Shown here: one piece after another, positions 1-64,000 of the stretch
Position numbering within the stretch: the first letter of the stretch is position 1
How the letters are laid out: each line of letters starts with the position of its first letter
NCBI RefSeq assembly: GCF_004339725.1
Contig: NZ_SMGK01000002.1
Coordinates: 124,001-188,000 of the forward strand
DNA: 64,000 nt
Reading direction: 5' to 3'
Origin: Acidipila rosea
GTDB lineage: Bacteria; Acidobacteriota; Terriglobia; Terriglobales; Acidobacteriaceae
The notes under the pieces: generated by a model
Databases searched by the model: none
Told to the model about the DNA's origin: nothing
Seen by the model: the letters and a program-made list of their open reading frames with translations, nothing else
Made by a program: the position numbers and the translations under genes

Positions 1-1
1 A

Positions 2-310
2 CAGCAGGAGCCGCCGACAGGGGTGCGGTGTGCGGTACGTTTTCCTCTCCAACTGTCTGCCAGGGTCATCGCCTTGGGCGTCGAGTATCAGGCCTTCACG
101 GAAAACATTTCCGCGAGCGGCGTGTTGTTTAGGATGCAACAGGAACTTCCTGTAGATGTACCGATTGATTTTTTGATTGAGGTGCCTGCGACCGTATTGA
201 GCGGACAGTCGACTGCGGCCGTTCATTGCCTGGGACGTGTCGTGCGCTCATATTACAAGGCTCCCTCTGCATACGTAGCGGCAGTGATCGACGAATATCG
301 TTTTCAATAG
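2..310 (+). CDS. PilZ-domain protein, 5' end probably outside the window
   Basis: Small single-domain protein of the PilZ family, the usual bacterial receptor for cyclic di-GMP. Both ligand motifs are visible: an R-x3-R pair (RCAVR, just after the GTG at 23) and the N-x-S-x2-G motif (NISASG, about 25 residues later). The frame is open to the left edge (QQEPPTG precedes the GTG), so the true start is probably upstream of the window; if not, GTG at 23 gives 95 residues. No output domain is attached, so it would act by binding a partner. It lies 15 bp before a LuxR-type regulator and may share its transcript. Family assignment is by motif; the partner is unknown. Confidence 0.7.
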   Translation, partial: QQEPPTGVRCAVRFPLQLSARVIALGVEYQAFTENISASGVLFRMQQELPVDVPIDFLIEVPATVLSGQSTAAVHCLGRVVRSYYKAPSAYVAAVIDEYRFQ

Positions 311-325
311 TGGTTTCTAAGATAT

Positions 326-1102
326 ATGGCTGATATTAATCCTGAAGTAAACGAAGAATTATCTGATGAAATCGTTCCGTCCAGCGAACCTGCCTCGGAC
401 AAAGCGCTGGTCAGGATCATTCTGGCCGACTCGCAAGCTATCTATCGCGTAGGGATGCGGAAGGTATTTGCAGTGGAAGATGACCTGCGCGTCGTCGCGC
501 AGGCAGACAGTCTCCCCACGCTGCATGGAGCCATCCAGCGATATCCCTCGGACGTTCTCCTGCTTGAGGGGGCACTGATCACGGCCACCTCGAATGCCAT
601 CCCTGAGATCATGCACCTGGCGCCGAATATCAAGATCATCGTGCAGGCTTCGGCAACGGACGAGACCAACACGGTTGAGCTTTACCGCCGGGGTGTGCGC
701 GGCATCATTCCGCGCTCCATCTCGCCCGATCTGCTCATCAAGTGTGTGCGTAAAATCGCCTCCGGCGAGACCTGGATTGATAACCAGTCCGTCAATTGGG
801 TGATCGAGGCCTATCGCTCGCAGGCTACGCAGCTCACGAATCCCAAATCCCAGCCGCGGCTCTCGCCCAAGGAACTGGCCATCATTTCCTGCATTACGCA
901 AGGTAAGCGCAATAAGGAAATCGCCTACCAGCTGGGTACCAGCGAACAGGTCATCAAGAACTACCTTCGTAAGATCTACGACAAGCTCGGCGTCTCCGAT
1001 CGCCTTGAACTGGCGCTTTATTGCCTCCACCATCAGCTGCACAAAAAAGGCGGCGAACTGCCGGTGGGCCAGAACCAGCAGCCGGAGATTGCAAAGCTCT
1101 AA
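326..1102 (+). CDS. LuxR/NarL-type regulator with degenerate receiver domain
   Basis: 258-residue protein with an N-terminal response-regulator fold (about residues 28-150) and a C-terminal LuxR-type helix-turn-helix (about 176-240; LSPKELAIISCI, then NKEIAYQLGTSEQVIKNYL). The acidic pocket keeps D35, but the position normally holding the phosphorylated aspartate is glutamate (E81 in DVLLLEGAL) and the conserved lysine near the end is arginine (R130 in GIIPRS). Phosphorylation by a histidine kinase is therefore doubtful; the glutamate may mimic a permanently active state. No kinase gene is adjacent. A PilZ gene lies just upstream, and a hairpin terminator follows the stop. The DNA-binding assignment is firm; constitutive activity is inferred. 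Confidence 0.85.
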   Translation: MADINPEVNEELSDEIVPSSEPASDKALVRIILADSQAIYRVGMRKVFAVEDDLRVVAQADSLPTLHGAIQRYPSDVLLLEGALITATSNAIPEIMHLAPNIKIIVQASATDETNTVELYRRGVRGIIPRSISPDLLIKCVRKIASGETWIDNQSVNWVIEAYRSQATQLTNPKSQPRLSPKELAIISCITQGKRNKEIAYQLGTSEQVIKNYLRKIYDKLGVSDRLELALYCLHHQLHKKGGELPVGQNQQPEIAKL

Positions 1103-1113
1103 TCGTCGCATCC

Positions 1114-1147
1114 AGGCTCAGGATCCTCTACGAGAGAGCCTGAGCCT
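1114..1147 (+). terminator. Hairpin terminator after the LuxR-type gene
   Basis: Perfect 9-bp inverted repeat AGGCTCAGG / CCTGAGCCT around a 16-nt loop, followed by CTTTCTC. It begins 12 bp after the stop codon of the regulator, which fits an intrinsic terminator with an imperfect T-rich tail. Confidence 0.6.
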
Positions 1148-1355
1148 CTTTCTCATACGCAGGATCACTCCCGCACTCCGGCGCAAAACCAGCCCGTCTC
1201 CCTCGGCTTTAACCGATAACCACACCATAGATTCTCCATCCCTCCATGCGCGACAGGCGCAGCTGCGCGATTGGCATACAATCCTGCTTGAGAGACGCGG
1301 GAACTTTTGTTCGATCGTTCGCGTACATCCCATCAGAAACAGAGGGGTACCAGCC

Positions 1356-1703
1356 ATGGCTATTTATTGCAGCAACTGCGGCAAGGCAATGGGTGATGAT
1401 GCGCGCTTCTGCTCCGCATGCGGAGCGCAGATAACCGGAGTCGCACCCGCACCCATGCCTTTCGCACAGACCAGGATGTACCGTCCCCGCGCCGGACGCA
1501 TGGTGGCGGGAGTCTGCCAGGGACTGGCAGTCACCTATCACTGGGATGTGGTGTGGGTACGCGTGCTCACCGTATTGATCACCATTTTCTCGAGCGGCGC
1601 TGGCCTGATCGCCTATGTTATTTTCTGGATTGTCATGCCGGAAGAGCCTTACGCGTTGCCGCCTACGGCCACTACTTCGTATCCCGCCTCAGGAGGGAAT
1701 TAG
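1356..1703 (+). CDS. Zinc-ribbon / PspC-domain membrane protein
   Basis: 115-residue protein starting at ATG 1356, behind AGAGGGG. The N-terminus is a zinc ribbon with C-x2-C pairs at residues 5/8 and 19/22 (YCSNCG, FCSACG). A PspC-like domain follows (about 40-105), with the typical R-x2-AGVCQGLA segment and one hydrophobic helix ending in FWIVMPEE. PspC proteins are inner-membrane partners of phage-shock-type envelope stress systems, but no pspA or pspB gene is nearby, so membership of a Psp pathway is not shown. The stop codon lies 5 bp before the GTG of the following hydrolase, suggesting co-transcription. Confidence 0.8.
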   Translation: MAIYCSNCGKAMGDDARFCSACGAQITGVAPAPMPFAQTRMYRPRAGRMVAGVCQGLAVTYHWDVVWVRVLTVLITIFSSGAGLIAYVIFWIVMPEEPYALPPTATTSYPASGGN

Positions 1704-1708
1704 GCACT

Positions 1709-2500
1709 GTGCTTTACTCAGCTTCGGACGGCGCACAGCTCTTTGCGGAATCCACGGGCCGCGGCCCTGATGTAATTCTGCTCCATCCCACGCCGGTGCA
1801 TCACGCCTTCTGGCAGCCGCTGAAGTCCATGCTTGCGAACCGCTATCGCATCACCACGGTTGACTTCCGCGCTCATGGACAGTCGGAATCCGGCGAGGGA
1901 ACGGTGACGATTCAGAAGCTGGGCGACGACGTGCTGCGTCTGATGGATGAACTGGATATTCGCACGGCAAAGTTTGCCGGCTGCTCTATAGGCGGCTACA
2001 CGCTCTATGAGCTGTGGCGTCGCGCCCCCGAACGGATGCGGGCGCTGGCCTTCTGCTGCAGCAAGCCGCACGCCGATACAGAGCAGAACCGCGCCATCCG
2101 CCGCGAGACCATCGCCAAGGTCGAGCAGCGCGGTACGGCTGACTTTGTCGAGAATATGCTCGTCACTCTCATCGGCCCTACCGCTCGCGGCCGCGACCCG
2201 CAGATCGTGGCAAGGGCTCGCGAGATGATGCTTGCCATGCGGCCTGCGTCCGTCATTGCCGTGCAGCAGGGGCTCGCCGAGCGCCCATCCTCGATCGAGA
2301 CGGCGAAGGCCATCAGTGTACCGGTCTGCATCGTCGCCGGGGCTGAAGACCCGAGCAGCACTCCTGCGGACATGCGCGAGCTCGCAGGGCTGGTGAACAA
2401 ATCTGAGTATCACGAACTGCCGGATGCAGGACATTACGCGCCCCTGGAGCAGCCGGAAACGGTAGGCTCCATACTGCGTCGCTTCTTTGACGCCTGCTGA
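1709..2500 (+). CDS. Alpha/beta-fold hydrolase
   Basis: 263-residue cytoplasmic hydrolase. The start is set at GTG 1709, preceded by AGGAGG at 1691-1696; the frame extends further upstream but there overlaps the zinc-ribbon gene with unrelated sequence. The nucleophile elbow is GCSIGG (S93), the catalytic histidine is H242 in DAGHYAPLE, and an oxyanion-type HPTPVHH segment follows strand 3. The cap region and size resemble 3-oxoadipate enol-lactonase-like and haloperoxidase-like esterases, but no aromatic-degradation genes surround it, so the substrate is unknown. It is probably translated from the same message as the preceding gene. Confidence 0.8.
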   Translation: MLYSASDGAQLFAESTGRGPDVILLHPTPVHHAFWQPLKSMLANRYRITTVDFRAHGQSESGEGTVTIQKLGDDVLRLMDELDIRTAKFAGCSIGGYTLYELWRRAPERMRALAFCCSKPHADTEQNRAIRRETIAKVEQRGTADFVENMLVTLIGPTARGRDPQIVARAREMMLAMRPASVIAVQQGLAERPSSIETAKAISVPVCIVAGAEDPSSTPADMRELAGLVNKSEYHELPDAGHYAPLEQPETVGSILRRFFDAC

Positions 2501-2518
2501 ATAAGCGGAGGATCTGAC

Positions 2519-2989
2519 ATGATAAGCCGTCTCGCACTGCTACTGCTTTTCGTATCCTCGTTTGCCGCCACGCAGGCGCATGCCGCGCAGAGTCGTGTCT
2601 CCTTCCTCAGCGACATCAAGGTCGAGCCGGGCCAGGAGGTGGAGGATGCCGTCTGCTTTCTCTGCTCCATACACAATGACCACGGCATCATTCACGGCGA
2701 TGCCGTCGCCTTCCTCGGCAGCGTCAGGACATCAGGCGATATCAATGGAGACGTTGTCTCCTTCCTGGGGGGCGCAAGCATTGCCGAGGACGTAACCATC
2801 GGCGGGGACTGTGTCGTCTTTGGCGGAATGATCGACCGCCGGAGCAACGCGCGCATCGACGGCGATCAGGTCGCCTTCCCCTTCATCATTTTTCTCATCC
2901 CACTGCTTTTTCTCGTCCTCATCGTCTGGGGCATCCGGGCTCTGATTCTGCGCAGCCGCGCGGCCTATGTCCTTCCACCCCGGCGGTGA
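2519..2989 (+). CDS. Exported protein with GD-V-V/A-FLG repeats and C-terminal membrane helix
   Basis: 156 residues. A signal peptide (about 1-22, ending AHA) is followed by repeated short beta-type units: GDAVAFLGS, GDVVSFLGG, GDCVVFGG and GDQVAFPF. A hydrophobic helix (about 124-147) and a short basic tail close the protein. The repeats recall the stacked turns of bactofilin-like or polymer-forming proteins, but there is no canonical bactofilin domain. A pair of cysteines (CFLC, about 46-49) lies before the repeats. Adjacent to a hydrolase and lysA with no functional link visible. Function unknown; an envelope location is inferred from the signal and anchor. Confidence 0.65.
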   Translation: MISRLALLLLFVSSFAATQAHAAQSRVSFLSDIKVEPGQEVEDAVCFLCSIHNDHGIIHGDAVAFLGSVRTSGDINGDVVSFLGGASIAEDVTIGGDCVVFGGMIDRRSNARIDGDQVAFPFIIFLIPLLFLVLIVWGIRALILRSRAAYVLPPRR

Positions 2990-3067
2990 AGCCCTTAAGC
3001 GGAAGCAGACTTGCCTCGTCTCTTCCGCTGCTTTACGCTCAAGAGACATCCACTCTCAAGAGGCCGA

Positions 3068-4363
3068 TTGACTCCCGCACGCCCATTCGTCTATCCCATT
3101 CCCGGCTCGTCGCTGCACTGCGGCAAGATGCCGCTTGAAAAGCTGGCAAAGCGCTTCAAGACCCCCCTCTACGTCTACTCAGCCGACCAGATCGTCGAGC
3201 GCTTTGAGCTCTTCAGCCATGCCTTCGAGGAGATACCCCACCTCATCTGCTACTCCGTCAAGGCCAACTCGGCACTAGGTATTCTTCGCCTGCTTGACAA
3301 GCAGGGTGCGGGTTTTGACATCGTCTCCGGCGGGGAACTCGAGCGCGTGCTCCGCATCAACCGCAAGGCTGCCGAACGCGTCGTCTTCTCCGGAGTCGGC
3401 AAGACCGCGCCCGAGATGGATCTCGCCCTCAAGGCCGGCATCCGCATCTTCAACGTAGAGAGCGCCGGCGAACTGGAGTTGCTCTCCGAACGCGCCCGTC
3501 GCGTCCGTCGCACCGCCCGCATCGCCCTGCGTGTGAATCCAGATGTCTTCGCCGAGACACACCCTTACATCTCCACCGGCCTCCGCGAACACAAATTCGG
3601 CATCGACATCCGCGAGGCTCGCGCTGTTTATCAGCGCGCCAGGCGTCTGCCGGGCATTCAGCCCTGCGGCATCAGCGTCCACATCGGCTCGCAGATTCGC
3701 AGCGCCACGCCCTTCGCCGATGCCGCCGCGCGCGTCGTCGCTCTTGCCGAGGAGCTTCGCGCGGACGGCATCAAGATCGACTCCATCGACGTAGGCGGCG
3801 GCCTCGGCATCGAATACACAGCAGGCGCGAAGTTCAACGCCAAAGCCCAGGCAGAGGAATACGCGCGGCAGCTCATCGCCGCTCTGGCCCCGCTCAAAGA
3901 CATCACGCTGCTGCTCGAACCCGGCCGCTTCCTCGTGGCGCAGGCCGGCGCGCTGCTCACCAGCGTGCTCTATGTAAAGAAGAATGGCGAAAAGACGTTC
4001 GTCGTCACCGACGCCGCCATGAACGACCTCGTCCGCCCGGCGCTCTACCAGGCGCATCACGAAATTCTGCCTGTCGTCCGGCGTCAGGGCTCGCGCCAGA
4101 TTGCGGTCGATGTAGTGGGGCCCGTCTGCGAATCGGGCGACTTCTTCGCCCGCGACCGCCTGCTGCCCACCGCTCGTGAAGGCGATCTCCTCGCCATTCT
4201 CGATGCCGGAGCTTACGGCCTGTCGCTCAGTTCAAACTACAACACCCGCATGCGGCCGGCCGAGGTGCTGGTCAAAGGCGCAACCGCCAAGCTGATCCGC
4301 CGCCGCGAAACCATCGGCGACCTGCTCGCCCCGGAGCTGAGCGCACTCAACATCCGGAGCTAA
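3068..4363 (+). CDS. lysA: Diaminopimelate decarboxylase (lysA)
   Basis: Pyridoxal-phosphate enzyme that decarboxylates meso-diaminopimelate to L-lysine, the last step of lysine synthesis. Fold-type III features are all present: YSVKAN carrying the cofactor lysine, HIGSQ, the glycine-rich phosphate loop GGGLGIEY, EPGRFLVAQAG, and CESGDFFARDR in the second half. I place the start at TTG 3068 (AAGAGG just upstream), which gives the family-typical opening TPARPFVYPIPG and 431 residues; an ATG at 3011 is in frame but adds a sequence not typical of LysA. The gene stands alone between an unknown exported protein and a convergent peptidase gene. Confidence 0.93.
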   Translation: MTPARPFVYPIPGSSLHCGKMPLEKLAKRFKTPLYVYSADQIVERFELFSHAFEEIPHLICYSVKANSALGILRLLDKQGAGFDIVSGGELERVLRINRKAAERVVFSGVGKTAPEMDLALKAGIRIFNVESAGELELLSERARRVRRTARIALRVNPDVFAETHPYISTGLREHKFGIDIREARAVYQRARRLPGIQPCGISVHIGSQIRSATPFADAAARVVALAEELRADGIKIDSIDVGGGLGIEYTAGAKFNAKAQAEEYARQLIAALAPLKDITLLLEPGRFLVAQAGALLTSVLYVKKNGEKTFVVTDAAMNDLVRPALYQAHHEILPVVRRQGSRQIAVDVVGPVCESGDFFARDRLLPTAREGDLLAILDAGAYGLSLSSNYNTRMRPAEVLVKGATAKLIRRRETIGDLLAPELSALNIRS

Positions 4364-4384
4364 ACCACCCGCTGGATACGTGGA

Positions 4385-6154
4385 TCACTTGCCCTGCTGC
4401 TGCGCGATCCACGCATCCACGCGGTCCTGCAGCACATCGAGCGGCAGCGCTCCTGAGTCGAGCACCTCATCATGAAAGGCGCGGATATCGAACTTCGGCC
4501 CAAGCGCCTTCTGCGCCTTCGCGCGAAGTTCCAGAATCTTCAGCTGCCCCATCTTGTAGCCGAGAGCCTGCGCTGGCCACGCGATATAGCGGTCCACCTC
4601 GGCCTGCACGGTCGCATCGTCCAGCCCTGAGTGAGCGTGGAAGTAGTCGACCATCTGCTGGCGCGTCCAGTGCTGCGAATGCACGCCCGTATCCACAACC
4701 AGGCGGATGGCGCGGAAGATGTCCGCCTCCAGCCGTCCATAATCGGAGTAGGGATCCTGGTAGAAGCCGACGTCCTTGCCCAGCCGCTCGGCGTAGAGTC
4801 CCCAGCCTTCGGTGTAGGCCGTGTAGTGGAGATACTTGCGAAACTCCGGCAGCCCCGTCAGCTCCTGTGAGATGGAGATCTGCAGGTGGTGCCCGGGCAG
4901 TCCTTCGTGGTACGCAACTGATTCGACATTCGCCAGGGAACGATGCTGGAAGTCATACGTATTCACGAAGACCATCCCCGGACGGCTGCCGTCCGGCGTC
5001 CCATGTTCATAGTAGGCAGGGGCCTGGTCTTTCTCCATGAAGGCAGGCACAGGCTCAACCACCAGTGGAGCCTTCGGCAGCCGCCCAAAGAGCTGCGGCA
5101 GCTTGGGCCGCATCTGGTCCAGATAGCCGCGATACGCGTTGAGGAACTGCTCCTTCGACTGCGCATAGAGCTTGGGGTTGTTAAGCATGGCGGCACGCAT
5201 GGCAGCCAGGTCCTTGAACCCCAGCTTGGTAGCGATGGCCAGCATCTCACCCTCGTCGCGCTTGACCTCGTCTTCGCCTATCTGGTGGATCTGCGCCGGT
5301 GTCAGGTCCGTCGTCGTGCTCTGGCGAACGCGAAAAGCGTAATACCTGTCGCCGTCGGCAAGCGCCCAGACGCCCGGATCGGTACGTCCGGCAGGAATAT
5401 ACTGCGCCTGCAGAAACCTGCCGAAGCGCACATAGGCGGGCAGCACTTCCTTCTGAATCGCAGCCAACACCTCGGTACGAATGCGCTGCTGCTCAGCGGC
5501 GGGAATCGTAGCAGGGAACTTGGCCAGCGGACGCGCGAAGGGGCTGTCCTCCGGCTTCAACTGGTCGAGGTTATTCACCTGCACCAGCACCTTTTCGAGC
5601 AGGTACTTCGGCGGCACGCGATGGTCGTCGATGCCCGTCATCATGTTGTCCGTCACCTGGCGAAAGGCCTTGGGAACCGCGTGCAGCCGGGCAATATAGT
5701 CGTCGTAGTCCTTCACTTCCTTGAAGCTGAGCTGGGCGACTAACTGCGGCAGCTCCAGGTGAATACCGTTGAACTGGTTCACCGGCATCTCCCACGGCCT
5801 GAACTCCGACTCCTCCTGCCGGTCGATCAACTGGCGCGCCATCAGGTCTTTGCTGAGCTTTTCCTGGTCGCTGAGGCCCGTGGTGTCGATCGCGCTCAGC
5901 TCCGTCAGGAACTGGCGGTTCTGCGACAGCTCCGCGTTATAGGCCGCGACAGAGTAGTCGGAAAGCTGATCGTTGTAGCGCTTGTCGCCAATCGAGGAGG
6001 CGAACTCCGGCGAGTGCTTCAGCCGGTATTGCCACATCTCGTTGAAGAGGTCGTTGAGCGCCTTGCTGCGGCTGGCAGCGCTATCCTGGGCGAACGCAGC
6101 GGGAGCCGCTGCAAGGAAGACAACGGCAAGGAGGGCGGAGAGTAGCCTTTTCAT
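4385..6154 (-). CDS. DUF885-family secreted metallopeptidase-like protein
   Basis: 589 residues from ATG 6154, with a clear signal peptide (MKRLLSALLAVVFLAAAPAA, cleavage after AFA). The frame continues upstream but that part overlaps the next gene and lacks a signal. The core motif is H416-E-x3-G-H-H (YHEGLPGHHLQ), resembling the zinc-binding helix of gluzincins and characteristic of DUF885; a downstream YTEGWGLYAERLG fits the third ligand. Members are predicted periplasmic or lipoprotein peptidases of unknown substrate. It is the last gene of a minus-strand run after an adaptor, an ATPase and an NtrC-like protein; only 58 bp separate it from the latter. Confidence 0.85.
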   Translation of the reverse strand: MKRLLSALLAVVFLAAAPAAFAQDSAASRSKALNDLFNEMWQYRLKHSPEFASSIGDKRYNDQLSDYSVAAYNAELSQNRQFLTELSAIDTTGLSDQEKLSKDLMARQLIDRQEESEFRPWEMPVNQFNGIHLELPQLVAQLSFKEVKDYDDYIARLHAVPKAFRQVTDNMMTGIDDHRVPPKYLLEKVLVQVNNLDQLKPEDSPFARPLAKFPATIPAAEQQRIRTEVLAAIQKEVLPAYVRFGRFLQAQYIPAGRTDPGVWALADGDRYYAFRVRQSTTTDLTPAQIHQIGEDEVKRDEGEMLAIATKLGFKDLAAMRAAMLNNPKLYAQSKEQFLNAYRGYLDQMRPKLPQLFGRLPKAPLVVEPVPAFMEKDQAPAYYEHGTPDGSRPGMVFVNTYDFQHRSLANVESVAYHEGLPGHHLQISISQELTGLPEFRKYLHYTAYTEGWGLYAERLGKDVGFYQDPYSDYGRLEADIFRAIRLVVDTGVHSQHWTRQQMVDYFHAHSGLDDATVQAEVDRYIAWPAQALGYKMGQLKILELRAKAQKALGPKFDIRAFHDEVLDSGALPLDVLQDRVDAWIAQQQGK

Positions 6155-6212
6155 CAGTGAGTGGAGTTTACCGCAAGGAGCGGCGGACCCGGGCATTGAG
6201 ATTGCCGCCGCA

Positions 6213-7238
6213 TCAGAGCTTTTCGCTGAAGCTCCGCGCCTCCAGTAGCCGGTAAAGGGTAGACCGGCTGATGCCAAGCAGCTGCGCAGCCCGGAGCTTA
6301 TTGCCCTTCACGGCAGTCAGCACTGCCTGCACATGCCGCAGTATCGCGCGATCAAGATTCGCTTCCTCTTCCAGAGACTGAGCGGCTGCTCCGGCCCCGG
6401 CCTTCGCGTCCGTGCTCCATCTGCCGTTGTCCCCGTCCTCGCGCCCTGACGGGAAGCTTACAGAAGCATTCAGCGCCGGGATATCGATCGGGCGTATCCA
6501 CTGGCCCTCGCAGCTCAGCGCCGCCGCGTGGATCACGCTCTCCAGCTCCCGCACATTACCCGGCCACGTGTGAGCCTGCAGACGGGGCAATGCTCCCGGT
6601 CCCAGTCCCCGCACCGGCTTGCCGTGCCGCTGAGAAAAATCTTCAATAAAGCGTTCCGCGAGGAGCGAAATATCCTGTCGCCGCTCGACCAGCGGCGGCA
6701 GCACAAAGCAGATCGCAGAGAGCCGGTGACTCAGCTCCGGCCGCAGACCGCCCTCCCCGGCCAGGCGACGCAGTGGCATCCGCGAACTGGCGAACAGCTG
6801 CCGCGGCACATACTCGACCTTACGGGTGTGCATATGCTCCAGCCACTCCATGAAGTCGGCGAGCCGCGCCTGCTGGCCGCGATCGAGTTCGTCGATATGC
6901 GAGAGAAAAAGCGTGCCGCCAGATGCCTCAGCCAGTAGCGCCTGGCTGTCGGCGAAGAAGGTGGTTGCGCGGGTGGGCACAAATCGCCCCGCAGAGGCCG
7001 GCCCGGCATTGTGCAGGGTGCGTGCGGCCAGCGCCTTGCCCGCCCCGGACGGACCTTCGATCGCGGCCACCCGCAGGTGAGGCGCAGTCGTACGCATCTG
7101 CGTAAACAGCCGCTCCATCACCGGGCTCGCGCCGCTCATCGCGCCCAGCCCCGAGAATTCCTCTCGCGGCACAGGCTTGAATCCGATTCCCGCCAGTCCG
7201 GTACCCGTTACTGCTTGTGCAATATGACCTGCCGACAC
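6213..7238 (-). CDS. NtrC-like AAA+ / Fis-HTH protein with degenerate ATPase core
   Basis: 341 residues from GTG 7238, behind GGAGGACAGGG. The order is AAA+ region (about 33-255) then a Fis-type helix-turn-helix (RAAQLLGISRSTLYRLLE, about 315-332). Walker A is intact (EGPSGAGK, 61-68), as are LRPELSHRLS and WPGNVRELE (225-233). The usual LFLDEI of Walker B reads LFLSHI, so both acidic residues are gone, and the stretch between Walker A and B is about 30 residues short and lacks the sigma-54 contact loop GAFTGA. It therefore should not drive sigma-54 promoters by ATP hydrolysis; it may act as a plain DNA-binding regulator, possibly of the adjoining export genes. No receiver or GAF domain is present. 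Confidence 0.85.
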   Translation of the reverse strand: MSAGHIAQAVTGTGLAGIGFKPVPREEFSGLGAMSGASPVMERLFTQMRTTAPHLRVAAIEGPSGAGKALAARTLHNAGPASAGRFVPTRATTFFADSQALLAEASGGTLFLSHIDELDRGQQARLADFMEWLEHMHTRKVEYVPRQLFASSRMPLRRLAGEGGLRPELSHRLSAICFVLPPLVERRQDISLLAERFIEDFSQRHGKPVRGLGPGALPRLQAHTWPGNVRELESVIHAAALSCEGQWIRPIDIPALNASVSFPSGREDGDNGRWSTDAKAGAGAAAQSLEEEANLDRAILRHVQAVLTAVKGNKLRAAQLLGISRSTLYRLLEARSFSEKL

Positions 7239-7295
7239 GATGGCCCTGTCCTCCAGATTGCTCTGGAGGATTTATCGGCAAAAGTTACAGATTGT

Positions 7296-8063
7296 TCACT
7301 CTGGTTTGCGAACCCGCGAAGAAGGTTGATCCGAGAAGATCTTTCCGTCCCGAATATGCACGACCCGATGCGCGTACTCGGCAATATCCGGTTCGTGCGT
7401 AACCAGCACGATCGTATTCCCGCGGGAGTGCAGCTCGTCAAAGAGAGCCATGATCTCGTCGCCGGTCTTCGAGTCAAGGTTTCCGGTCGGCTCATCGGCA
7501 AGGATGATCGAGGGACGGTTGATGAGCGCACGCGCAATGGCCACGCGCTGCCGCTGGCCGCCCGAGAGCTCATTAGGCTTGTGGTGCATGCGGCCATCCA
7601 GATTGACGGCGCGAAGCGCTGCCTCTGCGCGCTGGAGGCGTTCCGCAGCAGGAGTGCCGTTGTAGATCAGCGGCAGCTCCACGTTGTGCAGCGCCGTCGC
7701 CCGGGCTAGCAGGTTAAAGGTCTGAAAGACGAAGCCGATCTCCTTGTTCCGGATGCGCGCCAGCTCGTCATCGTTCAGCTCGCTGACCAGGTGGCCGTTC
7801 AGCCAGTACTGTCCCCGGCTGGGGGTGTCCAGGCAGCCGATCAGGTTCATCAAAGTCGATTTGCCTGATCCCGAGGGCCCCATGATGGCGACATATTCGT
7901 TGTGCTTGATGCGCACGGTCACCCCCTGCAGCGCATGCACCTGCTGCTCGGAGCCCATGTCGTAAGTCTTCCAGAGATCGTGGACGACAATGACTTCGCC
8001 CTCGTTCGGACCTGCGGCCGCGTTTGTGTCCAACCCGGCCTCGCTCGCTGTCTGTGATGTCAT
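7296..8063 (-). CDS. ABC transporter ATP-binding protein (MacB/LolD type)
   Basis: 255-residue nucleotide-binding subunit. Walker [11 protein letters not shown]-loop in FVFQTFNLL, signature [15 protein letters not shown], Walker [13 protein letters not shown] and the switch histidine in [10 protein letters not shown] are all intact. Sequence style matches the MacB/LolD/FtsE branch that energises FtsX-type permeases. The upstream gene encodes the matching periplasmic adaptor, separated by 32 bp, but no FtsX/MacB permease follows; the next genes are a regulator and a peptidase. The permease must be encoded elsewhere, or the ATPase serves another permease. About 25 unconserved residues precede the domain. 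Confidence 0.9.
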
Positions 8064-8095
8064 TCCGCTTGTCCTTGGCGTTGTCAGCGTTTGAT

Positions 8096-9523
8096 CTACG
8101 AACCGGAAGAGGAGTCGTCCTTCGGTACCGGAGGCGGCGTCTTGTCGCGTTTGACCAGCGCATTGTTCTTCAGATCGCGCAGGGTTCGATACGTTCCAAT
8201 CACAATCTCATCCCCCTGCTTCAGTCCGCTCGTCACTTCTATATCCGTCGTGCCGGTGATCCCCGTCGTGACAGGAACGAACGTAGCGTGCAGTTTGCCG
8301 CCTTCCTGGCGAACCACGAAAACACCTTGCTTCTGCTGGGCATCCGTCCCATTGGGCGCCGGAGCCGATGCGGCCGAGACCACTCCGGACTTGTTCGAGG
8401 CGTCCTTCAGCTGGTCGGGGCTGCGCATGGTCAGCGCCTGGATTGGGATCGACAGCACATCCTTCCGGCTCGCGGTGGTGATCTTCGCCGTCGCGGAGAG
8501 TCCCGGCTTCAGCTGGTCGTTCGCCTGATCGAGCGTAACCACTACTTTGAAATCCTTTGCCTCTTCCGTTCCGCTGGTCGATTGGCTCGTCGCTACGCCG
8601 GTGGAGCGCAGCAGCGCCTGGTCGCCGACTTCTGTCACGTGTCCTTTGAAGACTTTCCCCGGCAGGGCATCGACAGTCACATCGGCAGGCTGACCCATGG
8701 CTACGTTGACGATATCCGTTTCATCCACCTTCACCTCGGCGGTAAGCACGGAGGTGTCCGCCAGGGTCATCAGGGTTGAGCCTTCTGCATTCTGGATGCC
8801 CTCGACGACCGTTTCGCCTTCCCGTACTGGAAGATTCGTTACCAGCCCGTCAAAAGGAGCAATTGCAACGGTGCGGCCCAGCAGGTCTTCATTGGCGCGA
8901 AGCATGGAGACCTGGGTCTCCATGTGAGCCCGTGCCGAGTCCGTCTGCGCCTTGGCCTGCGCCAGGGCTGCCTGAGACTGCGCCAGCGTAGCCATGTCGG
9001 TATCGTAGGCCGCCTTCTTTGCGTCGAAATCCTGCTTGGCGATCAGCTTTTCGTTATAGAGAGCCAGTGCACGTTTGTAATCGAGCTGCTTCTGTTCAAG
9101 GTCGGCCTTTGCGTGCTCTACATTGGCCTCAGCGGTCTTTTCCGCAGCGACATAGGCGGAAATATCCGTATTAGCAGCGGCGATAGCAGCCTTCTGCCCC
9201 TGCACGTTGGCATTCTGCTGCACGCTTTCGATACTGGCAACCGTCTGGCCGCGCTTGACCCGATCGCCTTCCTTTACATAAAGGTGCGTGATCCGGCCCA
9301 TGGCCGTAGCGCCAAGATTGACATAAGTCTTCGGTTTGATCTGGCCAGTGCCGCTGACCACCGACGTGAGATTGCCCTGAACTACCTTACCGGTTAATAC
9401 TTTCGTATAGCCGGACTGAGCTCGCATGACAGTCAGCCCAACAATACCCGCAACCGCAAGCACGACTACCACAACGATGAGAATCTTTTTCAAGAGCGCC
9501 TTCCCGTCCCTTAGCAGTTTCAA
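8096..9523 (-). CDS. Periplasmic adaptor subunit of efflux system (HlyD/MacA family)
   Basis: 475 residues beginning at TTG 9523; a second TTG at 9493, closer to a GGGAAGG ribosome site, would start directly before the membrane anchor ([15 protein letters not shown]) and is a good alternative. The layout is an N-terminal anchor, barrel-sandwich half (about 42-90), alpha-helical hairpin rich in Ala/Gln/Lys (about 100-205), second lipoyl half, and beta-barrel domains to about 460. Proline- and serine-rich residues end the protein. Such adaptors link an inner-membrane ABC or RND pump to an outer-membrane channel. Its operon partner is the ATPase just downstream. Divergent from proC. Confidence 0.88.
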
Positions 9524-9665
9524 AAGGCCAGAATAGCGCGGCCCTCAAAAGCTTTACGCAATCGGATTCCAAATAGTTCCCGGAACCCTCTCGCGCAGTG
9601 GCACCATAATACCAGTACGCTACTGTTTAAACCGTCATAAACAAAGATTGAAAGCGTGGTTATAA

Positions 9666-10487
9666 ATGAAGGATATTTCTCAGTTGCGCGTCGCCGTCCT
9701 GGGCGCGGGGAAAATGGGCGGAATCCTGCTGCAGGCCTTTCTCAAGCAGCAACTCTTTACGCCTGAACAGATTTCGGCCACCGTCGCCCATGAAGAGCGG
9801 GCCGTGGTGCTCGCCACCCAGTGGGGCGTCAACGTTACCACGGATAACCGCGCCGCCGCCGCCGAAGCGGACCTGATCCTGCTCGGCGTCAAGCCCTTCC
9901 AGATTCCCGACCTGATCGCGACCATCAAGCCGGCCCTTACGCCGGACAAGGTGCTGCTGTCCTTTGCCGCCTCGGTCCGAACCAGCGCCATTGAAGAGGC
10001 CGCCGGCCTTGAAATCCCCGTCATTCGCGCCATGCCCAATACGCCCTCCATGCTCGGCGCAGGCGTAGCCGGGCTCTGCCGCGGACGCTACGTCACCGAT
10101 GCCCAGATGCTCGTCGCCTCCCAGGTCTTTGAAACCGTCGGCCGCACCGTGACCGTTGACGAAAAGCACATGGATGCCGTCACCGGCCTCTCAGCCAGCG
10201 GTCCGGCCTTCATCTATATCATTCTGGAGTCGCTCGCCGAGGCGGGCGTCAAGGTGGGCTTGCCGCGGGATATCGCGACCCTGCTGGCGGCGCAGACGGC
10301 CTTCGGGTCCGCCAAAATGGTGCTCGATACCGGATATCACCCGGCCCTGCTCAAAGACGCCGTCACTACCCCAGCCGGCTGCACCATCGACGGCATCCTT
10401 GAACTGGAAGAGGGTGGCCTGCGCGTCACGCTCATCAAAGCGGTTATGCGGGCCACCCAGAGGGCTAAGGAGCTGGCAGCAGGCTAA
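9666..10487 (+). CDS. proC: Pyrroline-5-carboxylate reductase (proC)
   Basis: 273-residue cytoplasmic enzyme that reduces 1-pyrroline-5-carboxylate to L-proline with NAD(P)H. The Rossmann motif is VAVLGAGKMGG (8-18). The second half shows the conserved signature region SASGPAFIYIILESLAEAG, LLAAQTAFGSAKMV and TTPAGCTIDGILELEEGG. Length matches the family (about 270). It begins at ATG 9666 and is divergent from the adaptor gene, with 142 bp between them for promoters. Its stop lies 3 bp from the stop of a convergent gene. Confidence 0.95.
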   Translation: MKDISQLRVAVLGAGKMGGILLQAFLKQQLFTPEQISATVAHEERAVVLATQWGVNVTTDNRAAAAEADLILLGVKPFQIPDLIATIKPALTPDKVLLSFAASVRTSAIEEAAGLEIPVIRAMPNTPSMLGAGVAGLCRGRYVTDAQMLVASQVFETVGRTVTVDEKHMDAVTGLSASGPAFIYIILESLAEAGVKVGLPRDIATLLAAQTAFGSAKMVLDTGYHPALLKDAVTTPAGCTIDGILELEEGGLRVTLIKAVMRATQRAKELAAG

Positions 10488-10496
10488 AGCCTACTG
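10477..10496. terminator. Small hairpin across the convergent proC / repeat-protein stops
   Basis: CAG-C-AGGC / GCCT-A-CTG hairpin with a TAAA loop that contains the proC stop codon; the right arm reaches the stop codon of the convergent gene. There is one mismatch and no T-run, so this is a weak terminator call. Confidence 0.35.
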
Positions 10497-10904
10497 TGGG
10501 TTAGCGTTGTCCTTGATCTGCTGGTTTTCCTGGCCGGCCTTGTCCTTCGCTTTCATCTTGGCGCGGTGGGCCCGGTCCTTGGCCTTGGTGGACGCTTCCT
10601 TATTGCGATTGACAGCGCTGTCGGTCGCCTCTTTGGTCCTGTCCCAACCCTTTACGGTACCCTCTTTGGTCTTGTCATAGGCCTTGTGGGTACCTTCCTT
10701 TGTCTTGTCGTAACCCTTCTTGGTCCCGCGCTTGGTGCCATTGGCGGCATTCTTGGCAGCGTCCTTGCTGTCCGTGCCTGCGTTCTTCATGTCCTGCTTG
10801 GCCGTGTTGTCCGACTGGGCAACCGCGATGCCTGTCACTCCAAAGGTCAATGTGGCGGCAAGAACTGCTGAGGCGAAGTGTCGAAATGGGCGTGTAGTTT
10901 TCAT
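10491..10904 (-). CDS. Exported lysine-rich repeat protein (LEA-like)
   Basis: 137 residues from ATG 10904; the frame extends upstream but the signal peptide begins here (MKTTRPFRHFASAVLAAT, cleavage near AVAQ). The mature part is highly charged and almost free of hydrophobic residues, built from 11-residue-like units such as YDKTKEGTHKA, YDKTKEGTVKG and WDRTKEATDSA, then KAKDRAHRAKMKAKDKAG. This composition resembles group-3 LEA and other amphipathic desiccation-protective proteins, and also some DUF-type periplasmic stress proteins. A protective role is inference. It is convergent with proC and divergent from ctaA. Confidence 0.7.
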   Translation of the reverse strand: MKTTRPFRHFASAVLAATLTFGVTGIAVAQSDNTAKQDMKNAGTDSKDAAKNAANGTKRGTKKGYDKTKEGTHKAYDKTKEGTVKGWDRTKEATDSAVNRNKEASTKAKDRAHRAKMKAKDKAGQENQQIKDNANPQ

Positions 10905-10989
10905 ATCAGTAGAGAGAGAAGCAAAAGCGGAAGCAGGAGTTGTCAGCCTGACGATAAAATGTAACTTTGGAAGGTAGCGAAAGGACGGC

Positions 10990-11973
10990 ATGAGCCTCAG
11001 CGCACCAGCGCTTCACGTTCCTCCGGTCACCAGCCCGCGACAGAAGACCCTGGTGCGATTTGCCTGGGGTGTCCTGGCCTACAACATCGCCGTCATCCTC
11101 TGGGGGTCGGTGGTCCGCGCCACCAGTTCCGGAGCAGGCTGCGGCGAACACTGGCCTCTCTGCAATGGCTCCGTCGTGCAGCATCATCCGCAAGTAGCCA
11201 CGCTCATTGAGCTGGCGCACCGCATGACGAGCGGCGTCGCCCTCTTGCTCATGATCGGCCTCCTCGTCTGGATCTGGCGGCAGACCGCTCGCGGCCACCT
11301 CGCGCGGGCAGCAGTCGCCGCAGCGGCTATCCTTACGTTCAACGAAGCGCTTCTTGGCGCGCTGCTGGTTCTGCTCGGCAAGGTCGCACATGACCAGTCC
11401 GCCTCGCGCGGCGTCTACCTCTCGCTGCATCTCGCAAATACGCTGCTGCTGCTCGCCGCCCTCACTCTCACCGCGCACTTCCTCTCCCGCGAGCGCGGCT
11501 ACATGCGGGGCAGCGTCGATTACCACTCCCTCGCGCCGGTCTCAGCCGGACTCTTCGCCACTCTGCTCGTCGGCGTCAGTGGTTCGCTGGCAGCCCTCGG
11601 CGACACCCTCTTTCCAGCAGAGAATCTCCGCGCCGCCTTCGCGCAGGACTTTTCCTCCAGCTCCTCCTGGCTGCTGCGCCTTCGCTGGCTTCATCCCGCG
11701 ATGAGCCTGCTTGCCGGTGCTTTCATTCTTTGGCTTCTGTTGAGAGGGGCGCGACGCAACCAGGGCCTTGCCGCCGGAGTTGCCGGCCTGCTGCTGCTCC
11801 AGTACTTTCTCGGCATTGCCGACGTCCTGCTGCGGGCCCCGGTATGGATGCAGGTCGTACACCTCTTCGGGGCAGACCTGCTCTGGGTGGCGCTCATCAC
11901 TTTGACAGCCCGCACCTGCATTCTGCCTGCTGGCTGTCCGGGTAATATCTGCTCCACGAAGCCGCAGCGGTAA
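10990..11973 (+). CDS. ctaA: Heme A synthase, COX15/CtaA family
   Basis: 327-residue polytopic membrane protein, eight predicted helices. It oxidises the C8 methyl of heme O to the formyl group of heme A for aa3-type cytochrome oxidase. The first periplasmic segment carries the family signature GSVVRATSSGAGCG-x-HWPLCNG, including the paired cysteines; heme-ligand histidines lie in AHRMTSG, SLHLANT, LHPAMS and VVHLFGAD. The start is ATG 10990. No ctaB or cta structural genes are adjacent, so the oxidase must be encoded elsewhere; the cydAB oxidase at 39-42 kb does not need heme A. The last codons form one arm of a terminator hairpin. Confidence 0.9.
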   Translation: MSLSAPALHVPPVTSPRQKTLVRFAWGVLAYNIAVILWGSVVRATSSGAGCGEHWPLCNGSVVQHHPQVATLIELAHRMTSGVALLLMIGLLVWIWRQTARGHLARAAVAAAAILTFNEALLGALLVLLGKVAHDQSASRGVYLSLHLANTLLLLAALTLTAHFLSRERGYMRGSVDYHSLAPVSAGLFATLLVGVSGSLAALGDTLFPAENLRAAFAQDFSSSSSWLLRLRWLHPAMSLLAGAFILWLLLRGARRNQGLAAGVAGLLLLQYFLGIADVLLRAPVWMQVVHLFGADLLWVALITLTARTCILPAGCPGNICSTKPQR

Positions 11974-11989
11974 TCGCCGCTGCGGCTTC
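11958..11989. terminator. Bidirectional hairpin at the ctaA / M20 peptidase convergent ends
   Basis: Perfect 13-bp stem GAAGCCGCAGCGG / CCGCTGCGGCTTC with a 6-nt loop (TAATCG) that holds the ctaA stop codon. The left arm is inside ctaA, and the right arm ends 5 bp before the stop of the convergent gene. It probably terminates both transcripts. Confidence 0.65.
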
Positions 11990-11993
11990 CGTC

Positions 11994-13430
11994 TTACTTG
12001 CTCTTGGCCAGCGCCGTCACAAACCGGTAGTAGAAATCCACGCCCTGATAGAACGACGCCACCGGAACCCGCTCATCCCTGCCATGGGCGCGGATGTCGC
12101 CTACATCGATCGCGATCCCTGAGATGCCGTAGGTCGGTATTCCCGCACCGTTGGTATAGATGCTGTCGGAAGCGCCCGGCTCCATCTCCGGCACCACCAG
12201 AGCACCCGGCCACATCGCCTCGACCGTCTTCTCCAGCGGCTTCATCACCTCAGCCTTCAACGGCACCGGCGGCAGTGCGACCGCGTCGGGAGCCTTGTTG
12301 AACACCGTTCCCGCATCGTTGACATAGTTGACCGTGACCTTGGGATCGTCGAAGAGATGGATCAGCGCCTGCCTGACCTCTTCCCGGGAGTGACCCGGCA
12401 GGATGCGGCAGTTGACGTTCGCCTGTGCCATCCCCGGCAGCGCGTTGTTCGCATGGCCGGCAAGCAGCCTCGTCGCCACGCAGGTGGTCCGCATGGTGGA
12501 GTTGTAGACCGGGTTCACCGCCAGCCGCTTAATTGCCTCCTCGTTCGGCGGCGTCGAGAGGATCGCGTTCATGTCCGCCGCCTTCTGGCCGGTCTCGATG
12601 GTGCTCATCTTCTTGAAAAAGGCCCGCGTCACCTCGTTCAGCTCAAACGGGAAGTTATAGTTCTGCAGCTTCGTCAGCGCGTCTGCGATATGGTAGATCG
12701 CGTTATCAGGAACCGGCAGGGAACTGTGCCCGCCCGGATTCGTCGTCAGCAGCTGGTAGTCGGCATAGAGCTTTTCGGTGGCTTCCACATCGACCGCGAT
12801 AACCTTGCCATGCTCCGTATCGACTCCGCCTGCGTCCGGGTTGATGGCGAAGTCTGCCTTCACCAGCTCGGGATGGTTGCGGATAAGCCAGTCGACGCCA
12901 TTCGATTTGCCGCCTTCCTCATCGGCGGTCAGCGCGAGGATCAGGTCTCCGTCCGGCACAAACCCCGCCTGCTTCATCCGGATGAAGGTTGTGACCAGGA
13001 TCGCGTCCGCCTCCTTCATGTCCTGCGTGCCGCGTCCGTAATAGTAGCCATCCTTCTCGACAAACTTGAAGGGGTCGGTAGTCCAGTCCTCGCGCCTCGC
13101 CTCAACGACATCGAGATGTCCGATGAAGAGCACCGTCGGCCCCTTGCCACTCCCATGCAGCCGGGCCACCATATTCTTCTTGCGATCGTTCGGCCCGAGC
13201 ACCTGCACATCCGACTGCGAAAAGCCCGCGTCGAGCAGCCGCTTGGCCATCGCTTCTGAAGCCGCGGTAACGCTGCCGACCGAGTCCGTAGTGTTGATCT
13301 CGATGAGCTGCTTGAAGATATCGTGAGAGAGCTGGCGCGTCTTATCGTCGACCTGCGCGCGCAGGCTCGGCGCAGAGCTGAGGGCTATAAATGAGACGGA
13401 CAGACAGAGAGCAGCAAAGCGTTTCTGCAT
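11994..13430 (-). CDS. Secreted M20-family metallopeptidase
   Basis: 478 residues with a signal peptide (MQKRFAALCLSVSFIALSSA, cleavage near LRA). Di-zinc exopeptidase of the M20/M25/M40 (DapE/ArgE/carboxypeptidase) superfamily. Metal and catalytic residues are visible: H105 in IGHLDVVEA, D137 in GRGTQDMKE, and the E171-E172 pair in TADEEGG. The dimerisation domain follows (about 215-335; note GGHSS at its start). It likely trims peptides or acyl-amino acids in the periplasm; the substrate cannot be read from sequence. Divergent from the GH20 gene, convergent with ctaA. Confidence 0.88.
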   Translation of the reverse strand: MQKRFAALCLSVSFIALSSAPSLRAQVDDKTRQLSHDIFKQLIEINTTDSVGSVTAASEAMAKRLLDAGFSQSDVQVLGPNDRKKNMVARLHGSGKGPTVLFIGHLDVVEARREDWTTDPFKFVEKDGYYYGRGTQDMKEADAILVTTFIRMKQAGFVPDGDLILALTADEEGGKSNGVDWLIRNHPELVKADFAINPDAGGVDTEHGKVIAVDVEATEKLYADYQLLTTNPGGHSSLPVPDNAIYHIADALTKLQNYNFPFELNEVTRAFFKKMSTIETGQKAADMNAILSTPPNEEAIKRLAVNPVYNSTMRTTCVATRLLAGHANNALPGMAQANVNCRILPGHSREEVRQALIHLFDDPKVTVNYVNDAGTVFNKAPDAVALPPVPLKAEVMKPLEKTVEAMWPGALVVPEMEPGASDSIYTNGAGIPTYGISGIAIDVGDIRAHGRDERVPVASFYQGVDFYYRFVTALAKSK

Positions 13431-13606
13431 CAGGTGGGCTCCTAGGAAATGTGGAAACCGTAGAGTAACAGAGCCATGGCCATTTGCCTGCTCTGTATTT
13501 CACTCCCGAGGACCGCCTATGAGCTGCCTTTATTTGGAATTCAGCAGCTCTGCCGAACCTGTATAGTTCTCTATATCTGTTAGTCCGGGTGGAGGAAATA
13601 CGCACC

Positions 13607-15643
13607 ATGCGTCGAGTCATGATTGCTTTAGTGCTTGCTGGCTGTTCTTTCCCGCTTTTCGCGCAGGCTGCTCCTGCATTTGTGAACACGCTCATGCCTG
13701 AGCCTGCGCAGCTCACCGCGCAGCAGGGAAGCTTTGCGTTGACCGCGAGCTTCAACATCAGCCTCGCAGGCGTGCACGATGACCGCCTGGACAGCACCAT
13801 CAGCCGCACCCTCCACCAGCTTGAAATGAAGACCGGCCTGGAGTTCTCGCACCAGACTCCCGCTGGCGACGGCGGCGCGCTGGTCATCGACGCCGTGAGC
13901 ACCGGCAATAAGATCCAGTCCATCGACGAAGATGAGTCCTACTCGCTCAACATCACTCCCCAGGGAGCAAAGCTGCACGCCGCCACCGTGGTCGGCGCCA
14001 TGCGCGGCCTCGCTACACTGGTGCAGCTGGTGCAGACCACCCGCGAGGGCTACTTCCTGCCTGCCGTATCGATTGAAGACAGCCCCCGCTTTCGCTGGCG
14101 CGGACTCATGATCGACTGCGGCCGCCACTTTGAACCCATCCCGGTGCTCGAGCGCACCCTCGACGGAATGGCTGCCGTCAAGTTGAACGTCTTCCACTGG
14201 CACCTGACGGAAGACCAGGGCTTCCGTATCGAGAGCAAGATCTTCCCCAAGCTGACCGGCATGGGCTCTGACGGACTTTTCTACACGCAGGACCAGGCGA
14301 AGGCGCTCGTCGAGTATGCACGCCAGCGCGGCATCCGCGTCGTGCCTGAGTTCGATATGCCGGGCCACACGACGAGCTGGTTTGTCGGCTACCCGGAGCT
14401 CGCCAGCGCGCCTGGGCCATATCAGATCCAGCGTGTCTTCGGCGTCCATGACGGCGCCATCGACCCCACCCGCGAAAGCACTTACAAGTTCCTCGACAAG
14501 TTCATCGGCGAGATGGCAGCGATCTTCCCCGACCAGTACATGCACATCGGCGGAGACGAGAGCAACGGCAAGCAGTGGAAGTCCAATCCCGAGATCCAGA
14601 AGTTCATGCAGCAGCACGGCATCAAGGACACGGGCGCGCTGCAGGCCTACTTCAACACGCGGTTGCTCAAGATCGTTGAGAAGCACGGCAAGCGCATGGT
14701 CGGCTGGGACGAAGTGTTGAATCCGGGGCTGCCCAAGGATGTGACGATTCAATCCTGGCGCGGCATCGAGTCTCTGTCGGCAGGCGCAAAGCAGGGCTAC
14801 GCCGGCATCCTCTCCGCGCCCTACTACCTCGACGCGATGAAGTCGTCGGAGACGCACTATCTGGCCGACCCCATTCCTGCATCCTCTGACCTCACCGCCG
14901 AGCAGCAGAAGCTGATCCTTGGCGGCGAAATCTGCATGTGGGGCGAACAGCTCGATGGCCGCACCATCGACTCGCGTATCTGGCCGCGCTCCGCTGCCAT
15001 AGCCGAGCGCTTCTGGTCCCCGGCAACCGTCACCAATGTCGATGACATGTACCGCAGGCTATGGGTCGAGTCGATCCAGCTCGAGTCACTCGGGCTCACC
15101 CACCTCACCCAGCAGGATGCGGGACTGCGAGAACTGGCAGGCTCTGAGAACATCGCCGGGCTGCGCCTGCTGGCCTCTGTGCTTGAGCCGGTCAGCTTCG
15201 GCGAACGCTACCACGGCCAGCACACCTCGCAACTCACTCCGCTGGATCGGCTGGTCGATGCAGTGCGCCCCGATCCGCCGTCACGGCATACGATGAACCT
15301 GCTCGTGCGCGACTTCCTGAAGAATCCTGCCGGGATGGTCAACGAACGGGAACAGCTCAACGCAACCTTCCAGCAGTGGCTTGCTGCTACGCCGGAGCTT
15401 CAGCGCCAGATGACCCGCTCGCCCCTGCTCGCCGAGGCGCAGCAGCGCGCACAGCAGTTGCCAGGTCTGGCGACCACCGGAATGGAAGCAGTCGGCTATC
15501 TGTCGAATGGGACCAAGGCTCCCGCCGGATGGAAGCAGGGCAAACTGGCCATCCTCGCGGACGCTAAAAAGCCCGATGCTTTGGTTCGTTTTACTGTCCT
15601 TGACGCGCTTACCAACCTCGTCAACGCGGTACAGGAGCAATAA
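13607..15643 (+). CDS. Beta-N-acetylhexosaminidase, GH20
   Basis: 678 residues from ATG 13607, 11 nt after GGAGG; a start at 13589 would place extra residues before the signal peptide (MRRVMIALVLAGCSFPLFAQ). An N-terminal GH20b-like alpha/beta domain (about 25-150) precedes the catalytic barrel, which opens with RFRWRGLMIDCGRHF. The catalytic Asp-Glu pair is D317-E318 in HIGGDES; the second is preceded by the substrate-binding W of FHWHLTEDQGFRIE. It removes terminal GlcNAc or GalNAc from oligosaccharides or peptidoglycan fragments in the periplasm or outside. The C-terminal 150 residues are not assigned. It ends at a palindromic hairpin shared with the convergent glycosyltransferase. Confidence 0.92.
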   Translation: MRRVMIALVLAGCSFPLFAQAAPAFVNTLMPEPAQLTAQQGSFALTASFNISLAGVHDDRLDSTISRTLHQLEMKTGLEFSHQTPAGDGGALVIDAVSTGNKIQSIDEDESYSLNITPQGAKLHAATVVGAMRGLATLVQLVQTTREGYFLPAVSIEDSPRFRWRGLMIDCGRHFEPIPVLERTLDGMAAVKLNVFHWHLTEDQGFRIESKIFPKLTGMGSDGLFYTQDQAKALVEYARQRGIRVVPEFDMPGHTTSWFVGYPELASAPGPYQIQRVFGVHDGAIDPTRESTYKFLDKFIGEMAAIFPDQYMHIGGDESNGKQWKSNPEIQKFMQQHGIKDTGALQAYFNTRLLKIVEKHGKRMVGWDEVLNPGLPKDVTIQSWRGIESLSAGAKQGYAGILSAPYYLDAMKSSETHYLADPIPASSDLTAEQQKLILGGEICMWGEQLDGRTIDSRIWPRSAAIAERFWSPATVTNVDDMYRRLWVESIQLESLGLTHLTQQDAGLRELAGSENIAGLRLLASVLEPVSFGERYHGQHTSQLTPLDRLVDAVRPDPPSRHTMNLLVRDFLKNPAGMVNEREQLNATFQQWLAATPELQRQMTRSPLLAEAQQRAQQLPGLATTGMEAVGYLSNGTKAPAGWKQGKLAILADAKKPDALVRFTVLDALTNLVNAVQEQ

Positions 15644-15680
15644 GAGCGAAGCAGCCGTAAGGGAGCAAAAGCTCGAATCA

Positions 15681-15714
15681 GGGATAACGATTATCGTCCG
15701 ATAATCGTTATCCC
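15681..15714. repeat. Perfect 16-bp inverted repeat, probable bidirectional terminator
   Basis: Arms GGGATAACGATTATCG and its exact complement, separated by only TC. Each arm also contains an internal palindrome (GATAA-CGA-TTATC). The right arm covers the stop codon of the glycosyltransferase; the left arm starts 37 bp after the GH20 stop. Position suggests a shared terminator, but AT-rich nested symmetry and absence of a T-run leave open an operator-like role. Confidence 0.6.
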
Positions 15715-16862
15715 TTGATAATAGTTCTCGCAATTTCGAGAATTCGGTCGCCGTAATCGCTTACACCACCCATTTTCTGCACGCGTTTGAGGCCTTCTGC
15801 GCTCATTTGCGCGCGCAAATCCGGATCGTCTGCCAATTGCTGCAACCGCTCTGCAATGGCCTGCGCCGAGCGGATCGGCACCAGAAAACCCTCCACCCCG
15901 TGCGTGAAAAGATCATCCCCGCCGGTATGCAGCGAACTGATGAGCGGACAGCCGCAGGCGAGCGCCTGCCCCTGCACCAGCGCCAGACCCTCTTCAATCG
16001 AGGGCAGCACCATCACGTGACTGGTGCTCATTTGCCTGCGTAGATCAGCCTGCGGCAGAGGCCCGGTGAACGTGACATTGCTCAAGTCCTGCGCGGCGAG
16101 CCACGGCTTGATCTCGCCCAGCACTGCACCTGCGATCACCAGCCGTTTGCGCGGATGAGGGAAGAGCCGGAAGGCTTCCAGCAGGTAGGGAATGCCCTTG
16201 CGAAAGGAGACTTGTCCTGCAAAGAGGATGCGAAATTCATCCTGCGGCGGTTGCCCCTCGGGCCAGAAGCGGTCGAGGCGAACGCCGTAAGAAGCCTTGT
16301 AGAGCTTGGCCGCCGGCACGCCCATCTCGAGAAATGTCCTGCGGCAGAACTCAGAGGGAATCGTGATCGCATCGGCCTGTGCGTACTCCGCCTCTTCGCG
16401 GCGCATGAATCGCGGATCACAGGCAGGGCGATCGACTCCGTAGCGGCGATACTCCTCGGTGAGTATCTGATCCTGATAACGAATGTGCGACGAGCCGCGG
16501 TCGCAGAGATAGCGGCCACCGCGGGCCTGCACCGCTTTGCCCGTATGCAGCCCGGAGCCGGAGAGTGCGAGGACCGCATCGCACTCCGGTAGGCGCGCAG
16601 CTACCCAGCGGTCGAAGAGTTCCAGATTCGCGTAGTCAAGATTGGCGGCGAAGCGGCCAGAGAGCAGGCCGCGCTGTGCTGCAAGCAGAATCGGTGCGTG
16701 CAGCCAGGGAAAGGTTGAGACCAGATCGCGCGGCAGTCCTTCACGCTTGAGCCGCTGCCAGGGGTAGGTCGAGTAAACGCGCTTGAGATGACCGTGACGA
16801 TGAAGTTCGTGTGCAAGATCGAAATGGTGATAGGTGCCGGTGACGGTCTGGACGATCTGCAT
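15708..16862 (-). CDS. GT4-type glycosyltransferase
   Basis: 384-residue GT-B glycosyltransferase of family 4 type. The C-terminal donor domain shows FRILFAGQVSFRKGIPYLLEAF, a VIAGAVLGE strand, and the nucleotide-sugar motif LPSIEEGLALVQGQALACG, corresponding to the E-x7-E pattern. The N-terminal half contains DRGSSHIRYQDQIL. No membrane segment or signal is present, so it acts at the cytoplasmic face. It sits alone between two secreted glycosidases. Acceptor and donor unknown; a role in exopolysaccharide or glycolipid assembly is plausible. Confidence 0.88.
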   Translation of the reverse strand: MQIVQTVTGTYHHFDLAHELHRHGHLKRVYSTYPWQRLKREGLPRDLVSTFPWLHAPILLAAQRGLLSGRFAANLDYANLELFDRWVAARLPECDAVLALSGSGLHTGKAVQARGGRYLCDRGSSHIRYQDQILTEEYRRYGVDRPACDPRFMRREEAEYAQADAITIPSEFCRRTFLEMGVPAAKLYKASYGVRLDRFWPEGQPPQDEFRILFAGQVSFRKGIPYLLEAFRLFPHPRKRLVIAGAVLGEIKPWLAAQDLSNVTFTGPLPQADLRRQMSTSHVMVLPSIEEGLALVQGQALACGCPLISSLHTGGDDLFTHGVEGFLVPIRSAQAIAERLQQLADDPDLRAQMSAEGLKRVQKMGGVSDYGDRILEIARTIIKG

Positions 16863-16977
16863 GGGTGAAGCATCAGTCTATCTCGTCACTCACTGGAAGC
16901 ATGGAGGAAGCGTAATCTACGATTTCTCTGCTAGAGTGATCGCCGGATATTGATTTGTATTTTTTATGGAGTGAACG

Positions 16978-19290
16978 ATGAAGTTGCAGCGAGGGATGGG
17001 TCTTCTTTTGGCTACGGCAGTGGCGGGGTTGCTGCCAACTGCTCTCGGGCAGTCACAGGCAGCAAGTGCAACGAGTGGAACGGCCTACCAGAGTGTAAAT
17101 CCGATTATCGGGTCGGCAGGCGGCGGCAATACATTTCCAGGAGCATCGCTGCCGTTCGGAATGATCCAGTGGAGCCCTGAAACGCGCGGAGATGGCGGCT
17201 GGTATGACTACGACCAGAAGCAGATTCGTGGTTTCAGCATGACGCACCTGAGCGGCGTTGGATGCCCGATCTATGGTGATCTGCCCGTGCTGCCGTGGAC
17301 CGGTGAGCTCACCGAGAGCCCTGAAAAGAACCCCCTCGGATACACGCAGGCCTTTGATCACAGCCAGGAAAAGGCTCACCCGGGATACTACGCGGTGAAG
17401 CTCGCGAACGGAATCACGGTGGAGATTACGGTCACGGAGCGGGCCGGGATCGCGCGCTTTCATTTCCCCGCCGGAATGCCTGCACGGTTGCTGCTGAATG
17501 CAGGAGGAAGCGCGAGTTCGGATGTGCACATGGCGATCCTGCCTCCGGTGGGCAGGGAACATGACGGCTACTCGATGAAGATCGAGGGCAACGATGCGGT
17601 TGCCGGAGAGGCGAGATCAGGTGGCTTCTGCGGCTCGCCTACGCGATACACCCTCTATTTCTCGACGCAATTCGAGCAGCCATTTGCGAAGACGGCGATG
17701 TGGAAGGACAAGACCCTCGAGAAGGACGCGCGGGAGGAGACAGGACGACGAGCTGGAGCGTGGCTTGACTTCGGCAAACAACGCGATGTGGTGATGAAGG
17801 TCGGCCTCTCGTACGTGAGCGCGGCCAAGGCAAAAGCAAATCTCGATGCGGAGATTCCCGGATGGGAGTTTGAAAAGGTGCATGCGGACGCCAGAGCGAG
17901 ATGGTCGAAGCTGCTTGATCGTGTGGCGGTAGAGGGCGGCACCGCAGACCAGAGGACAATCTTCTACACCGGGCTTTATCACATGCTGCTGACGCCCACG
18001 ATCTTCAGCGATGAGGATGGCCAGTACACGGGCTTCGACTGGAAGGTGAGATCGCTGAAGGCTGGCCGGGCGCAGTATGCCAATTTTTCCGACTGGGATA
18101 CCTATCGCAATGTGATTCAACTGCAGGCGCTGCTGGAGCCAGACCGGGTGAGTGACATGGCTCAGTCGCTGGTCAACGATGCGGAGCAGTCAGGGTGGCT
18201 GCCGCGCTGGCCGGCTGCCAATGACGTGACCTATGTAATGGGCGGAGATTCGCCCGCGGTTCTGCTGGCGTCGGCCTACGCCTTTGGAGCGCGGCAATTT
18301 GATGTGCAGACGGGATTGAAGTACATGATGAAGGCAGCAACCCAGCCAGGCGTAGGCCCGCATGGCAAGGAAGAGAGACCGTTTCTCGCTGACGAACTCA
18401 AGCTGGGATATGTGCCGGCGGACAAGGATTCCATTGACGCGTCACGGACCCTTGAGTATGCGAGTGACGACTTCTCCATTGCCGAACTGGCGAAGGCTAC
18501 GGGCGACCCCGCCGACTCCGCGAAGTTTATGAAGCAGGCAGGCAACTGGGAAAACCTCTTCGACCCGGAGACGCGATGGATACGTCCACGAAATACCGAT
18601 GGAAGCTGGCTGAAGGGTTTCGATGCGGAGCGGTCGCTGCCGAAGCGCCCGGATGCGCCCGTATCGACGGACCAGTTTGGGTTCGAAGAGGGAAATACCT
18701 ATCAATATTCCTTCATGATCCCGTTTGATTATCCGCGATTGTTCCAGAAGATGGGTGGAGACGAGGCGGTGGTGCATCGGCTGGATCAATTCTTCAGCAC
18801 GCTGGTGTGCTGGGGCAAACCATGCTTCAACATGGCGAACGAGCCGGATTTTGTGACGCCTTATGCGTATGAATTCACCAATAAGCCGTGGAAGACGGAT
18901 AAAGTCATCGAGCGCATCGAAGAGCAGACCTTCAGCACCAAGCCGGATGGAGTTCCAGGCAATGACGACCTGGGTGCAACCTCAGGCGTGTATGTCTGGA
19001 ATGCGCTGGGAATGTATCCGGGAATTCCGGGCGTGGGCGGGATGCTGCTGGGGACGCCAATGTTCCAGAAGGCGACACTGCAGCTGGCGAACGGGCGCAC
19101 GCTGATCATAGAGGGTGCAGGAACGGGGCCGTATGTGCGGCACGTCTCACTGAATGGAAAGCCCTACGACCACATGTGGCTGCCCGTCGCCATGCTGAGC
19201 CCTGGAACCACAGAGCTGAAGTTTGAACTGCAGCCGCAGGAGCCCTCGGCAACGGAGCTTCAACCGCCGCCGGTATTTCGGAAAGAGTAG
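16978..19290 (+). CDS. Alpha-mannosidase, GH92 family
   Basis: 770 residues with a signal peptide (MKLQRGMGLLLATAVAGLLP, cleavage near ALGQ). GH92 enzymes are calcium-dependent exo-alpha-mannosidases acting mainly on 1,2 linkages of N-glycan-like mannans. Family signatures are present: IIGSAGGGNTFPGASLPFGM near the N-terminus, FSMTHLSGVGCPIYGD, FSDWDTYRN in the barrel, EGNTYQYSFMIPFDY, and the C-terminal GNDDLGATSGVYVWNALGMYP. Length is typical. It starts at ATG 16978 with TATGGAG upstream, divergent from the glycosyltransferase. Likely works with the nearby GH20 on glycoprotein glycans from fungi or plants (inference). Confidence 0.93.
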   Translation: MKLQRGMGLLLATAVAGLLPTALGQSQAASATSGTAYQSVNPIIGSAGGGNTFPGASLPFGMIQWSPETRGDGGWYDYDQKQIRGFSMTHLSGVGCPIYGDLPVLPWTGELTESPEKNPLGYTQAFDHSQEKAHPGYYAVKLANGITVEITVTERAGIARFHFPAGMPARLLLNAGGSASSDVHMAILPPVGREHDGYSMKIEGNDAVAGEARSGGFCGSPTRYTLYFSTQFEQPFAKTAMWKDKTLEKDAREETGRRAGAWLDFGKQRDVVMKVGLSYVSAAKAKANLDAEIPGWEFEKVHADARARWSKLLDRVAVEGGTADQRTIFYTGLYHMLLTPTIFSDEDGQYTGFDWKVRSLKAGRAQYANFSDWDTYRNVIQLQALLEPDRVSDMAQSLVNDAEQSGWLPRWPAANDVTYVMGGDSPAVLLASAYAFGARQFDVQTGLKYMMKAATQPGVGPHGKEERPFLADELKLGYVPADKDSIDASRTLEYASDDFSIAELAKATGDPADSAKFMKQAGNWENLFDPETRWIRPRNTDGSWLKGFDAERSLPKRPDAPVSTDQFGFEEGNTYQYSFMIPFDYPRLFQKMGGDEAVVHRLDQFFSTLVCWGKPCFNMANEPDFVTPYAYEFTNKPWKTDKVIERIEEQTFSTKPDGVPGNDDLGATSGVYVWNALGMYPGIPGVGGMLLGTPMFQKATLQLANGRTLIIEGAGTGPYVRHVSLNGKPYDHMWLPVAMLSPGTTELKFELQPQEPSATELQPPPVFRKE

Positions 19291-19335
19291 GGAACTTGCG
19301 CAACCAAAGACAGCCTGCGGCTGAACGCATGCTGC

Positions 19336-19526
19336 TTGACATGATGCGCGCAGCCGCCGATGATAGCGACAATGTCGTTCACTCGCCATGCATTGAGAAT
19401 GCGGTCATGTTCCTGCTATCGGGGAATGTGTAGTATCGCGGACCCAAGTGGGAGCAGCGGCTGAGCACGACTACTCAGGTTATATGCGGCCCGCGGTCTC
19501 ACACAGACAACGGGCCGTTTTCTTTT
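19336..19526 (+). promoter_or_regulatory. Structured leader of metYX with promoter and intrinsic terminator
   Basis: The promoter candidate is TTGACA (19336-19341), 17 nt, GATGAT (19359-19364). The leader then shows three consecutive hairpins: CCC/GGG (19443-19452), CTGAG/CTCAG (19461-19478) and a strong terminator CGGCCCG (19487-19493) / CGGGCCG (19511-19517) with inner GTCT/AGAC and a TTTTCTTTT tail. CGCGG at 19437-19441 could pair with CCGCG at 19491-19495 and break the terminator. A terminator 54 bp before metY with nothing else to terminate suggests attenuation or a riboswitch. I do not recognise any SAM or SAH riboswitch consensus. Confidence 0.6.
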
Positions 19527-19567
19527 AGGAGCGCAATTTCGGGGCTCGCACGGTTTGGTACTTTTAA

Positions 19568-22008
<2,441 letters not shown>

Positions 22009-22038
22009 ATACTGCCCGCGACATTGCGTAGCCAAGAG

Positions 22039-24858
22039 CTAATCGCGATGCGCGTTCAGTTCGTCCAGTTTGCGCTTGAGTTGTTCCAGCTTTTGTCCCG
22101 CGTCGCCCAGTTTGCCTTCCGCGGTCAGGCGCTGGTAGTCGGCCAGATCCTGCGCGGCTCCGGCAATGAGCGCGGCGCGACTTGAGCCCACGGGGGAGCC
22201 TGGTTTCGCAGTGAGTGCGGTCGGCATCTGCTCGGCGGAAGCGGGGGCTGCGTTGAGCGAGGAAGCCGTTCCGCTAAAGAGGGCACTCATGGCCGATTCA
22301 AAAGTGGGCCCGTATGCCAGGCGATCCTGAAGCGCGAGTACGACCAGGCGCAACTCCGGCATAGGGCTTCGCTCTGCCTGCAGATAGATAGGCTCCGCGT
22401 ATAACAGGGCATGGCCGCAGGGGATCACGAGCAGCGTTCCGCGGCGAACGTGAGAACCCTGTTGATTCCAGAGCGTGAGCTGGCCGGAGAGCTGCGCGTT
22501 CTGATCAATGCGCGCCTCAATCTGCATAGGACCGTCAACGAGTTTCGTTTTTGGAAAGTCGTAGACGATTGATGTGCCGTAGTTCGCGCCGTCGCTGCGC
22601 CCGGCAATCCAGCCGATCATATTGTTGCGGTTCGCCGGGGTGAAGGGGAGAATCTCGACGAACTCGGCTGCGGTTTCGCCGGGAAGCTTCATCAGTACGA
22701 AATTCGGCTCCAGCGTCTGGGTCTGCTGCTCGCCGGACTCGCCCATGCCAACCTCGGAAGCTATGGTCCACAGATCCTCGCGGTTGTAGAACACGTCAGG
22801 ATCGGTCATATGGTAGAGGCCGTATACGGCCGCCTGCTGCTTGAGCAGCAACTCGGGATAACGCACATGCCTGCGAAGGTCCGTCGGCATCGTCGCTGCA
22901 TCCTTGAAGAGCGATGGGAAGATCCGGCGATAGGCAGCAATGATGGGGTCCTGCGGGTCAAAGACATAGAACGATGTAGTCCCGTCATAAGCGTCGATGA
23001 CTACCTTGACACTGTTGCGCATGTAGTTGATGGGCGCGTCGTTAAGCGGATAGTGAGTGGAGTACGGATAAGTGTCTGAAGTGGTGAAGGCATCCATCAT
23101 CCAGTAGAGGCGGCCATTGTCGCCGACTACAACGTAGGGATCGAAGTCATAGGTGAGGAATGGCGCAATGGCCTCGACGCGGTCGCGTACATTGCGGCGC
23201 ATCAGCAGCCGGCTCTGAGCGGTGATGTCGTCGCTGAACGGAACCTTGGTGAGATCGCCGCGATCAGCCGCGATAAGGATGCGGCGCAGAGGTCCTCCCA
23301 AAGGAATGCCGCCGCTGCCCTCGTACGATGTCAGGTTGTTGGCCTGGCCCTGAGGATAATCAAACTCCTGCTGGCGCGTCTTGACGTAGACGTCTGTGTT
23401 GGTGAGTTCGCCGAAGTAGATCTGCGGACGCTTTACCGTAATGCCGGGCACGGTGCTCTGGACGGGCATGTTCTTCAGAATTAAATTCGGCAGGCCTTCT
23501 GGAGTGAACCCGTTCACGGGATTCATGGTGATGCCGTAGCCGTGGGTGTAGATCAGCTTGTCGTTGATCCAGTTGCGGCTGCTGTCAGGGAGCTTGTCTA
23601 CGTTCAACTCGCGCGCTGCAAGCATCACCTCGCGCATCGTGCCATCTAGTTTGTAGCGGTCGATGTCGATGTCGGGAAAGTCATAGTAAGTACGAATCTC
23701 CTGCACCTGACGCAGCGTGTCCTGAAGCGCTTTCCAGTCCCACAGGCGGATGTTCTGGAGAGTAGCCTGGTTGTTCGCAGGGTCGGCAGCTTCAACCGTT
23801 GTCTCGGCGGGGAATTCACGCTGCGCGATGCGATCCAGCCCCCAGGCCTTTCGCGTCAGCTCGATATTCCACGCAATGTAAGGACGTTCACGCATCAACT
23901 GGTTCGGCTTCACGATAAAGGTGCCGACATACCAGCCGAGCAGTTGGAAGACAAAGTAGCAGACAACGGCCGGAGCGAGCGCCAGCAACATCAATCGCAA
24001 CCGCGGGAACGATACGGCATTGTAGACAGCAATCGCTGCACCAGCCATGAGCGCCAGAGCTATCACCAGCATCCCGACGAGGGTGACGTGCGCATCCGTG
24101 TAGGTGATGCCGCCAAAGATGGTGTGATCGTTGAACAACTGCTCAAAGCGACTGATGTAGACGCGAGCAGCGAGCACGGCCAGGAAAAACGCCAATGCAA
24201 TGGAGAGTCCACGCAGCGGGATGGGGAAGCGCCGTTGATTGCCCGGAGTGATCGCAATCGTCCTGTTGCTGCCGGAGAGGAAGAGAAACAGGATCGCGAT
24301 GCCACCGGCGATCAGAGCCAGGATCAGCAGCCATCCTATGAGGAGCTGCCAGGCAGGAAGCGTGAATAGATAGAAGTTGAGCGGCTTGTTGAATACAGGA
24401 TCTACGACGCCACGGCCCGCGTCCGGGCTGTATAAATAAAGCGCGAGTGTCGGCCACTCCGCCATCATGACGGTTCCCGCCATTGCCGCAACGGCGAGCG
24501 AAACAACGATGCCGAGAAAGCGCAGGACACTCTGCACCGGGAGAGTTACCTGCTGTCCTCCGATCATGATTGCGTGGTCACGCGGCAAATCTGCCTGATG
24601 AATGCGCCTCAACGCCAGAAACCATCCGTAGAGGATGAGAAAGGTAGTGACAGAAAAGACCGCCAGCACCAGCCATTCAATGCCGAGCGATCTACGGAAG
24701 ACATCCAGATAGCCGAGAGATTGAAACCAGAGGGCATCGACGTAATAGGACAAAACGGTGCGGCTTCCAAAAAGGATGGCAGCAAAGAATGCAATGAGGA
24801 TGAGGAGAGCACGGCGAAGGCGCGGAGACTGCTTCGGCCAGTCCTGAGTTTTGTGCAC
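22039..24858 (-). CDS. UPF0182 family large membrane protein
   Basis: 939 residues from GTG 24858. The N-terminal third has about seven transmembrane helices (first at about 16-36); the remaining two thirds form a large extracytoplasmic region with family-typical segments such as YIAWNIELTRKAWGLD, YDFPDIDIDRYKLDG, WINDKLIYTHGYGITMNPVN and PQIYFGELTNTDVYVKT. The C-terminus is an acidic/basic helical tail of about 40 residues. The family is common in actinobacteria, cyanobacteria and acidobacteria and has no known function. Divergent from ruvX with about 100 bp between them. Confidence 0.88.
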   Translation of the reverse strand: MHKTQDWPKQSPRLRRALLILIAFFAAILFGSRTVLSYYVDALWFQSLGYLDVFRRSLGIEWLVLAVFSVTTFLILYGWFLALRRIHQADLPRDHAIMIGGQQVTLPVQSVLRFLGIVVSLAVAAMAGTVMMAEWPTLALYLYSPDAGRGVVDPVFNKPLNFYLFTLPAWQLLIGWLLILALIAGGIAILFLFLSGSNRTIAITPGNQRRFPIPLRGLSIALAFFLAVLAARVYISRFEQLFNDHTIFGGITYTDAHVTLVGMLVIALALMAGAAIAVYNAVSFPRLRLMLLALAPAVVCYFVFQLLGWYVGTFIVKPNQLMRERPYIAWNIELTRKAWGLDRIAQREFPAETTVEAADPANNQATLQNIRLWDWKALQDTLRQVQEIRTYYDFPDIDIDRYKLDGTMREVMLAARELNVDKLPDSSRNWINDKLIYTHGYGITMNPVNGFTPEGLPNLILKNMPVQSTVPGITVKRPQIYFGELTNTDVYVKTRQQEFDYPQGQANNLTSYEGSGGIPLGGPLRRILIAADRGDLTKVPFSDDITAQSRLLMRRNVRDRVEAIAPFLTYDFDPYVVVGDNGRLYWMMDAFTTSDTYPYSTHYPLNDAPINYMRNSVKVVIDAYDGTTSFYVFDPQDPIIAAYRRIFPSLFKDAATMPTDLRRHVRYPELLLKQQAAVYGLYHMTDPDVFYNREDLWTIASEVGMGESGEQQTQTLEPNFVLMKLPGETAAEFVEILPFTPANRNNMIGWIAGRSDGANYGTSIVYDFPKTKLVDGPMQIEARIDQNAQLSGQLTLWNQQGSHVRRGTLLVIPCGHALLYAEPIYLQAERSPMPELRLVVLALQDRLAYGPTFESAMSALFSGTASSLNAAPASAEQMPTALTAKPGSPVGSSRAALIAGAAQDLADYQRLTAEGKLGDAGQKLEQLKRKLDELNAHRD

Positions 24859-24960
24859 GAATCTGTCCCACTTTCAACAGCGGTTCCGTCTGGAGTTATG
24901 AACCAAACGTATTGTAACGCTGCCGCCAACGCGCAGGAGCAGGAGCGCTAGACTAGAAAT

Positions 24961-25437
24961 ATGGCGATAGGGCGGGTGATGGCACTGGATGTAGGGAAGG
25001 CGCGCGTCGGTGTGGCGCTCTCGGATCCACTGGGCTATACGGCGCAGCCACTCTTGACACTTTGGCGCAAGAACCGCAGCGAAGATCTACGCAGTCTGCT
25101 CAGACTGATCCGCAGATATGAAGTTGTAGAAATTGTAGTGGGGAATCCGCTGCATATGTCCGGAGAAGTGAGCCCCTGGGGGGCGAAGGTGCAGCAGTTT
25201 GCCGAAGAGTTGCGCGAGCGCGCCGGGCTGCCGCTGCATATGTGGGACGAGCGGCTTAGCTCAGTCGCGGCGCATGAGATTCTGGATGAAGCCGGTCATG
25301 ATCGGCGCGATCGCAAGTATGTGATCGATCAGGTCGCGGCTGTTGTAATCCTGCGCGGGTGGATGGAAGCCAGAGAAGCATCGGCCCTGCAACAGCAGAG
25401 TCCTGCTGCTGAAAGGGAAGGCTGCGAAGGAGAATGA
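24961..25437 (+). CDS. ruvX: Putative pre-16S rRNA nuclease / Holliday-junction resolvase-like (YqgF)
   Basis: 158-residue RNase-H-fold protein. Conserved acidic positions are in ALDVGKARVGVALSDP (opening strand), VVGNPLHMSGEVS, and WDERLSSVAA, with the terminal DQVAAVVILRGWME helix. The family (YqgF/RuvX) matures the 5' end of 16S rRNA in E. coli and was earlier proposed as a backup resolvase. Length is slightly over the usual 140 because of a Gln/Glu-rich tail. It is followed after 84 bp by efp, so both could belong to one translation-related unit. Confidence 0.9.
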   Translation: MAIGRVMALDVGKARVGVALSDPLGYTAQPLLTLWRKNRSEDLRSLLRLIRRYEVVEIVVGNPLHMSGEVSPWGAKVQQFAEELRERAGLPLHMWDERLSSVAAHEILDEAGHDRRDRKYVIDQVAAVVILRGWMEAREASALQQQSPAAEREGCEGE

Positions 25438-25521
25438 CTGCGGCTGCGGCTGATCGTATCGTCTGAATTTAGAATCGGAATCGTATTCTGATGTGGTTCG
25501 AGATTATTCTTTGAGGATTTC

Positions 25522-26097
25522 ATGGCCGTCTTAATTGAAGCTATCAACGTCAAGCGCAAGGTTGTATTTGAGTTTGAAAATATTCCGTTCTACTGCATGG
25601 AAGCAGAGGTAAACTCACCGACTGCCCGCGGTGGCCAGACTCTCGTGCGGCTGAAGATGCGCAACCTTCTTACGAATGCGGTCTTCGATAAGACATTCAA
25701 AGCGAATGAAAAGTTCAAGGAGCCTGACCTCCAACTGGTCCCCGCAACTTATCTTTATAGCGACAAAGATGGTCATCACTTTCTGGATCAGGAAAGCTAC
25801 GAGACGCTCACTCTCTCTGACGGGATGATTGGGAGCGCGCTGGACTTTTTGATTGAGGGCGTCCTGATCCAGTTGCACAAGTACAACGGCAATCCCATCG
25901 GCTTGCAACTGCCCAACTTCGTCGAACTGGAGGTTGCGGAAACGGAGCCGGGCGTGCGCGGCGACTCATCGAGCGGCAGCGTTACAAAAGTGGCGAAGCT
26001 GCAGACCGGCCTGGAAGTTCGCGTGCCGCTCTTTATCAAAGAGGGTGAAAAGGTCAAGGTATCAACCGAGACTGGAGAGTTTGCGGGACGAGCCTGA
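25522..26097 (+). CDS. efp: Elongation factor P with EfpL/YeiP-like loop
   Basis: 191-residue, three-domain EF-P, which relieves ribosome stalling at polyproline stretches from the E-site. Domain II and the C-terminal OB domain are typical (LPNFVELEVAETEPGVRGD, LQTGLEVRVPLFIKEGEKVKV). The tip loop of domain I reads SPTARGGQ (residues 32-39) instead of the usual PGKGQ carrying the modified lysine; this is nearly the SPTARG loop of E. coli YeiP/EfpL, while the C-terminus looks like ordinary EF-P. No lysine is available at the tip, so beta-lysylation cannot occur; R36 could be used unmodified or rhamnosylated. No epm or earP gene is visible in the window. Confidence 0.9.
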   Translation: MAVLIEAINVKRKVVFEFENIPFYCMEAEVNSPTARGGQTLVRLKMRNLLTNAVFDKTFKANEKFKEPDLQLVPATYLYSDKDGHHFLDQESYETLTLSDGMIGSALDFLIEGVLIQLHKYNGNPIGLQLPNFVELEVAETEPGVRGDSSSGSVTKVAKLQTGLEVRVPLFIKEGEKVKVSTETGEFAGRA

Positions 26098-26144
26098 GGC
26101 GTTCCGCAAACGGCCTTTCTGCCAGCCATGAAACCGGGTTGCTG

Positions 26145-27446
26145 CTATGGAGCGGCTTCTGATTTCATGGGGCCGCCGGCGTGTCGGCTGATGAGCAGGG
26201 TCAACAAGGCAGATACGGCGAGCGTAGCAGCCACCACGTACAAGCCGCCGGTATAGCTGCCCCATTTACCCTTGAGCCAGCCGATCATGTATGGGCCGAG
26301 GAATCCGCCCAGGTTGCCGATGGAGTTGATGATGGCGATACCGGCGGCAGCGCCGGCGCCGGAGAGAAACGTGGTCGACATGGCCCACAGGGGAGCTTTG
26401 GCGGCGCTGACTCCTATGTTCACGACCACCAGAGCGAGGATCACACCCAGCGCGGAGTGGGCGCTCCCGGCCCAGATGAATCCGGCGCATGCAGCTACGC
26501 AAGGGATCACGACATGCCATGTGCGCTCAAGCGTCCGGTCGGAATGGCGAGCCCAAAAGGTCATTGCAACGACGGCTACAACGCTCGGCACTGCATTGAC
26601 CCAGCCTGTTGCAAGAGGGGAAAAGCCAAACTGGCGCAGAATCAGCGGCGCCCAGAGCCCCAGCGTATAGAGGCCCGCAGAGGTGCCCAGATAGATCATG
26701 GACAGCACCAGCACACGTGGGTCCAGCATGGTGCGCCATGCGGCAGCGATGCTCGTCTCGTGCGGCTTTGAGTCGCGCCGTTCGCCTTGCAGCGTCGCCA
26801 CAAGCCATGCCCGTTCCTCCGGCTGCAGCCACTCGGCCTGCGCCGGCGTGTCGGTCAGCACTCGCAAAACTACGAAGCCGAGCAGGATGGCCGGAATCGC
26901 CTCCATCAGGTAGAGCCACTGCCAGTTGCTGAGACCGGCAAACCGCGGCAACTCCATCAGCGCGCCTGAAATGGGCGAACCGATGGCTGTCGACAGCGGC
27001 GCGGCAGCCATGAACACGGCAGCGGTGACAGCCCTGAAGCGCACCGGAAACCAGAGGCTCAGGTAGAGGATGATTCCGGGGAAGAAGCCAGCCTCCGCAA
27101 CGCCCAGCAGAAAGCGCAGGGCATAGAAGCTGTGCGGTCCGGTCACAAATGCGGAACAGGCGGAGACGATGCCCCAGGTGACCATGACCCGGGCAATCCA
27201 GAGTCGTGCGCCTACACGGCAAAGAATGAGATTGGAGGGAACCTCAAACAGAAAGTAGCCAACGAAGAAAAGCCCTCCGCCCAAGCCGTACATGCCTGGC
27301 GTGAGACCGATCGCCTTGTTCATTGTGAATGCGGCAAAGCCGACATTGACGCGGTCAAGGAAGCTGACGAAATACAACAGCATGACGAAGGGAAGAATGC
27401 GCCAGCTGATCTTGCGTAGAACGCGGGCTTCCAGATCGTCAGGCAT
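26145..27446 (-). CDS. MFS transporter, anion:cation symporter (ACS) type
   Basis: 433 residues with twelve predicted membrane helices. The opening segment YFVSFLDRVNVGFAAFTMNKAIGLTPGMYGLG and the GGLFFVGYFLFEVPSNLILCRVGARLWIARVM segment are typical of the ACS branch, which carries organic anions such as tartrate, phthalate, glucarate or pantothenate in symport with protons. The gene follows a tartrate/D-malate-type dehydrogenase by 15 bp on the same strand, suggesting uptake of a hydroxy-diacid used by that enzyme. The central loop after helix 6 is about 40 residues long and charged, as usual. Confidence 0.88.
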   Translation of the reverse strand: MPDDLEARVLRKISWRILPFVMLLYFVSFLDRVNVGFAAFTMNKAIGLTPGMYGLGGGLFFVGYFLFEVPSNLILCRVGARLWIARVMVTWGIVSACSAFVTGPHSFYALRFLLGVAEAGFFPGIILYLSLWFPVRFRAVTAAVFMAAAPLSTAIGSPISGALMELPRFAGLSNWQWLYLMEAIPAILLGFVVLRVLTDTPAQAEWLQPEERAWLVATLQGERRDSKPHETSIAAAWRTMLDPRVLVLSMIYLGTSAGLYTLGLWAPLILRQFGFSPLATGWVNAVPSVVAVVAMTFWARHSDRTLERTWHVVIPCVAACAGFIWAGSAHSALGVILALVVVNIGVSAAKAPLWAMSTTFLSGAGAAAGIAIINSIGNLGGFLGPYMIGWLKGKWGSYTGGLYVVAATLAVSALLTLLISRHAGGPMKSEAAP

Positions 27447-27461
27447 TCGTTTCGGGGATCA

Positions 27462-28556
27462 TCAGGCTATGGTCAGAGGTTTCCGGGCAAGGGAAGAGAC
27501 CTGTGCGCAGACTGCCTCCGTCACTTCAGCGGTTGTGGCCGTGCCACCCAGATCGCGCGTGTGGAGCGCCGGATTTGCGGTGACATGCTCGATGGCCTTC
27601 ATCAGGCGATCGGCCGCGCTCTTTTCGCCAAGGTGCTCGAGCAGCAGGACTACAGACCAGAAGGAGCCGACCGGGTTGGCAATGCCCTGGCCCATGATGT
27701 CGAAGGCTGAGCCGTGGATCGGCTCGAACATCGATGGATAGAGGCGTTCAGGATTGATGTTGCCGGTGGGCGCAATGCCAAGGCTGCCTGCCAGCGCCGC
27801 GGCAAGATCGCTCAGGATGTCTGCATGGAGATTGGTAGCAACGATCGTATCCAGCGATGCCGGACGATTCACCATTCGCGCAGTAGCGGCATCGACCAGT
27901 TCCTTATCCCAGCTCACGTCGGGAAATTCTTTCGCAACCTCAGCCGCAATCTCATCCCACATCACCATGGCGTGACGCTGCGCGTTGCTCTTGGTAATTA
28001 CCGTCAGCAGCTTGCGAGGACGCGACTGAGCCAGCCGAAAGGCATAGCGATGGATGCGCTCCACTCCGGCGCGGGTCATCAGCGAGAGGTCAGTGGCAAC
28101 CTCAATCGGGTGGCCCTGGTGCATGCGGCCGCCAACGCCCGAGTACTCACCCTCGGTATTCTCCCGCACAATCACCCAGTTCAAATCCTCTGGAGCGCAT
28201 CGCTTCAGGGGTCCGTCGATACCGGGCAGAATTCGCGTGGGGCGCACATTGGCATATTGGTCCAGCCCCTGGCAGATTTTAAGTCGCAGGCCCCACAGCG
28301 TCACGTGGTCGGGAATGTGCGGATCACCCGCGGAGCCGAAAAGAATGGCGTCCTTGCCGCGCAAGGCATCGAGCCCATCGGCAGGCATCATCGCGCCGTG
28401 TTCGCGAAAGTAATCCCCTCCCCAGTCGAAGTTTTCAAACTCCACATTGAAGGAGCCGTCGGAGAGCGCCATCTCCTGAAGCACTCTCCGTGCGGCGGGG
28501 ATCACTTCCTTGCCTATGCCATCGCCGGGGATGGTTGCGATGCGGTATGCCTTCAT
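27462..28556 (-). CDS. Tartrate / D-malate dehydrogenase-like oxidative decarboxylase
   Basis: 364 residues from ATG 28556 (the frame runs upstream, but the family start MKAYRIATIPGDGIGKEV is here). Beta-decarboxylating dehydrogenase family with isopropylmalate and isocitrate dehydrogenases. Seen: LWGLRLKICQGLDQYANVRP with the substrate arginines, VIVRENTEGEYSGVGG, VITKSNAQRHAMVMWDE, and the metal/NAD region NLHADILSDLAAALAGSLGIAPTGNINPE. The DWGGDYF and DHVTLWG segments match the TtuC/DmlA subgroup, which acts on tartrate, D-malate or similar acids with NAD. The MFS gene downstream is the probable carrier. Exact substrate uncertain. Confidence 0.85.
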   Translation of the reverse strand: MKAYRIATIPGDGIGKEVIPAARRVLQEMALSDGSFNVEFENFDWGGDYFREHGAMMPADGLDALRGKDAILFGSAGDPHIPDHVTLWGLRLKICQGLDQYANVRPTRILPGIDGPLKRCAPEDLNWVIVRENTEGEYSGVGGRMHQGHPIEVATDLSLMTRAGVERIHRYAFRLAQSRPRKLLTVITKSNAQRHAMVMWDEIAAEVAKEFPDVSWDKELVDAATARMVNRPASLDTIVATNLHADILSDLAAALAGSLGIAPTGNINPERLYPSMFEPIHGSAFDIMGQGIANPVGSFWSVVLLLEHLGEKSAADRLMKAIEHVTANPALHTRDLGGTATTAEVTEAVCAQVSSLARKPLTIA

Positions 28557-28642
28557 CTCTGCGACCTCAATTGACAAGTGAATTCTACCCGGTTCACTGC
28601 CATGAGGATGAGAGTCTTTGCATAAAGAAGGACTACCCGTCG

Positions 28643-31120
28643 CTACTCTGCCCGCAGAGCATCCATTGGATCGACCGTCGCCGCCTGACGTGACGGGAGA
28701 TAGCAGGCGAAAGAGGCAATGGCCACGACACCCGCGGTGATGGTGGCATAGGTGATGGGATCGACCGGGCTGACATGGAAGAGCAGCGCGGACATGAGCC
28801 GCATCGTAACGAAGGACACTACCAGGCCGCATCCTATCCCGATGCCGGTCAGCAGCAGCCCCTGACGCACAAACATAGCAATCAGCGCCCTCCTTTGCGC
28901 ACCCAGCGCCATTCGGATGCCGATCTCGCGTGTCCGCTGCGAAACGGAGTAGGCGATGACTCCGTAAATCCCGATCATTCCCAGCAACAGGGCCATGCCG
29001 CCTGCGACGCAGAGCATGACGAGAGTGAAGGAAGTCCGTGCCATCGACTTCGTGTATAGCTCTCCAAGGGTGGTGATATCGGCCAGAGGAACATCAGGGT
29101 TGACCGACCAGACCTGCCGCTGGATTTCATTGATGAAGGACAGGGAACCGGCGCGCGGACTGCGGATGATAAAGGCCACCCCGCGCCGGACCATCTCCTT
29201 CTGACCTTCGAAGTTGTTCTGCATGAGCGGCCAATAAACGATGGATGGGGCTGGCTGATCCACACCATTCTGGTGAACATCCTGCGCAACGCCGACAATC
29301 TCACGCCATTCGTCGGTGCCGCCCACGCGGATTCTCTTACCGATTGCGCGGTTCGGACTCTGCCAGTATTCGCGCGCAAAGTTTTCCGAAATGATTGCTA
29401 CATTCCGCTTCTGGTAGATGTCGGTCCAGGTGAGATCGCGGCCTGCCAGCAGCTTTGTGCCCAGCGTGGCGAACGTTCCCGGCGAAATAAACTGAAAGCG
29501 GCGAATTGGCGGCAGCTCCCCTTCGGCCAGCACATGATCCTGAGCATAAAGCACGTCATTGGAGTCATAGTCATCCATCGGAACAGAGTTTGAGAAGCTG
29601 ACAGCGGAGACGCCGGGGATCGCTGCCAGCTTGTCCATGATGGTTTGATTCATCTGTATGAGCTGGTCACGTTTGCTATCGGGTATCTGTGTTTCGGGAA
29701 TGTAGAAGCGGAATGTCTGGATAGACTCCGGCGCGGTGAAGCCGGGCGAGACATGCATCAGCGCGCGGAAGGTGCGAATCATGAGGCCTGAGCAGATGAG
29801 CAGAACCAGCGCGAGTGCAACCTGTACGATGACGAGCGCCTTGCGGGCGCGATGCCGCTCGCGGCCCTGGCTCGCTCCCCGTCCTCCCTCCCGCAGCCCG
29901 CTGTTCAATGCGGCGCCCGCATACTTGACGACAGGGATGGAGCCGATGAGCAGGCTGGTGAAGAGCGCCAGCGCAAGAGTAAAGAGCAGCACAGGCAGAT
30001 CAATGCCGATCTCATGAATACGCGGTAGACCCGTAGGAGCAAGAGCCACCAGAAGCCGCAGACCACCATAGGCAAACGCCAGCCCGAGCACGCTGCCGCC
30101 AACCCCAAGAACGATGCTCTCAAACAGCAACTCTTCGGCGATCCGCCGCCAGCCGGCACCCAGTGCGGAGCGGATCGCAAGTTCCTGACGGCGACCTTCC
30201 ACCCGAACCAGGACAAGGTTGGCGACGTTGGCGCAGGCAACCAGCAAAACCAGGCCGATGGACGCCATCAGCACCCACAGGACTTTCCCTACGTCTCCCA
30301 CAACATCCTGCTTCAGCGGCCGGAGACTCGGCGAAATTCGAGCCTTCTCAAGGAGGTCGGCGCTGAATCCTTCAGGAGCCGGGAAGCTCCGGAGCACGAC
30401 AGGAAGCAGGCGCGCCATGTCTGCACTGGCCTGCGCCATCGTCACTCCTGGCTTCAACCGTGCGATTGCGCGCTGGCTAAAGTTGCCCAGCTTGATCTTG
30501 CTGCGGTCCCAGCGGAATGGCAGGATGAGCGCCGCGTCCTGCTGGTCAAGGAAATGAAAGCCTCGGGGGAGAACCCCGATGATCTGCCGCGGCTTTCCGT
30601 CCACGGTAATGGAGCGGCCGAGGACGGAAGATGCGCCGCCGAATTTCTTTTGCCAGTACGCATAGGAGAGCAGCACCGTTTCAGGAGATCCCGGCGAATC
30701 GTCGTTGCGAGTGAACAGGCGTCCGAGCGCAGGAGCCACGCCCAGAATCGGCAAGGTCCCATCGGTGACGTCCAGGCCACGCACGTGCTCCGGCTGACCG
30801 GCACCCGTTACATTCAGGGAGTCGCCGCTGTAGACGCCTATGTCCTGAAGTGTGGTGTTCTGTTCGCGGTCGATAAAGTAAATCGACGGCGACATATTCA
30901 GTTCCTTGAGCCCAATGCCTGGAGCAGTATGCCATACGCCTATCAACTGCTCCGGATGAGGGTAGGGAAGCGGCTTCAGCAGCACACCCTCTACAACACT
31001 GAAGATAACGGTGTTCGCACCTACACCGATTGCGAGCGTGAGCAGGGTGATGGTTGTAAAGAGAGGCGCACGGCCGAGCCTGCGCAAAACCTGCTTAAAT
31101 TGACCGATCAACAATGTCAT
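28643..31120 (-). CDS. ADOP-type ABC permease (MacB/FtsX duplicated)
   Basis: 825 residues from ATG 31120; the frame extends 47 codons upstream without domain sequence. The order is a first helix (about 18-40, TLLTLAIGVGANTVIFSVV), MacB-type periplasmic domain (about 45-270), three-helix FtsX domain (about 285-420), linker with basic residues (ERHRARKALVIVQVALALVL), second periplasmic domain (about 480-690) and second FtsX domain (about 700-825, SVSQRTREIGIRMALGAQ). This is the duplicated orphan permease architecture abundant in acidobacteria. No ATPase or adaptor gene is adjacent; the unpartnered ATPase/adaptor pair at 7.3-9.5 kb is a possible but unproven match. Confidence 0.88.
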   Translation of the reverse strand: MTLLIGQFKQVLRRLGRAPLFTTITLLTLAIGVGANTVIFSVVEGVLLKPLPYPHPEQLIGVWHTAPGIGLKELNMSPSIYFIDREQNTTLQDIGVYSGDSLNVTGAGQPEHVRGLDVTDGTLPILGVAPALGRLFTRNDDSPGSPETVLLSYAYWQKKFGGASSVLGRSITVDGKPRQIIGVLPRGFHFLDQQDAALILPFRWDRSKIKLGNFSQRAIARLKPGVTMAQASADMARLLPVVLRSFPAPEGFSADLLEKARISPSLRPLKQDVVGDVGKVLWVLMASIGLVLLVACANVANLVLVRVEGRRQELAIRSALGAGWRRIAEELLFESIVLGVGGSVLGLAFAYGGLRLLVALAPTGLPRIHEIGIDLPVLLFTLALALFTSLLIGSIPVVKYAGAALNSGLREGGRGASQGRERHRARKALVIVQVALALVLLICSGLMIRTFRALMHVSPGFTAPESIQTFRFYIPETQIPDSKRDQLIQMNQTIMDKLAAIPGVSAVSFSNSVPMDDYDSNDVLYAQDHVLAEGELPPIRRFQFISPGTFATLGTKLLAGRDLTWTDIYQKRNVAIISENFAREYWQSPNRAIGKRIRVGGTDEWREIVGVAQDVHQNGVDQPAPSIVYWPLMQNNFEGQKEMVRRGVAFIIRSPRAGSLSFINEIQRQVWSVNPDVPLADITTLGELYTKSMARTSFTLVMLCVAGGMALLLGMIGIYGVIAYSVSQRTREIGIRMALGAQRRALIAMFVRQGLLLTGIGIGCGLVVSFVTMRLMSALLFHVSPVDPITYATITAGVVAIASFACYLPSRQAATVDPMDALRAE

Positions 31121-31306
31121 ATGTCCTTGCCTTTGTGGGCATTGCGACTCACGCTGCCCTTGGCAACAGCTAGTCCTGAATGCTGCATACGTAGGCAGAG
31201 GGCGAACAGTTCCCACAATCTCAGGGTCCTGCGGAAAGGTTTGAGAGAGAGCCAGACCCATCCCGCGCCAAATGCAGCACTGCCCATTGGCTGCTTCTAC
31301 GCCGGG

Positions 31307-31322
31307 TGTGATTCAAATCACA
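31307..31322. promoter_or_regulatory. CRP-type palindrome TGTGA-N6-TCACA upstream of the CBS gene
   Basis: TGTGATTCAAATCACA matches the CRP half-sites perfectly. Its centre lies 70 bp upstream of the CBS-domain start codon, in a 264-bp divergent gap, so it could also affect the ADOP permease gene. The same motif recurs at 37028, 39197 and 41677. Confidence 0.7.
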
Positions 31323-31384
31323 GTGCGGAGGTGCGACAACGCTGTAGCGTCAATGACGGAAGCTCGGAAATGAAAGGAGACTCC

Positions 31385-31858
31385 ATGAACGTTAAAGATG
31401 TAATGACTACTCTCCCCTACTGCTGCAAACCAACCGATACGGTCCAGGAAGCTGCGCTACTCATGAAGGCGCACGATGTTGGAGCGATTCCGGTGGTGAA
31501 TGACTGTGACGAAAAGAAGCTGCTCGGCATTATCACGGATCGCGACATATGCCTCAGGATTGCTGCTGAGGGGGAAGCGAGCGGTAAAGTGAAGGTGTCG
31601 GAAGTGATGACCCGATCGGTAGAAACATGCCAGGCCGAGGACCTGATTGAGTCCTGCGAAGCGAAGATGGCCATGCGTCAGGTAAGGCGCATGCCCGTAG
31701 TCGACAAGCAGGGGATATGCGTAGGCATTGTCTCGCAGGCAGACGTTGCATTGCGAGACACGGCAGAACATACTTCTTATATGATCGCTGCTATCTCACG
31801 GCACCCAGCGGCGAGCAGGAAGCCATCTTCGCACGTCGCTCCCGCTGGAGCAGCCTGA
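31385..31858 (+). CDS. CBS-domain pair protein
   Basis: 157 residues from ATG 31385, five bases after AAAGGAGA. Two CBS motifs make up most of the protein: residues about 5-60 (VKDVMTTLPYCCKPTDTVQE, IITDRDICLR) and about 72-125 (VSEVMTRSVETCQAEDLIE, GIVSQADVAL). A stand-alone CBS pair usually binds adenine nucleotides and reports energy or redox state. The content resembles the Hrp1-like CBS proteins of the mycobacterial hypoxic response. It lies behind a perfect CRP-type palindrome and is the first gene of the stress block. The last 25 residues are unstructured. Target unknown. Confidence 0.88.
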   Translation: MNVKDVMTTLPYCCKPTDTVQEAALLMKAHDVGAIPVVNDCDEKKLLGIITDRDICLRIAAEGEASGKVKVSEVMTRSVETCQAEDLIESCEAKMAMRQVRRMPVVDKQGICVGIVSQADVALRDTAEHTSYMIAAISRHPAASRKPSSHVAPAGAA

Positions 31859-31915
31859 TAACGGCGTAGCGAGTGCAAGTCGCAGATGTGATCTCATACC
31901 GGGAGACAGAAAGCG

Positions 31916-33292
31916 ATGCCTACATCCTCCTATTGTGAACCTTCGAAGGTGTTGGATCTTTTATTTGAGGGCTACGAGGGGCCCTCATTTGAAATCAGAC
32001 TCTGGGATGGCTGGCACTGGTGTTCACATTCGCACGAAAGGCCGCGCTGCAACCTCGTCATCAATAACTACAAAACATTCAAGGCACTGATCGTACGGCC
32101 CAGCGAAATCACCCTGGGAGAGGCATTTCTCCAGGGCGATATCGACGTGACGGGGGATATCTTTTCGGTCTTCGTGATGGCCGATTACCTCTTTCGGCGG
32201 CCCGAGGGGCAACGACAGAAGCTGCTCGAGACGGCGTCCCGCGCCTTACTCAACATGGCTCAGTCGTGGAACAGCGGGATTCGGCACTCAGCCAAGAGAG
32301 ACCGCGCCGCGATTGCTCATCACTACGATCAACCTGCCACTTTTTACCGGCCATGGCTCGGTGAATCGCTCGTCTATTCCTGCGCTTACTTTCAGTGCCC
32401 TGAAGATGATCTGGACGCAGCGCAGGAGCATAAACTCGATCTTATCTGTAGAAAACTGCGCCTTCATCCTGACGATCATTTCCTTGATATCGGCTGCGGA
32501 TGGGGGAGCCTTATCCTTCATGCGGCTTCCCGGCATAACGTTTATGCGCAGGGCATCACCATCAGCCGCGAACAGGCAGCTGTTGCGAAGGCACGTATCG
32601 ACAGTGAACATCTCACGCAAAGCTGCAAAGTGGATCTGCTGGACTATCGAGATGTTCCGGCCCGCTTTGCTCCGTTCAACAAGCTTGCCAGCGTGGGGAT
32701 GTTTGAACATGTGGGTCTACAGAATCTGCCGCGGTATTTTCAGACGGCGTACCGCATCCTCACACCCGGAGGGGTTTTTCTCAACCACGGGATTGCGCGC
32801 ACAACGTTGAGGCAGAGCAACGACGGGTCGTTCTTCAATAAATATATTGAGCCGACGCTCGACCGTCTTCCCTGGATCAGGCATGCTCATGATTCAGCCT
32901 TCATGGATAAATACGTCTTCCCGGATGGTGAACTGGCTACGATCTCTGAAGCAGTACGCATAGCCGAGCAGGCAGGTTTTGAAGTTCGCGATGTTGAGAA
33001 TCTGCGCGAACACTATGAGCTGACGCTGCGTGCCTGGGTGGATCACCTGCAGCAAAACGCCACGCAGATCCTCCAGCTCGTACCGAATGTTACCTATCGC
33101 ATATGGCTCCTTTATATGGCAGGATGTGCAGCCGCGTTTCATCGAGGTGATATTGCCGTCTATCAAACCTTGCTCAGCCGCCCTCATCGCGGAGACAGTG
33201 GCCTGCCTCTCACCCGAAGAGACTGGTACACAGCTGAGCTTCACGCCGGCAATGCGAGATTGGCGTCTGGTGAAAGCAGGGAAGCCGTGTAA
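31916..33292 (+). CDS. cfa: Cyclopropane-fatty-acyl-phospholipid synthase family protein
   Basis: 458-residue SAM-dependent methyltransferase. The N-terminal lipid-binding part (about 1-110; PSEITLGEAFLQGDIDVTGD) is followed by the catalytic domain with HHYDQPATFYRPWLGESLVY, SAM motif LDIGCGWGSLILHAA (about 188-202) and FEHVGLQNLPRYF; the C-terminus keeps WVDHLQ and YMAGCAAAFHRGDIAVYQTL. The enzyme methylenates cis double bonds of membrane lipids, a stationary-phase, acid and desiccation response in many bacteria. It starts at ATG 31916, 57 bp after the CBS gene, with only a TGTGA half-site between, so co-transcription with the CBS gene is likely. Confidence 0.9.
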   Translation: MPTSSYCEPSKVLDLLFEGYEGPSFEIRLWDGWHWCSHSHERPRCNLVINNYKTFKALIVRPSEITLGEAFLQGDIDVTGDIFSVFVMADYLFRRPEGQRQKLLETASRALLNMAQSWNSGIRHSAKRDRAAIAHHYDQPATFYRPWLGESLVYSCAYFQCPEDDLDAAQEHKLDLICRKLRLHPDDHFLDIGCGWGSLILHAASRHNVYAQGITISREQAAVAKARIDSEHLTQSCKVDLLDYRDVPARFAPFNKLASVGMFEHVGLQNLPRYFQTAYRILTPGGVFLNHGIARTTLRQSNDGSFFNKYIEPTLDRLPWIRHAHDSAFMDKYVFPDGELATISEAVRIAEQAGFEVRDVENLREHYELTLRAWVDHLQQNATQILQLVPNVTYRIWLLYMAGCAAAFHRGDIAVYQTLLSRPHRGDSGLPLTRRDWYTAELHAGNARLASGESREAV

Positions 33293-33379
33293 AGAAGAAT
33301 TTCATCTTCGCGGAAAGGGGAGCATCGTATCATTGCCACACGAAGAGGCAGTGGTAATGTCATCCCCTGAGTCCGCACT

Positions 33380-34489
33380 ATGAGCAACATCCGCCCACCA
33401 CAGGTTGAAGGCCCGCTGCAGGGTGCGGTGCTTGTGCTGCTCCAATTCGACGTGTGCGAATCGATTCGCCTGGATCAGCTGCGCGAGCTGATTCGCGAAC
33501 ACCAGGTGGCCTCGCTTAAATCTCATCATCCTGCACCTGGCTACATACGCTACCAGCGGCCGCCGGTCGTGGAGCCTCTGGAGACGCTTGTGCTCGAAAG
33601 CGGCGAGCGCCTGGCAGGCGAGATCAAATACTACGACTATGGTGTGCTCAGCGTGGTCTTTCAACTGCCGTTTGCCGGCGAGTGGCAGGATCTGCTGCAG
33701 CTGGCCAGCCGCTGGGTGTGGGACATTGATTTTGCTGCGCAGGCAACGGAGCTTGTCCGTAGAAGACTTGAGCGGGTGGGTTCAGCGCTGGTGAAGCCCT
33801 ACAGCAGCTGGCTGAGCGAGGACTACCTGATTTTCCAGATTCAACACGCTCCGCATGCAGACTCGATTTCCGAGTTGATCCAGCACCATGGACCATCCAT
33901 TGCAAAAGTAGTTCGCGGCGACATGGGGAGACTGGCTGAGAGCGAGATCAATGAAGTGCTGCGGTCGCGCATCTCCTACTATGAAACTGACCTGGCGGTT
34001 ATTGGATGGAACGCCGCGTTTATCTATGACAATGCATCGGATGCGGAAACTGCCATCCAGTTGCTGGAGTATGCGAACTCGCAATTGCTCGAGTTCCGAC
34101 ACTATGACAATCTGCTCACACGGGAGCTGGAGAATGTCTACAAGTTGCTCGACAAGGACACCGGCGTTCTCGCGCGATGGAGGATGGCTAGATCGGCGAC
34201 CCGGCTGCATACAGTACTCCTCGATGTTCAGGAGCTGACGGAGCACGCGGATAATGCCATCAAGTTTCTCAGTGACATGTTCTCCGCCCGCTTTTACAAG
34301 CTTGCCGCTTCCAAGGTGGGCGTCCCGGACTACAAGGATCTTGTGACGAAGAAGGTTCAGACGGCTGAAGAGCTCTATCGGTTCATGGTGGACCAGTTTA
34401 ACCAGAGCCGTGCCTTCTTCCTTGAAGTAACAGTCGTTATCATCCTCGCCATCGAGCTGGTCTACCTCTTTCGTGGAAAGCTTCTTTAG
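33380..34489 (+). CDS. RMD1/YagE family (DUF155) protein
   Basis: 369 residues. The conserved DUF155 core covers about 55-340, with the typical ending in which a helical region (ELENVYKLLDKDTGVLARWR, NAIKFLSDMFSARFYKLA) precedes a single C-terminal membrane helix (about 343-362, EVTVVIILAIELVYLF) and a short basic tail, giving a tail-anchored topology. Relatives include yeast Rmd1/Sif2 and bacterial YagE-like proteins, which are poorly characterised; mitochondrial members affect inner-membrane organisation and translation. It sits 87 bp after the cyclopropane synthase in the stress block. Function unknown here. Confidence 0.82.
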   Translation: MSNIRPPQVEGPLQGAVLVLLQFDVCESIRLDQLRELIREHQVASLKSHHPAPGYIRYQRPPVVEPLETLVLESGERLAGEIKYYDYGVLSVVFQLPFAGEWQDLLQLASRWVWDIDFAAQATELVRRRLERVGSALVKPYSSWLSEDYLIFQIQHAPHADSISELIQHHGPSIAKVVRGDMGRLAESEINEVLRSRISYYETDLAVIGWNAAFIYDNASDAETAIQLLEYANSQLLEFRHYDNLLTRELENVYKLLDKDTGVLARWRMARSATRLHTVLLDVQELTEHADNAIKFLSDMFSARFYKLAASKVGVPDYKDLVTKKVQTAEELYRFMVDQFNQSRAFFLEVTVVIILAIELVYLFRGKLL

Positions 34490-34548
34490 GGAAGCGTGTA
34501 AACTTCGCTTGTTGAAGAAGCAGTTCGAATTTGAGGAGACAAGAGAGA

Positions 34549-35334
34549 ATGATTCGCCCGGTGATGATTTGCGCCGCACTGCTTGTAGCACAGACAGCGG
34601 CTTCCTACGCAGGCCAGCTACCAGCCAACACATCGCCTGCATCTGCTGCGCCCCCGACTGCCAGCCAGGTAGAAAAGATGCAGGCGCAGCTGCTGGACTG
34701 GCCAGACCTGAACCGCTATCGCGCCGATGACGCAGCTCTGCCGCCGCCGGCAGCCGGAGAAGAACGGGTGGTGTTCTTCGGCGACTCCATCACGGATGGG
34801 TGGGGACGGCGACCAGAAACAGGCTCCTTTTTCCCGGGCAAGCCCTATGTGAATCGTGGCATCAGCGGGCAGACCACACCGCAGATGCTGGTGCGGTTTG
34901 AGCAGGATGTCGTGCATCTCCACCCGGCAGCTGTGGTGATTCTGGCGGGGACGAATGACATTGCCGGAAACACGGGTCCATCAACACCCCAGATGATCGA
35001 GGACAACTTTACCGCGATGGCTGCCATTGCGAAGCAAAGCGGCATCAAGCTGGTGCTCGCATCCATTACACCTGCGTACGCCTATCCATGGAAGCCGGGG
35101 GTGAGTCCGGTCGCGGAAATCCGATCGATGAATCAATGGCTCCGCGACTTCTGCTCCAGCAACGGATGCGTTTATCTGGACTACTACACGGCGATGTCAG
35201 ATGAGAAGGGCGCGATGCGTCCGGGCCTGTCCTTTGATGGGGTGCATCCGACAGCCAAGGGATACGCAATCATGGCGCCGCTGGCCGAACAGGCCATTGC
35301 GAAGGCGCTGGGTCATGGCGTGAGCGGTAATTAG
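34549..35334 (+). CDS. Secreted SGNH/GDSL-type hydrolase
   Basis: 261 residues from ATG 34549, behind GAGGAG; the frame begins 18 bp earlier but the signal peptide (MIRPVMICAALLVAQTAASY) starts here. All SGNH blocks are present: FFGDSITDGWG (S80), the glycine of NRGISGQTT, GTNDIAGN, and D230-x2-H233 in DGVHPTAKGY. It is probably a periplasmic carbohydrate esterase or lipase; the close spacing of blocks resembles platelet-activating-factor acetylhydrolase-like and xylan esterase-like groups. A glycan-deacetylating role is inference. Convergent with the HdeD-like gene. Confidence 0.88.
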   Translation: MIRPVMICAALLVAQTAASYAGQLPANTSPASAAPPTASQVEKMQAQLLDWPDLNRYRADDAALPPPAAGEERVVFFGDSITDGWGRRPETGSFFPGKPYVNRGISGQTTPQMLVRFEQDVVHLHPAAVVILAGTNDIAGNTGPSTPQMIEDNFTAMAAIAKQSGIKLVLASITPAYAYPWKPGVSPVAEIRSMNQWLRDFCSSNGCVYLDYYTAMSDEKGAMRPGLSFDGVHPTAKGYAIMAPLAEQAIAKALGHGVSGN

Positions 35335-35353
35335 AACGCCCCATCTTCCCGAA

Positions 35354-35414
35354 CCAGCCACGCCTTGAGTGTTTCTTCGTACAACGGTCTGGAAGGAGAC
35401 TCAGGCGTGGCTGG
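35354..35414. repeat. Long inverted repeat between SGNH hydrolase and HdeD-like gene
   Basis: CCAGCCACGCC (35354-35364) pairs with GGCGTGGCTGG (35404-35414), and TGAGT with ACTCA just inside, with one bulged base and a 28-nt loop. The right arm lies at the 3' end of the minus-strand gene, covering its stop codon. Probably a terminator-like mRNA 3' structure; no T-run is visible. Confidence 0.5.
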
Positions 35415-36006
35415 GGCGGATGGTCCCCGTGCGGTGCCCTACCGCATTCATGCGCGCCGTTTGCCAGCCCAGCAGGAGAAGCTTGATGCCTTCAAAGGCA
35501 GTGTAAAGGCCGAGCGCGATGATAGCGCCTCGATGGCTAAACTTCATCGCCCAGAGCAGCAACCCCGAAAAGATCAGCGAGATCGCGCCGAAGCTGTAAG
35601 CGATCACGCGCGCGCCACTGGTGGGCAGATGACGGCGAATAAAAAAGATGGCCCAGCAGCCGGCAACGACCGCGTGCGCGGCTGCTGAGATGAGGAGAAT
35701 CCGCATGGTCCATTCGGCATAGAAGAAAAGCAGCCCGGCGGCGGACGCCAGCAAAACGCCTGCGACCATGTAAAAGACCCCGCGTATCGGGTCCTTGGGC
35801 TCGCATTGATAGGCGAGCGCCCAGTCCGTGAGCGCGATGAGAGCAAGCGCAGAGGCGGAGAGCAGAACGGCCATCATGATAGCGATAGCCTCAAAGAGCG
35901 GATTTGTCATTACCGCACCGAGATAGAAAAAGGTCAACCCTAACCCGAGAGCGATAGCACCCTGAATCACCAGGGTCCGAGCCTGGACTGTCGCCTCTAT
36001 CCTCAT
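35401..36006 (-). CDS. HdeD-like DUF308 membrane protein
   Basis: 201 residues from ATG 36006, which overlaps the stop of the upstream stress-protein gene by 4 bp (ATGA), so translation is probably coupled. Six predicted membrane helices, arranged as three similar hairpins of the DUF308/HdeD type (VIQGAIALGLGLTFFYLGAV; GVFYMVAGVLLASAAGLLFF; FGAISLIFSGLLLWAM). HdeD in E. coli contributes to acid resistance at high cell density; the mechanism is unknown. Coupling to a universal stress protein supports a stress role. The C-terminus is basic and His/Thr-rich. Confidence 0.82.
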   Translation of the reverse strand: MRIEATVQARTLVIQGAIALGLGLTFFYLGAVMTNPLFEAIAIMMAVLLSASALALIALTDWALAYQCEPKDPIRGVFYMVAGVLLASAAGLLFFYAEWTMRILLISAAAHAVVAGCWAIFFIRRHLPTSGARVIAYSFGAISLIFSGLLLWAMKFSHRGAIIALGLYTAFEGIKLLLLGWQTARMNAVGHRTGTIRPSHA

Positions 36007-36944
36007 GCGTACGTGACCTCTTTGATCAGCGTGCCACCGCTTTGTCTGCGCGCTGCGGGGACGAGCAGAACGGGACAATGTGAGTTGAAGATTACTTGAA
36101 AGACAGTGCTCCCCTCAAGACTATCGCCTTCCATCTCCTTGGCAGGCGCACCCAGCACCAGAAGATCAGGATGGAGCTTCGCCGCGTGCGCAGCAATGAC
36201 GGCCGCGGCTTCACCGGAGGCGACAACGTGGTCAACAGGCAGCGTGTGGGACTCATTGAGCGGGGCAAGCAGACGCAAGCGCTCCAGGCAATGAGCACAA
36301 TTCTCCTCGTTGCCGCACTGGGCGCTGTGGAGTACGGTTAACTGTTCCAGGGCGACGTGATGTGCGCAATGCAGCGCGGCCAGCCCTTGCGCTGAGAAGT
36401 CTGTGGCGATCAGGACATTGTTCCAGCGATCGGCTTTGGCCTTGCCCAACCCTGCGAGCGGAGCGAGCGTGAGAACTGGGCACGGCGCATGCACCAGCAG
36501 ACGCCGCGCGACCGCCCCGAGTGCTGCTCTGCCGGCGGCGGTGCGTCCGTGGGTCGCAAGAATAAGCATGGAGGCGCCGGAGCGGTTTGCCTCGTCCAGA
36601 ATGTCCTGGCATACGCGGTCGCGCTCCACGATGGAATGATGGGTATCCCTGTGCTCGGCGGCATCGCTCTCGGCCTTTGCCAACTCTTTAATAGCCTCCT
36701 CATCATGGAGAACGCCGGAGGGCGCGCCGTGCGGGAAGGCATAGAGCATGGGATCAATGGAGTGCACGAGGAGCAGCTTCGCCTGCTGCAGCCGTGCAAG
36801 CTGCTGCGCATAACGCAGGGCGGAGGAGTCCTCCACTGAGAGATCCGCGACGAGCATGATGGTGGAAAAGGGCTTCCGGTTCTTCGCGCGTCCTGCGCCC
36901 CGGTCAATTTCAACAGGTGCGGAAGTAGTTTTCTTTGCGGTCAT
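36003..36944 (-). CDS. Tandem universal stress protein (UspA family)
   Basis: 313 residues with two Usp domains (about 25-160 and 180-300). Domain 1 opens STIMLVADLSVEDSSALRYA and keeps an ATP-type loop ILATHGRTAAGRAALGAVARRLL; domain 2 opens NNVLIATDFSAQGLAAL and ends with LLVLGAPAKEMEGDSLEGSTVFQVI, where the usual G-x2-G loop is altered. The first 20 residues are basic and disordered. Ribosome site GGAGAGCC precedes ATG 36944. A CRP-type palindrome lies 91 bp upstream of the start. It forms an operon with the HdeD-like gene. Role inferred from family: stress survival, possibly by nucleotide sensing. Confidence 0.88.
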   Translation of the reverse strand: MTAKKTTSAPVEIDRGAGRAKNRKPFSTIMLVADLSVEDSSALRYAQQLARLQQAKLLLVHSIDPMLYAFPHGAPSGVLHDEEAIKELAKAESDAAEHRDTHHSIVERDRVCQDILDEANRSGASMLILATHGRTAAGRAALGAVARRLLVHAPCPVLTLAPLAGLGKAKADRWNNVLIATDFSAQGLAALHCAHHVALEQLTVLHSAQCGNEENCAHCLERLRLLAPLNESHTLPVDHVVASGEAAAVIAAHAAKLHPDLLVLGAPAKEMEGDSLEGSTVFQVIFNSHCPVLLVPAARRQSGGTLIKEVTYA

Positions 36945-37027
36945 TGCGGCTCTCCATAGAACTGGCTTTTGACCATGATCTTAAGCGCCGAAGGAGGCCG
37001 AGCACCGTGATGGCGACCACAATCTCA

Positions 37028-37043
37028 TGTGATCTGCATCACT
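37028..37043. promoter_or_regulatory. CRP-type site upstream of the tandem USP / HdeD operon
   Basis: TGTGATCTGCATCACT: one half-site perfect, the other 4 of 5. Its centre lies 91 bp from the USP start codon and just past the 3' end of the Crp/Fnr gene, whose product is the obvious candidate binder. Confidence 0.6.
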
Positions 37044-37070
37044 GACAAGGCGAGGTACGATAGGAGCAAT

Positions 37071-37781
37071 TTAGCGGACGTGAGCCTCAAGCTGGCTGGG
37101 CTTGAGAATTACCAGTGTGGCGCCTCGGCGTTCGATCAAACCCTCGCGCTCAAACTGGTTGAGCAGACGGGTAACGGTTTCGCGCGAAGTTCCGGCCATA
37201 CTCGCGAGTTCGTCATGTGTCAGAGCCATGGTGAACCTAAGCTCAGGCTTGCCGCATGCCGCGGTGCGTGCCCAGTCCAGCAGCAACTGCGCCAGGCGAC
37301 CGGTAGACGATCCGGATAACGCGAGACGACGCGCATTCTGGAAAGCGTCGCTATATTCGCGTGCCAGTGACTGCGCTGCGTGCTGGCTGACCTCACCAAA
37401 CCCTTCGAGAAACTTTACAAACTCATTCCGGCGAACGGCTTTGATCGTGCAGGGCTCTAGCGTCTCCGCCGTCACCTCGTAGGGGCCGTCACTGAGCGTC
37501 GCACCGAGGCCAAGCACATCCCCCGGGCCGGCTATCTTGAGGATCATGGTGCGGCCCTCGCGGGACGAGGCGCTGAGCTTGAGATGACCTGCACAAACCA
37601 CGAAAACCCCGTTCGATCGATGACCCTCCTCGAACAAGACCGACCGGCCCGGATACATTACATGAGCGCCAATGTCATCAAATGACGCAAGCGCAAGAGG
37701 TCCGAGATTGCAGAAGGTCCGCGTCTTGCGGTGACCGCATTCCGAACATTTTTCAGCGGGTTGAGAGGAAGCGGGAAACAT
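37071..37781 (-). CDS. Crp/Fnr-family transcription regulator with FNR-like cysteines
   Basis: 236 residues: cysteine-rich N-terminus (about 1-25), cyclic-nucleotide-binding-type beta roll (about 40-125), dimer helix and winged helix-turn-helix (about 155-230). C12-x2-C15-x8-C24 plus C111 resembles the four cysteines that hold the 4Fe-4S cluster in FNR, though spacing differs. The recognition helix TSRETVTRLLNQF has R200, E201 and R205, as in E. coli CRP (R180, E181, R185), which reads TGTGA; FNR has V-E-x3-R and reads TTGAT. The cAMP-contact residues of CRP are not preserved. It lies among four TGTGA-N6-TCACA sites, so it is the likely regulator of cydAB, the stress proteins and the CBS gene. 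Oxygen or redox sensing is inference. Confidence 0.9.
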   Translation of the reverse strand: MFPASSQPAEKCSECGHRKTRTFCNLGPLALASFDDIGAHVMYPGRSVLFEEGHRSNGVFVVCAGHLKLSASSREGRTMILKIAGPGDVLGLGATLSDGPYEVTAETLEPCTIKAVRRNEFVKFLEGFGEVSQHAAQSLAREYSDAFQNARRLALSGSSTGRLAQLLLDWARTAACGKPELRFTMALTHDELASMAGTSRETVTRLLNQFEREGLIERRGATLVILKPSQLEAHVR

Positions 37782-37851
37782 GGTCTACATGAGTATGTTC
37801 CCGTCCGCCAAAGATTTCAAACCCGCGACTCGCATTTGATGCTATCTTCCA

Positions 37852-38139
37852 TTAACTGGCTACCAGGTCGAGCAGCGTCGACCGGACAGGGGCAGCCTCC
37901 TGCCAGCGCCTCAACGGCCGTGGCAGCTCCACAGGCGCAACGGATTTAAGACGCAACTGCTCGCCAGCCGGACGCCATGTCTGCACTACGTAAAGCTCAG
38001 TGCACGCGGCACAAAGCCAGATAGGACGCTGCCGCTCTGAGCCGCCGCCAGCCTGCTGCTTCGCCTCGTTGATCCAGTGCAGGCTACCGCTCCTGAAGTA
38101 GATAGCCTGAGCAGCACAGTGTGGATTCGCACAAATCAC
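37852..38139 (-). CDS. Small zinc-ribbon-like hypothetical protein
   Basis: 95 residues from GTG 38139, with a strong GGAGGTGA ribosome site just before it. Two cysteine pairs, C-x4-C near the start (ICANPHC) and C-x2-C at about 43-46 (WLCAACTELY), suggest a zinc-binding knuckle; the C-terminal half is basic and Pro/Leu-rich. No family recognised. It sits between the Crp/Fnr gene and a universal stress protein on the same strand, 32 bp after the latter, so it is probably co-transcribed with that stress protein and may belong to the same response. Confidence 0.6.
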   Translation of the reverse strand: MICANPHCAAQAIYFRSGSLHWINEAKQQAGGGSERQRPIWLCAACTELYVVQTWRPAGEQLRLKSVAPVELPRPLRRWQEAAPVRSTLLDLVAS

Positions 38140-38171
38140 AACTCACCTCCGTGAGCATTCTGGCCTGCCCT

Positions 38172-39125
38172 TTATCCGAGGACGCAGGCGTGCTGTTCTG
38201 GTTGGCTTGTCATCATGCTGTAACCTGCGGGCACGCGGAATGAGAGCACAGGACAGGTGGCGGCGGCCATGATCGCATAGGCTGTTTTGCCGCCGCTGTG
38301 ACCCGGCCAGAAAGACTGGGCAGGATGAACGCCCATTACGATCAGGTCTGCGGAGGTGTCCTTTGCACAGCGCAATATCTCTTCCTCCAGATTGCCTGCT
38401 GCAATCCTGGTGCGCACCGGCGACCAAAGGTCTCCACGCATAGCGGGCAGGAGCGACTCCAGCCGCTCGAAGCTGTAGTCGGGATCGAGATAGGGTTCAA
38501 CCGCTGTTTCCTCGCGCAGGACATAGAGCATGGTCAGCTCGGCGCGGCTGTCCTGCGCCAGATCGAGCGCAAGATGAGCTGTTGCATCACAGTCCGGACC
38601 CAAGCCGGTCGGATGCAGGATGCGATGGAGGCCGGCGTTCGAAACTCCCGCACAGCGCGGACCAATGGTGCAGACGGGCACATCCAGATGCTGGAGCAAC
38701 TGGAGCGTGACGGAACCCAGAGCCAGGCGCTTGATTCCACGTCGGCCATGGGTGCGGGCCAGCACCCGTCCGGCATCAGTCTCATGGACGACCTCGGCGA
38801 TGACATCTGCAGCGAAGCCGTGGCGCACGGCCGTGGAGCAGGACACGCCCTGCTGCTCAACCTGATGGCTGATCTCCAGCATACGCAGGCGTGCATCGCG
38901 CGAAGCCTTGAGAGGATCGGGGCCGGGGATCATGCCCGATTCCGGATCATAAGTCATCTCCGGGGCAATGGCATGGACAATCTTCAACACTGCATGCGCT
39001 GTTTTGGCCTGGGCAATCGCGTGGGGCAGCAGTTCGGCCATGTCCGTAAGATCAGTGGCTACAACGATGGTGTCCGGGGCCGCAAAGAGGCTGGTGTTGA
39101 AGTCTGCTTGATTGGTCATGCTCAT
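38172..39125 (-). CDS. Tandem universal stress protein (UspA family)
   Basis: 317 residues, two Usp domains (about 18-150 and 165-300). Domain 1 opens DTIVVATDLTDMAELLPHAI and keeps a RTHGRRGIKRLALGSVTLQLL loop; domain 2 contains LIVMGVHPAQSFWPGHSGGKTAYAIM, an altered nucleotide loop. Start at ATG 39125 behind AAGGAGAG. A perfect 22-bp palindrome of CRP type lies 80 bp upstream, between this gene and cydB, so it can be transcribed independently of cydAB. Likely a stress-survival protein of the same regulon. Confidence 0.87.
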   Translation of the reverse strand: MSMTNQADFNTSLFAAPDTIVVATDLTDMAELLPHAIAQAKTAHAVLKIVHAIAPEMTYDPESGMIPGPDPLKASRDARLRMLEISHQVEQQGVSCSTAVRHGFAADVIAEVVHETDAGRVLARTHGRRGIKRLALGSVTLQLLQHLDVPVCTIGPRCAGVSNAGLHRILHPTGLGPDCDATAHLALDLAQDSRAELTMLYVLREETAVEPYLDPDYSFERLESLLPAMRGDLWSPVRTRIAAGNLEEEILRCAKDTSADLIVMGVHPAQSFWPGHSGGKTAYAIMAAATCPVLSFRVPAGYSMMTSQPEQHACVLG

Positions 39126-39193
39126 CGATCTCTCTCCTTACGGTCTACTGTCTCTCCGAAAGGAGCGGGCCTGCAGTGTTGTGCGATACATAG

Positions 39194-39215
39194 CTGTGTG
39201 ATGGCCATCACACAG
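39194..39215. promoter_or_regulatory. Perfect 22-bp CRP-type palindrome upstream of the USP gene
   Basis: CTGTGTGATGG followed by its exact reverse complement CCATCACACAG, giving TGTGA-N6-TCACA at 39197-39212. This is the most symmetrical of the four sites. It lies between the cydB stop and the USP start codon (centre 80 bp from the ATG); a TATGTA element follows it on the minus strand. Confidence 0.75.
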
Positions 39216-39225
39216 CCGGGCGCAA

Positions 39226-40269
39226 TCAGTGTCCGTAACCAGCCCCCTCCGTAACTTTTCCGCGGAACAACCAGTAAGACGTGACGAAATAGAGCGTTGC
39301 CAGGAGCATGCCAAAGATCCACCACGCCAGACCGACGTGAACGGAATGGCTGCCGGCGAGCGCCTCTGCAACCGTAATGCTCTGTGCAGGCGAGATGGAG
39401 GAGGGAAGCAGCGTCGGGTAGAGCCCCGCAGCGGCACCCACGAGCATGACCGCCAAGTAGAGACAGGAGGACAGAAAGGCGTGGAGCTCTTTTCCTCGGG
39501 CACGAAAGAAGGCCGCAGAGCCGAGCGACAGAGCCACCATCACGGGAATGACGAAGAGCGCCGGGTAGGAGCGGTAGTTTGCCAGTGAGGAAGGGCGCGC
39601 CGCAACCGTTGCCGGCAGGCTGATGATCGTGACCAGCGCGACTGCGGGCCACAGGCGGCGAGCGGCCAGCGTGGCACGCGAGCCCAGCGATCCGGTTGTC
39701 TTGAGCGCGATCCAGAGAGCGCCGTGATGGGCAAGCGCCACCAGGGCGACCACCCCGCCCAGGACCGTGTACCAGTCGAGAATGCCGGGTGACGGGCCGA
39801 CCCGCCAGTTGGTCCAGAGTGGCAGAAAGAAATAGCGGTCAGCGCCAAGCGGCACGCCGCGAATAACATTCGCCAGAGCGGCGCCGTAGAAGATGGCAAG
39901 CAGGGCACTGGCGACAAAGAAAATGCCGTCGAAGAAGGTGCGCCAGACGGCGTTCTCCATGTGGCTGCGCAACTCGATGCCGAGACCGCGCAGAATGAGC
40001 AGCCAGAGCACGATCATCAGCGGCAGATAGAAGCCACTGAAGGCCGAGGCGTAAAGCAGCGGAAAGGCAAAGAACAAGGTGCCGCCGCCAGCCAGCAGCC
40101 ACACTTCGTTTCCGTCCCAGACCGGCCCGATGGAATGGATTGCCGTTCTGCGCTCCTCATCAGTCCGCGCGAGAAAGGGATAGAGAATTCCTACTCCGAG
40201 GTCGAAGCCGTCCAACACAACATACGCAGCCAGCATGACCGCAACGATCCAGAACCAGATTGCACCCAT
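39226..40269 (-). CDS. cydB: Cytochrome bd ubiquinol oxidase subunit II (cydB)
   Basis: 347-residue, about nine-helix membrane subunit of the bd-type oxidase, which oxidises quinol and reduces oxygen with high affinity without pumping protons. Family segments: YVVLDGFDLGVGILYPFLARTDEERR, IGPVWDGNEVWLLAGGGTLFFAFPLLYA and the C-terminal WWIFGMLLATLYFVTSYWLFRGKV. It follows cydA by 25 bp in the usual order. No small cydX gene is visible after it. Regulated with cydA, probably through the palindrome upstream of cydA. Confidence 0.93.
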   Translation of the reverse strand: MGAIWFWIVAVMLAAYVVLDGFDLGVGILYPFLARTDEERRTAIHSIGPVWDGNEVWLLAGGGTLFFAFPLLYASAFSGFYLPLMIVLWLLILRGLGIELRSHMENAVWRTFFDGIFFVASALLAIFYGAALANVIRGVPLGADRYFFLPLWTNWRVGPSPGILDWYTVLGGVVALVALAHHGALWIALKTTGSLGSRATLAARRLWPAVALVTIISLPATVAARPSSLANYRSYPALFVIPVMVALSLGSAAFFRARGKELHAFLSSCLYLAVMLVGAAAGLYPTLLPSSISPAQSITVAEALAGSHSVHVGLAWWIFGMLLATLYFVTSYWLFRGKVTEGAGYGH

Positions 40270-40294
40270 TCTTTGTCTCTCCTGACGGCTTCGT

Positions 40295-41650
<1,356 letters not shown>

Positions 41651-41676
41651 CTTACTCGACTTCAGCAGCCAAGCTG

Positions 41677-41692
41677 TGTGACCTTCATCACA
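41677..41692. promoter_or_regulatory. CRP-type palindrome at the cydA promoter
   Basis: TGTGACCTTCATCACA: both half-sites are perfect. Its centre is 34 bp upstream of the cydA ATG, and a TAAGAT element (41658-41663, minus strand) follows. If TAAGAT is the -10 element the site covers the -35 region, so repression or a close-range activation mode are both possible. Confidence 0.7.
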
Positions 41693-41703
41693 ACCCGCCC
41701 GAC

Positions 41704-42147
41704 TTAAGTCTGCTTGGGCGCCCTGATCACCATGACAGGACAGTGAGCATTCTGGAGGACGCCCTGGGCGACACTGCCGAGAAGAAGGTTGCCGACCGTG
41801 CCGCGACCATGAGTACCGATCACGATCAGATCCGCCGGCCAGTTCCGGGCGGCTACGACAATGCTGGCGGCGGGTTTGCCGGTCTCCAGAAATTCAAGGG
41901 CCGGAGGCGTCGCCGCAGCCCGTTCGCAAAATGCCCGAAGAAGATTTCTGGCGTCCGTCTGAGCCATGGCTAGCCAGCGATCGGGCGAAACGCCGGAGTC
42001 CGTGGCAGTCTGGGCAACGGCAGGATCGACGACGGTGACAAACGCAACCTCGGCTCCGAGTTGGCGTGCCAGTTCCAGGCCAGTGTTCGCAGCGTGTGCC
42101 GCGAAGGTGCTTTCATCCACGGCAATGAGGATTCGCTTAAAGCTCAT
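41704..42147 (-). CDS. Single-domain universal stress protein
   Basis: 147 residues, one Usp domain. It keeps the full ATP-binding pattern: ILIAVDES at the start and G-x2-G-x9-GS in GTHGRGTVGNLLLGSVAQGV, with a terminal HCPVMVI strand. Unlike the two tandem relatives in this block it should bind ATP. It lies 53 bp upstream of cydA on the same strand, and the palindrome lies between them, so cydA probably has its own promoter. No palindrome is seen before this gene. Confidence 0.88.
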   Translation of the reverse strand: MSFKRILIAVDESTFAAHAANTGLELARQLGAEVAFVTVVDPAVAQTATDSGVSPDRWLAMAQTDARNLLRAFCERAAATPPALEFLETGKPAASIVVAARNWPADLIVIGTHGRGTVGNLLLGSVAQGVLQNAHCPVMVIRAPKQT

Positions 42148-42354
42148 AGGTGCATTCTCCTTGATGGCGCCAGGCTGGAGGGCCGGGAACTCTCAGGTAT
42201 TTCATCATAAGCAGGAATTGGGAGTTGGGTCAGGCTGAGGTAGCGGGGATGCCCACGCCCTAACTTAACAGAATATACGTTATCGGACATAATCCATTAT
42301 CAGATCGAATGTGCAGTGCTGTCCCTTTAATCCCCACACTTGATCCATTCTCGT

Positions 42355-42741
42355 CTATTTGTGTGCAGGCGTGGCAGGAGCGGTTGGCTCGTTGAGCGTG
42401 TAGATGACCTCACCGGGACGGGTGTAGTGCAGGCGCTCACGGGCTTCGTGTTCGATGGCGTCAGGGTCGTTCTTGAGGTGCTCTACATGACCCTGCAGGC
42501 GTGTGTTCTCGGCCTGCAGTTCTTGGATCTGGTGCTGCAGGGTTCGATCTTCACTACGCTTCTGCTGGTAGGCTGTAAGCCCGTTTTCGCCAAAGATGAC
42601 GTGATAGCCGAAAAACAGCGACACTACGATGGCCGCAATGGTTGCAAAGCGGCGACGCAGCCGATAGGCTACGCTGGCGGCCTTGGAGGCCGCCGGTAGC
42701 GGTAGCTTCTGCTGCGTCGGATTGTCGCTGCTCTTTTTCAT
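42355..42741 (-). CDS. ftsB: FtsB/DivIC-type septum formation protein
   Basis: 128 residues. A short basic cytoplasmic N-terminus is followed by one membrane helix (about 33-51, FATIAAIVVSLFFGYHVIF), a coiled coil (about 55-90, RTLQHQIQELQAENTRLQGH) and the DivIC signature DPDAIEHEARERLHYTRPGEVIY. It bridges FtsL and FtsQ in the division complex. It follows the phosphohexomutase by 9 bp. The typical acidobacterial length is similar. The symbol is by family; DivIC and FtsB are the same group. Confidence 0.88.
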   Translation of the reverse strand: MKKSSDNPTQQKLPLPAASKAASVAYRLRRRFATIAAIVVSLFFGYHVIFGENGLTAYQQKRSEDRTLQHQIQELQAENTRLQGHVEHLKNDPDAIEHEARERLHYTRPGEVIYTLNEPTAPATPAHK

Positions 42742-42750
42742 CCAGCGCTA

Positions 42751-44151
42751 CTATGCGAGTACCCAGTCCTTTGCTGCCTTGCTCAGCTTTTCCATGTCGT
42801 CCTCTGAGCGAGCTTCCGTGTAGACACGGACCACCGGCTCCGTCCCGCTCAGCCTGTAGCAGACCCAGGAACCGTCTTCGAGCAGGAGCTTGAGACCGTC
42901 GGTTCTGACTACAGAGGAAACCTTGCGTCCGCCCAGTTCGTGCGGATCGCTCTTTACTTTTTCAGTGAACTTGGTCTTCACCTCCGGCGTCAAGCGGAAG
43001 TTCTCACGATTTGGATAAAAGGAACCAACCTTGGCAAATAGTTCCTTTAATTGCACCCCCAAAGATTTGCCCCGGACGGCCATCATCTCCGTCACCAGCA
43101 GGCCTGCGAGGACTCCGTCCTTCTCAGGAACGTGGCCACGGATAGTGAGACCGGCGCTCTCCTCGCCACCGATGGCGATCTTGTCCTGGTTGATGAGTTC
43201 GCCGATGTACTTGAAGCCAACGGGGGTTTCATAAAGTTTAACTTTATGAAAGTCTGCCAATGCATTGACCAGGTTGGTAGTTGCTACAGACTTGGCTACG
43301 CCGTTGCGCCAGCCGCGCGTCTCCACCAGATAGTCGAAGAGGAGCGCAATAATGTAGTTCGGCTGGATGAAAGTTCCGTCCCCGTCGACGATGCCGAAGC
43401 GGTCTGCGTCTCCATCCGTCGCAATGCCGATGGCTGCCCCTGTCTCCTTCATCTTTTCCTTGCAGGCGCCCAGCAGATGGTCATCCGGCTCAGGAGCATG
43501 GCCGCCAAAGAGCACGTCGCGATAATCATGAACAGTCGCTGTTTCTATGCCGTGCTCGCGCAGGATGTGACAACTGTACCCGCGGGCCGCTCCCCAGAAG
43601 GGATCGAATACTACCTTGATGCCGGACTTTTTGATCGCCGGGAAATCGATGAGTTCGCCCAGACGCGCGAGGTACTCCGGCTTGACGTCGATCTCTTCGT
43701 ACTTCTCCTGTTTCGTGCTGGCTGCCGGGACCTGATCCCCAAGCGCGGCGATGGCTGCTTCAATCTTGCCGGTGACCTCGGGCAGTGCTGGAGCTCCGTC
43801 GGGAGTGGAGAACTTGATGCCGTTGTACTCCGGCGGATTGTGCGAGGCGGTGAAGTTGATTGCGCCGCTCGCCTTGCGCTGACGCACAGCATAAGCAATG
43901 GCCGGGGTGGGCGCGGGATCAGAGATGATAACCGGCGTTACTCCGTTCGCCGACAGCATGGATGCGGCTTCTGCCACGAAAGACTCGCCCAGGAAGCGCG
44001 GATCGCGCCCGATGAGCACGCGATGCGGAGCGGGCTGGGTAGCTATATATTTCGCGATGCCGGTGGTGGCGCGGCGGATGTTGGCGATCGTGAATTCATC
44101 GGCGACGATAGCGCGCCAGCCGGAGGTACCAAACTTGATCTGAGTGGACAT
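42751..44151 (-). CDS. Phosphoglucomutase/phosphomannomutase family protein
   Basis: 466 residues from ATG 44151 (the frame extends 26 codons upstream, overlapping the divergent cutA region). Four-domain alpha-D-phosphohexomutase: IKFGTSGWRAI opening, active-site phosphoserine loop TASHNPPEYNGIKF, metal loop ATDGDADRFG, sugar loop GGEESAGLT, and phosphate-binding RLSGTEPVVRVY near the C-terminus. Interconverts hexose 1- and 6-phosphates; glucose, mannose and glucosamine cannot be separated by eye, so no symbol is given. Operon with ftsB downstream. Confidence 0.9.
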   Translation of the reverse strand: MSTQIKFGTSGWRAIVADEFTIANIRRATTGIAKYIATQPAPHRVLIGRDPRFLGESFVAEAASMLSANGVTPVIISDPAPTPAIAYAVRQRKASGAINFTASHNPPEYNGIKFSTPDGAPALPEVTGKIEAAIAALGDQVPAASTKQEKYEEIDVKPEYLARLGELIDFPAIKKSGIKVVFDPFWGAARGYSCHILREHGIETATVHDYRDVLFGGHAPEPDDHLLGACKEKMKETGAAIGIATDGDADRFGIVDGDGTFIQPNYIIALLFDYLVETRGWRNGVAKSVATTNLVNALADFHKVKLYETPVGFKYIGELINQDKIAIGGEESAGLTIRGHVPEKDGVLAGLLVTEMMAVRGKSLGVQLKELFAKVGSFYPNRENFRLTPEVKTKFTEKVKSDPHELGGRKVSSVVRTDGLKLLLEDGSWVCYRLSGTEPVVRVYTEARSEDDMEKLSKAAKDWVLA

Positions 44152-44251
44152 TTTCTTCCGCAATCCTTGCCTGATTTTTCTTAGGTTTTTTACCTGCTCT
44201 ATGATGCAGGAAAGCAGTAGCCAAATCATCTTACTCGCTGTGCAGGCACCG

Positions 44252-44587
44252 ATGTCTATTCAGGAAGCGACTGATATTCGACTTGTATTGACGACCGCGG
44301 AGACCCTGGAGGACGGACGGCGGATCGCTGCAGCGCTGGTGGAGCGACGACTGGCGGCGTGCGTGAACATCATGGGCGCAGTGAATTCGATTTATCGATG
44401 GCGCGACAAAGTGGAACACGCTGAAGAGGTCCTGCTGCTGATAAAGACTGGGGTCCATCAACTTGAAAAGCTCGAAGAGGCTTTCGGCGAGTTGCATCCT
44501 TATGAGGTTCCGGAACTCCTCGTGCTCGGGCCGGAAAGCGGCGGGGAGAGATACCTGAACTGGCTGCGCGAATCGCTCGGAGATTAA
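44252..44587 (+). CDS. cutA: Divalent-cation tolerance protein CutA
   Basis: 111 residues from ATG 44252; ATGs at 44201 and 44204 are in frame but would add an atypical N-terminus. CutA1 trimer-forming protein: IRLVLTTAETLEDGRRIAAALVERRLAACVNIM, SIYRWRDKVEHAEEVLLLIKT and HPYEVPELLVL are the family signatures. It was linked to copper tolerance in E. coli; its real role is uncertain. Divergent from the phosphohexomutase. Confidence 0.93.
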   Translation: MSIQEATDIRLVLTTAETLEDGRRIAAALVERRLAACVNIMGAVNSIYRWRDKVEHAEEVLLLIKTGVHQLEKLEEAFGELHPYEVPELLVLGPESGGERYLNWLRESLGD

Positions 44588-44601
44588 CGCCCACCTTTGC
44601 T

Positions 44602-44790
44602 ATGCTAACTGTTGCCGCCATGCGCGCTCTCTATGCCGCTTTCGTCCTGAGCTCCGCTGTCCTGCTCTGGACAGCTATTGCTGTAGCCCGTCTTATTCGA
44701 CGGCACTCAGCTGAGCGCATACGGCAGATGGAAGTCACTGAAGATGCAGCCGCAGCCAGCGGTCATAACGATAAGACGGAGAAAGTATGA
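44602..44790 (+). CDS. Small single-helix membrane protein
   Basis: 62 residues: one membrane helix (about 8-32, RALYAAFVLSSAVLLWTAIAVA) followed by a basic stretch (RLIRRHSAERIRQME) and an acidic tail. Its stop overlaps the start of bioY (ATGA), so translation is coupled. No family recognised and no clear ribosome site upstream. It lies 15 bp after cutA. It may be a small partner of the biotin transporter or simply a translation-coupling leader. Confidence 0.55.
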   Translation: MLTVAAMRALYAAFVLSSAVLLWTAIAVARLIRRHSAERIRQMEVTEDAAAASGHNDKTEKV

Positions 44791-45374
44791 CGAGTCAGAG
44801 CACCGCAACCACTTCCGCTAGTTTTTCCGCCAGCCGCGCCGGCCTGAACTCCTGGCAAAAGGCGATTGCCATTGCCGCGGGCAGCCTGCTCACCGCTCTT
44901 TGCGCTCATGTTTCGATTCCCCTCTTCTTTACGCCTGTTCCGCTGACGCTGCAGCCGTTTCCAATCCTGCTGCTGGGGCTGCTGCTTGGACCTTCGGCCG
45001 CTTTCCTGAGCCTGGCGCTCTACCTGCTGGAAGGAGCCGCGGGACTGCCGGTCTTTACTCCAGGTGCGGGCGGAATGATCCAATTGCTCGGCCCGACGGG
45101 CGGATACCTGCTCGCCTATCCCTTTGCAGCGGCCGCTACTGGATGGCTGCGCACCAAGCTGGGTCCTGCGTTCGCCGGCTCGCTTGCGGCGGCAGCTCTG
45201 GGCAGCATAATCGTCCTGGGCGCCGGTGCGATGTGGCTGGGCACAGTAACCCATCTCGGCATGGCGAAGGTTTGGACCATGTCTATTCTTCCCTTCCTGC
45301 CGGGCGACGCGCTCAAGGCTGCGGCCGCAGCCGGGATTGCAGCAGGATGGACACGCTGGCGCAGAGTAAATTAG
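44787..45374 (+). CDS. bioY: Biotin transporter BioY (ECF substrate-binding subunit)
   Basis: 195-residue membrane protein with about six helices. The BioY signature is present: HVSIPLFFTPVPLTLQPFPI and the GAAGLPVFTPGAGGMIQLLGPTGGYLLAYP stretch, which bind biotin. The BioY subunit captures biotin and normally works with an ECF ATPase/T-subunit module, not present here; some BioY proteins function alone. The first 30 residues are a Ser/Thr-rich extension. Upstream small membrane protein is translationally coupled. Confidence 0.92.
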   Translation: MTSQSTATTSASFSASRAGLNSWQKAIAIAAGSLLTALCAHVSIPLFFTPVPLTLQPFPILLLGLLLGPSAAFLSLALYLLEGAAGLPVFTPGAGGMIQLLGPTGGYLLAYPFAAAATGWLRTKLGPAFAGSLAAAALGSIIVLGAGAMWLGTVTHLGMAKVWTMSILPFLPGDALKAAAAAGIAAGWTRWRRVN

Positions 45375-45476
45375 CGGAGGCGAACAGGACTGCAGGACTT
45401 TCCCCGGGTTCCCCCGAATTAACGATAAGTTTACAGATTGATTTGTTCACGGTAATAGCAGAAAGGAAATCTCCTA

Positions 45477-46352
45477 GTGACTGCCTCAGCTTCAACAGAA
45501 CCAGCCAACTCGACACACCAGCGCGAAATCACCATTGCGCATAGTCCGGACTCAGACGACGCCTTTATGTTCTATGGCCTGGCCACGAATAAAGTGCGCG
45601 TTGCCGGATATAAATTCACGCATCAGCTTTGCGATATCGAAAAGCTGAATCAGCGGGCAATCAATGAGGCTTTCTTCGATGTAACGGCAATTTCATTCCA
45701 CGCTTATCCGTATATTCAGGACAAGTACACGCTGATGGCTTGCGGCGGATCGGTAGGCGAGGGCTATGGCCCGATGATCGTCTCCAGTCAGCGCTTTACA
45801 CCCACCGAGATCAAGAAGATCAAGGTCGCGGTGCCGGGCATGCTGACCACTGCATACCTGACGCTGAAGCTTTTTGCCCCGGAGATTGAGACGGAAGTAG
45901 TTCCTTTTGATCGCATCATTCCCGAGGTGATCGCGGGCAACTACCAGGCTGGGCTGATTATCCACGAAGGGCAGCTGACCTACTCCCACAGCGGCCTGCA
46001 CAAAGTCATCGATCTGGGCCAGTGGTGGCGCGAGGAGACGGGGCTGCCATTGCCGCTGGGTGGCAATGCTATCCGCCGCTCGCTTGGCGAAGACGTGATG
46101 CTGAAGGTGACGCATGCGCTGCGCGACAGCATCCAGCATGGGTTGGATCATCGCGAAGAGGCCCTGCAGTATGCCATGCAGTTTGCGCGTGACCTCGAGC
46201 CGGACATGGCCAACAAGTTCGTCGGCATGTATGTGAACGAACGCACTCTGAGCTATGGCGCGGATGGACGTGAAGCGATCCGCAAACTGCTGGACCTCGG
46301 TTACGAGAGAGGCATTATTCCGCACCCTGTCAAGGTGGATTTCGTCGGCTAA
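45477..46352 (+). CDS. mqnD: 1,4-dihydroxy-6-naphthoate synthase-like protein (MqnD)
   Basis: 291 residues from GTG 45477, behind GAAAGGAAA. Periplasmic-binding-protein fold without a signal peptide, as usual for MqnA/MqnD. Segments: ITIAHSPDSDDAFMFYGL, LCDIEKLNQRAINEAFFDVT, GEGYGPMIVSS, LIIHEGQLTYSHSGLHKVID and GLPLPLGGNAIRR. It converts cyclic dehypoxanthine futalosine to dihydroxy-naphthoate in the futalosine route to menaquinone. The quinol fits the cytochrome bd oxidase encoded earlier. Overlaps the next gene (TAATG). Confidence 0.85.
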   Translation: MTASASTEPANSTHQREITIAHSPDSDDAFMFYGLATNKVRVAGYKFTHQLCDIEKLNQRAINEAFFDVTAISFHAYPYIQDKYTLMACGGSVGEGYGPMIVSSQRFTPTEIKKIKVAVPGMLTTAYLTLKLFAPEIETEVVPFDRIIPEVIAGNYQAGLIIHEGQLTYSHSGLHKVIDLGQWWREETGLPLPLGGNAIRRSLGEDVMLKVTHALRDSIQHGLDHREEALQYAMQFARDLEPDMANKFVGMYVNERTLSYGADGREAIRKLLDLGYERGIIPHPVKVDFVG

Positions 46353-46846
46353 TGACGGCGCTTACGGTAGATGAGTTAATGGCCTGGGTCGAGCGGACCT
46401 CGGCGGGATGGCGTAGTTTGCTCAACCAGCATCCTGAAGCTCTCGCGATCGAGTGCGACATCATGGCCACCGGCTCCATCGCCAGGCTGCTGCAACACAT
46501 TGTCGCGGTTGAACTCCGGTATGCCCAGCGCCTGGCTGGCATGCCGGAGAGCCACTATGAAGAAACCGCCTTTGGAACGGCGGAAGAGATCTATTCAACC
46601 CATGAGCAGGCGATGAAGATGCTTCGGCAGCTTATCGTCACCCCGGAGTTCAACTGGGAGCAGCCTGTTACCTTTGCCACACGAAGCGCGGGAACGGTTA
46701 AAGCATCGCGCCGGACAGTGCTGGTTCACACGCTGATGCACTCCATCAGGCACTATGCGCAACTTGGGACGCTGGTCAGGCAGCATGGCATCAAGCCCGA
46801 TTGGCCGATGGACTACCTCTTCATGGGGGCGCAACCGGCGAGCTGA
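46352..46846 (+). CDS. DinB-family protein
   Basis: 164-residue four-helix-bundle protein of the DinB/YfiT type. Metal-ligand-type histidines are seen in LLQHIVAVE and in HSIRHYAQLG, matching the three-histidine pattern (one more in VHTLMH). The family contains thiol transferases and hydrolases, often for low-molecular-weight thiols; activity here is unknown. Start ATG 46352 overlaps the mqnD stop, indicating coupled translation. Confidence 0.85.
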   Translation: MTALTVDELMAWVERTSAGWRSLLNQHPEALAIECDIMATGSIARLLQHIVAVELRYAQRLAGMPESHYEETAFGTAEEIYSTHEQAMKMLRQLIVTPEFNWEQPVTFATRSAGTVKASRRTVLVHTLMHSIRHYAQLGTLVRQHGIKPDWPMDYLFMGAQPAS

Positions 46847-46871
46847 GCCACTGCAGGCTACAGCTTACAGC

Positions 46872-47426
46872 TCAGTTCCCTTCTCCGGGCTTGGTCGGCT
46901 CCAGTTGCAGCGCATTGTTGAAGCGGTTGAAGTAGTTGAAGAGCCCGATGGCGGCCATCAGTTCCACAATCTCACCCTCATCATAAAACTCACGCAGGTG
47001 GGCAAAATCCTCATCCGGAATGTTGTTCGCGTCCAGGGTCATCTTTTCCGCGAGGCTGAGCGCCGCCTTCTCAGCTGGCGAGAAGTCCGCGCGTGAGGCA
47101 TAGTCGGCAAGGTTGTCTATCTGGTCGCGTGTCCAGCCGAGTTTGGCGGCGATCTGGGTGTGCGAGCCGAGGCAATACTCGCAACGGTTCAACTGCGAGG
47201 TCCGGACGATCAGCAACTCTTTCAGCCTTGTGGGAACAGTACCAGTGTTCAGGATCGCTTCAAAATGGGCGATCATGGTCTCGAAGATCTCAGGGCGATG
47301 CGCCATCGTGCGGAACATATTGGGAACATTGCCGCGGGTGCGCATGTAGCGCTCATAGATGGCTGCCGTTCCTTCGGAGACTTCGCCGCGACCAAGGCGG
47401 GAGATGCGCGGTGCAGTTTTCAGCAT
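46872..47426 (-). CDS. AhpD-like / carboxymuconolactone decarboxylase family protein
   Basis: 184 residues from ATG 47426 (a TTG 27 bp upstream is in frame). Alkylhydroperoxidase D-like helical fold with the redox motif C-E-Y-C-x3-H (CEYCLGSHT), preceded by KELLIVRTSQLNR and followed by SPAEKAALSLAEKMTLD. The glutamate and histidine of the AhpD relay are present, so peroxidase-type chemistry is plausible. Convergent with the DinB gene, divergent from the lipoprotein gene. Confidence 0.85.
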   Translation of the reverse strand: MLKTAPRISRLGRGEVSEGTAAIYERYMRTRGNVPNMFRTMAHRPEIFETMIAHFEAILNTGTVPTRLKELLIVRTSQLNRCEYCLGSHTQIAAKLGWTRDQIDNLADYASRADFSPAEKAALSLAEKMTLDANNIPDEDFAHLREFYDEGEIVELMAAIGLFNYFNRFNNALQLEPTKPGEGN

Positions 47427-47517
47427 GATGACCCTGCTTTCTCTGGACTTCAATCGAGATGTTTCTCAAGCTGCTCTATAGAGTAATTTGATTGGTATGC
47501 ACTTTGAAAGACCAGCC

Positions 47518-48459
47518 ATGCGGGTTCTCGCACGCATCGCTTCGCTGCTCCTGTTGTCTTCATCGCTTCTGGTGACTGCCTGCCATCGCGAGCGGCATCA
47601 CGTAGTCACGATCGCGGTCATCCCCATGACGGGAGGCCAGATCTATTGGGAGGACTTCCAGAAAGCAATCCAGGCGGACGCCTCGAAATACGGGTACCGC
47701 ATCAGCTTCGCTGCGCCACAGTCGGCGGCTGACTACGAGCGGCAGGCTGCGATGGTGGCGGACGCAATCGGGCAGCATGTCGACGGGATCATTGTGGCGC
47801 CTTCGCATCAGCTGGTGCTGGCTTCGATTCTGCAGCGTGCTACCCAAGCTGGCATTGCCGTAGTGGTGGCTGGCGCCCCGATTGCTCTCCCGTCGTCAGC
47901 CTATGCGGCGTATATCGGTCTGCAGGATGCACGCGCAGGCGTGCTTGCAGCCGACAGGCTCATTGAGCTGATGCATGGCCGGGGATCAATCGGCATCATC
48001 GGCGTGAGCCCTACACTGGAGGCCTCCAGTACGCGCGAAAAGGCGTTTACCGATGAGATCGCCGCCAAGTCGCAGATCAAGATCGTCAGCATCAAATATG
48101 GCCTCTCAGACTGGGCACGAGGCAGACAGGCGACGCTCGATACGCTCGCCGAGCATCCTGTGCAGGGCATCTTCACCTCAGATGAGTTTGCAACTGTCGG
48201 CGCGCTCACGGTGATGAGCACGATTAAACAACGACCATATTTCGTGGGTGTGGGGCAGGAGCCGGCTACAGCGCATGCGGTAATCGAAGGCAAGCTGGAT
48301 GCAATCATCGTTTCGAACCCCGAGAAGATGGGCGAGACAGCCATAACGGTGATGCACGAGGTGCTGTCCAAGGAGGACTACAAAAAGTCGCAACTGCTGC
48401 CGATGAAACTGCTCGACCGATCTACGCTGGACGACCCGGCGATCCGCGCGACGCAATGA
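47518..48459 (+). CDS. Orphan periplasmic sugar-binding-type lipoprotein
   Basis: 313 residues from ATG 47518 (an in-frame ATG at 47497 is possible). Lipoprotein signal: MRVLARIASLLLLSSS then LVTAC, with the lipidated cysteine at about 22. The mature part is a type-I periplasmic-binding fold of the LacI/RbsB type (VTIAVIPMTGGQIYWEDFQ, GIIVAPS, TSDEFATVGAL, YFVGVGQEPATAHAVIEG). No permease or ATPase gene is adjacent, so it is an orphan. It may serve a distant ABC transporter or act as a sensing partner of the nearby histidine kinase; the latter is inference. Confidence 0.8.
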   Translation: MRVLARIASLLLLSSSLLVTACHRERHHVVTIAVIPMTGGQIYWEDFQKAIQADASKYGYRISFAAPQSAADYERQAAMVADAIGQHVDGIIVAPSHQLVLASILQRATQAGIAVVVAGAPIALPSSAYAAYIGLQDARAGVLAADRLIELMHGRGSIGIIGVSPTLEASSTREKAFTDEIAAKSQIKIVSIKYGLSDWARGRQATLDTLAEHPVQGIFTSDEFATVGALTVMSTIKQRPYFVGVGQEPATAHAVIEGKLDAIIVSNPEKMGETAITVMHEVLSKEDYKKSQLLPMKLLDRSTLDDPAIRATQ

Positions 48460-48463
48460 AGCA

Positions 48464-49114
48464 TCAGCCCCGGGCGATGAGATTCCGCCAGGAGGCCTGC
48501 ACATAGAAGAGGCGCAGGCCTACGGCACCCGAGGGAAAACAATCGGGGTCGTCGTAGACGAACGAAGCCTCCCGGCCACCAGCAACCGGGCGAGCGCGGA
48601 CCACAAAGCGGCACTTATCGGCATCGACGCTCAGGTGATACCACCCTCCGGGCGTGACAGCAAAGGTCAGAGGCTGCTCCTTGAGCTCGGACCAGTGATC
48701 CTCTGCTTTGCCGAAGACGAGAGTCTGGTTCTGGATGCGGATGCCGGCATAGTAGCCGTGAAAAGAATCCACACCAACGTCCGGCTGGGTGACACGTAGC
48801 ACAAAGCCTGCATCTCCGTAGGGCACGCCGGGAAAGAAGTTGTCGAAGCGCACATCACCGGAGAGGTGAACCCTGCCCCAGGTGCTATCCGTTGTAACGG
48901 CAAGGTCGCCGCGTCCACTCCTGCCATCGGAGATGGTACCGGAGAGCGCTGTCCAGTCGCCACCGAAGAAATGAAAGGAGGACAGGTCTTCAAAACGCAC
49001 ACTCTGGCCTGCGTGAAGATGCCTTACACTCTGCGAAGAGTAAACGAGGTAGGCCCCAGCAGTTAAAATGGCCGATGCTGCAATGAGAGTAAGAAATCCA
49101 AGTCGGCGGCGCAT
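48464..49114 (-). CDS. Membrane-anchored hypothetical protein with beta-sandwich-like domain
   Basis: 216 residues from ATG 49114. One N-terminal membrane helix (about 5-27, GFLTLIAASAILTAGAYLVY) and then an extracytoplasmic domain rich in beta strands (FFGGDWTALSGTISDGRSG, WGRVHLSGDVRFDN, GYYAGIRIQNQTLVFG, GWYHLSVDADKCRFVVRAR, DPDCFPSGAVGLRLF). The pattern resembles concanavalin-like (LamG/3-keto-disaccharide hydrolase-type) sandwiches, but no catalytic motif is seen. Two cysteines could form a disulfide. Its start codon shares the CATG with the divergent kinase gene. Function unknown. Confidence 0.65.
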   Translation of the reverse strand: MRRRLGFLTLIAASAILTAGAYLVYSSQSVRHLHAGQSVRFEDLSSFHFFGGDWTALSGTISDGRSGRGDLAVTTDSTWGRVHLSGDVRFDNFFPGVPYGDAGFVLRVTQPDVGVDSFHGYYAGIRIQNQTLVFGKAEDHWSELKEQPLTFAVTPGGWYHLSVDADKCRFVVRARPVAGGREASFVYDDPDCFPSGAVGLRLFYVQASWRNLIARG

Positions 49115-50639
49115 GAAGTTGCTTCTAGTCAACCTCGCAAGTGTATCCGATGTGCCTGAGAAGCGCCGCGTGAGGTGGCAAAGCTCAGCCCTGGCGCGTT
49201 GGCTGCGCCTCAGTCTTATTACTATAACTGGCCTGTGTGCAATAGGTGCCTATGCAGACACCACGCAGCTGCGGTCCATCGCTTCCATTGTCGCGCCTGC
49301 GGGTGATACGTCAAACCAGAACGTGGTCGTTCGCGGTTCGGTGACCCTTTCGGCGCCGGGAATTCTGATCATCCAGGACCAGACCAGCGCGCTGCGGGTG
49401 GAACCGATTGAAGCAGCCCAGGCCGCGATCGGCGACGAGGTCGAGGTCTCCGGCAGGATGGATTACGAGAATGAGCCGATTCTGCACGGAAAGGTGAAGC
49501 GGCTGTGGAGCGGTTCCACGCCATTGCCCATTGCCATCTCGCCGGATCGTGCGGCTGAGGGACAGTTCGATCTGGACCTGGTACAGGTGACAGGGACCCT
49601 GAATGAAGTGCGTCAGCTGGATCGAAATCATATTGAACTAAGGGTAGAAGGTGAACACCAGTTCTACCTGGTGCTGATGCCTTCGGCGATTACGAGCGGC
49701 ATGCGCTGGCCAACACTCGATTCGCTGCGGAAGGCGCTGCAGCCCGGCACTGTGCTTGAATTTACGGGCATCCTGGAGCCGCGGCGCACCCTCGACAGCA
49801 AGTCCGATGGCAGCTTCGCCATCATGCTGCGCTCAGCGGAAGATATTCGGGTGCTTTCGGGTCCACCGTGGTGGACGCCAGTGCATCTGCTCTGGATTTT
49901 CGCCGGAATTGCGGTCATTGCGTTTGCCGGCGTGGTCCTGCATATTCGCAATCTGCGGCTGCGCTTCCGCGCGGTGATGGAAGAGCGATCGCGGATCGCG
50001 CGCGACATTCACGACACCATGGCGCAGGGCTTTGCCGGCATCGCACTGCAACTGCAGGCTGCAGAACAGGTACTGACACGGGATGCTGCCTCGGCCGCAC
50101 AGCACCTCGCACTGGGATTGCAGATGGTCCGCCATAGCCGTTCAGAATCGCACCTTGCGATCCAGACGCTGCGCGCTCTCTCCCGCAGTGAGAGCCTGCA
50201 GAATCTGCTGCGGCAGAGCGCTACGCAGATGACGACGGGGACCGATCTGAGGATCTCGCTCTCAGTGCAGGGGTCCGAGTCTCGCCTGCCATATGAGATT
50301 ACGGCGCAGCTCTACCGGATTGGACAGGAGGCAGTTGCCAACGCCGTTCGGCATGCGCAGGCGAGCCACATCCGGCTGCGGATCGAGTATCGGAAGACGG
50401 CCATCCTTCTTGAAGTGGAGGACGATGGGATAGGATTCAATGCGGAAGGTGTGCTGGACGAGATGCAGCACTTCGGACTGGTTGGCATGCGGGAGCGCGT
50501 CGAAGCTCTGCGGGGGAAGCTTGCCATTCAATCCTCCCGCAGCGGCACATGCCTGACCGTGGAAGTGCCGAGGCCCGCACATCGAAAGATAGAAAGAGTT
50601 CATGAAGACAGTACCGCCGATTCGCATCCTCATCGCTGA
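49113..50639 (+). CDS. NarL-type sensor histidine kinase with OB-like extracytoplasmic domain
   Basis: 508 residues from ATG 49113; GTG 49170, directly before the signal peptide, is an alternative. Signal-like helix (about 20-48), extracytoplasmic domain of repeated beta units (about 50-250; VVVRGSVTLSAPGILIIQDQ, IGDEVEVSGRMDYENEPILH), membrane helix (about 257-278), HisKA_3 dimerisation domain with H300 in RIARDIHDTMAQG, then HATPase with N-box QEAVANAVRHA and G-box DDGIGFN. Its end overlaps the response-regulator gene by 38 bp, so the two form a pair. The OB-like sensor is unusual; the ligand is unknown. Confidence 0.88.
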   Translation: MKLLLVNLASVSDVPEKRRVRWQSSALARWLRLSLITITGLCAIGAYADTTQLRSIASIVAPAGDTSNQNVVVRGSVTLSAPGILIIQDQTSALRVEPIEAAQAAIGDEVEVSGRMDYENEPILHGKVKRLWSGSTPLPIAISPDRAAEGQFDLDLVQVTGTLNEVRQLDRNHIELRVEGEHQFYLVLMPSAITSGMRWPTLDSLRKALQPGTVLEFTGILEPRRTLDSKSDGSFAIMLRSAEDIRVLSGPPWWTPVHLLWIFAGIAVIAFAGVVLHIRNLRLRFRAVMEERSRIARDIHDTMAQGFAGIALQLQAAEQVLTRDAASAAQHLALGLQMVRHSRSESHLAIQTLRALSRSESLQNLLRQSATQMTTGTDLRISLSVQGSESRLPYEITAQLYRIGQEAVANAVRHAQASHIRLRIEYRKTAILLEVEDDGIGFNAEGVLDEMQHFGLVGMRERVEALRGKLAIQSSRSGTCLTVEVPRPAHRKIERVHEDSTADSHPHR

Positions 50640-51240
50640 CGACCATCTTGTTTTTCGGCTTGGGATTCGCAGCCTGCTGCAGGCCGAGCCCGGCATCGAC
50701 GTGGTGGGCGAGGCCGCGACTGGCGAGCGCGCCATCGAACTCTATCGCCAGCTCTCACCCGATGTTCTGCTGCTCGACCTGCGCATGCCGCAGGGCGGCG
50801 GCATCCATGTCGTGCAGCAGGTGAAAAAGTTTGCGCCGGAAGCGAAGATCCTGGTGCTGACCAGCTACGAAGTGGAAGAGGAGATCTACCAGATATTGCA
50901 GGCGGGTGCGCGAGGCTATGCGCTGAAGGATATTGACCGCACCCAACTGGTCGAGGCCCTCCGCAGGATTCATGCGGGTGAAAAATGGATTGTGCCGACA
51001 ATCGCCAACCGCATCGCGGAGCGGGCGCAACGGCCGCCGCTGACGGCCCGCGAGATTGAAGTGCTGCGCCTGCTGGTGCGCGGACTGACCAACCGGGAGA
51101 TAGCCGGAGTGCTGCAGATCGCCGACAGCACCATCAAGAATCATGTGAACAACATCATCTCGAAGCTCGACGTCTCTGACCGAACCGAGGCTGTGGCTTA
51201 TTCCCTTTCGCGAGGCATTATCGCGATGGACGATCTTTAA
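50602..51240 (+). CDS. NarL/FixJ-type response regulator
   Basis: 212 residues. Intact receiver: acidic pair D13-D14 (IADDH), phosphoacceptor D59 (LLLDLRMP), T87 (LVLTS), K109 (YALKD). C-terminal LuxR-type helix-turn-helix (about 145-205; LTAREIEVLRLLVRGLTNREIA). It overlaps the upstream kinase gene by 38 bp, marking it as the cognate partner. Possible targets are the flanking glycosidase or the lipoprotein (inference). Compare the degenerate receiver near the left edge. Confidence 0.93.
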   Translation: MKTVPPIRILIADDHLVFRLGIRSLLQAEPGIDVVGEAATGERAIELYRQLSPDVLLLDLRMPQGGGIHVVQQVKKFAPEAKILVLTSYEVEEEIYQILQAGARGYALKDIDRTQLVEALRRIHAGEKWIVPTIANRIAERAQRPPLTAREIEVLRLLVRGLTNREIAGVLQIADSTIKNHVNNIISKLDVSDRTEAVAYSLSRGIIAMDDL

Positions 51241-51260
51241 CCCGCCTACTTGCCGCGGGT
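51240..51260. terminator. Short hairpin at the response-regulator / glycosidase convergent ends
   Basis: ACCCGC / GCGGGT stem of 6 bp around a 9-nt loop; it starts on the last base of the response-regulator stop and spans the stop of the glycosidase gene. Weak evidence alone, but the same layout recurs at other convergent ends. Confidence 0.35.
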
Positions 51261-53645
51261 GAGGCCAATCTGCACCGGGCCGAAGACTTTAGGAGCTGTG
51301 GCCGGCGTTCCGCTCACGATGGAAGAGGGCAGAGCAGCTTTTCCGGCAACGGGTTCCTCTACCGCATAGGCAGCTCCTGCCGCCGCCTCGAATGAGATCG
51401 CGGCGCCGGAGACAGCAACCGGCACTTCCCTTCCCGATGGCAATGCAAGGATTTTGACCGGCTGATCTTTCCATGGATTTCTGAGGCGTATCTGCTGCGC
51501 CTCTCCTGAGTGGATGACGACAGCAACGACCGCCCCGCTCCTGAACTGCACATCCACGTTCGTTCTTCCGCGTATCGAGACACGCCCGTCGATGTCCCAG
51601 CCCGGCGGCACGGCGGGGGCAATTCGGATGAGACCGTCGTAGTCCTGAACAAGGGCCTCCTGCAGAGCATCTGCGACAACTCCGGACTGCTCAACGTAAA
51701 ACTCGCCCGAGGAGCCGCCCCAGTTCGCGAAACCGTTGATGAAGGTCTGATATTTCCGGGTCAGCTTGACCAAGGTCGTCCCGACCTCATCGCCAAGGCC
51801 CAGTCTCGCCGCCTGGATCGGATCGTAGCTCCAGTCCTGATTGATGGGATAGGGGCGATGCAGATAGGTGCGCTTGGCAAGCGGATAGAGGGGCGAGTCG
51901 TCCGCAATGACAGCATAGGGCCAGACGGGCTCGAGGCCAATATTCTCCACATTGTGCTGCTGTGCATCGGGGCGATAGGAGTCGGCGATGACATCGTGGC
52001 CCCCCGCATCAGCCGCAGCGGACAAAAGTGTGCGCGCGCCGCTCTCCTGGGTGCGCGGGAACGGTGGAATCAACGCGGAGGCTCGCTGCAACTGCGCAAC
52101 CAGGTCCGGATCAGTGTGCAGTAGCGAGGCCGCCTGGAGGACTGCAGGAAAGAGTGCCATCCGGGCGGCGATATCCGTAGTCGGATCGGCGGTATCCCAT
52201 TGCGTTTCATGGGCGTTGGATGGCTCGGTATGGGCCATCCCATCGGCGCCGGGCTGCTCATAGTCGAGGAGAAAGCGGGCGGCGGCTCGCATGACCGGGT
52301 AGTTCTGCTGCAGGAAGACGCGGTCGTGCGTGGCAAGATACTGCTGCCAGATGTTGAGCGCGACCTCCGCACCGGTGGAGAGGGTTCGCGCGTTGTAATA
52401 TGGCGCGGAAGATGCGTCACAGTCGAGCTTGGCTGTCGGCTGGGACGGCCCGTGCCATTTCTCGTACTCTATGCCGACGCCGTTGAAGCGCATTGTCTCT
52501 GGTACACAGATTCCCAGATGACCTGACATGTGCGTGCTGGTCCAGGACTGGATGGCCGGGAGGTTGGCGCGATAAAGATTGAAGTATGGAGCATTCAGCT
52601 CTGGCACACCAGCACCGAGGTTCGCAGCAACCTGCATACGCAGATTCCAATGCCAGAAGGCGGCTGGGTCCCAGTTGTGTGTATCTCGGATCGAGGAGAA
52701 GAGATCTCCGACGCCGGCCTGTGAGCCTGGATATTCTCCGCCGCTCTCAGCTGCAGAAGTAAAGAGATAGAGTGCGCGCAGATTCTCCATGTACTCCCCG
52801 CTGCCATCTGCTGAAGTGATCCTGAAGAGGTCGGCGCGATGCCAGAAGGCATGCCACCAGAGCTCGTTCCGGCGCAGGGAGACTTCGCGCAGGGCCGCCG
52901 TCGCTACCGCTGCGGCAGACTGGCTTCCATTGAAATGGGGTGACGCCACCAGTATCTGAAAATGGCCATTCTGCTCAGGAGTGACGGAGACGCGGATGGT
53001 GCGCGCGTCCTCGACAGCAATCGAAGCCTTGCGGCCATGAGCGCTGATGGCGGCGAGAGAACCAAAGACGCGGCCCGACGCGCCGGGGTCTATGTTGTCA
53101 GTCCAGCTCTCAGCAAGCAGGCCCATGGAAGTGGTGGCGCTGGCGTGGGGGTTGCGCGGCGGCCAGAGCCGCAACTCCGCAGTCTGCACCTTCGCGGGAT
53201 CGGCGCCCACCACATCTATCACCAAGGTGTCAGTGTGGGGATCGACCCAGGTGGTCGCGGTTATTCCGCCGCCATTCTGCACAAAGATGCCGTTATAGAG
53301 ATCAAGCCGGGCGCTGTAATCAGGCGCAGCGGTCATCGCCTGAAGTCCGGGAAGAACAACCTGCCCCGGAGATACGCGATCAGGCAGCGTGTCTCCCCTG
53401 TTCAGTTGTGCCGTAAAACCCTCTGCAGCCCAGACGGAGACGCCAAGTCTTCCGTTTCCAAGGGGCATTGCCTGCCGTGGGCTGGCGTTTGGCACCTGCA
53501 GCACAATATCGGATCGGCCTACGACTCCCGCGACATCGTATCGAATGCCATCCGCGTGCGATGTCTGCGCTGCTGCAGAGTGGGAGAAGCCAGCGGTGGT
53601 AACTAGTGAGGCAAGGATCAGGATGCCAGCGAGTGCATGCTTCAT
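51246..53645 (-). CDS. Secreted GH95-like glycoside hydrolase
   Basis: 799 residues from ATG 53645, signal peptide (MKHALAGILILASLVTTAGF). The N-terminal beta-sandwich contains MPLGNGRLGVSVWAAEGF and LNRGDTLPDR, typical of GH95 (alpha-fucosidase/galactosidase); an (alpha/alpha)6 barrel follows from about 290 (RDTHNWDPAAFWHWNLRMQV; ANWGGSSGEFYVEQSGVVAD) and a small beta domain ends the protein. Catalytic acids of GH95 were not confirmed by eye, so the specificity is open. It follows a two-component pair in convergent orientation. Confidence 0.75.
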   Translation of the reverse strand: MKHALAGILILASLVTTAGFSHSAAAQTSHADGIRYDVAGVVGRSDIVLQVPNASPRQAMPLGNGRLGVSVWAAEGFTAQLNRGDTLPDRVSPGQVVLPGLQAMTAAPDYSARLDLYNGIFVQNGGGITATTWVDPHTDTLVIDVVGADPAKVQTAELRLWPPRNPHASATTSMGLLAESWTDNIDPGASGRVFGSLAAISAHGRKASIAVEDARTIRVSVTPEQNGHFQILVASPHFNGSQSAAAVATAALREVSLRRNELWWHAFWHRADLFRITSADGSGEYMENLRALYLFTSAAESGGEYPGSQAGVGDLFSSIRDTHNWDPAAFWHWNLRMQVAANLGAGVPELNAPYFNLYRANLPAIQSWTSTHMSGHLGICVPETMRFNGVGIEYEKWHGPSQPTAKLDCDASSAPYYNARTLSTGAEVALNIWQQYLATHDRVFLQQNYPVMRAAARFLLDYEQPGADGMAHTEPSNAHETQWDTADPTTDIAARMALFPAVLQAASLLHTDPDLVAQLQRASALIPPFPRTQESGARTLLSAAADAGGHDVIADSYRPDAQQHNVENIGLEPVWPYAVIADDSPLYPLAKRTYLHRPYPINQDWSYDPIQAARLGLGDEVGTTLVKLTRKYQTFINGFANWGGSSGEFYVEQSGVVADALQEALVQDYDGLIRIAPAVPPGWDIDGRVSIRGRTNVDVQFRSGAVVAVVIHSGEAQQIRLRNPWKDQPVKILALPSGREVPVAVSGAAISFEAAAGAAYAVEEPVAGKAALPSSIVSGTPATAPKVFGPVQIGLTRGK

Positions 53646-53706
53646 GTCCCTCTGAGTCTCGCATCCCAAGGCGATCTCGTCGATCCCCTTCCAGGGAGAA
53701 ATATTG

Positions 53707-54285
53707 CTAGACCTCTGCGATTACCAGATAGCTGTATTCCCCAACCGGACTGTTCGATATGACCTTCCAATCGTGGCTGCGCAGTTCATCGGTGACGACA
53801 GCAGAAGAGATGCGGTGGTGAAGCGGCGGTCCCGGTTCGGGGTTAACATCGTCGCGCCAGTCCAGAATGGCAATGCTGCCGTCAGGACGCAGGATCCTGC
53901 GGCACTCGCTGAGAACGTCGGCCGTGTTATCCAGCTCATGCCAGATGTTCGCCAGCAGCACCAAATCACAGGAGGCATCTGGAAGAGTTGTGGCAATCGC
54001 TGTGCCTTCGCGCAGCACAATCCGGTCGGCAAGGGCCGGAGTAAGCTTGGCGCGTAGCAACGCCAGCATCTCCGGCTGAAGATCGACTGCGTAGATACGC
54101 TGGGGAGCCTCCGTTGACTCGGCCATGGGGATGGAGAAATAACCCGTGCCTGCACCAATGTCTGCAACGACCATGGACGGACGAAGAGCAAGCGCTTCGA
54201 CAATCTGGCCGGGAGGCAGCCATATCCTGCGTTGAGGATCTTCAAGCTTGTGCGCCTGTGAGGCGCGGAAAACACGATCGTTCAT
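53707..54285 (-). CDS. Class I SAM-dependent methyltransferase
   Basis: 192 residues from ATG 54285; the frame extends 56 codons upstream without recognisable sequence. SAM motif I is VVADIGAGTGYFSIPMA (about 37-53), followed by an acidic YAVDLQPEML (motif II), LANIWHELDNTADVLSE and ILRPDGSIAILDW (motif post-II). Preceded by a KLEDPQRRIWLPPGQIVEAL entry typical of UbiE-like small methyltransferases. Substrate unknown. Divergent from the EamA transporter. Confidence 0.82.
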   Translation of the reverse strand: MNDRVFRASQAHKLEDPQRRIWLPPGQIVEALALRPSMVVADIGAGTGYFSIPMAESTEAPQRIYAVDLQPEMLALLRAKLTPALADRIVLREGTAIATTLPDASCDLVLLANIWHELDNTADVLSECRRILRPDGSIAILDWRDDVNPEPGPPLHHRISSAVVTDELRSHDWKVISNSPVGEYSYLVIAEV

Positions 54286-54429
54286 CTCGGTTGGCTCCGG
54301 TTTGTGTGCTGTTCCATTTTCAAAGAAAGCATGCGCCGGTTCTATTGCACGCACAGTCAGTAGACCATTTTCTCCGCTGCCTACGCAGCGGGTCCTGGAT
54401 CGTATTCCTGTCCGGCTAAACTCTAGAGC

Positions 54430-55356
54430 ATGTCCCAATCCCTGCGAGCTCACGTTTTGCTGCTTGCCGTTGTAGTCGTGTGGGGCTCGACGTTTGTGCT
54501 GGTGAAGGGCGCCCTGACGGACGTGTCACCGCTGCTCTTCAACCTGCTGCGCATGACGATTGCCTTTGTTGCGCTTGCCATCTTCTACAGGAGCCATTGG
54601 AGGAGGATGACACGGCGCGCTGTGATAAGCGGTGCAGTGGTCGGCGCATGCCTGGCGATGGGCTACCAGTTCCAGACAGCGGGGCTGCGGATGACTACGC
54701 CCTCCAAGTCGGCGTTCCTCACCGGCCTGGTCGTGGTGCTGGTGCCTCTGCTGTCGGCTGTGCCGGGCTTGCGTCCGCACGGCGCCCATCCTCCGCGGTG
54801 GAATGCTTATCTCGGCGCGCTGCTGGCGTTCGACGGGATCGTGCTGTTGACGACTCCGGCCGGAGCGACCTTCGATTTCAGAGCGATGAATCGCGGCGAC
54901 CTGTTGACGCTCGGTTGCGCGCTCGGGTTTGCGCTCCATGTGATTGCGCTCGCGCATACTTCGCCGCGCATGGACTACGAGCAGCTTGCGCTGCTGCAGA
55001 TCGGCTTCTGCACCGTCTACATGGCTGTAAGCCTGCATATCTTTGAGCACCCTTACATCCACTGGACAGGCCGATTGCTGATCGCACTGGGCATCGCTGC
55101 GCTTCTTGCCACGGCTGCAGCCTTCACGATCCAAAGCTGGGCGCAGCAGTTTCTGCCGGCAACCCATACGGCGCTGATCCTGGCACTGGAGCCGGTCTTC
55201 GCGTGGCTCACGTCGTTCGCCGTGATGGGAGAGCGGCTCAATCTGCGCTCCTCCTCCGGGGCCATTTTTATCCTTGGAGGCATAGCACTGACGGAAATTC
55301 TTCCGGCCCGCATACAACCTACGGCCCACGAAGGTGTCTCACTGAGTGAGAAGTAA
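54430..55356 (+). CDS. DMT/EamA-family transporter
   Basis: 308 residues, ten predicted membrane helices in two EamA repeats (about 5-135 and 155-285). The first repeat opens HVLLLAVVVVWGSTFVLVKGAL; the second ends TALILALEPVFAWLTSFAVMGERLNLRSSSGAIFILGG, a conserved segment of drug/metabolite exporters. Direction and substrate are unknown; many members export amino acids or nucleosides. Terminal Ser/Glu-rich tail. Stands alone before htrA. Confidence 0.9.
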   Translation: MSQSLRAHVLLLAVVVVWGSTFVLVKGALTDVSPLLFNLLRMTIAFVALAIFYRSHWRRMTRRAVISGAVVGACLAMGYQFQTAGLRMTTPSKSAFLTGLVVVLVPLLSAVPGLRPHGAHPPRWNAYLGALLAFDGIVLLTTPAGATFDFRAMNRGDLLTLGCALGFALHVIALAHTSPRMDYEQLALLQIGFCTVYMAVSLHIFEHPYIHWTGRLLIALGIAALLATAAAFTIQSWAQQFLPATHTALILALEPVFAWLTSFAVMGERLNLRSSSGAIFILGGIALTEILPARIQPTAHEGVSLSEK

Positions 55357-55551
55357 AGTTGTGGTGTTCGGGCCTGCAGTTGTGACGATTTTTTAATTTT
55401 GCACGTCTAAAAGCTTGTGTAGAGAAAAGAAACACATCTGGTTGTAAGGTTATCTGGTTGATCCCACTCGGTATACTGAAACAAGGGACTGGCGCATGCG
55501 CCGCAAAACTGTATCTATTGCTTCTAAAAGAAGACACGAGGTTAGACCCGA

Positions 55552-57195
55552 ATGAAATCCCTGCTTGAACGGCTACGTGTACGCCGTCTCGCTTCCACTT
55601 TTACGGTCCTGGCGACACTCTCGGCAGGAATCCTGATTGGCTCTGTAGTAGCACATGGCGTTAAGGGCCAGGAAAAGACCGTTGACAGCAGCGATGCTAC
55701 ACCGCTGAAGATTCCCAACCCTCGCGACCTTTCGACGACCTTTACCCGGATTGCGAAGGAAGTGGGGCCGGCGGTCGTCAATATCAACTCGGAGACTCTG
55801 CCCAAGGAACACAATCGACGCGGGCGGATGCGTCAGGCGCCGCAGCAACAGGGACCTGATGACAACTCCCCGGATGACGATCAGGGTCCTGGTCAGGGAA
55901 ATGACCAGGGCGGGATGCAGGACTTCTTCAACCGCTTTTTCGGAATGGGCCCCCAGGGTCCCGAACAAGGCGGCCCCGATGACGGCGGTGGCGGTGGCGA
56001 GCGCGAATCACTCGGCTCTGGCTTTATCGTAGACTCGCGCGGCTACATCATCACCAACAATCACGTCGTCGACAAAGCCGACAAGATCTACGTGAAGCTC
56101 ACGACGGATCCTGAAGGCGAACGTGGACACCCGGCAACCGTCGTAGGCGTCGATAAGGATACCGATATTGCGGTCATCAAGATCAATGTCGATCACCCGC
56201 TGCCGACGGTGAAGATGGGAAATTCCGACTCGGCACAGGTAGGCGACTGGGTCATGGCCATCGGCATTCCCTTCAACCTGAGCCAGACCGTGACTGCCGG
56301 TATTGTCTCCGCCAAGAACCGTACGATCGATCCGACCCCAGCCGGTCAGTTCCAGCACTTCATCCAGACGGACGCGGCGATCAACCCCGGCAATTCCGGT
56401 GGTCCGCTGATCAACATGGCGGGTGAGGTCATCGGCGTCAACACGGCCATCTACACGGAATCCGGTGGCTACCAGGGCATCGGTTTTGCCATGCCGGCCA
56501 ACACGGTCATCAGCGATTACAACGACCTGATCGGACCCGAACATAAGGTGGTGCGCGGATCGATCGGAATATCCTTCCGTCCGAACCTGCCGCCAGCCGT
56601 CAGCCGGGTCTATGGCTTCAAGAATGGCGTGCTGATCTCAAGCGTCACTCCGGGTCAGCCAGCCGATAAGGCGGGACTGAAGACAGGCGACATCATCACC
56701 GCGATCGATGGCAAGACGATCAAGGATGGCGATGAGTTGGTCAACAACATTTCGGCACGCAAGCCAGGCACTTCGGTGAGCATCGGCTACCTGCGGAACG
56801 GCAAGCCAATGACGACTACGGTCACCATCGGCGACCGTACCAAGGTGATCGAAGCGGGCAACGTGGCCGGGAATCAGCAGGGTCCGGGCAGCGGAAGTGG
56901 CGCTGATGCTTCCCAGTCCAAGCTGGGCATCACGGTCCGCGATCTGCCCCAGGGCGCGCCGGCCGATCTGCACGGCGTGCTGGTCCAAACCGTCAAGCCC
57001 GGATCGTTTGCCGATTCAATCCAGCTACCGGAGCGGGGCGTAATCATCGCCGTTAACAAGCAGCCGGTGCGGAATAAGGCCGACTACAACGCGATCGTCT
57101 CTGAGCTGAAGTCAGGCCAGGATGTGGTCTTCGAGGTAGTCGATCCGCAACATCCGCATGACGGAAGTAACTTTTTCGGCGGTACTTTACAGTAA
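55552..57195 (+). CDS. Do-type serine protease (HtrA/DegP family)
   Basis: 547 residues. N-terminal membrane anchor or signal (about 14-35), a disordered Gln/Gly/Asp-rich insert (about 88-150), trypsin-like protease domain with the triad H171 (NNHVV), D205 (TDIAVIK) and S282 (NPGNSGGPL), then two PDZ domains (about 330-430 and 455-545). The insert corresponds to the LA-loop region and is unusually long and polar. Such proteins degrade or refold damaged envelope proteins. Start ATG 55552; a strong terminator follows the stop. An AT-rich 195-bp upstream region probably holds the promoter but no clear element could be fixed. Confidence 0.93.
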   Translation: MKSLLERLRVRRLASTFTVLATLSAGILIGSVVAHGVKGQEKTVDSSDATPLKIPNPRDLSTTFTRIAKEVGPAVVNINSETLPKEHNRRGRMRQAPQQQGPDDNSPDDDQGPGQGNDQGGMQDFFNRFFGMGPQGPEQGGPDDGGGGGERESLGSGFIVDSRGYIITNNHVVDKADKIYVKLTTDPEGERGHPATVVGVDKDTDIAVIKINVDHPLPTVKMGNSDSAQVGDWVMAIGIPFNLSQTVTAGIVSAKNRTIDPTPAGQFQHFIQTDAAINPGNSGGPLINMAGEVIGVNTAIYTESGGYQGIGFAMPANTVISDYNDLIGPEHKVVRGSIGISFRPNLPPAVSRVYGFKNGVLISSVTPGQPADKAGLKTGDIITAIDGKTIKDGDELVNNISARKPGTSVSIGYLRNGKPMTTTVTIGDRTKVIEAGNVAGNQQGPGSGSGADASQSKLGITVRDLPQGAPADLHGVLVQTVKPGSFADSIQLPERGVIIAVNKQPVRNKADYNAIVSELKSGQDVVFEVVDPQHPHDGSNFFGGTLQ

Positions 57196-57201
57196 CCAGA
57201 A

Positions 57202-57249
57202 GGGCTCGCCGGCCAGCAGAAACTGGCCGGCGAGCCCTTGTTTTTCTTG
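57202..57249 (+). terminator. Strong intrinsic terminator of the htrA-type gene
   Basis: Perfect 15-bp stem GGGCTCGCCGGCCAG / CTGGCCGGCGAGCCC with a CAGAAA loop, followed by TTGTTTTTC. It starts 7 bp after the protease stop codon. Textbook rho-independent form. Confidence 0.85.
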
Positions 57250-57312
57250 TATTTCCAGTTGTAAACCCTTAATCTTTTGGAAAGATTGATCGAAGTTTAA
57301 CGAGGAATCTAA

Positions 57313-57789
57313 ATGAATCTATTGCGAGTCTTCCCCAGGACTCTTTGCGCATTGCCGGCCGTCGCACTCTGTTTGACGATGGCAGCAGTGCCAGCCTCTG
57401 CAAGCCGAACCCATCGCGCACCTACCGCAGGACACGCTAAGGCAAGGCGGGCAAAGAAGCACGAGATTAAAGGACAGCGCCAGATCGATCCTGCTCGCGC
57501 GACCCAGATTCAGCAGGCCCTGATCAAACAAAATTATCTTACCGGTGAGCCCACGGGCGAATGGGATGCTCAGACGCAGGCAGCCATGCAGAAGTTCCAG
57601 GCCGATAACGGCTGGCAGACCAAGCTCACCCCCGATTCACGCGCGCTGATCAAACTTGGCCTTGGACCATCCAGCCCCAGCGGCTTGCAGACGGCCTCAC
57701 AGCCGGCCATGACAATTGAGACCCCGGCGCCGGTTGCACCCTCCGCCGATGCGAACACGCTGGCCGCGGCTCACTCGATTTCGAACTAA
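57313..57789 (+). CDS. Exported peptidoglycan-binding-domain protein
   Basis: 158 residues from ATG 57313, with GAGGAA upstream. Signal peptide (about 1-31, cleavage near ASA), a basic Ala/Lys/Arg linker (about 35-52) and one PG_binding_1-type domain (about 58-118; ATQIQQALIKQNYLTGEPTG, TQAAMQKFQADNGWQT), then a Pro/Ser/Ala-rich tail. It likely binds the cell wall; no catalytic domain is attached. Its own transcription unit, flanked by terminators. Confidence 0.8.
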   Translation: MNLLRVFPRTLCALPAVALCLTMAAVPASASRTHRAPTAGHAKARRAKKHEIKGQRQIDPARATQIQQALIKQNYLTGEPTGEWDAQTQAAMQKFQADNGWQTKLTPDSRALIKLGLGPSSPSGLQTASQPAMTIETPAPVAPSADANTLAAAHSISN

Positions 57790-57847
57790 TAGGCTTGCAA
57801 TTCCCTGCTCTTCGGATGAAGAGCTTACGGAGTTTAACTAAAGACTT

Positions 57848-57878
57848 AAGGCCCGCACCTCTGAGAGATGCGGGCCTT
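57848..57878. terminator. Bidirectional terminator between PG-binding and Wzi-like genes
   Basis: Stem AAGGCCCGCA / TGCGGGCCTT with an 11-nt loop that can pair internally (CTCT/AGAG), followed by TTC on the plus strand. It ends 8 bp before the stop of the convergent gene. Confidence 0.7.
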
Positions 57879-57885
57879 TCCGTGT

Positions 57886-59658
57886 TTAGAAGTCTTTCCG
57901 CTTGTCCTTGGGAAACCAGGTGAGCTGGACAGCAATGCTGGTATCGCTTTGCGCCCCGGGTTTATAAATGGGCGCTTTCCAGCGCTCGTACTGCACCCAG
58001 CCGCGAACCTCATAGTCAGTCATCACACGCTTGATTACGTTGAACTGGAAATCGTTCTGCGTCGTGCCTCCAGCGATGAAGTCCTTGGCCGCCTTGGCGT
58101 TGCGATACTGAAACTGGAACTGTTCGTCGGGCGAGAGGTGATAGGTGAGCCATGCCTGGCCGCCCTTGGACTCACGCCCGATCCAGTGCCCGAAGATATT
58201 GCCTGCGTTGGTATAGCCCTGCAGTTGGACGCCTTCAGCGTAGAGAAACGCACCCCGTTGACTCCTGACATGGTCGGGATCGGTCGAGGCCGCCTCCACC
58301 CGGAAATCGAGCTTGGGAACGCCGGGCACATGGGACAGATAAATGCCCGGGGCAATTCCAGCCCGACGTGGCGCGCTCACCGGGGTTACGTCGTCATGCG
58401 CAAGCGAATCCGTGTAGAGCGTTAGCCAGTTCCGCAGAAACGGCAGCCGATAGGAGAAGTCAAAGGTGCTGAAGCGCGCGCCGGGATCGTTGCGCGAAAA
58501 CTTCTCTGCTCCTGAAACGTTCTGGAAGCTGAAAAAACTCTTCAGGAAGCTGTGCAGAGTAATGGGTACGTGATCCTTGCCACCCCAGATGACCGTCCGC
58601 TCGAAGCCCATTTCAAGATTCTTCGTCGGCTTGAAGTTGATCTTCTCGGTGTGTTCCCAGGGAGCGTTCGGGTCCGTGTGGCCCTTGAGGCTGCCTACAA
58701 AGAAGTCGTAACGGAATGGTCCGAGAAGATCAGAAAGCAGTGGCACGTGGAGAGGTTCGACCCGGTCAATCTGGAAGGCATAGATGTTCTGCGCATTGTT
58801 GCTCCAGGCGAACGATCCGCCCTGATCGGGGCCCATCCAGTGATCGGACTTACCGAAGGAAATCTCATGCCCCAGAAGGTGGTAGGAGAGATTGGCCTCT
58901 AGGATACGGAAATAGTTGGCAGAGGCGATGGGTCCGCCGGGGATCGTCGCCTGGTTGGGGTTCGATGCGAGAGGAACATAATCCAGCGCCGAAAGCTCTG
59001 AAACCAGAAGCGGATTGTAGCCAGCGGCGCTGGGCGCGTGCTGGTACTCGCCGCGGAAGTAGAGAGTAAAGCGGCCTGCTTCGGCCCGGGCGCTGGCTCC
59101 CGTTACGTTGTTGAAGCCCTGCTCATAGGGCCGGCCGTAATCGTTGATGATGGATTGGCCGAGATGGAAGCTGTCATGGAGAGGTGTACCGGAGATACCC
59201 AGCGCGCGCGTGTAGGCGCTCTCGAACTCTACATGAATGTCATGTGCGCCTGTCGGTCCTTCGATATCCGGCTGCAGCTCTTTTCTGACGGCGAGGTAGA
59301 TGGATCTCGCCTCCTGATTGCCGCTGGTATCCGCGCCTTCGTCAATGCTGTTGGAGGTCTGCTCCAGCATGTGAACGATGCTCAGCCGGGTCCAGGGCCG
59401 AATACCTAGAAAAGCGGTATCCAGGTAGCCTAGCGCCTGCAGTCGATCGAGCGCGGGGTAAATCCAGCTATCGATGGGCACATAGGTGGAACCGAGTGTG
59501 CTGGTGTAAGTGACCGGTGGCACAGGCTTGTAGTTGGGGCTGATGGTCTGCTGCGCAGGAGCGGCGGTATTAGGAGAAGCTGGTTCTGCGAGTGCGGGCT
59601 GAAGGGCAATGCCCACTGCGAGCACCGCACAGAGAGAGGGGAGCGGTTTCACTAGCAC
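57886..59658 (-). CDS. Capsule-assembly Wzi-like outer-membrane protein
   Basis: 590 residues with a signal peptide (MLVKPLPSLCAVLAVGIALQ, cleavage near ALA). The mature protein alternates beta strands and loops typical of an 18-stranded barrel; TYVPIDSWIYPALDRLQALG at the N-terminus, HEISFGKSDHWMGPDQGGSFAWSNN and FERTVIWGGKDHVPITLHSF in the middle, and the terminal QYERWKAPIYKPGAQSD region are Wzi-like. Wzi binds capsular polysaccharide at the outer membrane. No other capsule genes are adjacent. Upstream 365 bp contain no gene. Confidence 0.82.
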   Translation of the reverse strand: MLVKPLPSLCAVLAVGIALQPALAEPASPNTAAPAQQTISPNYKPVPPVTYTSTLGSTYVPIDSWIYPALDRLQALGYLDTAFLGIRPWTRLSIVHMLEQTSNSIDEGADTSGNQEARSIYLAVRKELQPDIEGPTGAHDIHVEFESAYTRALGISGTPLHDSFHLGQSIINDYGRPYEQGFNNVTGASARAEAGRFTLYFRGEYQHAPSAAGYNPLLVSELSALDYVPLASNPNQATIPGGPIASANYFRILEANLSYHLLGHEISFGKSDHWMGPDQGGSFAWSNNAQNIYAFQIDRVEPLHVPLLSDLLGPFRYDFFVGSLKGHTDPNAPWEHTEKINFKPTKNLEMGFERTVIWGGKDHVPITLHSFLKSFFSFQNVSGAEKFSRNDPGARFSTFDFSYRLPFLRNWLTLYTDSLAHDDVTPVSAPRRAGIAPGIYLSHVPGVPKLDFRVEAASTDPDHVRSQRGAFLYAEGVQLQGYTNAGNIFGHWIGRESKGGQAWLTYHLSPDEQFQFQYRNAKAAKDFIAGGTTQNDFQFNVIKRVMTDYEVRGWVQYERWKAPIYKPGAQSDTSIAVQLTWFPKDKRKDF

Positions 59659-60023
59659 CTCAGTTAGAGTGGCTGGCGCAACCTAATGCGCTGCACTCCT
59701 AAGGCTAGTTGATGAGGTAGAAGCTGACAAGCCACGTTGCGTGAAGGCTTTGTCATTCACCGGCTGCCCTCGGGGCGGGGCGAGATGCACAAGGTCAAGG
59801 GTTAACCCTCAAAGTGCGGGATTTCGTAGTACTTAATTTTATTCACTGGCGCGCGCAGCCCTGCCGGGAGGGCTGCGGACGAGTAAAATATAGAAGACGA
59901 TGCAGATCCAGCCATACAGCCGTGCTTCGCAGTCCAGCTTCTTCTGTCGCTGGTGTGAGGACTTAGCAGGACCGGGGCAACGGCAACAGTGGTATTTGTG
60001 ATTCTGGCGATCGAAAACTATCT
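59659..60023. other. 365-bp intergenic region, possible regulatory features
   Basis: No gene is seen. It holds a perfect 12-bp palindrome AGGGTTAACCCT (59798-59809), an 8-bp-stem hairpin GCAGCCCT-GCCGGG-AGGGCTGC (59855-59876) and an AT-rich stretch between them (about 59820-59845) that could carry the sucA promoter. No clear ribosome site precedes the sucA ATG. Confidence 0.5.
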
Positions 60024-62528
60024 ATGAGCGCTACTAAGCTGGCACCGGTAAACGAAGAACTTCCCTCCTCCACTCCTTCTCAACAACAGGTTTACGATTC
60101 CTTTCGCCGCTGGGGATACCTCGAGGCAAAGCTTGACCCATTAGGACAATATCTGCCGCCGCAGCCGATTGCGGAGCTGGCGGTAGAAGGCGAGACGGCG
60201 GAGCGTGCTCGCGCTATTTACTGCAGCACCATCGGCGCCGAATTCATGCACATAGCAGATCCTGTGCGCCGCGAATGGATCGCTGCGAAGCTTGAGTCGC
60301 CTGCGCCGGGATTTGACCAGCAGCGGACGCTCGAGCAGCTAACACGGGCAGATATCTTCGAGCAGGTCATTCAATCGCGCTACCTCGGAACCAAGCGCTT
60401 CTCGCTCGAAGGCGTTACGGCGCTGATCCCCTTCCTTGATGAAACGCTCCACCGGGGTGCCGAAGCAGGCGCGGCCAAGGCGGTGATGGCCATGAGCCAT
60501 CGCGGACGCCTCAGCGTCATGGTGAATACCTTCGGCAAGTCCGCAGCGGATATTTTTTCAAAGTTTGAAGATGTTGATCCGCGCAGCATTCTTGGCGGCG
60601 GCGATGTGAAGTATCACGTTGGCGCAACTGGCGACTTCATCAGCCGCGAAGGCAAGAGCCTGGCACTGCACCTTGTCTCCAACCCCAGCCACCTGGAAGC
60701 GGTGGATCCAGTAGCCATGGGCCGCACGCGCGCCAAGCAGGTGCGCTACGGCGCCGACGGCTTTGATCGCGTATTGCCCATCATCATCCATGGCGATGCT
60801 GCATTTGCCGGTCAGGGCATCTGGGCCGAGACGATGAACCTGGGCGGCATCGAAGGCTATAACGTCGGCGGCACGATCCAGATCATCGTGAACAACCTGA
60901 TCGGCTTCACAGCCGAGCCGGAAGAGTCAAACTCCTCACGCTTCTCGTCGGACCTGGCGCGACGGCTGCCCGTGCCAATCTTCCATGTCAACGCGGAAGA
61001 TATCAACGCGGTGATGCGCATCGCGGCACTGGCGGTGGAATATCGCTACCGCTTCCGCACCGATGTCGTGATTGACCTGATCGGCTACCGGCGTCACGGC
61101 CACAGCGAGGTGGACGATCCCACGATCACGCAGCCGCTGCGCTACGCGAAGATCAAGGACCATCCGCCGCTCTATGAAATTTATGCGAAGCAGCTTGGCG
61201 TCGACCAGACACAGCGCGTTCGCGAACTGCAGGCCGAGCTGACGGAGGAGCAGAAGAAGGCGCAGCAGATGCAGAAGATGCCGTTGCTGGCCACGCTTCC
61301 TGACTACTGGGCAAATTACAGGAACGGCCCCTACAAGGCTGAGTACGAGGTAGAGACTGGCCTGACGGCTGAAGAAGTGGGACGGATCGCAGAAGGGCTC
61401 ACACGCTACCCTGCGGAATTTCACATTCACCCGAAGATCAAGAAACTCCTCGAGCAGCGCGCGGAGATGGGTCGCGGCGAGCGTCCATTCGACTACGGCA
61501 TGGCCGAGGCAGTCGCGATGGGCTCGCTGCTCATACAGGGCACCCCGGTCCGCCTGAGCGGGCAGGACAGCCAGCGCGGCACATTCAACCAGCGGCACAG
61601 TGTGCTGATCGATATCGAGAATGAGCAGCACTATGTGCCGCTGAACCACCTGGGTCAGAACCAGGCGATCTTTGATGTCTACAATTCCCTGCTCTCCGAG
61701 GCTGGCGTGCTGGGCTTTGAATATGGCTACAGCCGCGACTTTCCTGAGGCGCTGGTGATGTGGGAGGCTCAGTTCGGCGATTTTGCGAACGGAGCTCAGA
61801 TCATCATTGATCAGTTCATCTCCTCTGGCGAAGATAAGTGGGGACTGTTGAGCGGAGTTGTACTGCTGCTGCCGCACGGCTATGAAGGACAAGGCCCGGA
61901 GCACTCCAGCGCGCGCATCGAGCGCTATCTGCAACTCACGGCGCATGACAACATCCAGGTCTGCCAGCCTTCGACAGCTGCGCAGTACTTCCACCTGCTG
62001 CGGCGCCAGGCTATGCGGCAGTGGCGGAAGCCGCTGATTGTTTTCACGCCCAAGAGCATGCTGCGCCATCCCGACGCTATTTCACCGCTGGCGGAGTTTG
62101 CGCGGCCGCACTTCCAGAATGTGCTGCCTGAGACTGAGATCTCGAACGCGAAACGACTGTTGCTGTGCACTGGCAAGATCGGCCACGAGCTGCGCGTCGA
62201 ACGCCACAAGCGCAAGGACGAGACTACGGGAATCATCTTCCTCGAACAGCTCTATCCGTGGCCGGAGACAGAACTGCGCGCAGCCATTGAGGCGCATCCT
62301 GAGGCACATGAAATTGTCTGGGTGCAGGAGGAGCCGGAGAATATGGGCGCACACTCCTTTGTGATGCCCCGGCTGCGCAGGCTCGCGAGGACGCGCCAGG
62401 TGCTCAGCGTCAAACGCTCAGCAGCAGCGAGCCCTGCAACGGGCTCAGCCAAGGCTCATGAGATGGAACAGCGCACGTTGATTGAACTGGCGCTGAGCCA
62501 CACCCTGCAGGAAAAGGTAGCGCGCTAA
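60024..62528 (+). CDS. sucA: 2-Oxoglutarate dehydrogenase E1 component (sucA)
   Basis: 834 residues; thiamine-diphosphate-dependent decarboxylase of the TCA cycle. Seen: MSHRGRLSVMVN, HYHVGATGDF-type segment VKYHVGATGDF, GDAAFAGQGIWAETMNLGG (from residue 257), NNLIGFT and HGHSEVDDP, plus the C-terminal RYLQLTAHDNIQVCQPSTAA and WVQEEPENMGAH. It is about 100 residues shorter than the E. coli enzyme; the usual N-terminal E2-binding segment is reduced to a short Ser/Gln-rich start. The E2 (sucB) gene is not in this window. Confidence 0.93.
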   Translation: MSATKLAPVNEELPSSTPSQQQVYDSFRRWGYLEAKLDPLGQYLPPQPIAELAVEGETAERARAIYCSTIGAEFMHIADPVRREWIAAKLESPAPGFDQQRTLEQLTRADIFEQVIQSRYLGTKRFSLEGVTALIPFLDETLHRGAEAGAAKAVMAMSHRGRLSVMVNTFGKSAADIFSKFEDVDPRSILGGGDVKYHVGATGDFISREGKSLALHLVSNPSHLEAVDPVAMGRTRAKQVRYGADGFDRVLPIIIHGDAAFAGQGIWAETMNLGGIEGYNVGGTIQIIVNNLIGFTAEPEESNSSRFSSDLARRLPVPIFHVNAEDINAVMRIAALAVEYRYRFRTDVVIDLIGYRRHGHSEVDDPTITQPLRYAKIKDHPPLYEIYAKQLGVDQTQRVRELQAELTEEQKKAQQMQKMPLLATLPDYWANYRNGPYKAEYEVETGLTAEEVGRIAEGLTRYPAEFHIHPKIKKLLEQRAEMGRGERPFDYGMAEAVAMGSLLIQGTPVRLSGQDSQRGTFNQRHSVLIDIENEQHYVPLNHLGQNQAIFDVYNSLLSEAGVLGFEYGYSRDFPEALVMWEAQFGDFANGAQIIIDQFISSGEDKWGLLSGVVLLLPHGYEGQGPEHSSARIERYLQLTAHDNIQVCQPSTAAQYFHLLRRQAMRQWRKPLIVFTPKSMLRHPDAISPLAEFARPHFQNVLPETEISNAKRLLLCTGKIGHELRVERHKRKDETTGIIFLEQLYPWPETELRAAIEAHPEAHEIVWVQEEPENMGAHSFVMPRLRRLARTRQVLSVKRSAAASPATGSAKAHEMEQRTLIELALSHTLQEKVAR

Positions 62529-62538
62529 GGCGCTACCT
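62515..62538. terminator. Hairpin spanning sucA and pseudo-E1 stop codons
   Basis: Perfect 9-bp stem AGGTAGCGC / GCGCTACCT with a GCTAAG loop. The sucA stop codon starts in the loop and runs to the edge of the stem, and the convergent stop codon lies within the right arm. Acts for both strands if functional. Confidence 0.6.
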
Positions 62539-63348
62539 GCCTGCCTCATTCTTTTTTCGTCTCAGTGCTGATCCGCCAAGGGAAGCAATGTGGCGCTCGC
62601 GCTTCATTGCTTCCAGTCGCTCAGCAAAGCGCGACGCCACCTGCTGCTTCCACTCTTCGCGAAACAGCGATCTGCCGGTAAGGTAGCGCTCCATTTTGAG
62701 CACTGCATCTTCTGCTCTACCGGGATACGGCTGGCAGTCGATGACTGTCGGGCCGCCACCGCTGCGCGCTCGTGCGATAGATTCAAAAGCGACTCGATAG
62801 ATCGCCACCGCGTCGTCCTCATCCACGGGGATAACCGGGAAATCAAGATCATCCAGTTCGCTGGATGATCTGCGTGCGTGGCACACGTAGAGGATCGGCA
62901 GCTTGTTCTGGCCGGAGTAATGCAGCGCTTCCGGATGGATCCTGCTGCCGGTAACGAACGCCGCCACGATGTTGCCCGGACGCTTCCTTTGCAGTGCAGC
63001 GGCGGCGCCAGTAGCGAGAAGCAAATGCGCCGAGGATGGCCCTGGAGGGAGAATGCCCTTCCATGCGGCCTTGTCGACGGAGGTGCTCGCCAATACTTCA
63101 AGCGGGGCTCCCAGCGCATAGAGCGTGGTCAGGCTCTCACTCGCAGGCGCAGCCATATCTTCCGCGCGCAGAACCGCTGCCACGGCAGCCAGGCCGGTTA
63201 TGCTGCGCTCGATCCGCACCCCTGCATGCTGCGCCAGCATTCTGCACTCCAGCAGCGTCGTGTAGATCTGCCTCAACGTCTGCGTGGTGATGAGGGGCTT
63301 GCCGAATTTCTGCGCGAGGACAGCAGGTGCTTTAGTTTTTGGTGTCAT
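62533..63348 (-). CDS. E1-alpha-like pseudoenzyme (pyruvate/2-oxoacid dehydrogenase type)
   Basis: 271 residues from ATG 63348; the frame runs 48 codons upstream without family sequence. It resembles the E1-alpha subunit of pyruvate/branched-chain 2-oxoacid dehydrogenases in layout: LRQIYTTLLECRMLAQ opening, then IVAAFVTGSRIHPEALHYSG-x3-LPILYVCHAR and the late DAVAIYRVAFESIARARSGGGPTVIDC. The thiamine-diphosphate motif GDG-x(about 25)-NN is replaced by VTG (132-134) and HA (158-159), and the protein is about 60-80 residues short. Catalysis is therefore unlikely. It lies tail-to-tail with sucA; a structural or regulatory role is inference. Confidence 0.75.
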   Translation of the reverse strand: MTPKTKAPAVLAQKFGKPLITTQTLRQIYTTLLECRMLAQHAGVRIERSITGLAAVAAVLRAEDMAAPASESLTTLYALGAPLEVLASTSVDKAAWKGILPPGPSSAHLLLATGAAAALQRKRPGNIVAAFVTGSRIHPEALHYSGQNKLPILYVCHARRSSSELDDLDFPVIPVDEDDAVAIYRVAFESIARARSGGGPTVIDCQPYPGRAEDAVLKMERYLTGRSLFREEWKQQVASRFAERLEAMKRERHIASLGGSALRRKKNEAGR

Positions 63349-63568
63349 AAGGTAAGGACTGAATTGTAGCTTGCTGAAGTAGTACCCTTGACCGAATCTT
63401 ACGTGTGTGACTCGGTAGTATTTTTCAACACAATTGTGAATAACTCTGTGAAATTCACTGCTTAAGGAAACTGAAGTCCAACAGGGACGCACACTTTAGC
63501 ATTCTGCACTGCTTCCGATGCAAAGCTGTGAAAGCACCACAACCTGAAGCGAGATTGTGGTCCTGGCC

Positions 63569-64000
63569 TTAGGTGGAATACTCTGCATTGATCCGTACGT
63601 ATTCGGCGGTAAGGTCGGTCGTCCAGAAATTGCACCTGCCGGATCCCACGCCGAGCTCAATGCGGATGGTAAACTCGCGCTGCAGCATCACCTCGTGCGC
63701 TGCCTGCTGATTGAAGTCCTGGGCGCGTCCACCGGCAGAGCATATCTGCTGGGCGCCAAGCCAGATATCAATACGCGCAGGATCAATCTCCGCTCCCGAA
63801 TAGCCGATGGCGGCGATAAGGCGACCCCAGTTCGGATCGCATCCGGCCCATGCTGTCTTGACCAGAGGTGAGTGCGCGATGGCTCGTGCCACCCGCAGGG
63901 CGTCGGCATCGGACGCAGCTCCGTGGATCTGCAGCTCAACTACATGCGTTACACCTTCACCGTCGTCGATGATCTGCCTGGCGAGCGACAGGCAGACCTG
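63569..64000 (-). CDS. argJ: Arginine biosynthesis protein ArgJ, C-terminal part
   Basis: The frame runs off the right edge; about 143 codons are visible. Bifunctional glutamate/ornithine N-acetyltransferase (arginine synthesis). The visible beta-chain end has GEGVTHVVEL, ARAIAHSPLVKTAWAGCDPNWGRLIAAIGYSG and the closing CNFWTTDLTAEYVRINAEYST. The self-cleavage threonine lies outside the window. Separated from the pseudo-E1 gene by 220 bp that contain no gene. Confidence 0.93.
   Translation of the reverse strand, partial: QVCLSLARQIIDDGEGVTHVVELQIHGAASDADALRVARAIAHSPLVKTAWAGCDPNWGRLIAAIGYSGAEIDPARIDIWLGAQQICSAGGRAQDFNQQAAHEVMLQREFTIRIELGVGSGRCNFWTTDLTAEYVRINAEYST

What the first reader, a model, noticed from the sequence alone, without database searches (positions are those of the whole stretch)
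31307..42147. Candidate Crp/Fnr-controlled stress and low-oxygen regulon with four matching palindromes
Seen: TGTGA-N6-TCACA sites at 31307, 37028, 39197 and 41677, each upstream of a stress or respiration gene (CBS pair, tandem USP + HdeD, tandem USP, cydAB); three have both half-sites perfect. One Crp/Fnr gene lies in the middle. Known: bd oxidase, USP and stand-alone CBS proteins are typical low-oxygen dormancy genes (for example the mycobacterial DosR set), there under a two-component system. Inferred: the local regulator controls all four, giving a dormancy-type regulon built on a Crp/Fnr protein, with membrane cyclopropanation, DUF155 and SGNH hydrolase as further members.
Basis: partly seen in the sequence, partly recalled or inferred. 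Interest (0 to 1): 0.78.

Follow-up and report, generated by a model that had tools for sequence, protein, structure and literature searches.

The report
Acidobacterial low-oxygen Crp/Fnr stress regulon
A soil acidobacterium carries a set of stress and low-oxygen respiration genes whose switches all bear the same DNA signature, almost certainly read by Fnr-like sensor proteins that are conserved across its family but have not, as far as I could find, been described.

Summary
Three perfect TGTGA-N6-TCACA palindromes and one with a single mismatch lie 43-92 bp before cydA, two tandem USP genes and a CBS gene. Only 7 perfect copies exist in the 4.21 Mb genome. The motif (TGTGATN4ATCACA, up to 1 mismatch) is conserved: 862 hits against 70 reversed-control hits in 72 family genomes, and 87 against 0 around 80 orthologs of the local regulator. 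The regulator, CRP1, has a CRP-type recognition helix, four invariant cysteines (C12, C15, C24, C63), no cAMP arginine, and a predicted fold closest to holo-FNR. A genomic paralog (CRP2) shares its recognition residues and cysteines, so control by CRP1 alone is not shown. New here: single sites stand 21-22 nt before a -10 element (class II geometry), and USP promoters carry a second, weaker palindrome exactly 22 bp closer to the gene (237 hits, against 26 at 23 bp spacing and 3 in the control). In Acidobacterium capsulatum usp and cydAB genes are induced at 0.1 uM O2 (PMC11636273, regulator not named). Best reading: a family-wide Fnr-type low-oxygen regulon, a new variant of a known kind. Binding, the Fe-S cluster and the O2 response remain untested.

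The parts
31307..31322 (+). Perfect Crp/Fnr-type palindrome before the CBS gene, centre 70 bp from the ATG
   Evidence: a site matching 10 of 12 positions in the nearest CBS ortholog (L261)
31345..31350 (+). -10-like TAGCGT, 22 nt after the site (class II geometry)
   Evidence: sequence; family-wide rule
31385..31858 (+). CBS-domain pair protein
   Evidence: Pfam CBS 3e-27
31916..33292 (+). Cyclopropane-fatty-acid synthase family; possible CBS operon member, membership not shown
   Evidence: Pfam CMAS 2e-87; found in only 1 of 80 ortholog loci
33380..34489 (+).
   Evidence: no Pfam or NCBIfam match
34531..35334 (+). SGNH/GDSL hydrolase; possible CBS operon member, membership not shown
   Evidence: Pfam Lipase_GDSL_2 4e-32
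35401..36000 (-).
   Evidence: no Pfam match; homologs in L070, L083, L182
36003..36944 (-). Tandem universal stress protein
   Evidence: Pfam Usp, two stretches
36978..36983 (-). -10-like TAAGAT, 44 nt after the distal site and 22 nt after the proximal site
   Evidence: sequence; rule
37006..37021 (-). Proximal, weaker palindrome TGTGGTCGCCATCACG, 22 bp from the distal site
37028..37043 (-). Distal palindrome AGTGATGCAGATCACA before USP plus membrane protein
37071..37781 (-). CRP1: 4-Cys Fnr-like regulator with CRP-type recognition helix
37852..38139 (-). Small protein of no known family, recurrent beside CRP1 in relatives
   Evidence: no Pfam or NCBIfam match; homologs in 6 of 80 ortholog loci
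38172..39125 (-). Tandem universal stress protein
   Evidence: Pfam Usp, two stretches
39175..39190 (-). Very weak proximal half-palindrome (7 of 12) at the 22 bp position
39197..39212 (-). Perfect palindrome before the USP gene, centre 80 bp from its start
39226..40269 (-). cydB, cytochrome bd oxidase subunit II
   Evidence: Pfam 1e-81
40295..41641 (-). cydA, cytochrome bd oxidase subunit I (start placed at the second in-frame ATG)
   Evidence: Pfam 1e-144
41649..41654 (-). -10-like TAAGAT, 22 nt after the site; implies an almost leaderless transcript
   Evidence: sequence; same spacing in relatives
41677..41692 (-). Perfect TGTGA-N6-TCACA before cydA, centre 43 bp from the ATG
   Evidence: conserved in 16 of 30 cydA upstream regions
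41704..42147 (-). Single-domain USP, just beyond the cydA site; no palindrome found upstream of it
   Evidence: Pfam Usp 3e-32

Best explanation
The window holds the core of a low-oxygen regulon run by Fnr-type members of the Crp/Fnr family: CRP1 (37071-37781), probably together with its paralog CRP2 elsewhere in the genome. Inferred: at low O2 the dimer holds an Fe-S cluster on C12, C15, C24 and C63 and binds TGTGATN4ATCACA. Shown by sequence geometry: single sites stand where a class II activator would (about -41.5, with a -10 hexamer 21-22 nt downstream). USP promoters carry a strong distal site plus a weaker proximal site 22 bp (two helical turns) closer to the gene, the proximal one at the class II position. 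Inferred: two dimers bind side by side and activate transcription. The output is cytochrome bd oxidase, USPs, a CBS protein, FeoAB, a bc1-type complex, nitroreductase and similar genes, that is, survival and respiration at trace O2.
For: Rarity and clustering of perfect sites. Motif excess: 96 v 22 in the genome, 862 v 70 in 72 family genomes, 87 v 0 around 80 CRP1 orthologs, 55 of them directly before USP genes, 16 of 30 v 0 of 30 before cydA. Targets include FeoAB, bc1-type complex, nitroreductase, Hsp20. Recognition helix R-E-x-x-x-R fits TGTGA (pattern from own knowledge). Four Cys kept or lost together in 44 homologs, invariant in 35. Closest solved structures are holo-FNR of A. fischeri. 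Fixed -10 spacing and 22 bp tandem spacing: 237 v 26 at 23 bp v 3 in the control. Published induction of usp and cydAB at 0.1 uM O2 in A. capsulatum (PMC11636273).
Against: No binding, metal or expression data for these proteins. The canonical fourth FNR ligand position is not Cys, so the Cys set could hold zinc or form disulfides. The 47%-identical homolog in G034 (4 Cys, same helix) goes with only one motif hit, so helix plus Cys does not always mean a regulon. The CBS site is weakly conserved beyond the nearest orthologs. 14 of 30 cydA upstream regions lack a good site.
Confidence: 0.76

Rival explanations
1. CRP2 (C3:399281-399949), not the local CRP1, is the main regulator of the four window sites, and CRP1 has a minor or distinct role.
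For: CRP2 has the same R-E-T-V-T-R helix and four Cys. Its ortholog sits in the cydAB-USP cluster of the A. capsulatum-sized genome, where it is the only homolog found.
Against: CRP1 lies inside the cluster here, and its orthologs sit with USP genes and sites in 67 of 80 loci. G065, with CRP1 as its only detected homolog, has the motif and a tandem USP site.
Confidence: 0.2
2. The regulon is real, but the four cysteines sense something other than O2 through an Fe-S cluster: nitric oxide, thiol redox state, or zinc.
For: The fourth Cys is at C63, not at the FNR C122 position; other Crp/Fnr proteins sense redox through free thiols (FixK2 Cys183, PMC12937710).
Against: N-terminal C-x2-C-x8-C, co-conservation of all four Cys, best fold match to holo-FNR, and targets typical of low O2 (cydAB, FeoAB).
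Confidence: 0.2
3. A global cAMP-dependent CRP encoded elsewhere binds the sites, and the cluster is under carbon control.
For: The motif is the same as the E. coli CRP consensus (own knowledge).
Against: Of the four full-length Crp/Fnr proteins found over cut-off in the genome, the two besides CRP1 and CRP2 lack the R-E-x-x-x-R helix. CRP1 lacks the cAMP-binding arginine. Caveat: the genome is 93% complete.
Confidence: 0.04
4. The proteins act mainly as repressors at these sites.
For: In tandem USP promoters the proximal site covers the -35 region.
Against: A -10 hexamer stands at the fixed class II distance, and the same gene classes rise at low O2 in a relative (PMC11636273), when FNR-type proteins bind.
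Confidence: 0.07

Closest known systems
FNR of E. coli and Aliivibrio fischeri (N-terminal [4Fe-4S] type)
   Same: Best structural match of the model (Z 27.2); N-terminal Cys triad; low-oxygen targets such as cydAB and FeoAB (latter from own knowledge).
   Different: Cys spacing C-x2-C-x8-C, fourth conserved Cys at C63 rather than the C122 position; CRP-type helix and TGTGA sites rather than TTGAT.
Bacillus Fnr (C-terminal [4Fe-4S] type)
   Same: An Fnr that, from own knowledge, reads a TGTGA-type palindrome.
   Different: Cluster ligands lie in a C-terminal Cys extension plus an aspartate (PMC3520743); here the Cys are N-terminal plus C63.
Burkholderia cenocepacia lxa locus and Anr-controlled USPs of Pseudomonas
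   Same: Low-oxygen-activated gene set rich in USPs, with a Crp-family protein proposed as regulator; Anr controls hypoxic USP genes (PMC6127331).
   Different: Different phylum and gene order; no 22 bp tandem rule reported there that I found.
Mycobacterial DosR and Myxococcus NmpRSTU regulons
   Same: USP and respiration genes induced at low oxygen (PMC11841059 for NmpRSTU; DosR from own knowledge).
   Different: Those use two-component systems; here a one-component Crp/Fnr protein is predicted.

Membership tests
Crp/Fnr superfamily | cNMP-binding-type sensor domain followed by a Crp-type HTH | tested here: met
   PF00027 1e-16 and PF13545 5e-21 over cut-off; Crp/Fnr structures fill the fold search
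cAMP-dependent CRP | cAMP-binding arginine in the phosphate-binding cassette | tested here: not met
   Aligned to mycobacterial CRP, the P-R-T-S stretch reads P-Y-E-V in CRP1; E102 and V103 invariant in orthologs
cAMP-dependent CRP | R-E-x-x-x-R recognition helix and TGTGA-N6-TCACA sites | tested here: met
   Helix S-R-E-T-V-T-R invariant; motif
Canonical FNR | N-terminal cysteine triad of the cluster loop | tested here: met
   C12, C15, C24 invariant, with longer second spacing (x8)
Canonical FNR | Fourth cluster ligand at the C122 position | tested here: not met
   NCBIfam Fnr alignment offset of 8-9 puts C122 at I113/K114 in CRP1; the conserved Cys is C63; C111 is Cys in only 21 of 44
Canonical FNR | O2-labile [4Fe-4S] cluster controlling DNA binding | not testable with these tools
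   needs purified protein
Canonical FNR | TTGAT-N4-ATCAA sites with E-x-x-S-R helix | tested here: not met
   Helix is R-E-T-V-T-R and sites are TGTGATN4ATCACA
DosR-type dormancy regulon | control by a DosR/DosS-like two-component system | not tested
   no kinase search was made; the sites fit a Crp/Fnr protein
Class II activator promoters | site centred near -41.5 with a -10 at fixed distance | tested here: met
   TANNNT at offset 21-22 in 0.45 of single sites, mean 0.014; cydA set. Start sites were not mapped.

The most novel reading that the evidence does not exclude
A third structural class of Fe-S Fnr: N-terminal C-x2-C-x8-C with the fourth ligand at C63 instead of the C122 position, coupled to CRP-type DNA specificity. 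It activates USP promoters through two adjacent dimers on sites exactly two helical turns apart, and serves across the Acidobacteriaceae as the main low-oxygen switch.
Probability: 0.42. Interest if true: 0.68.

Novelty: new variant of a known kind. Interest (0 to 1): 0.6.

Why it matters
A cultured member of the Acidobacteriaceae, a common soil group, raises usp and cydAB expression at nanomolar oxygen (PMC11636273), but no regulator was named there, and my searches of the open library found no paper on an acidobacterial Crp/Fnr regulon. This work gives a regulator, a binding motif, promoter rules and a target list, so the question becomes directly testable. It also offers a natural Fnr-like sensor with CRP-type DNA specificity and an unusual cysteine set.

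Tried and rejected
A loose 2-mismatch scan of the window alone does not exceed chance; exact and family-wide counts were needed. Exact site C3:466172 (TGTGAAAGTGCTCACA) and several 1-mismatch sites lie inside coding sequence and look like chance. TANNNT over all oriented sites gave only a weak peak until single and tandem promoters were separated. Pfam and NCBIfam did not confirm DUF155 or HdeD, and BLAST found no clear link between the 'HdeD' protein and a DUF308 protein of the genome. CBS orthologs beyond the nearest mostly lack a site. Literature searches for tandem 22 bp Crp/Fnr sites and for acidobacterial Fnr regulons found nothing matching.

Full report
Observation. In the whole 4.21 Mb genome only seven perfect copies exist, against two for the reversed motif, and three of the seven lie within 10.4 kb of the window. 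Each is directly upstream of the named gene: CBS, USP plus membrane protein, USP, cydAB. A loose scan of the window alone is at chance, so the case rests on exactness, genome-wide rarity and conservation.

Motif in the genome. TGTGATN4ATCACA with up to 2 mismatches occurs 96 times against 22 for the reversed control. The neighbourhoods of the best sites (domains) show a coherent set: FeoAB, a Rieske/cytochrome b/cytochrome c complex, an OsmC protein, an alcohol dehydrogenase, and a cluster with M50-CBS protease, Hsp20, USPs and nitroreductase. A second cluster has P-type ATPase, DUF308 and USP genes around a second Crp/Fnr gene, CRP2 (C3:399281).

Conservation. In 72 genomes of the family (one per genus), sites with up to 1 mismatch number 862 against 70 control hits, and their number rises with the number of Crp/Fnr homologs (rho 0.58; the control count also rises, rho 0.35, partly genome size). 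Around 80 orthologs of the window's regulator from named Acidobacteriaceae and related MAG records, 1.23 Mb hold 87 sites against 0 control hits; 55 stand directly upstream of USP genes, and 67 of 80 loci contain a USP gene. For cydA, 16 of 30 relatives have a site matching at least 10 of 12 positions, none by the reversed motif. Silvibacterium bohemicum (L096) has CRP1, cydA, USP and nitroreductase with sites in one stretch. A complete relative (G017) has a similar cluster plus a hydrogenase-like cluster with three sites.

Regulator. CRP1 has the usual two domains. The recognition helix S-R-E-T-V-T-R carries the R-E-x-x-x-R pattern of CRP, which fits TGTGA half-sites (pattern from own knowledge). 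C12, C15, C24 and C63 are each Cys in 40 of 44 homologs, and the other four are divergent or non-orthologous proteins; all four are invariant in 35 orthologs. The cAMP-binding arginine of CRP is replaced. The AlphaFold model (mean pLDDT 83) matches holo-FNR of A. fischeri best (Z 27.2, rmsd 1.9 over 225 residues; GlxR and mycobacterial CRP follow at about 25). The fourth FNR ligand position is not Cys; the conserved Cys is C63, about FNR position 72 (offset). So it resembles FNR in architecture and probably works like FNR, but it is not a canonical FNR.

Which regulator. Of the four full-length Crp/Fnr proteins found over cut-off in this genome, only CRP1 and CRP2 have the CRP-type helix and the four Cys. 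CRP2 groups with the regulator of the cydAB-USP cluster in the genome whose single contig is 4,127,356 bp. I recall that length as A. capsulatum ATCC 51196; the collection gives no names. A genome with CRP1 as its only detected homolog (G065) also has the motif and a tandem USP site. Both therefore probably read the same motif, and the window's sites may be shared.

Promoter rule. Among 142 oriented sites, a second palindrome matching at least 8 of 12 positions stands exactly 22 bp downstream in 50, and at most 2 at any other distance. Across 72 whole genomes the tandem pattern occurs 237 times at 22 bp spacing, 26 times at 23 bp, and 3 times for the reversed control. Single sites are followed by TANNNT at offsets 21-22 (0.45 of sites; mean of all positions 0.014). 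Tandem sites are followed by NANNNT at 43-44 (0.71 at offset 43 after dereplication; mean 0.05). Both put the promoter-proximal site at about -41.5, the class II position. In the window: CBS TAGCGT and cydA TAAGAT at offset 22; USP 37028/37006 with TAAGAT at offset 44. For cydA this implies a transcript starting almost at the ATG, and the same holds in several relatives. The sites come from related organisms and are not independent, but the spacing controls share that relatedness. Start sites have not been mapped.

Oxygen. In A. capsulatum two usp genes rose 7- and 56-fold and cydAB rose at 0.1 uM O2; the text names no Fnr or CRP (PMC11636273). This is the only expression evidence, and it is from a relative. 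Known parallels are the Burkholderia lxa locus and Anr-controlled USPs (PMC6127331) and NmpRSTU of Myxococcus (PMC11841059).

Verdict. Shown: the sites, their conservation, the promoter geometry, the regulator's type. Inferred: binding by CRP1 and/or CRP2, an Fe-S cluster, activation at low O2. Unsupported: control by the local protein alone, and the extra members CFA, 'DUF155' and SGNH beyond a possible CBS operon.

Noticed in passing
L043:2240-2785 (+), L044:794-1369 (-), L047:2223-2783 (+), L050:2289-2783 (+), L051:2358-2855 (+), L053:745-1242 (-): In several genera a 164-191 aa protein with the same sensor domain and mostly the same four cysteines, but no DNA-binding domain (Pfam cNMP_binding only), is encoded just downstream of a full-length 4-Cys Crp/Fnr paralog. 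It might be a heterodimer partner or antagonist.
   Followed up: partly
L230, L231, L232, L239, L258 (cydA upstream regions): With the -10 at 22 nt after the site, cydA transcripts would start 0-4 nt before the ATG, so cydA may be leaderless in this clade.
   Followed up: partly
L193:2910, 11242, 12650 (G017): A hydrogenase-like gene cluster in a relative carries three sites of the same motif, which would tie H2 uptake to this regulon.
   Followed up: no
37852-38139: A 95 aa protein of no known family lies between CRP1 and the USP gene; homologs recur beside CRP1 orthologs (6 of 80 loci).
   Followed up: no
L058 (C3:383001-403000 of the window's genome): A second cluster around CRP2 with P-type ATPase, USP, DUF308 and transporter genes carries seven or more weaker sites of the same motif.
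   Followed up: partly
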